Assembly (NCBI GenBank): GCA_025360125.1
Contig: JANYCU010000028.1
Span: forward strand, 1 to 35,153
Reading direction: 5' to 3'
DNA length: 35,153 bases
Source: Armatimonadota bacterium
GTDB lineage: Bacteria; Armatimonadota; Fimbriimonadia; Fimbriimonadales; Fimbriimonadaceae
Each line of letters begins with the position of its first letter. Position 1 is the first letter of the stretch. Both the position numbers and the translations under genes were made by a program. Positions 1-35,153 of the stretch are shown in pieces. Under the pieces are notes generated by a model that saw nothing but the letters and a program-made list of their open reading frames with translations, was not told the DNA's origin and made no database searches.

Positions 1-132
1 AATCAGAACGTTGGTCGGTTTGGTTTTGGGGCCGAATTCAAGCAAGGACGCCGTTGGAACATTCGTTCGATTGAAGAATTCGCCTTTCGGCGGGGGGCGC
101 TAGCCGGGTTGCTCGGATTCGAAGTCATTTGA
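1..132 (+). CDS. C-terminal end of an unidentified protein (cut by window edge)
   Basis: Frame 1 is open from the first base for 43 codons and ends at a TGA (130-132). The visible residues include GFGAEF near the left edge and end in GALAGLLGFEVI, a mix of charged and hydrophobic residues that reads like real protein. There is no recognisable domain. The open frame is short, so it could be chance. If real, the gene begins to the left of the window. Confidence 0.35.
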   Translation, partial: NQNVGRFGFGAEFKQGRRWNIRSIEEFAFRRGALAGLLGFEVI

Positions 133-456
133 TGCGCCCATGGAAAGGGCAGTTTCGATTACTCACCCAGGCCTTCGTGATTTGCTTGGGACTACGTCCA
201 GTTGCAAATCCCGGGCGACCTGGGCTGACATCTTTTCGACCCCTTGGGCCTCTGGAGGGTCTGGACTTACCCGTGAGAGTCCATTCATCTTACAGGCTTT
301 GCTAAAAACTAGTTGAGGGGAACGAACTTCCCAACAACGGGCTGCCACAAATCTTATTCAACAAAGCTGGCTTCGTGGGCCAAAGCTCTTGCAGGCAAGA
401 GAACCCCAAAGGCTCCTCAACAATTTTTATTGAGTCGCGGTGTAACCGAGACATGC
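133..456. other. Stretch with no recognisable gene
   Basis: About 320 bp between a possible gene end and the amber codon of the DUF433 gene. Short open frames exist on both strands, but none has a recognisable motif, a ribosome-binding site or a plausible family match. The part just downstream of the DUF433 gene on the minus strand is where the partner toxin gene of such pairs normally sits. No intact toxin frame is there, so it may be a decayed remnant (inference). No tRNA-like or terminator-like structure was seen. Confidence 0.5.
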
Positions 457-657
457 CTAAACGTCTTCGTGCGTCAGTTGAGGAAAGTCCGACAGCAGTT
501 CAAGCTCTGACGTTCCTGAAGATAGGTAGTCAAGAACATCATAAACCGTGATTCGTGTTCCCTTTACAATTGGCTGGCCAGACCTAATTGCAGGGTCAAT
601 CAAAATTCTCTCTCGGTAACTCACCCATATATTACGCCAACCTTCGCTTAATACCAT
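457..657 (-). CDS. DUF433-family (VapB-like antitoxin) protein, cut short by an in-frame amber codon
   Basis: The protein carries the DUF433 core: RILIDPAIRSGQPIVKGTRI, then a VYDVLDYLSSG segment and DFPQLTHEDV. DUF433 proteins are small DNA-binding-like domains of about 75 residues, often paired with a DUF5615 PIN-like toxin. The ATG at 657 gives 66 codons. A GTG at 624, giving MSYRERILIDP, fits the family N-terminus better and has a TAATAT hexamer 4 bp before it. The frame hits TAG at 457-459 exactly where the family normally continues, and the next nine codons read ACLGYTATQ before TAA (427-429), which matches the expected ending. No intact toxin partner follows. It lies 27 bp downstream of the prepilin gene on the same strand. 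The family call is firm, but whether the protein is functional is doubtful. Confidence 0.7.
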   Translation of the reverse strand: MVLSEGWRNIWVSYRERILIDPAIRSGQPIVKGTRITVYDVLDYLSSGTSELELLSDFPQLTHEDV

Positions 658-684
658 GCTCAGGTGTCTTCCCTCGAGCGAAAA

Positions 685-1338
685 CTAAAGCTCGGGAACG
701 GGCGGCCACGGTTCATTGGGAAAGCGGTTATAAGTGAGATATCTTGTCCAGTCACTTGGAGCCGGAGGCAATCGCCACTCTTTTCTTTCGGCTGAGTAGA
801 TCCAGGCCACGATTCTGCTCGAATCGACTTTGCCAGTCGAGCCATCTTCTCTAGCAAATGTTACGAGGCCTTTGCGGAGGCCGATGGGGTGGGGCTCCTC
901 ACCACGATTATGATTCGTGCAGAACCAAACTACTCTTCCTGGCGAGGCATCCCAGCTACTCCAAACATCTGGACCACTCGAACCGACTGGTGTGTCGGTG
1001 TAATGTTGCCATTTATAAAAGCTGTGTTCAACTATTGGTCCATCCCAATTGCCAGGTTCGACGCACCAAACGAGGCGACCATCTTTGATGTAAGAAGCGA
1101 GACCCTCGTACCAATTCCAAGGGTATTTGTTTCCCTGCATGACGTGCCGATAGCCTAAATCGTCGTTGTCGACTCGATAGAGTTGCATGCCGATTGCGTC
1201 TTGCTTGAGTTGGGCCATGCACGTCGACAGCTTATTGTTCTCCTTCGCCCTGGCAAAAACGGGAAAGAGTAGCGCGGCCAGAATCATTAAGATTACGGTC
1301 ACAACGATGATCTCGACCAAGGTGAACGCCCTGCGCAT
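685..1338 (-). CDS. Type II secretion / type IV pilin-like prepilin protein
   Basis: The 217-residue protein starts with a short basic leader and the prepilin motif RRAFTLVEI, in which cleavage and N-methylation are expected before the Phe. A hydrophobic helix follows (about residues 5-28, ending LLFPVFARAKE). This is the N-terminal methylation domain shared by pseudopilins and the DUF1559-like proteins abundant in Armatimonadota and Planctomycetes. The C-terminal part is rich in Trp, Tyr and Pro, has two cysteines (in LVWCVEP and VWFCTNH), and should fold outside the membrane. No pilus or secretion genes adjoin it, so its machinery must be encoded elsewhere. The ATG at 1338 is supported by a TATAAT hexamer 6 bp upstream, which suggests a leaderless transcript. 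Its exact role (pseudopilin or surface protein) is not known. Confidence 0.85.
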   Translation of the reverse strand: MRRAFTLVEIIVVTVILMILAALLFPVFARAKENNKLSTCMAQLKQDAIGMQLYRVDNDDLGYRHVMQGNKYPWNWYEGLASYIKDGRLVWCVEPGNWDGPIVEHSFYKWQHYTDTPVGSSGPDVWSSWDASPGRVVWFCTNHNRGEEPHPIGLRKGLVTFAREDGSTGKVDSSRIVAWIYSAERKEWRLPPAPSDWTRYLTYNRFPNEPWPPVPEL

Positions 1339-1344
1339 ACTGGC

Positions 1345-1350
1345 ATTATA
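1345..1350 (-). promoter_or_regulatory. -10 promoter element of the prepilin gene (leaderless arrangement)
   Basis: Perfect TATAAT on the minus strand with 6 bp between it and the ATG at 1338. Transcription would begin at or next to the start codon. No Shine-Dalgarno sequence is present and no convincing -35 box is visible. Confidence 0.6.
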
Positions 1351-1504
1351 ACGATAGAAGACACAGCTGACTATCTGAATTTCGTTAGACTTAGACTCAA
1401 ATAGCTAGAACGGTGTACGAGGTAAACTAGCAGTTCGAAATTGACCTACCCTTGCGCCGATGAAGCCGCCGGGTTGCGAATATTACGGAGAAAAATTTCA
1501 CCTT

Positions 1505-4177
1505 ATGAGCAACAAACGCGTTTGGCTGTTCCATGAGGGTAACGCAACCATGCGTGACCTTCTTGGCGGAAAGGGTGCCAACCTAGCCGAAATGACCAAT
1601 ATTGGTCTACCTGTCCCTCCCGGATTTACGATTACCACCGAAGTCTGCACGGCCTACAACGAAGGCGGAAAGAAACTTCCATCCGGACTTCTCGAAGAGA
1701 TCCAAGCTGCCCTCGCCCACGTTGAAAAATCACAAAACAAGAAGTTTGGCGATCCAAAGAACCCGCTTCTTCTTTCGATCCGATCTGGTGCTAAGTTTTC
1801 CATGCCGGGCATGATGGATACGGTTTTGAACCTTGGTTTGACTGACGAAATCGTCGATGCCTTGGTTAAAATCACTGACCCACGCTTTGTTTATGACAGC
1901 TATCGTCGCCTGATCATGATGCTGTCGGACGTTGCTTACTCCGACAAGTTCGATCATATGTCCAAGCACGACTTCGAGCATATTTTTGCCGATGTCAAAA
2001 AAGAACTTGGCGTTAAAGAAGACTTGGAAGTTAGCGTCGACGGCCTTAAGGACCTTTGCGAGCGATACAAGAAACACGTTAAGGCTCAAACTGGTTCAGA
2101 GTTTCCTCAGGATCCAACCGTGCAGATAGTTGCTGCGATTGAAGCAGTGTTCCGCTCGTGGGAAAATGATCGCGCCGTCGTTTATCGACGCAAAGAGAAG
2201 ATTTCTGACCATATTGGTACTGCGGTTAACGTCCAGGCAATGGTTTTTGGAAACCTTGGCGACGACTGCGGTACGGGGGTTGCCTTCACGCGAAACGCGG
2301 CGACTGGCGAAAATGTCGTTTTTGGCGAGTACTTGATGAACGCGCAAGGCGAGGACGTCGTTGCTGGCGTTCGAACTCCAATGCCAATTCAGCAGCTTAA
2401 GGACCAGAATCCTGCGCTCTACCAAGAATTTGATGATGTCTGTAAGACGCTTGAAGCTCATTACAAGGACATGCAGGACATCGAGTTCACGATTGAGCAC
2501 GGGATCCTCTTCATTCTTCAATGCCGATCCGGCAAACGAACTGGTCAAGCCGCGATTAAGATTGCAGTTGATCAGGTCAACGAAGGATTGGTCACCAAGG
2601 ATCAAGCATTACTTCGCGTTGATCCTGAATTGTTGAATCACTGCTTGTTGCCAGTTATTGCTCCGGGATCGAAGTACAAGACCATCGCGCGCGGCTTGCC
2701 AGCCGGACCGGGTGCCGCGACGGGAATCGCGATTTTTGACTCTGAAAGAGCGGCTGAGCTTGGTAAGGGCGGCAAGGGCCAGAAGGTTGTTTTGGTACGC
2801 GCTGAGACGTCGCCGGACGATTTGAAGGGCATGCTGGCCGCTCAGGGCGTTCTCACCGAAAAGGGCGGAATGACGAGCCACGCAGCATTGGTTGCTCGAG
2901 GCTTCGGAATTCCAACCGTTGCTGGTTGTTCTGACATCTCGGTTGACGGCCACGCGAGGCAGTTCACCTACGCAGGTGGCGTGATCAAGGAGGGCGATAT
3001 TATTTCGCTCAACGGAACCCTTGGTGAAGTTATCGAGGGCAATGTCGCAGTTGAAGAGCCGCAGATGACGGGTGAGTTCGGAACGTTCCTTGGATGGGCC
3101 GATGAAGCTCGAACCATGGGAATTCGAACTAACGCAGACACTCCTGAGGATACTGAACTTGCGATTAAGTTTGGTGCGGAAGGAATTGGCCTTTGCCGAA
3201 CCGAGCACATGTTCTTTGAAGGAGATCGACGGCCAGTAGTACAGCGAATGATTCTTTCGGATGACGATGCCGAGCGACAAGTCGCTTTGGACGAGTTGCT
3301 TGAATTTCAACGCGAGGACTTCGTTGGAATTTTCAGGGCTCTGAAGGGTATGCCAGCGACGATTCGATTGATCGATCCTCCACTTCACGAGTTCTTACCT
3401 TCCCTTTCGAGCTTGATCGAAGAGGTTGCAACGAACCGAGCGAAGGGTGTTTCTGATCCTGAGAAGGAGCAGCTATTGAAGCACGTCGAAGGGATGCACG
3501 AAATCAATCCAATGATGGGACTTCGTGGTTGTCGACTTTCGATCGTGTTCCCCCAGATCGTTGAGATGCAGACGCGGGCTATTTTGGAAGGAGCCGCAGT
3601 GGTTATTAAGTCTGGTGGCAAGGCTAAGCCGGAAATTATGATCCCGCTGGTTGGGCATGTAAACGAGCTTAAGTTTGTTCGCGACCGACTTGAGGCGACG
3701 GCCAAGAAGGTTGTTGCGGAGCAAGGAATTGAGATTCCATACGAGTTCGGCACGATGATCGAAGTTCCTCGCGGCGCTTTGACCGCCGACGAAATCGCGG
3801 CCGAGACGAGCTTCTTCAGCTTTGGAACCAATGACCTTACGCAGATGACCTTTGGCTTCTCGCGGGATGACTCAGACCGATTCTTGAAGCCATACTTGGA
3901 TAACAAGATTCTTCCGGGAGACCCATTTGAGTCTATTGACCAGACGGGCGTTGGCGTTCTTATGGAGATCGCGGTTCAGAAGGGCCGATCGGTCAAGCCG
4001 GGCTTGAAGCTTGGTATTTGTGGCGAGCACGGCGGCGAGCCACGATCGATTGCGTTCTGTAATAAGATTGGTCTCGACTACGTTAGCTGTTCTCCGTTCC
4101 GAGTGCCGATCGCTCGATTGGCGGCGGCTCAGGCGGCGATCATGGCCAAGAGCGGCGGCGCGGAACGCGACAAATAA
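1505..4177 (+). CDS. ppdK: Pyruvate, phosphate dikinase
   Basis: Interconverts pyruvate + ATP + Pi and PEP + AMP + PPi in the cytosol, linking glycolysis and gluconeogenesis. From the ATG at 1505 it is 890 residues, close to the family norm (about 875-890). This start gives the conserved N-terminus MSNKRVWLFHEGNATMRDLL with GGKGANLAEM following. An upstream in-frame ATG at 1460 would add 15 unconserved residues. A GGAG lies about 14 bp before 1505. The N-terminal ATP-grasp domain is followed by the swivelling phosphohistidine domain, GGMTSHA, with catalytic His at about residue 459. The C-terminal PEP/pyruvate TIM barrel holds FGTNDLTQ and ICGEHGG, the latter with the catalytic Cys. The gene stands alone and ends at a terminator, so it is probably a single transcription unit. 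Confidence 0.97.
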   Translation: MSNKRVWLFHEGNATMRDLLGGKGANLAEMTNIGLPVPPGFTITTEVCTAYNEGGKKLPSGLLEEIQAALAHVEKSQNKKFGDPKNPLLLSIRSGAKFSMPGMMDTVLNLGLTDEIVDALVKITDPRFVYDSYRRLIMMLSDVAYSDKFDHMSKHDFEHIFADVKKELGVKEDLEVSVDGLKDLCERYKKHVKAQTGSEFPQDPTVQIVAAIEAVFRSWENDRAVVYRRKEKISDHIGTAVNVQAMVFGNLGDDCGTGVAFTRNAATGENVVFGEYLMNAQGEDVVAGVRTPMPIQQLKDQNPALYQEFDDVCKTLEAHYKDMQDIEFTIEHGILFILQCRSGKRTGQAAIKIAVDQVNEGLVTKDQALLRVDPELLNHCLLPVIAPGSKYKTIARGLPAGPGAATGIAIFDSERAAELGKGGKGQKVVLVRAETSPDDLKGMLAAQGVLTEKGGMTSHAALVARGFGIPTVAGCSDISVDGHARQFTYAGGVIKEGDIISLNGTLGEVIEGNVAVEEPQMTGEFGTFLGWADEARTMGIRTNADTPEDTELAIKFGAEGIGLCRTEHMFFEGDRRPVVQRMILSDDDAERQVALDELLEFQREDFVGIFRALKGMPATIRLIDPPLHEFLPSLSSLIEEVATNRAKGVSDPEKEQLLKHVEGMHEINPMMGLRGCRLSIVFPQIVEMQTRAILEGAAVVIKSGGKAKPEIMIPLVGHVNELKFVRDRLEATAKKVVAEQGIEIPYEFGTMIEVPRGALTADEIAAETSFFSFGTNDLTQMTFGFSRDDSDRFLKPYLDNKILPGDPFESIDQTGVGVLMEIAVQKGRSVKPGLKLGICGEHGGEPRSIAFCNKIGLDYVSCSPFRVPIARLAAAQAAIMAKSGGAERDK

Positions 4178-4205
4178 CTTTCAGCTGTTATAGCTGTCAG
4201 CCAAT

Positions 4206-4235
4206 AGCCCCAAGATATTCTCTCGGGGCTTTTTT
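4206..4235 (+). terminator. Rho-independent terminator of ppdK
   Basis: AGCCCC at 4206-4211 and GGGGCT at 4225-4230 pair around a 13-nt loop and are followed by a run of T residues (4231-4235). It lies 29 bp after the ppdK stop codon. Confidence 0.85.
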
Positions 4236-4240
4236 GTGCC

Positions 4241-4246
4241 TATACT
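4241..4246 (+). promoter_or_regulatory. -10 promoter element of the 4252 gene (leaderless arrangement)
   Basis: TATACT ends 5 bp before the GTG at 4252, directly after the ppdK terminator. There is no Shine-Dalgarno site between them, so a leaderless mRNA is likely. No clear -35 box is visible. Confidence 0.5.
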
Positions 4247-4251
4247 TGACT

Positions 4252-4878
4252 GTGAGCAAAGCAAAGGACCAGACCTTACAATTTGACGGGATCACTTTGG
4301 CTGTTGCTTCACAAACACCAGTAGGTGTCATATGTGCGTCGTATAGTGGTCAACTCAGTCGCCTTTACCATTGGGACACAAGTTCTGATACGATAACGCC
4401 TGGTCAATTTCTAAAAGGTCGTTCAGAGATTTACGACATCTCTCCTGATGGAAAGTACTTTGCCTACTATGCCGAGTCGTTCCACAAACCAGCAAAGTCA
4501 TATATCGCCATAGCGATGCCCCCATATTTCACTGCTCTAGCCTTCTTTCCAACATTCCATCTTGGATGTCGATCGGCAAAGTTTGAGGGTAATGACTGCC
4601 TAAATTTATTCACTATGGAACCGGGCTGGTGGGGTGAAAGATGCAGCAAAGAGAATATAGTTCAGCCAGGATGTCCATTCAAAATTAATTGCGTTTCAAT
4701 GACGATGCGCAGTCTCGGCACCGATCATGTTGATCTGCTAAATGATCGACGCGTGTGGATAGAGGACAAAACCTTAATGGCGCAGAAAAATGGATTTGAC
4801 AAAACGACTGAGATCAAGACCTTCTTTCGAGAACCCTTCGTTCCAATCGAGCCTCCCGACTGGGCGAAAGAGTGGTAG
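4252..4878 (+). CDS. Hypothetical protein with a WD40/TolB-like repeat fragment
   Basis: Not recognised as a known family. From the GTG at 4252 it has about 208 residues. Earlier TTG codons at 4234 and 4246 are possible, but they fall in the terminator T-run or inside the -10 element. A segment reading IYDISPDGKYFAYYAES resembles one blade of a WD40/TolB beta-propeller (the SPDGK turn), but only one such unit is clear. The middle holds an aromatic stretch and five cysteines (in GCRSA, DCLNL, RCSKE, GCPFKINC). There is no signal peptide. It may be a cytoplasmic sensor-like protein or a fragment of a longer propeller protein. The function is unknown. Confidence 0.55.
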   Translation: MSKAKDQTLQFDGITLAVASQTPVGVICASYSGQLSRLYHWDTSSDTITPGQFLKGRSEIYDISPDGKYFAYYAESFHKPAKSYIAIAMPPYFTALAFFPTFHLGCRSAKFEGNDCLNLFTMEPGWWGERCSKENIVQPGCPFKINCVSMTMRSLGTDHVDLLNDRRVWIEDKTLMAQKNGFDKTTEIKTFFREPFVPIEPPDWAKEW

Positions 4879-4950
4879 CGGTATCTTTGATACCTTCTTG
4901 ATGCCTTTGCGGTGAATCTTGATTCGAGCCTGACCAGGCTTGGGCAGACA

Positions 4951-5118
4951 ATGAAAGATGAGATGGACATCTTTACAATCATCGGAATACTCATCCTGGC
5001 TTGGATGTTTTGGACGATGTGCTCGATGCTCAAGATGGATTGCGCTACGGAAGAAGACCCAGGCACCGATAACTCGGCTGCCCAATCTTCTTCCGCTTCT
5101 TCCGCTTCGACTAATTGA
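4951..5118 (+). CDS. Small single-pass membrane protein with Ser-rich tail
   Basis: From the ATG at 4951 it is 55 residues. A GTG at 4912 would add 13. It starts MKDEMD, has one hydrophobic segment (IFTIIGILILAWMFWTMCSM, about residues 7-26), then an acidic stretch and a Ser/Ala-rich tail (SAAQSSSASSASTN). The tail is encoded by a CTTCCG-type repeat near 5085-5108 that resembles the repeats around the four-helix-bundle gene further on. The gene follows the 4252 gene by about 70 bp on the same strand, and its last 8 bp overlap the end of the convergent gene at 5111. No family is recognised. The membrane helix supports a real gene, but the size makes the call uncertain. Confidence 0.45.
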   Translation: MKDEMDIFTIIGILILAWMFWTMCSMLKMDCATEEDPGTDNSAAQSSSASSASTN

Positions 5119-5776
5119 AGTGAACGCCTGAGGCGTCAATCGACATTTTTGATGGATCGTAGTGGAAGGTGTTTTGAATTTGCGTATTGCCCATTTTTAT
5201 GAGAAAATCTGCGGTGTCTGATTTGCTTCGCTCTTGACCTGCGGAGGCTAAGGCTTGCATGTAAACGGATTCAGTGATCATGTAATCGTACAGATCCTGC
5301 TTCTTGGCCGCTGTCATAGTTGAGATGATTTTGGAGCTGAATGCCTTTCGGAACTGGGCGACCATGTTTCCAAAGAAATTATCTTCGTATGGTTTATTGG
5401 TTGCGAGGCCGACATTGACCATCGTGTAATACGCCAGTCCTCCGGCGAGGTCATTGGTGTATCCCTTCGGCCCCTCTTGCTCTTCGAATACTCGGATTCC
5501 CTGGTTGATGACGTCTTCGTACGTTGCGATTTCGCTGTCGTTCTGAGCTAACTTTCGCGCGAAATGATTGATGTAGGTTCGGCTTCCGCTTCGCGTAAAT
5601 TTGGAGCCACCGGGATATTTCCAATCGCCTTTCGCATTATTTTTGGCCAAATTGCCAAGGACCGAAAGGTCCATTTTGTCGGCATCGCCTTGGACTTTTG
5701 CCGTCGTCGCGAATGATGTTGATGCCAATGCTCCGAAAATGAGGATGGCAGGAATAGACAATAGTTTATGTTTCAT
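5111..5776 (-). CDS. Exported protein, possibly DUF6683-like
   Basis: The ATG at 5776 is preferred because it gives a clean signal peptide (MKHKLLSIPAILIFGALAST, cleavage near SFA-TT) and has AAGAGA just upstream. An in-frame ATG at 5812 would put 12 unsuitable residues in front. The mature part is about 200 residues, mostly helical by composition. It includes a NDLAGGLAYYTMVNV segment and an MTAAKKQDLYDYMI segment, which loosely recall DUF6683 proteins (an unverified family impression). It probably acts in the periplasm. Its role is unknown. It converges with the small membrane protein gene and is divergent from nothing close. The cupin gene lies upstream on the same strand with a 64-bp gap. 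Confidence 0.75.
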   Translation of the reverse strand: MKHKLLSIPAILIFGALASTSFATTAKVQGDADKMDLSVLGNLAKNNAKGDWKYPGGSKFTRSGSRTYINHFARKLAQNDSEIATYEDVINQGIRVFEEQEGPKGYTNDLAGGLAYYTMVNVGLATNKPYEDNFFGNMVAQFRKAFSSKIISTMTAAKKQDLYDYMITESVYMQALASAGQERSKSDTADFLIKMGNTQIQNTFHYDPSKMSIDASGVHFN

Positions 5777-5840
5777 TTCTCTTAGTTCCAGACGCCGAAA
5801 GTCGCAAAACATTTCGTCGGAAGTACACCTTTTAAAATAC

Positions 5841-6188
5841 TCAGGACTTTTGCGAATCTACGCCCATTGGTCCAACCGGACTGAGGATGTCGTAGATCAG
5901 GGTTTCCTCGATGGCAATGACGCCGTGCGGGAAGTTTGACGGTAGGTGAAGGACATGACCTGCGGTGACCTCGACTTCCCTTCTCTCTTCGCCAAGAAAC
6001 CACTTGATTCGTCCCGAGACGATGATGGACATTTGCTCGCTTGGGTGGCTGTGGACTTTGACTTCGCAGCCAGGGTGGAGGAAGACTTTTGCGACGTACA
6101 TGTGGTCGCCAGCGAAGCCGTTGCGGTCAAGTCCTGGGACTGGAGTGTCGAACGGTACTTCTGACCATTTTTTTACGATTGGGTCCAT
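5841..6188 (-). CDS. Small single-domain cupin protein
   Basis: A 115-residue cupin_2 protein. The first metal-binding motif reads HSHPSEQ (His46, His48, Glu51) and the second contains FPHG (His88), so a 3-His/1-Glu metal site is complete. The conserved glycines in VSGRIKWFLGE and TAGHVLHLPS are also present. Such small cupins bind sugars, keto acids or metals, or act as isomerases or dioxygenases. The substrate cannot be told from sequence. The ATG at 6188 is supported by a TATACT element 6 bp upstream, indicating a leaderless mRNA. Confidence 0.88.
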   Translation of the reverse strand: MDPIVKKWSEVPFDTPVPGLDRNGFAGDHMYVAKVFLHPGCEVKVHSHPSEQMSIIVSGRIKWFLGEERREVEVTAGHVLHLPSNFPHGVIAIEETLIYDILSPVGPMGVDSQKS

Positions 6189-6194
6189 GGGAAA

Positions 6195-6200
6195 AGTATA
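6195..6200 (-). promoter_or_regulatory. -10 promoter element of the cupin gene (leaderless arrangement)
   Basis: TATACT on the minus strand, 6 bp before the ATG at 6188, with no Shine-Dalgarno site. It has the same geometry as the prepilin promoter. Confidence 0.55.
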
Positions 6201-6205
6201 GCGTG

Positions 6206-6237
6206 GGAAGCGCAGGAAGCGCAGGAAGCGAAAGAAG
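6206..6237. repeat. Purine-rich repeat, left flank of the four-helix-bundle gene
   Basis: Three copies of a GGAAGCG(CA) unit followed by AAAGAAG. AGCGAAAGAAG at 6227-6237 has an exact inverted copy at 6638-6648 on the other side of the four-helix-bundle gene. Confidence 0.6.
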
Positions 6238-6254
6238 TAAAATCGCTCAGCAGG

Positions 6255-6611
6255 TTGCGCCGAACAAATTTTAGGGATTTGCTTATCTGGCAGAAAAGCA
6301 AGTTGCTTTGTCTCGAACTCTACTCCTTAACGAAGTCGTTCCCTATCCAAGAACAATACGGAATAACTTCCCAAATTCGCCGAGCAGCAGTCTCTTTGCC
6401 ATCAAATATTGCGGAGGGTCATGGTCGAAACTCAAATGCTGATTTCGCAAGATTTCTTTACATCACCTTGGGATCCATTCGGAAACTGGAGACTCTTACC
6501 GAGATTTCATTTGATCTGAAATATTTGTCTGACAATAAGGAGCTGTTGAGTAAGTTGGATGAATTAGCGAGGATGGTTTCTAGCTTCATCAACAAACTCG
6601 AAACGTCATAG
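6255..6611 (+). CDS. Four-helix-bundle protein (23S rRNA intervening-sequence / S23 type)
   Basis: 118 residues matching the TIGR02436 family closely: RDLLIWQKSKLL at the start, SFPIQEQYGITSQIRRAAVS and SLPSNIAEGHGR in the middle, and FLYITLGSIRKLET after that. The family forms a pentameric basic bundle, first found encoded in insertions within 23S rRNA genes and related to the Avd protein of diversity-generating retroelements. The cellular role of stand-alone copies is unsettled. The start is the TTG at 6255, since no ATG or GTG fits. An AGCAGG just upstream is a weak binding site. No reverse transcriptase or variable repeat is nearby, so it is not a retroelement accessory gene here. The gene lies between inverted purine-rich repeats, which hints that it moved as a unit. 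Confidence 0.88.
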   Translation: MRRTNFRDLLIWQKSKLLCLELYSLTKSFPIQEQYGITSQIRRAAVSLPSNIAEGHGRNSNADFARFLYITLGSIRKLETLTEISFDLKYLSDNKELLSKLDELARMVSSFINKLETS

Positions 6612-6629
6612 ATTGGTTTCTTCTGGCCC

Positions 6630-6650
6630 TTCTTCCGCTTCTTTCGCTCT
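6630..6650. repeat. Pyrimidine-rich repeat, right flank of the four-helix-bundle gene
   Basis: Reads as CTTC-rich units on the plus strand. Read on the minus strand it gives AGCGAAAGAAG followed by CGGAAGAAG, an inverted partner of the 6206-6237 repeat. It ends 4 bp before the stop codon of the PilZ gene. Confidence 0.55.
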
Positions 6651-6653
6651 CAG

Positions 6654-7283
6654 CTATTCCTTGGTGATCGCAATCGGCTCATCGAATTTGAGTCGGATGA
6701 CGCTTCCCATATGGTCGTTTTTAGAGTCGACGATTGTGGCGCCTCGTGATTCTCCGGTTGGGAGGTCGATAAGGACTTGGTTTCCTTCTCGTTCGAATCC
6801 TTGAATCTTTACCTTTGCTCCGCTGGGTGACAGGTCGATGATGGCGCCACTCTTGCCAGCGACGACGACGGCCATTTCGACTACTTTTCGATCCGGCTTG
6901 TCGCGTCGATTTTCGAGTTTGACGGACTTTGGTGCGGCGATGACAATGAATCCTTCGATTGGCTTACGAGCGATGACGGTTGACTTGAAGACTAACATGC
7001 CGCCTTCGGCGATGACTTCGCAGGTGACTTCTTGGCCAACCGGAATCGGGACGTAGCTGTCTCGCTGCATTGGGGCAGTAAAAATCCAGCCTTTGTTGTC
7101 GTTAGAGATCAGGCGGCATCGATATAGCGAAGAGGCGGTCTTCATTCGCACTTTAGCGTTCGGAACTGGGACCATTCCGGCCATGCGGGTTTGTGACCGA
7201 ATGGTCATCATGGCAAAAGCGATTGCGGCTCCGATTCCGAAGACGAGGCTAAAACTGGCTAAGAGAGTTAGAATTTCTTGCAT
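6654..7283 (-). CDS. Membrane-anchored PilZ-domain protein
   Basis: 209 residues. An N-terminal membrane helix (about 8-28) is followed by a YcgR-N-like beta region (about 45-115) and a PilZ domain (about 122-205). PilZ domains bind cyclic di-GMP and switch motility or secretion. The second PilZ motif is intact as DLSPSG (residues 150-155). The first is normally R-x3-R but here is RRDKPDR (126-132), with four residues between Arg127 and Arg132, so ligand binding is not assured. It is the last gene of a three-gene run, and its start at 7283 overlaps the end of the upstream TPR gene by 35 bp, with AAGGAAAG about 5 bp before the ATG. A flagellar operon lies 20 kb away, so a role in motility is possible but only inferred. 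Confidence 0.88.
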   Translation of the reverse strand: MQEILTLLASFSLVFGIGAAIAFAMMTIRSQTRMAGMVPVPNAKVRMKTASSLYRCRLISNDNKGWIFTAPMQRDSYVPIPVGQEVTCEVIAEGGMLVFKSTVIARKPIEGFIVIAAPKSVKLENRRDKPDRKVVEMAVVVAGKSGAIIDLSPSGAKVKIQGFEREGNQVLIDLPTGESRGATIVDSKNDHMGSVIRLKFDEPIAITKE

Positions 7284-8769
7284 CCGTGCTTTCCTTACTG
7301 AATTGCACTTTTGCTTCGGCCAAGGTCTTCAACATTTCTCCGAAGTCAATCCTTGCTTCTGATAATGATTCTTGATCGCCCTTTGCAATAAAGTGTTTCA
7401 GTTCTGTTATTGTTTGGATGAGCAAGTTTAGTGCCAAAAGTCGGGTGCCGTGAGATTTCTCAAATTTGGGATTCGGCGCATTTTCTCCGAGAAGGGCGAG
7501 ACAAGCCTTCGCCATTCGTTCTTGGGCATCGACTCCATCTGTGACTTCTTCCGATGTTCGCTTAAGGTTTGCCTTAGTAAAGAGGGCCCGGAGGTCAGGG
7601 CCTTCGTTGTCCCATGCGGCTTCAAGGATTGAAGCTACTTTTTGATACTGGTTAGAAAGAATTTTCGGATCATCCTTTTGGGCTCGATCAAGGTCTAGTT
7701 TGACGCCTTCCTCGGAACCAAGCAGGGCTCTGCAGACAGCTCGAAGCATGTAAGCGTCGGCGGTTGGCTTGGCTTTGATCGAGTTTTCAAGGTGCTTGAG
7801 CGCTTGGTCGGGCAAGGCGGTTCGCAATTGGATTTCGGCCAGGATGACTTGAATCGCTGGGTTGTTGGGGTCGGAAGTGATGGCTTCTTTGACGATTTCG
7901 TTCGCTTCGGCAATTCGGTTTGCGTTGACCAAAATTCGCGCAGCATTGGTGATCATGGCGGGGTCGCCAAGCGCTTCGGCAGACGCGATAGTCACGGCGA
8001 CGGCGGCATCGACTTGGTTGTGGCTTTGAAGGAAATCGATGAGGGCCTTTCGTCGAGCAGGATCGCTTGGTGCGGCATCAACGGAGTCTCTGAGGAGCAT
8101 TTCGGCTGACACAAATTTGCCGTCTGAGATATACAGCTTAACTTTGGTCTGAATCGCGTTCCAATCGTTGAGAATTGGATCGTCATCATTTGTTTCGGGA
8201 ATGATCGGCGATTGGCCCTTACCGATGGGCGACTCTCCGCCTTTCGGATACTTGGCCATACCCTTTAGTGGACCGAGTTGAAGTTTTGAGCTGAGCGAAC
8301 TCATGACAGACCGGATTGTTTCGTCGGCAGTCTTGTCATTTGAAATCGAAACAGTCTGGCTATCTGTTTCGTCCCAAACCTTTTTGCCATTCTTGTAAAG
8401 AATTACGTGGCAATTGAGAGCCTTTTCGGTTCGATTGTCAATTTTGAGATTTGTGTTTTGGCCTTCGATCCAAAGGGCGTAAGGTGCATTGAGAACCTTT
8501 GCCGCATCAAGAACATCTTCGAGCGTGTAAAACCGCTCTGGCTTCTTAAATTTGTTCGCTAGATAAGCTTCCCGGAGGATTGGATCCTCGATCGCATAGG
8601 TTACGCAATGCAGTTGTCCGACGCTATCCAGTTCATTGGCAATTGGGTTAACCAAGTCGATGATAGCGGAGCCATTCACAGCCGCGGGCTGCCCGACCAC
8701 ACAGAGTGGAGCTTGAGCTTGGGCAAAGAATGCCCCGCCAAGAATGGCCAAACAAAATAGAATTCGCAT
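7249..8769 (-). CDS. Exported TPR-repeat protein
   Basis: 506 residues with a clear signal peptide (MRILFCLAILGGAFFAQAQA). The N-terminal part (to about 175) has an alpha/beta feel, with ALWIEGQ and HVILYKNGKKVWDE segments like the substrate-binding fold of CsgG/TolB-type periplasmic proteins. From about residue 195 on, paired helices of TPR type are seen, for example AAPSDPARRKALIDFLQSHN and SDPNNPAIQVILAEIQL. The ATG overlaps the stop codon of the upstream zinc-ribbon gene by 1 bp (translational coupling), and its end overlaps the PilZ gene. It probably works in the periplasm as a scaffold with the products of these two genes. No enzyme motif was seen. Confidence 0.88.
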   Translation of the reverse strand: MRILFCLAILGGAFFAQAQAPLCVVGQPAAVNGSAIIDLVNPIANELDSVGQLHCVTYAIEDPILREAYLANKFKKPERFYTLEDVLDAAKVLNAPYALWIEGQNTNLKIDNRTEKALNCHVILYKNGKKVWDETDSQTVSISNDKTADETIRSVMSSLSSKLQLGPLKGMAKYPKGGESPIGKGQSPIIPETNDDDPILNDWNAIQTKVKLYISDGKFVSAEMLLRDSVDAAPSDPARRKALIDFLQSHNQVDAAVAVTIASAEALGDPAMITNAARILVNANRIAEANEIVKEAITSDPNNPAIQVILAEIQLRTALPDQALKHLENSIKAKPTADAYMLRAVCRALLGSEEGVKLDLDRAQKDDPKILSNQYQKVASILEAAWDNEGPDLRALFTKANLKRTSEEVTDGVDAQERMAKACLALLGENAPNPKFEKSHGTRLLALNLLIQTITELKHFIAKGDQESLSEARIDFGEMLKTLAEAKVQFSKESTDARNSNSLSQF

Positions 8770-9887
8770 TAGTTTTTGAGGTTTTTGAGAGCTTGACGGC
8801 TACTGTTAATGCCTGCATTCGCGGCATCTTTATCGCCTTTGCCACCGTCGATGTCCTTTTGGTAAGCGTCGATTGCTTTTTGGAATGCTTCGCGCGCTTG
8901 GGCAGCCTTGCCGCTTCGTTGATAGGCTAGGCCTTGTCGCTGAAACATTTTGCCTTGGCTACTGCTGTTGGCTGGCTCGATGCCGTTATTATTATTGGCA
9001 GGTTCCGCTTTTGGTTTGGCATAAGTCACCTCGATCGTGCCACCGCTTGGAGTTGCAGGAGGGTCATCTGGTGGGGTTTGATTCGGTTTATTCGGATTAT
9101 CCGTCGGGGTTGGCGGCTCAGTTTTCCGTTTAGTATTTGGCAAGTTGCCATTACCCGGGCCAGGATTATCTATTCCTCCGGGTTCTATCGTGCCTAATCC
9201 ACCACTCATTCGGTCATGATTCGTTGTGGGTCGCACCTTGGTGTCCGATGGTCCTTTTTCATCAATAAGCGCTGGAACTTGGCCAGGGTCTTGATTTTTT
9301 CCGGTTGGGTTCCCAGTAGCGGTGCCCGTATTCGGGTTTTGCTGAGTTCCTAAATTTGGGTTCAAATTTTGCTGAATTGGAGTATTGGTGCCAGCGGCGG
9401 ACTTGGTTTCTTTGCTCGATTGGCTGATGCCGTAAACGACTCCGCTGACGGCGATAATCAAGAATGAAACTCCGACGGCCATCATGGCGGCACCCTTGCG
9501 GTCCATTTTCGGTTCGCCTGCCTGGCGCATGGCAAACGCGTTTCGAAGTTGGTTGAGCTTAATCTTGTCCATTGCGGAATCAGGATTAAGCGCGACGACG
9601 GTTTCGTATGCGTCGAGGGCTTCGGCGTATGCGCCTTTTCGCTCAAGAACAAGTCCCTTGAGGGCATAGGCTTCGGCGTAGCTTGGGTTGGTTAGAATTG
9701 CGTGATCGGCAATTGCGAACGCCTCATCCAGGTGTCCGTTTTGATAGCTGTCCATTCCTTTGGTGACAATTTCCTTGAGCTTCTCCTGCTCTTCTTCGAT
9801 CATCGTGACAGGCAACACGGCTCCGCACTTCTTGCAGAACGCGCTATCAAGCGTGTTATTCATCACGCATTTTGGACATGAAACCAT
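8769..9887 (-). CDS. Zinc-ribbon / TPR single-pass membrane protein
   Basis: 372 residues. A zinc ribbon starts the protein (Cys4-x2-Cys7 and Cys18-x2-Cys21). TPR units follow at about 38-120, including NPSYAEAYALKGLVLERKGA. A membrane helix covers about 132-152. A long low-complexity Pro/Asn/Gly/Thr region (about 155-290) would cross the cell wall space. A final TPR-like pair ends the protein (QRQGLAYQRSGKAAQAREAF). The zinc ribbon and first TPR would be cytoplasmic and the C-terminal TPR periplasmic, so it may join the two compartments. It is first in the run with the exported TPR protein and the PilZ protein. A GGGGA lies about 14 bp before the ATG. The function is unknown. Confidence 0.87.
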   Translation of the reverse strand: MVSCPKCVMNNTLDSAFCKKCGAVLPVTMIEEEQEKLKEIVTKGMDSYQNGHLDEAFAIADHAILTNPSYAEAYALKGLVLERKGAYAEALDAYETVVALNPDSAMDKIKLNQLRNAFAMRQAGEPKMDRKGAAMMAVGVSFLIIAVSGVVYGISQSSKETKSAAGTNTPIQQNLNPNLGTQQNPNTGTATGNPTGKNQDPGQVPALIDEKGPSDTKVRPTTNHDRMSGGLGTIEPGGIDNPGPGNGNLPNTKRKTEPPTPTDNPNKPNQTPPDDPPATPSGGTIEVTYAKPKAEPANNNNGIEPANSSSQGKMFQRQGLAYQRSGKAAQAREAFQKAIDAYQKDIDGGKGDKDAANAGINSSRQALKNLKN

Positions 9888-10012
9888 AAGTCTTTTTTGT
9901 TCCCCTATTTCGTGGGTTCCTCTTACGACGCTTTCCGGGAATGGAAAGCTGGAACTCCTGGATACAGTTTACAGCAAGTTTTGGTGTTTTGTACCTGGTA
10001 ATGCTGGAGGAG

Positions 10013-10112
10013 AGTGCATAGTGCGAAGTGCGAAGTGCGAGTGCGAGGGCCAGTGCGGGTGCGGGTGCGGGTGCAAGGGCGAGGGCGAGGGCGAGGGCGA
10101 GAGGCGAGAGGC
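10013..10112. repeat. Degenerate hexanucleotide tandem array
   Basis: About 16 units in three blocks: heptamers AGTGCGA, then GTGCGG hexamers (3 in a row), then GGGCGA hexamers (4 in a row), ending in two GAGGCGA-type units. It fills most of the 257-bp gap between the zinc-ribbon gene and the MFS gene. No gene is credible across it, because every frame yields dipeptide repeats such as Gly-Glu or Pro-Arg. The rest of the gap shows nothing recognisable. Confidence 0.85.
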
Positions 10113-10144
10113 ACTCATGATCTACCTTGGGAACTTAGTTGTCT

Positions 10145-11368
10145 TTAGCCAGGTTCTTGGATTGGCTTTGAGTGGCAGGCGCAGATGGCGGGGAGGGCGA
10201 CGGCGACCACCAGGCACACAACTGCAGCAAAGACGTAAGGACCGGGATTCCAGAGGTCGAAGAGGAAGCCGCCAAGGATTGGGCCGATGATGAAGCCGAC
10301 GGTTCGGGCGGCCTGCATGACTCCAAAGAGTTCTCCTTGGACGTTTTCGGGCACAGTGTTACTAGCGAGTGCGCTCAGCGTTGGACCGACGACACCAGAT
10401 CCGAAGCTAAACATGGTTGACGCGAGTAGGAGCCAAACCATTCCGTGAGCGAATCCCGTCAGGACTCCGGCTAAGGGGTTAATTCCAAGTCCGATGCCCT
10501 GGACGATGTATCCCAGACGGAGAATGGTTGTGTCGCAAAGCTTCTTGCTGAGCCACGTTAGGACTACTACCGAAACGAATATTCCGAGGAGGGCTTCGTA
10601 GCTGAAAATGATGCCGAACTCTCGTTGACCGAATCCGAGCATTGCATGGATCAGTCGACCAAAAGTTCCTTCGAGGGTGGCCAGCGCAAACGATGCGGTG
10701 ACGGCGATCCAAAAGAACGGCAGCAGTGATGGATAGCTTTTGAAAAGGGTCAGATCGAAGAGGGGATACTTCGGTGAAACCCCTTCGCTTCCGTCGGGCA
10801 TGGATTCGCCTTTATCCTTTGGAACCAAGAGCAGCACCACGGCTCCACCCGCAAACGAAATGATTGCTCCCACAACACCGATCATTTGCGAGCCGTATTG
10901 ATGGGCGAGAAAACCGCCAACGGCGGGGCCGAAGATCATTCCTGCCGACAACGTTGCGCTGACCCACGCCAGTACTCGCTTGCGGTCTTCGCCCGCGACG
11001 ACTGCAGCCATCGCTTGAGCTACGGAGACGTTGGCGCCGCCAAAGCCAGCCATGATTCGGCTGCAAAACAGGAGAGCGATTGAACCTGCGAAGCCATAGA
11101 TGAGCATGGCGATGGCAGAAAGCCATTGGCAGGCCACGAAGACTCTCTTGCGCCCGGTATTGTCAGCAAGGCGTCCCCATCGGGGCGACGCGAAGAGTTG
11201 GACGAGGAACGTCGATTGAAGAAGGGCTCCGATTATTGGGCCTTTGAACGCGAACCCAAAGAGCATGGTTTCGGCCCGCAACTGGATGTCGGGGATGAGC
11301 ATCGTGAACCCGACCATATCGAGGAAAACCGCGATGAGCAGCGCAAATTCGGTCGAGCGCTTATGCAC
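10145..11368 (-). CDS. MFS transporter (TetA-like drug:proton antiporter type)
   Basis: 407 residues with about 12 hydrophobic segments. The MFS motif A in the loop after helix 2 reads GRLADNTGRKRVFV. Helix 4-5 carries MAGFGGANVSVAQAMAA followed by GMIFGPAVGGFL, the motif C pattern of drug:H+ antiporters. These proteins export small molecules across the inner membrane. The substrate cannot be told. The start is a GTG at 11368 (MHKRSTEFALLIAVF), since no ATG precedes the first helix, and no good ribosome-binding site is seen. The preceding gene on the same strand (S15 hydrolase) ends 54 bp upstream, so co-transcription is possible. No regulator adjoins it. Confidence 0.92.
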   Translation of the reverse strand: MHKRSTEFALLIAVFLDMVGFTMLIPDIQLRAETMLFGFAFKGPIIGALLQSTFLVQLFASPRWGRLADNTGRKRVFVACQWLSAIAMLIYGFAGSIALLFCSRIMAGFGGANVSVAQAMAAVVAGEDRKRVLAWVSATLSAGMIFGPAVGGFLAHQYGSQMIGVVGAIISFAGGAVVLLLVPKDKGESMPDGSEGVSPKYPLFDLTLFKSYPSLLPFFWIAVTASFALATLEGTFGRLIHAMLGFGQREFGIIFSYEALLGIFVSVVVLTWLSKKLCDTTILRLGYIVQGIGLGINPLAGVLTGFAHGMVWLLLASTMFSFGSGVVGPTLSALASNTVPENVQGELFGVMQAARTVGFIIGPILGGFLFDLWNPGPYVFAAVVCLVVAVALPAICACHSKPIQEPG

Positions 11369-11422
11369 TGAACTATTGAACCCGATTTTAGCCGTCAGCC
11401 ATCAGCCATCATCAATTGCTAT

Positions 11423-13765
11423 CTAATTTGGTAGCACTCGATACTTGATTGTTGCTGGGTTGTTCCGGGTTGAGAAGATGGTGTTGTGCTGGACGACCAT
11501 TTTCGTTCCGGTCAGAATTGGCTCAGTGGTTCCCAGATTCCGTGCGTTACCGGGGAAGGTGCTTTGCAGAATAAAGAGGCTGAGGCGATGGCCCTTTTTG
11601 AACATATTCGCTCCGTCCCAGAGGAGTAGCTTAGCGCGATATTTTTTGCCCGGGGTCAGGAACCGTTGCTTATCGAGACCCTGGATATAGGAAGCGCGGA
11701 GCTTGCCAGTTTTGAAGATTGCCACGTGGCCCTTACCTGGATCCTGATCGGTTCCAACCGCGAAGAAATCAGTGTCCCTTGCTGAGCACTTAAAGTCAAA
11801 TTCAACCGTTACCGGTCCAGTGATGACTTGGTCCTTTTTGAACGGTTCTGATCGCAAAACGATATAGTTTTTTGGCAGCGACTTATCGTCGGCATACATG
11901 TTCTGACCTTGATCGCCGATGCCCATCGAATCTAGTCCGATTTTTTCGGTGCTTGGATCATAGTCTGACTTTGTCGACGTGCTCTTGGTCATTTCTTTGA
12001 CGAGCTTAGCAACAGACTTGGCACCGTTGTTTTCGGAACCAAATTGGAAGTAGCGGGTTTCCGGTTTGGACTCAACGGGTGGCCAATCGGCGGACGTATG
12101 CCACTTGTTTTCGCCCATGACAAAGTAACGTACTTTTGGCACTTTCTCGACCGAGACGGACTTGCCTTTCAGCCAAGTATCGAACCAACGAAGGTATTCC
12201 GAATCGAGTTCGAGGACGGCATCTTTTCCAAAATCAAGGTTTCCGACTTTGGTCGTAGTATTAAAGAAGTGAGTCCACGGGCCGTAAATGAGCCACTGCT
12301 TATTGTTTCCGCCGCCGCGAACAAATTGCCAGTTGCGCTGGGTGCCGATTTCGTCGCCATCGAACCAACCGCTGAGGTGAAACGCAGGAATCTTCACGGT
12401 TTTCATGAGGGCATCAAAGTCCCATCCTGGCCAAAGTGTTGAATTGTCTCGCTTGAGCCAATTGGTGAAAATCTTGCTGTTGAATCCGAGAAGCTTGTCG
12501 TCAACTTTGTCTATGGGCAAGGTGGTCAGCCCCTTCATGTTGGTGATTTCGTTGAGAGCGGTGAGCATGTTTTGCCCTTTTGGATTGTCAACAATTCGTA
12601 GCCACCAAAGGTCGGATAGTAAGGTGAGAACTCCGTTTTCGTACGGGATATTCCACATGGCACTCGATGGAGGCGAGACTTGGGGGACGATGCATTTCAG
12701 GGCGGGATGATGTTCAACTGCGGCGGCCCATTGGACAAATCCGCCGTAACTGGCGCCAATCATTCCGACGCTGCCGCTACACCAAGGTTGTTTACTAATC
12801 CAGTCGATGGTGTCGTAACCATCTTTTCGCTCGGTGACCATTGGGTCGAATGAGCCTTTGCTATCTCCAGTTCCCCGAACGTCTTGAACAATGAAGACGT
12901 AGCCTCGGCGTGCATAGGCATCGCCTTCTTCGGCGGTGAGCAGTCGGCCGTACGGAGTCCGTTCAAGGATCACGGGATACTTACCCTCGTCAGTGGGACG
13001 GATCATCGTGGCTTTTGTCATCACTCCGTCGCGGAGAGGAATATCAATTTGCAAAACCTTGGTTTTGTAGGTTGGCTGGCTTAATTCTTTGAATTTGGCG
13101 AGGGGATCTTCGAATGCAGATTCGTACCCGCGGCGAACCATCCTTAGCTTTTGGGATGGAACATCGAAGCCGACCAACGAGCCATCCTGATTGAAAACTG
13201 CTTTGAATCCAACTGTCTTGAGGTTGATATCCGCCGTGCGGACGGAGACGGTGTTGCCGTTGACTTGAATATTCTTGGCACCAGTTGGCTTCGTTCCAAA
13301 ATTTAGCAGCGTTGAGCCGTCAACGAGATACGTCAAAATGTCTTGCTTCGTATTGTCGCTCCATTTGATTGATTCGCTCAAGGAGCTCAACGTTTGAGGA
13401 TGGAATGTAGAGAACATTGGAAATGCTGGAGCAGTAGCATCTTCTTCGGCAGTGCCTCCTTCGGTCCTCGTCACGAGGGTTTTGCCATCTTTGAGTTCAA
13501 CTTTTAGATATCGAAGAGTCTTTGGACCTTGCTTCATCGTTTCGACAATCAAGAGAGCCGTCGGCCGCCCTTTGTCGGCAGTGACGGATAAGTGGGAGTC
13601 AATATCGAAACCCTGCAATTTGACGGTCGAGACGGAGTCAAATGACTTATCGGCTTTGGCAGAATAGTGATTGGTTCCAGCCAATACCCCGGAGAAATAG
13701 ATGTCGGAATCGATTTCTGGGGTTTGATGTAATGCAAACAAAACGGCGACTGGTGCAAAGAACAT
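11423..13765 (-). CDS. Exported CocE/NonD-family (peptidase S15-type) hydrolase
   Basis: 780 residues. An N-terminal hydrophobic stretch (MFFAPVAVLFALHQ) suggests export, although it is short. A region of about 220 residues with no recognised domain comes next. The alpha/beta-hydrolase domain then begins near KVLQIDIPLRDGVMTKATMI. The nucleophile elbow is GASYGG (Ser339), with LSGWFDGDE giving the Asp and YGPWTH the His. A C-terminal jelly-roll domain (X-Pro dipeptidyl-peptidase C-terminal type) includes KKYRAKLLLWDGANMFKKGH. Members hydrolyse peptides after proline, esters, or acyl groups such as in cocaine and cephalosporins, so the substrate is open. A TAAAAT element lies 8 bp before the ATG. 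Confidence 0.93.
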   Translation of the reverse strand: MFFAPVAVLFALHQTPEIDSDIYFSGVLAGTNHYSAKADKSFDSVSTVKLQGFDIDSHLSVTADKGRPTALLIVETMKQGPKTLRYLKVELKDGKTLVTRTEGGTAEEDATAPAFPMFSTFHPQTLSSLSESIKWSDNTKQDILTYLVDGSTLLNFGTKPTGAKNIQVNGNTVSVRTADINLKTVGFKAVFNQDGSLVGFDVPSQKLRMVRRGYESAFEDPLAKFKELSQPTYKTKVLQIDIPLRDGVMTKATMIRPTDEGKYPVILERTPYGRLLTAEEGDAYARRGYVFIVQDVRGTGDSKGSFDPMVTERKDGYDTIDWISKQPWCSGSVGMIGASYGGFVQWAAAVEHHPALKCIVPQVSPPSSAMWNIPYENGVLTLLSDLWWLRIVDNPKGQNMLTALNEITNMKGLTTLPIDKVDDKLLGFNSKIFTNWLKRDNSTLWPGWDFDALMKTVKIPAFHLSGWFDGDEIGTQRNWQFVRGGGNNKQWLIYGPWTHFFNTTTKVGNLDFGKDAVLELDSEYLRWFDTWLKGKSVSVEKVPKVRYFVMGENKWHTSADWPPVESKPETRYFQFGSENNGAKSVAKLVKEMTKSTSTKSDYDPSTEKIGLDSMGIGDQGQNMYADDKSLPKNYIVLRSEPFKKDQVITGPVTVEFDFKCSARDTDFFAVGTDQDPGKGHVAIFKTGKLRASYIQGLDKQRFLTPGKKYRAKLLLWDGANMFKKGHRLSLFILQSTFPGNARNLGTTEPILTGTKMVVQHNTIFSTRNNPATIKYRVLPN

Positions 13766-13773
13766 TTCACGCT

Positions 13774-13779
13774 ATTTTA
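13774..13779 (-). promoter_or_regulatory. -10 promoter element of the S15 hydrolase gene (near-leaderless)
   Basis: TAAAAT on the minus strand with 8 bp to the ATG at 13765 and no Shine-Dalgarno motif in between. No -35 box is evident. Confidence 0.45.
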
Positions 13780-13820
13780 CGTGGAATCGGTTGATTTGGA
13801 TTCAGAATTCCGAAGAATCT

Positions 13821-14720
13821 CTATCGCTTTTGCGTTGCTTCGGCTAGTGCCATTTTGAGTGATGCGTCTTCGCCAAACAGGTTTAGGCCTTCTTCTGCGA
13901 CCTTTCGCAATTCATCGTATTGGCGAAGTTCACGATAGCAAATGCACAGTTTGCGATAGTTGTCTTTCAGCGAATTTGCTTCTCGGTCAGACAGGGTTTT
14001 CAAATTATTAAGTCCTATTTCTTTGGCTCGGAGCAAGTAGGGCAAAGCGCTTTCAAATTTATGTGCTGGCTGAATTTGGTTCGAATTGTCTTTCATCCAG
14101 CAATAAGCTATTTCCTCGAGGATATCGATGCTTTCTGGGTTTTGGTCAAGTCCACGCTTAAGGAAATCAACTGCGAGCGCAGAGCTCTCCTTTTTGTTTT
14201 CCCATAGAATGATTTGACCTGCGCTGGTCCAGGCTTCGATAAATTGAGGATCAACCCAGGTCATGAGTCGAAAGAGCGGAAGGGTTTGGGTTGGTGACTG
14301 GTGGTGGTGTTCAGCCATGTCTTTGTAGCTTGCTACTCGTCGTTCGACGTCGCCAAAGATGCCGCGGAAGTCTTCTTTTTCGCTTGGAATAACAGTGACA
14401 ATCGCCGCGTCACCGTCGAGTTTCTCCGCTTCATCTTTTGCTTCGCTAGCGCCAGTTCGTCCGTGCAACTCTTCATTGTGGGTGAGGGGACGCATTTCGA
14501 CTCCTCCATGGACATAGAGGTCGGCACGGAGATAGAGGAGCGCAGAGAAACTGGTTCGGAATTGGCCTAAAAGTGATGCAGCGGCATGGGTATCTTGGGC
14601 TTGAAGTCCTACAATCCTAGTGGGAGGATTGACGATCGAGGCGAACTTGTTGGCTTGGGTGCCCAAAGTCACCGCCCCTACCATTGTTCCGACAACAATC
14701 CAATGTTTCATAATGGACAT
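13821..14720 (-). CDS. TPR-like protein with N-terminal membrane segment
   Basis: 299 residues from the ATG at 14720. A second ATG at 14711 (MKHWIVVGTMVGAVTLG) is equally likely. A hydrophobic N-terminus (about 4-22) would act as a membrane anchor or signal. The rest is helical, with TPR-like pairs such as DPQFIEAWTSAGQIILWEN and SALPYLLRAKEIGLNN. A HHHQSP stretch lies mid-protein. It follows the ABC ATPase and permease genes on the same strand with only a 76-bp gap, which holds a short relic of its own start. It may therefore be an accessory of that transporter (inference). No enzyme motif is seen. Confidence 0.8.
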   Translation of the reverse strand: MSIMKHWIVVGTMVGAVTLGTQANKFASIVNPPTRIVGLQAQDTHAAASLLGQFRTSFSALLYLRADLYVHGGVEMRPLTHNEELHGRTGASEAKDEAEKLDGDAAIVTVIPSEKEDFRGIFGDVERRVASYKDMAEHHHQSPTQTLPLFRLMTWVDPQFIEAWTSAGQIILWENKKESSALAVDFLKRGLDQNPESIDILEEIAYCWMKDNSNQIQPAHKFESALPYLLRAKEIGLNNLKTLSDREANSLKDNYRKLCICYRELRQYDELRKVAEEGLNLFGEDASLKMALAEATQKR

Positions 14721-14795
14721 TTAGCTTTTGAGGGCAAGATGCCCAGGAACTCCGTTCCTCCCCTCCAAAGTTCCCGCTACAATCCTCTGTTTCAT
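14721..14795 (-). other. 24-codon relic resembling the start of the downstream TPR gene
   Basis: Begins 1 bp after the permease stop codon with an ATG and reads MKQRIVAGTLEGR. The downstream gene at 14711 reads MKHWIVVGTMVGA. The first 26 bases of the two match at about 19 positions. It looks like a partial duplication of the gene start that has lost its continuation. Confidence 0.35.
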
Positions 14796-14796
14796 C

Positions 14797-15573
14797 TTAG
14801 ACGGCCTGTTTTCGGAATTTTAGCCATCCCGCCCCCAGCATAGCGAAGGAGTAGATCATTCCGTAAGCGACGAGGAATCCGATGACCCACATGGGCACGG
14901 GAGCCCAGTTGGGATAAACCGCACGCCCACCGATATCGAACAGTTGAACTTGCGGGAGCGCGCCGTTGATGGTTGCATAGACAAATTTGCCGAATGGTCC
15001 GACGCTGGTCGCGCTCATTGTGAGTCCGCGCGTCATCATTGGTGTACCAAAGGCGAGAATGAAGGCCAGAGTTGCCGACGCATTGGGGGTCAGGTAGATG
15101 CTAAGCGTCATTGACAATGCGCAGATAACGACCAATCCAATCATCTTGGCAAAGACATATTGGAGCATGATGACGTTGAATTGAACGTGGAAAACAGTTA
15201 GCGCGATGGCGGTGAGACCACAAAGGATGAGGAAAGAAATCCAGGTTACAACCACCGCTCCCATAAGCTTGCCGATGAGCAAATCGAACCTTGTGATCGG
15301 TCTAGCCAATAGTGGATAGAGCGTCCGATTCTTGATTTCATCGGGAATGAGTCGGCAGGAAGTTAATACCGCGATGATAGTTGAGAATAGGCCGAGGACG
15401 GTTACGGCGAGGTCCTTGGCAAAGATTTCGAGTCCATCAAAGCCGAAGAAGCCGAGGGTTCCGGCGCAGAGGATAATGAGGAATCCAAGGATCGCGACGA
15501 CCCACAGGTCCTTTCGTCTGAGTGATTCCAGCAGAACAGATCGGGCGAGAGGTTTATAAGCGGTGAATTTCAC
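14797..15573 (-). CDS. ABC-2 type transporter permease (NosY-like)
   Basis: 258 residues with about six membrane helices. The first is VVAILGFLIILCAGTLGFFG, followed by LAVTVLGLFSTIIAVLTSC and others to the final IGFLVAYGMIYSFAMLGAGW. Between helices 2 and 3 it has RLIPDEIKNRTLYPLLARPI, the typical ABC-2 coupling-loop signature. The GTG start at 15573 overlaps the end of the ATPase gene by 4 bp, so the two are translationally coupled. It forms the membrane part of an exporter with that ATPase. The substrate is unknown. NosY-type permeases have been linked to copper-enzyme maturation and to gliding, but no nos genes are here. Confidence 0.92.
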   Translation of the reverse strand: MKFTAYKPLARSVLLESLRRKDLWVVAILGFLIILCAGTLGFFGFDGLEIFAKDLAVTVLGLFSTIIAVLTSCRLIPDEIKNRTLYPLLARPITRFDLLIGKLMGAVVVTWISFLILCGLTAIALTVFHVQFNVIMLQYVFAKMIGLVVICALSMTLSIYLTPNASATLAFILAFGTPMMTRGLTMSATSVGPFGKFVYATINGALPQVQLFDIGGRAVYPNWAPVPMWVIGFLVAYGMIYSFAMLGAGWLKFRKQAV

Positions 15574-16481
15574 GCTGCGGCCTCCACGGTTTCGACAAAG
15601 TAGTTTTCAAGGGATCCTTCTTTTGCGACAACATCTAGGACTTGTCCTCCTCCCGCTTGGACCCTTCCGATTGCGGTGATCATTGCCTCTTTTGTACCAA
15701 ACCTTGCCTCAAATTTATCTATATCTCTCACCACAATGTGATCCGTTAATCCACGCAATGAAGTCATGTTACTGTAGACCAGGGCAAACGTTTGGAGTTC
15801 ATCTTTGAGGCTGGCGACGATTTTCTCTTCGACGAATTCACCTTTATTCATGAGGATAATTCGGTCGCAAAGCATGTCGACTTCGGCCAATTCATGGCTA
15901 CTGAAGAAGAGGGTTGCTCCGTCTTGTTGGCGTTGTTTGAGGAGGTTTCTGAGTTCTTTTCTTCCGACCGGGTCGAGGCCGCTGGTGACTTCATCGAGGA
16001 TAAGCAGTTTGGGGTTTCCGAGGAGTGATTGTGCGATTCCGACTCTTTGGAGCATGCCTTTGCTGAGGCTTCGATTGAGTTTCTTGGCTGAATTGCCAAT
16101 TCCGAGTAAATCGAGGAGGTCAAGGATTTCCTTTTTTAGCCACGGTCCTTTTAATCCTTGGAGCTCGCCATACATGGTTAGCGTTTCGAGGGGAGTCAAA
16201 AATGGATAGTACATGGCCACTTCGGGGAGGTAGCCAATTTGTTTTCGCGACTCTGGGGTTCCAGCCGCTTCGCCGAAAATGGAGGCGTTTCCCGACTGGG
16301 AGTTAACAAAGCCCATGAGAACTTTAAGGGTCGAAGATTTACCTGCTCCGTTTGGTCCTAGGAAGCCGACGATTTCGCCTTCTTGAACGTGAAACGAGAG
16401 ATCCTTGACCGCGTCGACGATTTCGCCTTTCTTGGTTTTGTACTGTACAAACAGGTTTTCAACTGAAATTGCTGGGTGCAT
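15570..16481 (-). CDS. ABC transporter ATP-binding protein
   Basis: 303 residues. Walker A GPNGAGKS (42-49), ABC signature LSKGM (139-143) followed by QRVGIAQSLLG, Walker B LLILDE (159-164) and the switch His in SSHELAE (196) are all intact, so it should be a working ATPase. The length beyond about 215 is the C-terminal regulatory part usual in ABC-2 drug/Nos/Gld-type ATPases. It powers the permease encoded directly downstream. The ATG at 16481 lies 120 bp from the divergent sucC start. A TTAAT-containing AT-rich patch a few bases upstream may be its -10 region. Confidence 0.95.
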   Translation of the reverse strand: MHPAISVENLFVQYKTKKGEIVDAVKDLSFHVQEGEIVGFLGPNGAGKSSTLKVLMGFVNSQSGNASIFGEAAGTPESRKQIGYLPEVAMYYPFLTPLETLTMYGELQGLKGPWLKKEILDLLDLLGIGNSAKKLNRSLSKGMLQRVGIAQSLLGNPKLLILDEVTSGLDPVGRKELRNLLKQRQQDGATLFFSSHELAEVDMLCDRIILMNKGEFVEEKIVASLKDELQTFALVYSNMTSLRGLTDHIVVRDIDKFEARFGTKEAMITAIGRVQAGGGQVLDVVAKEGSLENYFVETVEAAA

Positions 16482-16601
16482 TCCAATTAATGTTTCGGCA
16501 CGTCCGGGTGAATCTTTAGTAAAGAGTGTTAGATTTGGTGGAACGAACCGTGCCTGAATTACAGTCGATGTGGGCCGATTTTGGGTACCCTCATTGGGTT
16601 A

Positions 16602-17753
16602 ATGAAGCTCCACGAGTATCAGTCCAAAGACCTTCTCGCCAAGTATGGCGTCCCGGTTCCTGAAGGAGAAGTCACTACTACCGCCGAGGGTGCACGGGCG
16701 ATCGCCGAAAAGCTTGGCGGCAACGTCGTGGTAAAGGCTCAGGTCTTGATGGGCGGTCGCGGAAAAGCAGGTGGAGTCAAGCTATTTACCAATGCTGACG
16801 ACGCGGCTGCGTTTGCGAAAGAGCTCATTGGCAAGCGATTGATTAGCATTCAAAATCCGGATGGAATGATCGTTGAAAAGATTTTGGTGGGCACGACGAT
16901 TGATATTGCGCAGGAGTATTACCTCTCCGTCCTATTGGATCGAAACCTGCAAAAGAACATCGTGATGATTTCCAAGGAAGGCGGAATGGAAATCGAGCAT
17001 GTTGCCGAAACAAACCCTGACGCGATCATACGACTAACAGTTGATCCTGCATGGGGATTGAGCGATTTTGAAATTCGAGATGCGGTCAAGCGAGCCAATA
17101 TTCCGAAAGAAGCAGCTGGTCAAATGGTTCAAATGATCAAGAAATTGGTCAAGGCTTACATCGAAGAAGACGCGGACATGATCGAAATCAATCCGGTTGC
17201 CTTGACTCCGGACGGCAAGTTGATTGCGGCGGACGCAAAAGTTTCGATTGATGAGAGCGCGTTGTTCCGACACAAAGAATACGATGAGACCTCTTCTGAT
17301 TCGGCCGACAATGCGATTGAGGCCGAAGCAATGCGACGAGGGATAGCCTACGTTAACTTGGGCGGAGAGATTGGCATTATGGCAAATGGTGCGGGTCTGA
17401 CGATGCAATCACTTGATGAAGTGAATGCTGCGGGCGGGCGGCCGGCTAACTTTTTAGACGTTGGAGGAGGAGCAAAAGCTGATCGAGTCAAGAGCTGCGT
17501 TGAGTTGATTTTGATGGATCCGAACGTTAAGGGCCTATTGATCAACATCTTTGGTGGCATCACTCGAGTCGACGAAGTTGCAAAGGGTGTGCTGGAGGCT
17601 TTCTCGCAGATGGATGTCAAGATTCCGGTCGTGGCACGAATTGAAGGTACGGCGGTTGAAGAAGGTCGAAAAATCTTGCAGGGTTCGCAAATTATTGCCG
17701 CTGAGACGGTTGAAGAAGCAGCCAAGAAGATTGTTGAATTAGCTTACGCGTAG
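16602..17753 (+). CDS. sucC: Succinate-CoA ligase (ADP-forming) subunit beta
   Basis: Part of the TCA-cycle enzyme that makes ATP from succinyl-CoA. It has 383 residues from the ATG at 16602, close to the family's 386-390. This start gives the standard N-terminus MKLHEYQSKDLLAKYGVPVP. A TTG at 16581 would add 7 unconserved residues. The ATP-grasp domain has VVKAQVLMGGRGKAGGVK, and the C-terminal CoA-ligase domain has GLLINIFGGITRVDEVAKG. The alpha subunit gene sucD, usually the next gene, is absent. A McsB-type kinase gene follows 7 bp later instead. No Shine-Dalgarno motif precedes the ATG. A TACCCT hexamer ends 10 bp before it. Confidence 0.97.
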   Translation: MKLHEYQSKDLLAKYGVPVPEGEVTTTAEGARAIAEKLGGNVVVKAQVLMGGRGKAGGVKLFTNADDAAAFAKELIGKRLISIQNPDGMIVEKILVGTTIDIAQEYYLSVLLDRNLQKNIVMISKEGGMEIEHVAETNPDAIIRLTVDPAWGLSDFEIRDAVKRANIPKEAAGQMVQMIKKLVKAYIEEDADMIEINPVALTPDGKLIAADAKVSIDESALFRHKEYDETSSDSADNAIEAEAMRRGIAYVNLGGEIGIMANGAGLTMQSLDEVNAAGGRPANFLDVGGGAKADRVKSCVELILMDPNVKGLLINIFGGITRVDEVAKGVLEAFSQMDVKIPVVARIEGTAVEEGRKILQGSQIIAAETVEEAAKKIVELAYA

Positions 17754-17760
17754 CGCTTTG

Positions 17761-18711
17761 ATGACGAGTTTAGCTGCCCTGAGTGATGTTGCGATTTCGA
17801 CTCGGGCGCGGGCAATGCGTAACCTAGAGGGTCATAAATTTCCGCATCTTTGCACGACTCCTGAACTCTTAGAGATCATGCAAGAGATCATTCGGTCGGT
17901 TCAACGGGTTGACCCTACAACCGAGGTTTACAAGAGCATGACCTTGCGGGAGCGTGAAAACCTCGTAGCAAAGCGACTAATCTCGACAAATTACCATTGG
18001 ACCTTGCCCGGTCGGGCCGTCGCGATATCGAAGGATGAGTCGTTGAGTGTGATGATCAATGAAGAAGATCATCTGCGGGTGCAGGCACTGGGGGTCGGGT
18101 TTTGCTCAGACCAAATGTCGAGGAACTTATCGAAATTTTTGCGTGAGATTTCGGAGACGCTGTCGTTTGCGTTCAAGAAAGAGTTTGGGTATTTGGCGAG
18201 TAGTTTGTTTAACACTGGTCGTGGAACTCGACATTCGGTCATGCTACATTTGGTGGCTTTGGGCTACGACAACAAGCTTCCGGAGATATTGCAGGCGCTG
18301 GTTGATGATGGGATTACGATTCGTGGGCTTTATGGCGAGGGCTCGCGTCCGGTTGGAGCTTATGCTCAGGTTTCGACGACGAGCGCGTCCTTGGCCAAGT
18401 TCATTGGCACGTGCGAGTACTTGATTGAGCGAGAGCGAAAGGCTCGACGAGAGTTGGGGCATACGGTATTAGAAGACAAGGCCAAGCAGGCGTTGTTGTT
18501 TTTGAACTCATCGCCAAAAATTTCGCTGCTGGATTCGTTTCGAGTTATTGGTTCGCTACGATGGGCGGCTACGGTCGGTTTAGCTGGCTATCCTGGCGAC
18601 GTTCATCTTCTCGATCGAGCGTTAGCTACGATCAACATGATGTCAATTGAGAGCGAGGAACACGCTGAAGGAAAGCGAGCCGATGGCCTTCGAAAACTGC
18701 TTTTGAGTTAG
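17761..18711 (+). CDS. mcsB: McsB-type protein-arginine kinase homologue (active-site Cys replaced)
   Basis: 316 residues from the ATG at 17761, 7 bp after sucC. McsB is a phosphagen-kinase-fold enzyme that phosphorylates arginine on proteins to mark them for ClpC/ClpP. Family signatures are clear: ISTRARAMRNLEGHKFPH (12-29), SVMINEEDHLRVQ (96-108), RHSVMLHL (157-164) and RGLYGEGS (188-195). These include the phosphate-contacting arginines and the Glu-Glu-Asp of the guanidino site. The loop that normally reads CPTN reads SLFN here (148-151), so the conserved Cys is Ser. The protein is shorter than the usual 350-360. The pArg-binding RDxxRA motif of Bacillus McsB is not seen near the C-terminus. 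mcsA, ctsR and clpC are not adjacent. Family membership is firm. The substrate and activity are uncertain. Confidence 0.85.
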   Translation: MTSLAALSDVAISTRARAMRNLEGHKFPHLCTTPELLEIMQEIIRSVQRVDPTTEVYKSMTLRERENLVAKRLISTNYHWTLPGRAVAISKDESLSVMINEEDHLRVQALGVGFCSDQMSRNLSKFLREISETLSFAFKKEFGYLASSLFNTGRGTRHSVMLHLVALGYDNKLPEILQALVDDGITIRGLYGEGSRPVGAYAQVSTTSASLAKFIGTCEYLIERERKARRELGHTVLEDKAKQALLFLNSSPKISLLDSFRVIGSLRWAATVGLAGYPGDVHLLDRALATINMMSIESEEHAEGKRADGLRKLLLS

Positions 18712-18745
18712 CCTCAGTAGCCAGCAAAAATCAGCGTCAAACAGG

Positions 18746-18751
18746 TACAAT
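18746..18751 (+). promoter_or_regulatory. Candidate -10 element of gyrA
   Basis: TACAAT, with the gyrA GTG 54 bp downstream. No good -35 box is seen. The leader has GGGAGG at 18765-18770, too far from the GTG to serve as its ribosome-binding site. Confidence 0.4.
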
Positions 18752-18804
18752 ATTTGAGCTTAAAGGGAGGCTAAACGGCCCCCTGAAACGTCTGGAATTA
18801 ACTC

Positions 18805-21333
18805 GTGGCAGAAGACAATACACCGCACATTTCCATTATCGAAGTTGAAGAGGAACTGGGTCGTAGTTACGTTAACTACGCGATGTCCGTCATCATCTCT
18901 CGAGCATTGCCTGACGTTCGAGACGGCTTAAAGCCAGTCCAACGTCGAATTCTTTACGCAATGAGAGGTCTTAACCTCACACCTAGCAACCCGCATACCA
19001 AGTGCGCCAAGGTTACTGGTGAAACGACCGCAAACTATCACCCGCACGGCAACGAAGTTGTTTACCCGACGATGGTTCGAATGGCTCAAAGCTGGGCTCT
19101 CCGCTACCCACTGATCGACGGACAAGGAAACTTTGGTTCGATCGACGGTGATAGTGCGGCTGCCATGCGATACACGGAGTGTCGATTGACACCGATTGCG
19201 ATGGAATTGCTTGAAGATCTGGATCGCGAGACGGTCGAATTCACGCCCAACTACCTCCAGGCCGACCTTGAGCCAAGAGTTTTGCCCGGCAAGTTTCCTA
19301 ACTTGATTTGTAACGGATCGCAAGGTATTGCGGTTGGAATGGCGACGAACCTTCCGCCACACAACCTCACCGAAGTTTGTAACGCAGCCCTCCACCTCAT
19401 TGCTAATCCGGATGCTTCTCTCGACGATATCATGGTTCATCTCCCTGGCCCTGACTTCCCGACGTACGGAATCATCATGGGCACTAAGGGAATTCGACAG
19501 GCCTATGAGACTGGTCGAGGATCGATCATCATGCAAGCCAAGACGATGATTGAGCCGGGGGACGCGGGCAAGTCTGTCATTGTTGTCACCGAAGTTCCTT
19601 ATCAAACCAACAAGAAGACGTTGATCGAGAACATCGCAAAGATTGCCAAGGAGAGAAAGTTCGACGGCATTTTGAACGTTCAGGATTACTCGGATAAAAG
19701 AGGCATGCGCATCGAAATCGAAGTTCGGCGCGACGTTAACCCGAACAAGGCGCTCAATTACCTACTCAAGCATACGAACCTCCGAACGTCGTTTGGCGCT
19801 CTTATGCTCTCGCTCGTTGATGGCGCTCCGAGAACGGCTCCGATCATCTTGATGCTCGAACAGTACGTCAAGCATCGACGAGAGGTCATTCTGCGAAGGA
19901 CCAAGTACGAGCTTTACCGAGCCCTTGAAGAGGTCCACCTTTCTGAAGGATTCCAAATTGCGCGACGGTTCTTGGATGAGATCATCGTGATCATTAGGCG
20001 GTCGCAAGACGCGGGTGTTGCCCGAGCTGAATTGATTCGAGAGTTCGATATGTCGGCTTTACAGGCATCGGCGATTCTCAACATGCCGCTCCGCCAACTT
20101 ACTCAGCTGGCACAAGCCGAGTTAGAAGAGACCTATAAAGAAGCATTGAGAAAGACTCAAGATTTGCTGGACATCCTCAACAGCGAGGTGCGAATGACGA
20201 AGGTTTTAACTGACGAAATCACGATCATGCGCGATAAGCATGGCGACGAGCGTCGAACTCGAATACAGGCGCGAGAAGCGGGTGAATTCACGGAAGAAGA
20301 TTTGATTCCGGACGAAGAAGCGATCATCAGCATTTCACGAGACGGCTATATCAAGCGGGTCAGCATCGATGCATATCGACAGCAGAAGCGCGGCGGAAAG
20401 GGCGTTAACAATACGTTGAAGGCCGATGACGAGCCAGCGCACCTGTTCCAGGTCAGCACTCATCACACGATTTTGTTCTTTACCGATCGGGGCCGAGTTT
20501 ATAAACTCAAGGGCTACGAAATTCCTGAAACGGGACGATACGCCAGGGGTATGCCTGTCATCAACTATATCAACATTCTTGGTGGTGAGCGGGTAACCGC
20601 GACCGTCAGCGTGAAGGATATGGCGGGCGACGGATTCTTGACGTTGATCACTCGTGGAACCGGAGCCAAGGACAGCGCGGAAATTAAGCGAACTCCGCTC
20701 TCCTCGTTTGCCAATATTCGAAACAACGGAATCATCGCTTTTGATATTGAAGAAGGCGACGAACTGGGATGGGCATTGAAGACTCGGGGTGACGATGACG
20801 TGATCCTTGTTACCCGAGAAGGGCAGTCCATTCGATTCCATGAAACGCAGGCAACAGCGAGAAGCCGAGCAGCGGGTGGCGTTCGTGCCGTTCAATTTAA
20901 GGCAGGCAACCCTGAGGACCAGGTCGTGACGGCGGCGGTGGTTGACGAAACCATGTCGTTGCTCGTTGTATCTGAAAATGGATACGGCAAGCGAACAAAG
21001 CTTGAAGAATATCGAGTTCAGAGCCGTGGCGGATCAGGAATTCTCACGATGAACTGCACTGAAAAGACTGGATTAGTCGTCGGTGCTGAAGTTGTAGAGG
21101 AGGATGACAAGTTGCTTCTCATGTCGGTCAAGGGCAAAGGCATTCGAATGCGAATCAAGGAAATCCGGGCAACCGGGCGAGTTGCTCAGGGAGTTCGACT
21201 GGTGAACCTGTCTGGTGGCGATGCGGTTGCTTCGATTGCACGAATCGTGAAAGGAACCGACGACGGAGACTTGGAAGGCGAAGACGGCGTTGAGGTCGAA
21301 GTGGACGAGACGACAGAAGCGACTGAAGAGTAA
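18805..21333 (+). CDS. gyrA: DNA gyrase subunit A
   Basis: 842 residues. The breakage-reunion domain has RALPDVRDGLKPVQRRILYA, and the catalytic Tyr is Tyr123 in AAMRYTECRL. The C-terminal beta-pinwheel contains the GyrA box QKRGGKG, which distinguishes gyrase from topoisomerase IV, and other pinwheel repeats. The acidic tail (GEDGVEVEVDETTEATEE) is typical. The start is a GTG at 18805 (MAEDNTPHISIIEVEEELG). Cytosolic, working with GyrB to add negative supercoils. gyrB is not in the window. The helix-4 region reads HPHGNEVVYPTM, where E. coli has HPHGDSAVYDTI. Ser83 is therefore Glu and Asp87 is Pro, positions known to govern quinolone binding. Confidence 0.97.
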   Translation: MAEDNTPHISIIEVEEELGRSYVNYAMSVIISRALPDVRDGLKPVQRRILYAMRGLNLTPSNPHTKCAKVTGETTANYHPHGNEVVYPTMVRMAQSWALRYPLIDGQGNFGSIDGDSAAAMRYTECRLTPIAMELLEDLDRETVEFTPNYLQADLEPRVLPGKFPNLICNGSQGIAVGMATNLPPHNLTEVCNAALHLIANPDASLDDIMVHLPGPDFPTYGIIMGTKGIRQAYETGRGSIIMQAKTMIEPGDAGKSVIVVTEVPYQTNKKTLIENIAKIAKERKFDGILNVQDYSDKRGMRIEIEVRRDVNPNKALNYLLKHTNLRTSFGALMLSLVDGAPRTAPIILMLEQYVKHRREVILRRTKYELYRALEEVHLSEGFQIARRFLDEIIVIIRRSQDAGVARAELIREFDMSALQASAILNMPLRQLTQLAQAELEETYKEALRKTQDLLDILNSEVRMTKVLTDEITIMRDKHGDERRTRIQAREAGEFTEEDLIPDEEAIISISRDGYIKRVSIDAYRQQKRGGKGVNNTLKADDEPAHLFQVSTHHTILFFTDRGRVYKLKGYEIPETGRYARGMPVINYINILGGERVTATVSVKDMAGDGFLTLITRGTGAKDSAEIKRTPLSSFANIRNNGIIAFDIEEGDELGWALKTRGDDDVILVTREGQSIRFHETQATARSRAAGGVRAVQFKAGNPEDQVVTAAVVDETMSLLVVSENGYGKRTKLEEYRVQSRGGSGILTMNCTEKTGLVVGAEVVEEDDKLLLMSVKGKGIRMRIKEIRATGRVAQGVRLVNLSGGDAVASIARIVKGTDDGDLEGEDGVEVEVDETTEATEE

Positions 21334-21364
21334 AAATTAGTTTGCCGTTTTTAGGCGGCAGAAG

Positions 21365-21400
21365 GCAGTCAGCAACTTTGGTTGCTGGCTGCTTTTTTTT
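21365..21400 (+). terminator. Rho-independent terminator of gyrA
   Basis: A 12-bp stem (21365-21376 with 21381-21392, one G-T pair) and a 4-nt TTTG loop, followed by eight T residues (21393-21400). The stop codon of the convergent acyltransferase gene lies at the end of the T-run. Confidence 0.9.
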
Positions 21401-22517
21401 ATTTCTGAAGGGATGGGGAAACCCCGGCAGACTTCTTACGAATCCACCTTCTGGCTGGCTCCTCGATATATCGGTAGCAAAGTCCAGAGGCAATGATAGT
21501 CACAGTGAGACAGATGAAAAAAGCCAAAAAGGTGTTTTCCGCATCAGTCTTAAGTACGCGATCCATTGACTTGTAGACAATGAGGATAGTGAATCCGTGG
21601 ATCAAGTAAAGCGAATAACTCGCCTCGCCTAAAAAGATGAACGCCCTTCGCAGGGCATTTGGCTCGCCGTTCACGGTGTGACCAGCCAGTCCAACAATCA
21701 AAAGCGAAGATGCCATCACACAGCCAAGTGTCCATGGGCTTTGCACGTAATTGAACGACTGGGCGAAAATGATCAGTAGGGCAGCCATCGCTCCATATTT
21801 GAGAATCGACATCAAATTGGTGTTGTTTTTAGCAAGGCTATAGACATAAAAGCTACAAATTCCGACCAGGAATTCGGGAAGGCGAAGGAGGGGAAATTGT
21901 TGAACCCATGGTTCTCCTGAGTCTCCTAGTTGATTCAAAATCAACATTCTCGGCAACCAGCTCAACAAGATACAGATGACCCAAATTGGAACAACGAACT
22001 TCTTGGTCGCCTCTATCCCTCTGAGTAGGAATGGGAACGACACGTAAAACAACAGCTCAACGGAGAGCGTCCAGCCTTGCGTCAACCAATGCGGGTGGTC
22101 ATTAAAATAGGGATACCAAGCGTGCAAGAGAAAGATTCGGCTCACGGTGTCGGTGGCAAGATAGGGGAGCCCGTATGAGACGCCCAAGAATTTCGCGTGA
22201 GAGATCATGAACGGTATTCCGACTATCAGGGCAAATAGATACATCGGGTACACCCTTGCGAATCGATTCGTGAAGTAGCTCTTAAATTTGAAAGTTGAAT
22301 TCACCAACTTTCCGTGGTAGTTGTAGGAGAGAATGAACCCTGACAGCACGAAGAAGATCGTGACGCCTTCTCCCCCGTGGGATATCCAGTTTTTGAAATA
22401 AGGTGGAATAGTGGCGCTGTTGGTGAAAACCGTTCCCCCGTGAAGCATGAACACGGCAAAAGCAGCAAAAAATCGGACAATTGTTAGGTTATCGAGCTTC
22501 TGTTTTTCTGGATTCAT
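21399..22517 (-). CDS. Acyltransferase family 3 (OafA/YrhL-type) membrane protein
   Basis: 372 residues from the ATG at 22517. A TTG at 22538 is the only upstream alternative. About ten membrane helices are visible. The family features are an N-terminal KLDNLTIVRFFAAFAVFMLHGG with the conserved His, then GVTIFFVLSGFILSY, and an RFARVYPMYL segment with the conserved Arg pair. These enzymes move acyl groups across the membrane to sugars of lipopolysaccharide, peptidoglycan or exopolysaccharide. The acceptor here is unknown. No glycan biosynthesis genes adjoin it. Its stop codon overlaps the T-run of the gyrA terminator. A TATACT element and a perfect palindrome lie about 80-105 bp upstream. Confidence 0.93.
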   Translation of the reverse strand: MNPEKQKLDNLTIVRFFAAFAVFMLHGGTVFTNSATIPPYFKNWISHGGEGVTIFFVLSGFILSYNYHGKLVNSTFKFKSYFTNRFARVYPMYLFALIVGIPFMISHAKFLGVSYGLPYLATDTVSRIFLLHAWYPYFNDHPHWLTQGWTLSVELLFYVSFPFLLRGIEATKKFVVPIWVICILLSWLPRMLILNQLGDSGEPWVQQFPLLRLPEFLVGICSFYVYSLAKNNTNLMSILKYGAMAALLIIFAQSFNYVQSPWTLGCVMASSLLIVGLAGHTVNGEPNALRRAFIFLGEASYSLYLIHGFTILIVYKSMDRVLKTDAENTFLAFFICLTVTIIASGLCYRYIEEPARRWIRKKSAGVSPSLQK

Positions 22518-22591
22518 GGTGGCGCGGTTCCGTGCCAAGTTTAAACTCGACTACTCCAATATCAATAATCGGTGCTTGATTACCAATTTGC

Positions 22592-22597
22592 AGTATA
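22592..22597 (-). promoter_or_regulatory. -10 promoter element of the acyltransferase gene
   Basis: TATACT on the minus strand, 74 bp before the ATG at 22517. A TTGAAG at 22622-22617 (minus strand) could be its -35 box at a 19-bp spacing. Confidence 0.45.
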
Positions 22598-22605
22598 ACT
22601 CGGCA

Positions 22606-22622
22606 TTGAAGTTAGACTTCAA
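22606..22622. promoter_or_regulatory. Perfect 7-3-7 palindrome, candidate operator
   Basis: TTGAAGT-TAG-ACTTCAA. It covers the stop codon of the metallo-hydrolase/rhodanese gene and sits over the -35 box and spacer of the acyltransferase promoter. No T-run follows on either strand, so a repressor site fits better than a terminator. Confidence 0.4.
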
Positions 22623-24033
22623 GCAGGGTTCTATCAACTTCCCCGCCCGTTGCCAGATAGCCTTTGTAGCCTGCGCTCATCTCGAAGAGGTTACGGAACC
22701 CTTGTTTTCGGAGGACGGTGTATGCGATCGGAGATCGGTTTCCTCCCGCGCAGTGGATGACAAGCGGTTTATCGGTTGGTATGTCGGCAAGTCGGCTTTC
22801 GAGATAGCCGAACGGAATCCAGGTTACGCCGGGGATGTGCCCCTCTTCGTATTCGCTGCGTCCGCGCACATCGAGGATGTTGACTTCGCCGAGAGCATTT
22901 CTCCCGATTGCGTCTTCGACCGAGATGAGATTGATCTTCTCGATCTGATTGCTCGGAATCGAGTCGAAAGGTACCCAACCAATGACGTGATCAAGACCAA
23001 TTGACTCCATCGACCGGGTGGCGGCAACCATGTCTTCTTGAGTGTTGGAAATGATCATGATGTCTTTGTCATACGGCGCATGCCACCCGGTCCAAGTGGC
23101 GAAGCTCCGGCACAGTCGACACGATGCAACTCCGACCGATCCGGGAAAGAATCCGATTCGGACTGCGCTTGCGGGACGGATGTCGATGACGAATGCGTCT
23201 TTGTTAGCTAACGCGGAAGGTAGAAGCTGGATTGGAATCTTGAGTGGGCCAAGGATCGCGGGACCCACCTTGTTCATCCGCTTCATTTCTTTGAAGTAGA
23301 GAGGCGGTTCGGGCTGTCCGCTAAGGACTCCATCGACAAATTCTTGTTCGGTTTTACATTTTAGGGCCCAATTGACTTTTTTCTGATAACCGAGCACGCT
23401 GACGGGAACTCCGCCGAGGGCTTTTCCGCAGGCCGACCCTGCTCCGTGGGCGGGAAAGAGGAGGAGGTGGTCGGGCATTGCGGTCGTGAATTTTTGGAGA
23501 CTTTGGTAGAGAGTTCTGGCTCCCTTCTCCATGGTGTCTTTATATCCCGCGACGCGATCGAGCAGGTCGGGGCGGCCAACATCGCCGACGAAAATGAAGT
23601 CTCCGGTGAATGCACCGAGGGGTTCCTGGGTATCGGCTTGGTCAGTGATGACGAAAGCCAGATGCTCGGGAGTGTGGCCGGGCGTGTGCCAAACGTCTAA
23701 CTTTATGCGGCCAATCTCGATCACATCGCCATGCTTGATCAGCCTGACGTTTGGCTCGTTGGCGAAGGCATATTTCCAATCGGTGTCGCCTTCGTCGGAA
23801 AGATAGAGCGTTGATTCAGTTCGTTGCGCAAGTTCTCGGCTGCCGGATAGGAAGTCGGCGTGGATGTGGGTTTCGGTAACGGCAATGATTCGCATCGCCT
23901 CGTCGGACGCGGCCTGGATGTATTGGTCGATGCTTCGATTCGGGTCAATGACCATGGCTTCACCGGTCGCGTAGCAACCTATGAGGTAGCTTGCGTGAGC
24001 CAATTGCTCGTCATAAAACCGTTTTAGGAACAT
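22612..24033 (-). CDS. MBL-fold metallo-hydrolase with two rhodanese domains (CstB-like persulfide enzyme)
   Basis: 473 residues from the ATG at 24033, preferred because GAGGAAACG directly precedes it and MFLKRFYDEQLAHASYLIGC fits the family start. An upstream in-frame extension to 24096 does not. The metallo-beta-lactamase domain has THIHADF (His56, His58, Asp60), HTPGHT, a GDFIFVGDVG Asp and FPAHG, giving a persulfide-dioxygenase-type iron site. Two rhodanese domains follow. The second has the active Cys in HCAGGNRS. The first lacks one, reading IISNTQE where a Cys loop would be. The layout equals that of CstB and related enzymes that oxidise persulfides and move sulfane sulfur in the cytosol. 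The divergent caspase gene starts 110 bp away. Confidence 0.92.
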   Translation of the reverse strand: MFLKRFYDEQLAHASYLIGCYATGEAMVIDPNRSIDQYIQAASDEAMRIIAVTETHIHADFLSGSRELAQRTESTLYLSDEGDTDWKYAFANEPNVRLIKHGDVIEIGRIKLDVWHTPGHTPEHLAFVITDQADTQEPLGAFTGDFIFVGDVGRPDLLDRVAGYKDTMEKGARTLYQSLQKFTTAMPDHLLLFPAHGAGSACGKALGGVPVSVLGYQKKVNWALKCKTEQEFVDGVLSGQPEPPLYFKEMKRMNKVGPAILGPLKIPIQLLPSALANKDAFVIDIRPASAVRIGFFPGSVGVASCRLCRSFATWTGWHAPYDKDIMIISNTQEDMVAATRSMESIGLDHVIGWVPFDSIPSNQIEKINLISVEDAIGRNALGEVNILDVRGRSEYEEGHIPGVTWIPFGYLESRLADIPTDKPLVIHCAGGNRSPIAYTVLRKQGFRNLFEMSAGYKGYLATGGEVDRTLLEV

Positions 24034-24143
24034 CGTTTCCTCATGTGGAACAGATTTCATTTTACAGCATGGTGGATTGTCGCGATCAAAAAACAATTTT
24101 CTGCGTCTCGATCATCATCCTCAGTCGTCTCTTACATGGCTTT

Positions 24144-27100
24144 ATGAAGAGATTTTTACCGTTGATTGCATTGGGAATTTTTTTGGCAGAAACCGTCTTC
24201 GCACAAGCCCCTCAACCATCAGACGAGATTCAGATTCCCCAACTGCAACCCAAAAAGTGGGCGATCTGTATCGGCGTGAGCAATTATGAGTCGTTAGGAA
24301 AGCTTCGATTTGGTGCGAAGGACTGTATCTCGTTCGCCAATACGTTGAAGACTGAATTAGGATTTACCCAAGATTCAGTTTCAGTTTTAGCCGATCAAGA
24401 AGGCTTAGTGAATGCCAACGCCGAGACCGTAAATCGAGCGTTGGACTCAATGTTGTCCCGAACAACCCTTGACTCTGGAGACCTGTTCATCGTATATTTC
24501 TCTGGCCACGGAATGGGTTTGTCCGACGGTGACTACTGGATGCCAAACGATGCGACGGTGGCGAACGCCCACGAAAAGGGAATTTCAGTCCAAAAAATTC
24601 TCGAGCGACTGGCCAAAAAAAAGCTTCGTAATGTCGTGGTCGTCTCGGACGCTTGCCGCGCTGGCGGGCAAAATCCATTTGGTCGGAAGCTGATCGACCT
24701 GGGAAAGAAAACCAACATTGGAGTCCTTTTGGGATGCGCGCCAGGAATGAAATCGTACGAAGCGCCAAACCTGGGTCAAGGGACTTTCACCTATTTTCTT
24801 AATCGAGCAATCCAAAAGAAGTCTGCGGTTGATCCTTCCATTGGTGCGATGCTCCTCTCAAAACTGGGCGATAGTGTCGCGAAAAGTGTCGAAGATTACA
24901 CGCGGCACGATTATGGAGACAATGCTCAAAAGCCCTCAATCTATGCCGAAAAAGAACAGGAAGTCGTCCTCGGAACCTTTGCTCCCAAAAAGGAAGAGCT
25001 CACGCTATTCCTTAATTCTTACAAGCAAAGGCTTGGAATCGGTGCCTTCACTTCGCTGCAATACAAGGACGCCTTAGCTGACCAAGTTGCGGTCCTTTGC
25101 CAATCGAAAAGGCCGGATGAGGCCCTATCTATTTTACGAGTTCTACAGAGCTACGGCACCCTCGAGCCCTACGCGCTCTACGCGTACGCAAAAATTTGCA
25201 GGAACCGAGGCGCCAGCTACGAATTGAATTTGGTTCTTCAAAAGAACAATCTGGATTTTCCAGATTCGATCTATGACGATATGGCGGTTATTTATGGGCA
25301 GGTCAATGCTGTCGGACAGGCTCGTTATCTCAGCGCACTCTGGAATCTTTATAATTCCGAGGTCCGGGACACAATGCTTCCTGCAATGGATGGACTAATT
25401 CAACATTTGTCTGAACCGGACAAAAACCAATTGTTGTTCGCAAACCGATTGCTCCATGACTATCCCGCTGACGGCTTGGTCATAGCCTTTGCAGCTCTTC
25501 TTAAGAAGAGCATCGACCCAACTAAGCCCGAAATAGACGCTGCCTTTAAGCAAGTCCAGATTCTCGACAAAGAAAGCAAATTTGTCGATGCTGCTAGCCG
25601 AATAATGTACCGGACATACTTGCGTCGCAATCAATATGATTTGGCTAAAGTAGTTGTTGAGGGTGCCAAAGTTCGTATGCCTGACAGCGGATATTGGGAA
25701 ATGCGCTCCCTCATTATTGCCACTCTCATACATGACCCTGCCTTAGTGGATAGAGCCAGATCTCTCCTTGCTTCTTCGACAAACGGAGACAGTATTTACT
25801 CTTTGTTGACTGTTCTCCGAGCCCGTTCAATCGACCTGGAGCCCGAATTCCGGGCCGCGGCCCAAAGGCTCCCGAACGAGCTGAACGTTCAGGTCGCAAA
25901 TTGGGTTGTCAAAACTGCTAAGAATTTAAAGGACTTTCAGCCTGTTCCTGATAGTCTCGTGAAAATGGCGCAAGGCCATTTGTCCGTCAGCAAGCTAGCT
26001 TACGGTGGGCTGGACACGCTATTGTCTTTCTTTTCAAACAGCGACAAGTTGTCAGCATATCAAGTGATATCAGCGAGGCGTAAAATGGCCAACGACTTGG
26101 CTCAGGACCTAACCGAAATTGACAATGATCCTGAATTGGTCGTGTTGCTAAGCAAACTCATCAATAATTCCGATGAGAGCTATCGATTGGCCTTTTTGAG
26201 CCAAGTCGGTCCTTGGCAGAAGATTGAAGAACGACTAATAACCAACAAACCGGACTATCTAAAAGAACTTTACATTTGCCAGTTGAATAATGGCTTCAAT
26301 GGGTTGGCAGACGAGACGCTTGCCAAATTGGAGAAAGTAGAGGGAGTCGATAGCGGAGTTCTCGTTCGATCGGGCCTCGACTCGCTTCTTCATGGGGACA
26401 TCGCACATGCCGCAATTTTGATCGACCGTTTGAAGAAGATCAATCCGATTGGCATTGACGCATCATTTCTCACGTTGCTTACAACTCATTTAGCTTTTTT
26501 AAAGGGCGATTTGACGGCAATCGACAGAATGACCAAAGACCTTAAAGAGTCCTTTTCCGTTGATGGAGGCGCCCTTTTGTACATCAGGTACTTGCAATAT
26601 GTCGGGCAAAGTGGCGCCCTTCCATCCGAAGAACTACTCAAAATGTTGATCGAACCTTGGCCAAACTACCATGACCTGTGGAGCATTGCCTTGGTGAAGG
26701 TGACTTCTCGGTGTCGACAAGTGAAGGGTTCGAAGGAAAAAATGGTGGCTGAAGAGTTACCTTACTGGGCAGTCAGCGAATCGCTGAACGGCAATTTTGA
26801 AGAGTTTGGCTACAACGACAAAGCGAATATTGCCGAATACGTGGGTCGGTATGAGTTGAGCGGATACTTCTCGCTCAGCAACGACACTGTAGACGGCTCG
26901 ATGTCCTTTGAAATCGACAAAGACGGCAACTTTAAGGGCACACTTGATTTTCCAACCGAAAAACAGAAGATCAATCTGACCGGCAAAGTAAATGGCTTTG
27001 GCCGTGTCGCTTTGGACCTCGATATCGGCGGGAAAAAGGTCGACGGAGCGTTTGCAATCGTGCCATTTAAGGTGTACACCGCCGCTGATGATCGAACATT

Positions 27101-27188
27101 ACCGAGCCTTCAGCTAGTGATCGGTTCCAATACAGCCTACCGATTCGGCTTTTCAGTGACTGGCAAGAAGAAATCCGCACCTCAATAA
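24144..27188 (+). CDS. Exported caspase-like (peptidase C14) protein with helical repeats
   Basis: 1014 residues from the ATG at 24144, chosen because it gives a clean signal peptide (MKRFLPLIALGIFLAETVFA, cleavage near AQA). Upstream in-frame codons to 23991 have no such logic. The caspase domain spans about 38-260: KWAICIGVSNYES opens it, His122 is in FSGHGM, and Cys171 is in SDACRAG, so the His-Cys dyad is intact. About residues 265-860 are helix-rich with TPR-like pairs. About 895-1005 is beta-rich (YVGRYELSGYFSLSND onward, then LTGKVNGFGRVALDLDIGG) and may form a small barrel. Export of a caspase-like protease is uncommon. The substrate is unknown. It ends at a terminator shared with the convergent ECF sigma gene. 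Confidence 0.9.
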   Translation: MKRFLPLIALGIFLAETVFAQAPQPSDEIQIPQLQPKKWAICIGVSNYESLGKLRFGAKDCISFANTLKTELGFTQDSVSVLADQEGLVNANAETVNRALDSMLSRTTLDSGDLFIVYFSGHGMGLSDGDYWMPNDATVANAHEKGISVQKILERLAKKKLRNVVVVSDACRAGGQNPFGRKLIDLGKKTNIGVLLGCAPGMKSYEAPNLGQGTFTYFLNRAIQKKSAVDPSIGAMLLSKLGDSVAKSVEDYTRHDYGDNAQKPSIYAEKEQEVVLGTFAPKKEELTLFLNSYKQRLGIGAFTSLQYKDALADQVAVLCQSKRPDEALSILRVLQSYGTLEPYALYAYAKICRNRGASYELNLVLQKNNLDFPDSIYDDMAVIYGQVNAVGQARYLSALWNLYNSEVRDTMLPAMDGLIQHLSEPDKNQLLFANRLLHDYPADGLVIAFAALLKKSIDPTKPEIDAAFKQVQILDKESKFVDAASRIMYRTYLRRNQYDLAKVVVEGAKVRMPDSGYWEMRSLIIATLIHDPALVDRARSLLASSTNGDSIYSLLTVLRARSIDLEPEFRAAAQRLPNELNVQVANWVVKTAKNLKDFQPVPDSLVKMAQGHLSVSKLAYGGLDTLLSFFSNSDKLSAYQVISARRKMANDLAQDLTEIDNDPELVVLLSKLINNSDESYRLAFLSQVGPWQKIEERLITNKPDYLKELYICQLNNGFNGLADETLAKLEKVEGVDSGVLVRSGLDSLLHGDIAHAAILIDRLKKINPIGIDASFLTLLTTHLAFLKGDLTAIDRMTKDLKESFSVDGGALLYIRYLQYVGQSGALPSEELLKMLIEPWPNYHDLWSIALVKVTSRCRQVKGSKEKMVAEELPYWAVSESLNGNFEEFGYNDKANIAEYVGRYELSGYFSLSNDTVDGSMSFEIDKDGNFKGTLDFPTEKQKINLTGKVNGFGRVALDLDIGGKKVDGAFAIVPFKVYTAADDRTLPSLQLVIGSNTAYRFGFSVTGKKKSAPQ

Positions 27189-27191
27189 AAC

Positions 27192-27219
27192 AAAAAACTC
27201 CGGTTTCCCGGAGTTTTTA
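27192..27219. terminator. Bidirectional terminator between caspase and sigma genes
   Basis: ACTCCGG (27197-27203) and CCGGAGT (27208-27214) around a 4-nt loop, with A-runs on the left and T-runs on the right. It can serve both the plus-strand caspase gene and the minus-strand sigma factor gene. Confidence 0.88.
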
Positions 27220-27240
27220 TGGAGGTCAAGCAACTTGTTC

Positions 27241-27834
27241 TTAGCCAAAGATTGGCGTCAGGTCTCGTTGCAGCATTGCTCTTGCTCGAAACAGCCAACT
27301 TTTGATCGTTCCTTCGGGCTTTTCCAATTTCGTGGCAATCTCGCTCACATCAAGGTGATCGAAGTGTCGCATCACGATGATCTGGCGATATCGCCATGGC
27401 AAGCGCTTGATTGCCTCGTTGATTTGGCCTTGAACCAATAGACCTTCTGCTCTTTCCGTCGCTGCTCCCCCATCGGATAGCGAGTACTCGACATTGTCGA
27501 TTGATTCCACATTTGTCTTTCTTTGTCGGGCCAGGTCAACGATGCAGTTGAGGCATATTCGGGTTAACCATGGTCGGACTGGTCGGCTTGTATCGAAATC
27601 TTTGAGACTTCGGTAGGCTTTGACGAAGGTCTCTTGGACAACGTCGTTGGCGTCCTCAGTGTTGTGCAATTTCCTCAGAGCAAGACCGGTTAGCATTGGT
27701 CGGTAAGTGTCCATGAAGAGGTCGAACGCGACCTCATCTCCTTTTCGGATTTGCTCGATAAGGTGGGACTCCCAGCTCTGACAATAGTTATTCATTTTTT
27801 CGGATTCTCCGTAGTTCTCTTGAGTAAATCTCAT
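27241..27834 (-). CDS. ECF-type RNA polymerase sigma factor (sigma-70 family)
   Basis: 197 residues from the ATG at 27834. An internal ATG at 27795 with GGAGA upstream would give 184. Region 2 contains EDANDVVQETFVKAYRSLKDF and RPWLTRICLNCIVDLARQRK. Region 4 contains LPWRYRQIIVMRHFDHLDVSEI followed by KPEGTIKSWLFRARAMLQ. There is no region 3, which places it in the extracytoplasmic-function group. No anti-sigma factor or zinc-finger anti-sigma gene adjoins it. Its upstream neighbour is a divergent exported protein gene and its downstream neighbour converges. The promoter region has TACAAT and an inverted repeat, so autoregulation or repression is possible. Confidence 0.93.
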   Translation of the reverse strand: MRFTQENYGESEKMNNYCQSWESHLIEQIRKGDEVAFDLFMDTYRPMLTGLALRKLHNTEDANDVVQETFVKAYRSLKDFDTSRPVRPWLTRICLNCIVDLARQRKTNVESIDNVEYSLSDGGAATERAEGLLVQGQINEAIKRLPWRYRQIIVMRHFDHLDVSEIATKLEKPEGTIKSWLFRARAMLQRDLTPIFG

Positions 27835-27846
27835 TACTCTGCAGTT

Positions 27847-27852
27847 ATTGTA
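27847..27852 (-). promoter_or_regulatory. -10 promoter element of the ECF sigma gene
   Basis: TACAAT on the minus strand, 12 bp before the ATG at 27834. The matching -35 position falls inside the inverted repeat at 27858-27880. Confidence 0.45.
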
Positions 27853-27857
27853 TCAGA

Positions 27858-27880
27858 AAACTTAAAGCAGACTTAAGTTT
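27858..27880. promoter_or_regulatory. Inverted repeat overlapping the sigma promoter, candidate operator
   Basis: AAACTTAA-AGCAGAC-TTAAGTTT, an 8-bp perfect stem with a 7-bp spacer and flanking T residues on the plus strand. It is AT-rich, so it would be a weak terminator hairpin. Its placement over the -35 region of the sigma gene promoter fits a regulator-binding site better. Confidence 0.4.
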
Positions 27881-27958
27881 TTTTAATTTTTGCTAGGTCT
27901 TTAAGACTATTTCGACTTTCCCTAAGGAACCCGCTTCTCTTTTGCCGACCATGTAAAT

Positions 27959-28738
27959 ATGCGAGGAGTTTGGGGAGTCCTTTCGAAGACAGGCGCAATC
28001 ATGTTGGTTTTTGGGGGAACAGTCCATGCCATTGGGGGAATTCGTGCCCATGATTCGTTCTTTACGGTCGTCGTTGACTCTGGGCTCGATTCTCGCGTGG
28101 ATGCTTATGTTGGTCTCGTTCGGACCTCGAAAAAAGAACTTAAGGGTCACGAGCATAATGTCGTGAAGCTTCGAGAAATAAGCGAGAAATGGATCACCCA
28201 GGCTAAGCAAGGCAAGATTTCGCAGATCTATCCTGGATACTATGGCGAATCCCTCTTGGATGGCCCCAAAGGACAAATTTTTAACATGTGCACCAGCCTT
28301 TCAAACAAGCTAACGGAGTGCGCCGATCAGGAAGCCATGGAAGGCAACCCTGCTGCTTGTCTCGACGCGGTAAGGGCAATCGAGGTGATCAACATTGTTC
28401 GATACGGCAGCTATGAGACGATGTTCACATCGACTGCTTACCTTCGCAAGCCGATCAAAATTTTAAAGTCAAATATTGCGATGCTCACGCCTGAAGTGAC
28501 GGCTCGACTTGAGAAGGCACAAGATGTGAAAAGCCGTGAGGGCAAAACCGAACTATTGACCCAGTTGGTCAATCGTCAAAAAGTTCAATACACCGTTCGA
28601 TACGGAAAGGTCATGGCAAGTGATGATGACACTGGTTATTTGACATTCATGAGACGAAAAGGAAATCAGATTGCTGCCGAGCACTTCTACGGTTTTGATC
28701 GTGCGGTCGAGATTTCAGACGCTAAAAAAGGCAAGTGA
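27959..28738 (+). CDS. Exported protein of unknown function
   Basis: 259 residues, not recognised. A hydrophobic N-terminal segment (TGAIMLVFGGTVHAIGGI, about 11-28) acts as signal or anchor. The mature part is helical, with three cysteines close together (FNMCTSLSNKLTECADQ and NPAACLDAV), and ends in a basic tail (EISDAKKGK). The ATG at 27959 is the only start giving the hydrophobic segment. No Shine-Dalgarno site is clear. It is divergent from the ECF sigma gene across a 124-bp region with a candidate operator, and lies just before the flagellar operon on the same strand. It could be a target of the sigma factor or a flagellar accessory, but neither is shown. Confidence 0.75.
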   Translation: MRGVWGVLSKTGAIMLVFGGTVHAIGGIRAHDSFFTVVVDSGLDSRVDAYVGLVRTSKKELKGHEHNVVKLREISEKWITQAKQGKISQIYPGYYGESLLDGPKGQIFNMCTSLSNKLTECADQEAMEGNPAACLDAVRAIEVINIVRYGSYETMFTSTAYLRKPIKILKSNIAMLTPEVTARLEKAQDVKSREGKTELLTQLVNRQKVQYTVRYGKVMASDDDTGYLTFMRRKGNQIAAEHFYGFDRAVEISDAKKGK

Positions 28739-28752
28739 GCGTTGTTCAACTC

Positions 28753-28777
28753 TAAATTTAGAAATTCGTGCCGATAA
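28753..28777 (+). promoter_or_regulatory. Candidate sigma-28 (FliA/SigD-type) promoter of the flagellar operon
   Basis: TAAA at 28753-28756 and GCCGATAA at 28770-28777. The -10 half is an exact match to the sigma-28 consensus. The gap is 13 bp, where the consensus has about 15. It sits about 80 bp before flgB. The TAAA is part of a 12-bp palindrome (28751-28762). Confidence 0.4.
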
Positions 28778-28858
28778 CCAGAGTAGGCCACTCAGGCCTC
28801 TCGAACCACGGATTGGAACGAGTCAGCACATGGACGAGCGGATCGTGAGAAAACGACC

Positions 28859-29230
28859 GTGTCATATTTAGATAACCTTTTTGGACCACAAGCGGATCGC
28901 TTAAGCCGAGCGATGACCAAGACTGCTGATCGGCAGTCCTTGCTGGTCAATAACCTTGCCAATGTAAACACTCCGGGTTACAAGCGCAAGGACACCGATT
29001 TTAACATCATGCTTGAAGAAAGCATGGACAACTTTGATGAAGTTGTTGCGAACCGCAACAGCGGGGCCCATCGTTCTGAAACGTCCTCCCTCCGATTGGA
29101 TGGCAACAACGTTGACATGGAATATGAGGTGATGTCGATTGCGACAACCGAGGCCCGCTTTAACACTCTTACAGAATTGACGAGCCGATATTTCTCGGGT
29201 CTCAAGAGCATTATTCGAGAAGGACATTAA
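28859..29230 (+). CDS. flgB: Flagellar basal-body rod protein FlgB
   Basis: 123 residues. The rod-protein signature is LLVNNLANVNTPGYKRKDTD (residues 28-47). The rest is the short acidic/helical body ending YFSGLKSIIREGH. FlgB forms part of the proximal rod in the periplasm and is exported by the flagellar apparatus without a signal peptide, consistent with what is seen. The start is a GTG at 28859 (MSYLDNLF). No clear Shine-Dalgarno site precedes it. First gene of the flagellar run, with flgC starting 3 bp after its stop. Confidence 0.93.
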   Translation: MSYLDNLFGPQADRLSRAMTKTADRQSLLVNNLANVNTPGYKRKDTDFNIMLEESMDNFDEVVANRNSGAHRSETSSLRLDGNNVDMEYEVMSIATTEARFNTLTELTSRYFSGLKSIIREGH

Positions 29231-29233
29231 TAA

Positions 29234-29638
29234 ATGAGAATAGGATCCCTTGCTAACGCCTTGCAATCGAGCACCAGCGGTTTGACCGCAGAACGATTTC
29301 GCATGGACACGATCTCGAGCAATCTTGCAAACGCAAATACGGTTGCTCGTCCGGGAGAAGATGGCTATCGACGGCGATCGGTTGTTTTGAATGCCACCGA
29401 TCACGGAGTCCAGATCGAATCTATCGTAGAAGATCATGAACGACCGTGTTTGAAAAAGGTTGATTGGTCTAATCCCTTTCATGATCCAGCAACGGGTGAG
29501 GTTACGATGAGTAACGTTGACCCAACAATGGAGATGGTTGACATGATCAGTGCCAGCCGTGCTTATGAAGCCAACATCGCCGCTTTTAACTCTGTGAAGG
29601 GAATGATCGGTTCAGCCCTACAGATCGGCAAGGTCTAA
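29234..29638 (+). CDS. flgC: Flagellar basal-body rod protein FlgC
   Basis: 134 residues, the usual size. The N-terminus has ISSNLANANTVARPGEDGYR, the rod-family motif with the FlgC-type insertion. The C-terminus has EMVDMISASRAYEANIAAFN, the conserved coiled-coil partner. It forms the proximal rod with FlgB and FlgF. The ATG at 29234 is 3 bp after flgB, with GAAGGACAT bridging the flgB end as a possible ribosome-binding site. Expected to be co-transcribed with flgB and fliE. Confidence 0.95.
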   Translation: MRIGSLANALQSSTSGLTAERFRMDTISSNLANANTVARPGEDGYRRRSVVLNATDHGVQIESIVEDHERPCLKKVDWSNPFHDPATGEVTMSNVDPTMEMVDMISASRAYEANIAAFNSVKGMIGSALQIGKV

Positions 29639-29657
29639 CCGAAACCTAATAAAGTAG

Positions 29658-29963
29658 ATGAGAATTTCTGACAACCCAGCGATCCAAGACTTCCTTAAAC
29701 AGGGACAGCTTGGGACTGCGACTCAGTCCGCGGGGGATAAGGGCGATTTCGCCCAAATGTTGATGGACGTCATGAAAGAAGTGAATGACTCACAGTCGAA
29801 AGCTGCTGAGTTACAAACCGATTACATGACGAGTCGACGACCGGTAGAAGTTCAAGACGTTATGATTGCAATGGAAAAAGCTTCCACATCGATGCAACTC
29901 ACCATGGCGGTGAGAAACAAGATGCTTGAGGCCTTTCAAGAGTTATCACGAATGCAAGTTTAG
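29658..29963 (+). CDS. fliE: Flagellar hook-basal body complex protein FliE
   Basis: 101 residues. FliE joins the MS-ring to the rod. The C-terminal family pattern is clear: SRRPVEVQDVMIAMEKASTS followed by MQLTMAVRNKMLEAFQELSR and MQV at the end. The N-terminal half is poorly conserved, as is normal. The start is the ATG at 29658, 19 bp after flgC. The context (flgC upstream, fliF downstream) settles the identity. Confidence 0.94.
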   Translation: MRISDNPAIQDFLKQGQLGTATQSAGDKGDFAQMLMDVMKEVNDSQSKAAELQTDYMTSRRPVEVQDVMIAMEKASTSMQLTMAVRNKMLEAFQELSRMQV

Positions 29964-29994
29964 TCTTTAACTTCTGCCTGTTGGGACTTTTACC

Positions 29995-31695
29995 ATGGGC
30001 GGATTCATCGAAAAAATAAAGAATTGGTGGTTGGAAAGTAATCCAACCCAACGGGGCACCACGCTTGGTGGCATCGGATTGACCTTAATCTTAATGTTTG
30101 GGGTCTTTACGGTTGCTTCACGGCCGAAGTTTGAGTTACTGTATGGCGGACTGACCCAAACGGATCAGGCTGCGATCGTAACTGATATTCAGGGCCAAGG
30201 CATTCCTGTTAAGTACGATGTGCCTGGACAAGTTGAAGTTCCTTCGGACAAAGTTCCTGAGCTTCGAATGAGGCTAGCCGCTAGCGGAAAAGTACCGAAA
30301 GGCGCCCACACTGGATTTGAATCTCTTGGTGATATGAGCCTTGGAGTTACGCCAACAGTTGAGCGCGAACGAATTCGAACGATGGGAGAAGGTGAATTGG
30401 CTCGATCCATCGAAACTAACCCTGGCGTCCGCAGTGCCAGAGTCCACTTAACCCTCGGCGACCCATCACCTTTTGAACAGCAACAGCGACCAGCCACTGC
30501 CAGCGTCAGTTTGGTCACGGCCGGAAACGGCTCGATTACCCGAGAAGCCGCCCGTGGAATTGCGATGCTCGTGGCGAACTCGGTTGAGGGTCTGGACATG
30601 AAGCACGTCGTCGTCTTGGACGAACGAAGTGAAGCACTTTATGACGGAAATGAAGCCACCGCGAATGGATCGCTCGCTTCGAGCAAGCTCGATATGGAGC
30701 AAGCGGTCGCCCGGAAAGAAGAAGTAAGAATTCAATCGGCCCTTGATGGAATCTTTGGGGTTGGTACGACGAAAGTCATGGCCAACTGCGACATCAACAT
30801 GGACGAGACCCATGAGCACAAGACGGTTCAGCAAACGAAGAAAGGTGCCGTTACTCAATCGTTGATAGAAAAGATGGGTGGACAAGGAGCTAGTCCTGCT
30901 AAGGGAGCCGGGATAGATTCCCAAAACGCTGACAACACAAAAACGCCAGTGACTACGGACGGAAAAGCCAACGACGCGTATGAGAGTACGGTTACCAAGA
31001 CGGAGCCGACACGAATTGAGACAACAACCGACACAAAGCCCGCGGTTGGAACGATTAAGTCGATGACGATTACGGTTACTGCCGACAACAAAGCAGACAG
31101 GTTTGGCGACCCTGAACGAATGGCATCGCTCACGAAAATGGTGAAGAGTCAGATCGCCGGAAAGGATCCATCCAAGTTTAAAGCCGAGGTTATTGCCGCG
31201 AAGTTCGATGATTCGTCGAAGACAATGATCGTGAAGGCTCAAGATGATTCCAAGAGTGCAGCCCGAATGCAGCAGATGCTTTCGATGCTGCCAATCGCCG
31301 CGCTGCTCATCGTAGGCGTGATGGTTGTTAAGCAACTTGGCAAACTCACTAAGTCAAGTGTTGGAAGCGTGATTACTCCGGACGGTCATGTGTTGCAAAT
31401 GCCAATGGGAGGATTAGGACAACCAAGCTATGCGATGGGCCATTCTCCAGATGGTGCCGAAGGGGCAGACGCCGAGGCTTACCATCGAGCTATTTCTAAG
31501 TATTCCGATGCAGAGCTCGCCCAAATGGGTGAAGACGGAATTATCTATCGAGACAATAACGAAATTCTTGAAGTTGAAAAGATTCGAGAAAAGAAATCAG
31601 TTCACCTATCAGCAATCAAGCAGATGGCCAAGGATCGACCTGAGCCGACTGCAATGCTGATCAAGACTTGGTTAACGGAGCCAACACCACGATGA
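29995..31695 (+). CDS. fliF: Flagellar MS-ring protein FliF
   Basis: 566 residues. Membrane helices lie at about 22-40 (TLGGIGLTLILMFGVFTVAS) and about 430-448 (LPIAALLIVGVMVVKQ), with the periplasmic ring-building domains between. YscJ/FliF-type features include FELLYGGLTQTDQAAIVTDI and ERERIRTMGEGELARSIETN. The linker at about 290-345 is Thr/Lys-rich and poorly conserved, as in other FliF proteins. The C-terminal tail (VEKIREKKSVHLSAIKQMAK) should contact FliG. The start is the ATG at 29995. The stop overlaps the fliG start as ATGA, so fliG is translationally coupled. Confidence 0.96.
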   Translation: MGGFIEKIKNWWLESNPTQRGTTLGGIGLTLILMFGVFTVASRPKFELLYGGLTQTDQAAIVTDIQGQGIPVKYDVPGQVEVPSDKVPELRMRLAASGKVPKGAHTGFESLGDMSLGVTPTVERERIRTMGEGELARSIETNPGVRSARVHLTLGDPSPFEQQQRPATASVSLVTAGNGSITREAARGIAMLVANSVEGLDMKHVVVLDERSEALYDGNEATANGSLASSKLDMEQAVARKEEVRIQSALDGIFGVGTTKVMANCDINMDETHEHKTVQQTKKGAVTQSLIEKMGGQGASPAKGAGIDSQNADNTKTPVTTDGKANDAYESTVTKTEPTRIETTTDTKPAVGTIKSMTITVTADNKADRFGDPERMASLTKMVKSQIAGKDPSKFKAEVIAAKFDDSSKTMIVKAQDDSKSAARMQQMLSMLPIAALLIVGVMVVKQLGKLTKSSVGSVITPDGHVLQMPMGGLGQPSYAMGHSPDGAEGADAEAYHRAISKYSDAELAQMGEDGIIYRDNNEILEVEKIREKKSVHLSAIKQMAKDRPEPTAMLIKTWLTEPTPR

Positions 31696-32705
31696 ACCCC
31701 AAAGGAAAAGAACTTCCCAACAGAACCAAAGCTGCCATCTTGATGATGATCATAGGATCAGAAATATCAGGAGAGCTGGTCAAACATATGTCCGAAATGG
31801 ACATCGAAATCTTGGCCCTGGAAGTTGCACGACTTGAAAAGGTGTTTCCTGAAGTCCGGGAACAGGTTATTGAGGAGTTTTACGAGCTCGCGATTGCTCA
31901 GGAATATATTGCCGAGGGTGGAGTCGCCAATGCACGAGCCGTTTTGGAATCCGCGTTTGGTACAGACCGAGCGAGCGAAATCTTGAACAAGATCATGACG
32001 GCGATGCAGGTTGTGCCGTTTGAGTTTCTCAAAAAGGCTGATCCTCAACAGGTCTTAAGCTTTATCCAGGACGAGCACCCTCAAACGATTGCCCTGATTC
32101 TCTCTTATATGCCGATTGGCAGTGCGGCTCACATTATTGGTAAGTTGGAGCCAGAAATGCGAGCCGACGTCGCTGCTCGAATTGCAATGATGGAGCAAAC
32201 TCCGCCGGAAGTCATCAAGAAGGTCGAGAGCATTCTCGAGAAGAAGATTTCTTCCGTGCTTTCTCAGGAATTGACTCAGGCAGGTGGGCCAAAGGCCCTG
32301 GTTGACCTCTTAAACCGATGCGACCGTACCACTGAAAAGATGATCATTGAGCACCTTGAAGATAACGAGCCTGAGTTGGCCGATACGATCAAGGGCATGA
32401 TGTTCGTCTTCGAGGACATCATTATGTTGGATGATCGAGCAATTCAAGCGATCATGCGCGAAATTGACATGAAGGAGCTTGGCGTTGCCCTGAAGGGTGT
32501 CAAGCCTGAAGTTCAACAGAAAATCTATACCAACATGTCTGAACGTGCAATGGCGATGCTGAAGGAAGACATGGAGTTCATGGGACCTGTTCGCGTCAAA
32601 GCCGTTGAAGAAGCCCAACAGAAGATTGTGGCTGCGATTCGTAAACTTGAAGAGTCCGGCGAGATTGTGTTGAGTCGAGGAGATGAGGAGGAGATGCTTG
32701 TCTAG
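31692..32705 (+). CDS. fliG: Flagellar motor switch protein FliG
   Basis: 337 residues from the ATG at 31692, which overlaps the fliF stop (ATGA). A start 24 bp earlier would only extend into fliF. N-terminal FliF-binding domain: NRTKAAILMMIIGSEISGEL. Middle domain: DEHPQTIALILSYM, the EHPQR-type motif in the form EHPQT. C-terminal torque domain: MFVFEDIIMLDDRAIQAIMR with alternating charges, and ALKGVKPEVQQKIYTNMSE. Cytoplasmic rotor part that turns against MotA. It closes 8-22 bp inside the next gene's start region. Confidence 0.97.
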   Translation: MNPKGKELPNRTKAAILMMIIGSEISGELVKHMSEMDIEILALEVARLEKVFPEVREQVIEEFYELAIAQEYIAEGGVANARAVLESAFGTDRASEILNKIMTAMQVVPFEFLKKADPQQVLSFIQDEHPQTIALILSYMPIGSAAHIIGKLEPEMRADVAARIAMMEQTPPEVIKKVESILEKKISSVLSQELTQAGGPKALVDLLNRCDRTTEKMIIEHLEDNEPELADTIKGMMFVFEDIIMLDDRAIQAIMREIDMKELGVALKGVKPEVQQKIYTNMSERAMAMLKEDMEFMGPVRVKAVEEAQQKIVAAIRKLEESGEIVLSRGDEEEMLV

Positions 32706-33375
32706 AGTTGAAGCTGGACTGGCCAAGGACGCCCCATTGCTCCAAAGCCGTAAATTGTTTGGCGAACTACCAACGCTTGGCGGCAAGCATAAGCCGGTTC
32801 GATTTAATGAACAAATTGACTTGATTAAGGAATCGGCCCATGAAGATGGCTTTAAGGCTGGATTTGAAGCTGGCACTGCCGCTGGTTTGGCGGAAGGCCG
32901 CAAGGCTGGCTTTCAAAAGGCGATGCAAGAAATCCAAGTGGAACGAGTTACAGAAGTTGCTCAGTTCTTGGAGGACTTAGAGGCATTTCGGTTAGAGTTT
33001 GAAGCAGCGGCTGCCGAATGGTGTCGCACTGCGGAGACGGTTGTTACTGATCTGTCGATGAAAGTTGTCGAGAGTATTTTGGCTTCCGAATTGGAAATCA
33101 ACCATCAGACCGCTTTGGGAATCTGCAAAGAAGTTTTAGGCAAAGTAACCCATGCCCGACAGGCTCGAATTCTGATTAATCCGAAGGATTATGCCTTGTT
33201 CGAAAGTCACCGCGAGGAAATTATCAGACAGTCGCGTGAACTGAAGAGCGTTGAGATCGTCGAAGACAATTCAATTGGATCGGGTGTGATGATCGAAACG
33301 GAATCCGGAACAATTGACGCAACCATCGAAACCCGATTAGAACTCATCAAAAACGAATTTGACCAGGCCGCCTAA
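32683..33375 (+). CDS. fliH: Flagellar assembly protein FliH
   Basis: 230 residues from the ATG at 32683. A TTG at 32698 with GGAGG 6 bp upstream is at least as likely and would give 225. FliH binds and regulates the FliI ATPase. The signature Gly-rich helical repeat is present (EDGFKAGFEAGTAAGLAEGR then KAGFQKAMQEIQ, about 55-90). The C-terminal half resembles vacuolar ATPase subunit E/FliH, with VMIETESGTIDATIETRLEL. The 3' end of fliG overlaps its start, and its TAA overlaps the fliI ATG by 1 bp. Both overlaps suggest coupled translation. Confidence 0.9.
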   Translation: MRRRCLSRVEAGLAKDAPLLQSRKLFGELPTLGGKHKPVRFNEQIDLIKESAHEDGFKAGFEAGTAAGLAEGRKAGFQKAMQEIQVERVTEVAQFLEDLEAFRLEFEAAAAEWCRTAETVVTDLSMKVVESILASELEINHQTALGICKEVLGKVTHARQARILINPKDYALFESHREEIIRQSRELKSVEIVEDNSIGSGVMIETESGTIDATIETRLELIKNEFDQAA

Positions 33376-34718
33376 TGAAGCTTTTAGAACCAAGAATTGA
33401 GAAACTTCGAATGGCGATGCGTGAGGCACCTCGCTTTCGCCTATCGGGCACCGTCGAAAAGGTAATTGGCCTCGTCATCGAATCCAATGGTCCAGTTTCA
33501 AGTATCGGCCACCTCTGTTTTATCACATCGCACGATTCGGATGGGACTCCTCGTGAAATCCCCGTTGAGGTTGTTGGTTTCCGGGGAGCAAAGACTTTGC
33601 TTATGCCACTGGGCGAACTAGATGGAATCAAAGCTGGTGACGCGGTACACGGAACGGGCGAGTTCTTGAAGGTTCCGGTTGGTAACTCGCTTTTAGGGCG
33701 AATATTGGATGGCCTCGGACAACCGATTGACGACAAGCCAGCACCGTCATGCGAGTTTCAATATCCCACGATGGCAAGCCCGCCGAACGCACTTCAGCGT
33801 CGAATGATCAAGGATCCGATGGCGACAGGAGTCCGGGCGATTGACGGCCTTATGACATTGTGTGAAGGACAGAGAATTGGAATTTTTGCCGGATCTGGAG
33901 TCGGAAAAAGCACTTTGCTCGGCATGATCGCTCGAAATTCTACGGCTGAGATTAACGTGATTTGTCTGGTTGGAGAGCGAGGTCGAGAAGTTCGCGAATT
34001 TATTGAGAATGACCTTGGTGAAGCGGGACTTGCCAAGAGTGTGATCATCTGTGCGACGGGCGACATGCCTCCGCTCATGAGAATTAAGGCTGCTTTTACG
34101 GCGACCGCGATTGCCGAGGGCTTTCGGGATATGGGTAAGTCGGTGCTGTTGATGATGGACAGCGTCACTCGATTTGCGATGGCGCAACGGGAGATTGGCC
34201 TCGCAGTAGGTGAGCCCCCAAGTACCAAGGGCTATACCCCGAGCGTGTTTGCGTTGCTACCGCGATTGATGGAGCGGGCTGGTATGGGACCGCAGGGTGC
34301 GATTACTGCTTTGTACACAGTTTTAGTTGAGGGTGACGACCAGAACGACCCAATTGCCGACGCAACCCGCGGTATCCTCGATGGCCACATCGTCTTGAAC
34401 CGAGCGCTGACAAGTCGGGGGCATTATCCGCCAATCGATGTACTGAACAGTTTGAGTAGGACCATGCCGTTTGTGGTTCCCCATGAGCAAATCATGAAGG
34501 CGAATGAATTTCGCGAATTAATGGCTGCATACAACGATATTGAAGACTTGGTCTCTATTGGTGCCTACAAGCGTGGTTCGAAGCCAATTAGCGACCGGGC
34601 GATTGATTGTCAAGACGCGATTAATCAGTTCTTGCGCCAAGACAAGGCCGACTTTTCGACCTTCGAGGCTTCACAAGCAGGTGTTTCTCAGGCGATATCA
34701 CTGGGTTCTTCCTCGTAA
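33375..34718 (+). CDS. fliI: Flagellum-specific ATPase FliI
   Basis: 447 residues. F1/V-type ATPase fold with Walker A GSGVGKST (173-180), the catalytic Glu in GERGREVREFIEND (200-213) and Walker B SVLLMMDSVTRFA (256-268). The GYTPSVFALLPRLMERAG segment is typical of type III secretion ATPases rather than F1 beta. It drives delivery of flagellar export substrates at the cytoplasmic base, regulated by FliH. The ATG at 33375 overlaps the fliH stop. No fliJ or fliK follows. A terminator-like hairpin and an IS element lie downstream, so the operon may end here in this genome. Confidence 0.97.
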   Translation: MKLLEPRIEKLRMAMREAPRFRLSGTVEKVIGLVIESNGPVSSIGHLCFITSHDSDGTPREIPVEVVGFRGAKTLLMPLGELDGIKAGDAVHGTGEFLKVPVGNSLLGRILDGLGQPIDDKPAPSCEFQYPTMASPPNALQRRMIKDPMATGVRAIDGLMTLCEGQRIGIFAGSGVGKSTLLGMIARNSTAEINVICLVGERGREVREFIENDLGEAGLAKSVIICATGDMPPLMRIKAAFTATAIAEGFRDMGKSVLLMMDSVTRFAMAQREIGLAVGEPPSTKGYTPSVFALLPRLMERAGMGPQGAITALYTVLVEGDDQNDPIADATRGILDGHIVLNRALTSRGHYPPIDVLNSLSRTMPFVVPHEQIMKANEFRELMAAYNDIEDLVSIGAYKRGSKPISDRAIDCQDAINQFLRQDKADFSTFEASQAGVSQAISLGSSS

Positions 34719-34860
34719 AAGTATTTGATGTTGCCTTTGTGATGTGCGGATGGCACCATGGGCCTGTACTATGAATCTGTTCGGTAAGGAAATCTCGCAA
34801 CTTACTTTAACTTTGCATTGGCTGACCGGAGTTCTATTTATAGGGTCCGATGGGCTTGGA

Positions 34861-34895
34861 GAGTGCCTCGAAAATTTCGGGGCACTCATTATTTT
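34861..34895 (+). terminator. Probable terminator of the flagellar operon
   Basis: GAGTGCC at 34861-34867 and GGCACTC at 34881-34887, extended inward by TCGAAA/TTTCGG to a long stem with a tiny loop, followed by ATTATTTTAA. It lies 143 bp after fliI. The gap from 34719 to 34860 shows no convincing gene. A 45-codon frame from 34771 runs through the hairpin and is judged unlikely. Confidence 0.65.
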
Positions 34896-34942
34896 AAGTG
34901 GACAATGATTGCGTGTTTTGGCGAAGTAAAATCGGAATCAAG

Positions 34943-35050
34943 ATGAAAGCGTTTAAATTGGCTGTGGTTTTGAGCTTGGTCGGATTAAATGTAACTGCAC
35001 ATGCGACCCCTGATGACTTGTTCCCCAAAAAACGATCCATGGTGATGTGA
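34943..35050 (+). pseudogene. Truncated exported-protein gene (signal peptide plus 15 residues)
   Basis: A 35-codon frame begins MKAFKLAVVLSLVGLNVTAH, a textbook signal peptide with cleavage near AHA-TP. It then stops after ATPDDLFPKKRSMVM. TAAAAT ends 10 bp before the ATG and a GGAA lies between, so expression signals are present. A signal peptide with almost no mature protein, ending 30 bp before an IS3-type transposase, suggests that insertion cut a longer gene. A real micro-peptide is the alternative. Confidence 0.5.
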
Positions 35051-35080
35051 TGATTCGTCTCTTTTTGAAAGAGAGTGAGC

Positions 35081-35153
35081 ATGTCAACCAAAGCAAAGAA
35101 ATATAGTGAAGAGCAGATCCTTCAGATAGTGAAGGAGATCAATGAAGGCGGAA
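35081..35153 (+). mobile_element. Start of an IS3-family transposase orfA (cut by window edge)
   Basis: The ATG at 35081 opens MSTKAKKYSEEQILQIVKEI, the helix-turn-helix start typical of IS3-family OrfA (compare the common YSEEQIVAILKEAE form). GAGAGTGAGC directly upstream can act as the ribosome-binding site. TCTCTTT-TTG-AAAGAGA (35058-35074) forms a hairpin just before it. The left inverted repeat should lie between about 35040 and 35060, but without the right end it cannot be fixed. The rest of the element lies outside the window. Confidence 0.8.

Follow-up and report, generated by a model that had tools for sequence, protein, structure and literature searches.

Most discussion of bacterial caspase homologues treats them as cytosolic or membrane-bound proteins of cell death and defence, and few of them have known partners. 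The closest described relatives of the protein reported here are the orthocaspases or prokaryotic metacaspases (C14), some of which carry TPRs; in one survey, 46 sequences had a single N-terminal helix that may be a signal peptide, and TPR was one of the most frequent partner domains (PMC3501461). In the human paracaspase MALT1, residues Asp365, Asp462 and Glu500 are held responsible for the specificity for arginine at P1 (PMC4357240). The TPR-CHAT protease Csx29 of Craspase (type III-E CRISPR), which is accompanied by Csx30 and CASP-sigma, cleaves Csx30 and so frees an ECF-like sigma factor (PMC10028731). BepA (YfgC), a periplasmic quality-control metallopeptidase with TPRs, acts on outer-membrane proteins, which it matures or degrades (PMC8423444).

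The window, i.e. the whole stretch of 35,153 nucleotides that was analysed, forms contig C1 of a draft genome of 4.1 Mb from the Armatimonadota, and it encodes a caspase of 1014 residues. The protein shares the caspase fold, the His-Cys dyad, the acidic S1 residues and the TPR fusion with the orthocaspases, to which its family adds a predicted exported architecture of 1000 residues, a C-terminal beta domain and the linkage to an exported M48 metallopeptidase. MALT1 is, together with plant metacaspases, the best structural match and has the equivalent acidic residues, but the window protein is bacterial, probably exported and devoid of death or Ig domains. Csx29 likewise combines a caspase-like protease with a TPR region and has a sigma gene nearby; in contrast, the window protein has an N-terminal C14 domain instead of a C-terminal CHAT domain, a predicted export signal and a sigma neighbour that is no conserved partner of it. 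Since TPRs and probable signal peptides were already noted in PMC3501461, an exported TPR-caspase as such is not a new kind of protein. A defined family tightly coupled to an exported BepA-like protease was not found in the literature searched, in which no paper joined caspases with M48 and the periplasm and none of those listed joined Armatimonadetes with caspases.

The caspase gene is an unbroken reading frame with an ATG start (Table 1). Pfam Peptidase_C14 (PF00656) matches residues 37-268 with 68.1 bits (cut-off 21.4) and is the sole Pfam match at E<=0.1, a CHAT domain not being found. The initial annotation had read a long TPR-like helical body and a beta-rich C-terminus from the sequence and proposed a structure prediction. 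The AlphaFold2 model, computed from an alignment of 23 homologues (pLDDT 81.3, pTM 0.76), bears this out and has the following domain order: a helix at residues 5-20 followed by disorder at 20-30, the caspase domain (38-280), about 36 helices and a beta domain with eight strands. A Pfam TPR match is absent in the window protein itself, while 10 of 23 relatives match TPR_19 and a search with the family profile retrieves designed TPR proteins at E 1e-54. In the 23-sequence alignment the beta domain contains three nearly invariant glycines (G901, G928 and G953). The matches listed by the structural searches cover only the caspase domain and the helical repeats.

Table 1 Features of the caspase locus in the window and family loci with an adjoining M48 gene
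Feature	Coordinates or genomes	Strand	Basis or remark
Block of acyltransferase, metallo-beta-lactamase-rhodanese and caspase genes	21399..27188	.	missing between gyrA and sigma in G002, G009
Exported TPR-caspase, 1014 aa	24144..27188	+	subject of the finding; ORF, Pfam, AlphaFold2
Putative Sec-type signal peptide, residues 1-21, likely cleavage ...VFA-Q	24144..24206	+	sequence, model, hydropathy
Caspase (C14) domain, residues 37-280	24252..24983	+	Pfam, alignment, model
His122 codon CAC	24507-24509	+	in YFSGHG
Cys171 codon TGC	24654-24656	+	in SDACRAG
Helical-repeat body, TPR-like, residues 284-877	24993..26774	+	model, family profile, Pfam in relatives
C-terminal beta domain, residues 901-1005	26844..27158	+	alignment, model
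Terminator-like hairpin between convergent caspase and sigma genes	27193..27218	.	z -4.3
ECF sigma factor, neighbour outside the caspase system	27241..27834	-	Pfam, synteny
Exported protein 27959, no known function, divergent sigma partner, outside the caspase system	27959..28738	+	conserved neighbourhood
Direct adjacency of caspase and M48 genes	G004, G011, G019, G025, G031, G034, G126, G128, G144, G154, G172		family loci

Among solved structures, Arabidopsis metacaspase 4 and human MALT1 come closest to the caspase domain, with VIA-align Z scores of 23.4 to 6w8r and 23.0 to 3uo8; the MALT1 structure 3v4o gives a TM score of 0.74 by target against the model. The His122/Cys171 dyad that had been noticed at the outset is confirmed, and both residues (GHG and DxC motifs) are invariant in 34 aligned members. 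In a profile alignment, Asp60, Asp169 and Glu206 fall on MALT1 Asp365, Asp462 and Glu500; Asp169 and Glu206 are invariant in the 34 members and Asp60 nearly so. Because the acidic residues of the MALT1 arginine pocket are conserved, the caspase is predicted to be an endopeptidase that cuts after Arg, possibly Lys, rather than Asp. The best NCBIfam match of the domain, caspase_w_EACC1 (NF047832), reaches 55.3 bits and stays under its cut-off of 140. Bacterial pseudo-orthocaspases are known (PMC6426788), and the domain could in principle be a regulatory remnant on what is chiefly a TPR scaffold. We consider this very unlikely: His and Cys are retained in each of the 34 aligned members, whose S1 acidic residues change at most conservatively, while it is the TPR body that drifts.

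The N-terminus of the window protein, MKRFLPLIALGIFLAETVFAQ, resembles a Sec signal peptide. Export of the family was judged by hydropathy and motif: a hydrophobic 12-mer is found at the N-terminus of 33/33 members (Kyte-Doolittle mean >=1.76, median 2.7), compared with a median of 1.4 for 1044 other N-termini. The signal peptide proposed earlier is thus matched by a signal-like sequence that the family retains. Action outside the cytoplasm, which the initial annotation had also put forward, is supported, since the family conserves the hydrophobic N-terminus although identity in the body is only about 20%. On these sequence features we conclude with high confidence that the window protein is an exported caspase of the active type.

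The family occurs in 29 of 291 Armatimonadota genomes (E<=1e-20). Searches of 60 relatives gave 22 strong members besides the window protein; named relatives were found with the alignment as query, and none with the window protein as lone query. In the gene calls the members are 735 to 1109 residues long, mostly near 1000, and every one examined has the dyad, a hydrophobic segment ahead of the domain and a helical body. Peptidase_C14 lies above the gathering score in 23/23 relatives, and the domain profile cleanly splits the family (E 1e-84 or lower) from shorter caspases and WD40-caspases (E 1e-30 or higher). Over their whole length the proteins share about 20% identity with that of the window, the TPR-like body being poorly conserved, and the invariant columns of the 23-sequence alignment all lie inside the caspase domain. 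The sole full-length close homologue, in G001, is 32% identical.

Several further caspase genes were seen in these genomes. The genome of the window carries a second paralogue (C4:36711). In four genomes (L034, L039, L042 and L043) this branch has the same gene order, together with lipB/rnhB-like and argH/ftsE/ftsX-like genes, and it is therefore regarded as vertically inherited. In G050, a shortened TPR-caspase of 735 residues is followed by a separate reading frame matching the family (L041 7521-10746), so that the gene may be frameshifted or split. Shorter caspase reading frames of about 350 to 880 residues are clustered side by side in several genomes (L056, L057, and L053 at 12222-13268). 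The public record JADZEW010000001.1, titled Methanoregulaceae archaeon, matches the Armatimonadota-family genome G030 (L074) and is apparently mislabelled or mis-binned.

Clustering of the genes around 31 caspase loci yields a single recurring family, found next to the caspase at roughly one locus in three. It consists of exported proteins of about 600 residues with an HExxH motif, a Pfam Peptidase_M48 domain (41.7-64.9 bits in five partners, gathering score 20.3) and TPRs. The catalytic HExxH and a downstream Glu are invariant in 27 members, and the signal-like N-terminus is kept. BepA is the first PDB match of the M48 model (pLDDT 89), and both are exported M48 metallopeptidases followed by TPRs. 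The partner differs from BepA in its length and in an additional C-terminal beta region, and it scores only 29.9 bits against the NCBIfam equivalog M48_BAM_BepA (cut-off 570). An hhalign comparison gives no support to shared ancestry of the C-terminal beta domains in the caspase and the M48 protein (probability 0.2%).

The M48 gene is present in 28 of the 29 genomes with the caspase and in 2 of the 262 others. The caspase occurs without it only in G127, a genome that is 74% complete. The two genomes with M48 alone, G020 and G067, indicate that the metallopeptidase can work without the caspase. Among 61 relatives, all 16 with the caspase have the M48 gene as opposed to 1 of 45 without it (Fisher p 8e-14); the association holds inside the genus (10/10 vs 0/10) as well as among the other genera of the family. 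The one exception among these relatives, G020, carries two M48 genes within 7 kb (L187 8430-15455). A GyrA tree of 48 genomes shows 15 caspase changes and 14 M48 changes, which go in the same direction in a mean of 9.4 of 10 branch-disjoint supported comparisons and never in opposite ones (p 0.002-0.004). Kinship does not explain the association, since joint gain and loss recurs in these independent comparisons.

The two genes are also physically linked. They adjoin directly in 11 of 35 family loci (Table 1), a single gene separates them in G005, and G050 has an M48 fragment at a contig end, which brings the loci with neighbouring or almost neighbouring genes to about 13 of the 35; an extra MAG beyond this set also carries the pair (L092). 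Most pairs are convergent. In G034, G128, G144 and G172 they are co-directional with M48 first, and in the first three of these genomes the genes overlap by 1-4 bp, the pair of G172 coming close to an overlap. Where adjacency is absent, the M48 gene lies elsewhere in the genome. This includes the clade of the window (G000, G001, G002, G009, G015 and G018), in which the genes sit on separate contigs or at a great distance from each other, and where it is co-occurrence that carries the link; the single M48 copy of the genome of the window is at C56:1820-3568, on a separate contig from the caspase. Taken over all genomes, a functional link between caspase and M48 protein appears likely, and we hold it with good confidence. 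Two loci deserve separate mention. An in-frame TAA lies close to the 3' end of the M48 gene of G019 (L050 5677-7554) and is either an assembly error or the mark of a broken copy beside an intact caspase. In G050, a WD40-caspase with at least 13 WD40 repeats and a C-terminal caspase domain adjoins the same M48 family (L055 13180-18346); a TPR-caspase and an ECF/anti-sigma-like pair lie a few kb away.

Could the caspase instead be a secreted clan CD protease, similar to gingipain or clostripain, that digests or processes proteins outside the cell, with the M48 protein as a folding helper or a sign of shared lifestyle? The predicted signal peptide, the Arg/Lys-type S1 pocket and the patchy distribution would suit such an enzyme, but no sorting or secretion domain was recognised, and the long TPR-like arm suggests fixed partners over bulk digestion. 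Moreover, the near-perfect link to one M48 subfamily exceeds what a shared lifestyle needs, and we regard this explanation as unlikely. A conflict or cell-death effector in the envelope, held in check by the M48 protein in the manner of a toxin and its regulator, is in our judgement equally improbable. Its patchy gain and loss, the several paralogues in genomes such as G050 and a weak generic 'caspase' match in PADLOC (E 6e-14) speak for it; the PADLOC match is, however, limited to the caspase domain, no match to a phage family was found, and no further defence gene was recognised beside the caspase in the window. In some clades, furthermore, the loci are vertically conserved among housekeeping genes, as in the four loci of the C4:36711 branch.

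The convergent ECF sigma gene reported earlier is present in the window. Together with the precedent of Csx29, this arrangement would allow an envelope-stress unit in which the caspase cuts a regulator restraining the sigma factor, as the initial annotation had in part envisaged when it joined the two genes into a stress-sensing unit. The neighbourhood survey leaves little room for this, and a strong terminator-like hairpin parts the two genes. Of 61 related genomes, 46 have the sigma orthologue, most of them with no caspase of this kind, and where both occur it adjoins the caspase in the window only; in G001, for instance, C55 carries the orthologue and C33 the caspase. A sigma-type gene of any kind adjoins the caspase in 3 of 35 loci, namely the window and two of the 34 others (L035 and L055). 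These three genes are non-orthologous and of different kinds; the one next after the caspase in G001 is a non-ECF factor with sigma regions 2, 3 and 4. The two closest genomes with synteny, G002 and G009, have the contiguous order gyrA - sigma - 27959 - flgB - flgC - fliE - fliF, which is that of the window minus the acyltransferase, metallo-beta-lactamase-rhodanese and caspase genes. No pairing of caspase and sigma factor recurs, one of the outcomes that the initial annotation had named as refuting its proposal, and we rejected the unit as extremely unlikely.

A possible pairing of the caspase with the protein encoded at 27959 was dismissed as well. This gene goes with the sigma gene: homologues were found in 21 genomes, and in 19 of them, by comparison of coordinates by hand, they are divergent from the sigma gene at a distance of 125-435 bp. 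Used as a control on the GyrA tree, the 27959 gene shows no link to the caspase. The sigma-27959 pair (27241-28738) is conserved in at least 19 Fimbriimonadales genomes; in the window as well as in G002 and G009 its position is immediately upstream of flgB-flgC-fliE-fliF. The 27959 protein, which has no match in Pfam, is a candidate for the missing regulator, or for a target, of the ECF sigma factor.

We propose that the caspase is a Sec-exported cysteine endopeptidase of the MALT1/metacaspase type that works in the envelope with the exported M48 zinc metallopeptidase, a reading to which we assign a probability of about 0.6. Its site of action would be the cell envelope, in the periplasm or on the outer side. 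The helical arms of caspase and M48 protein would hold envelope or secreted clients, or each other, and the caspase would make a limited cut at Arg or Lys. This cut may either switch the metallopeptidase on or open a client for the metallopeptidase to degrade; the order of the two activities and the identity of the clients are guesses. The low conservation of the TPR body would fit clients that differ between members. More tentatively, and at somewhat less than even odds, the two proteins might form an obligate cascade, in which an Arg/Lys-specific exported caspase and a BepA-like metallopeptidase process or destroy envelope clients. Such a system would be a periplasmic counterpart of caspase cascades, hitherto undescribed, in the Armatimonadota.

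For the exported branch of bacterial caspases, comparative genomics here names a specific partner and predicts a cleavage specificity. The function of the exported caspase is thereby directly testable, with two proteins, one predicted cleavage rule and several species with overlapping genes.
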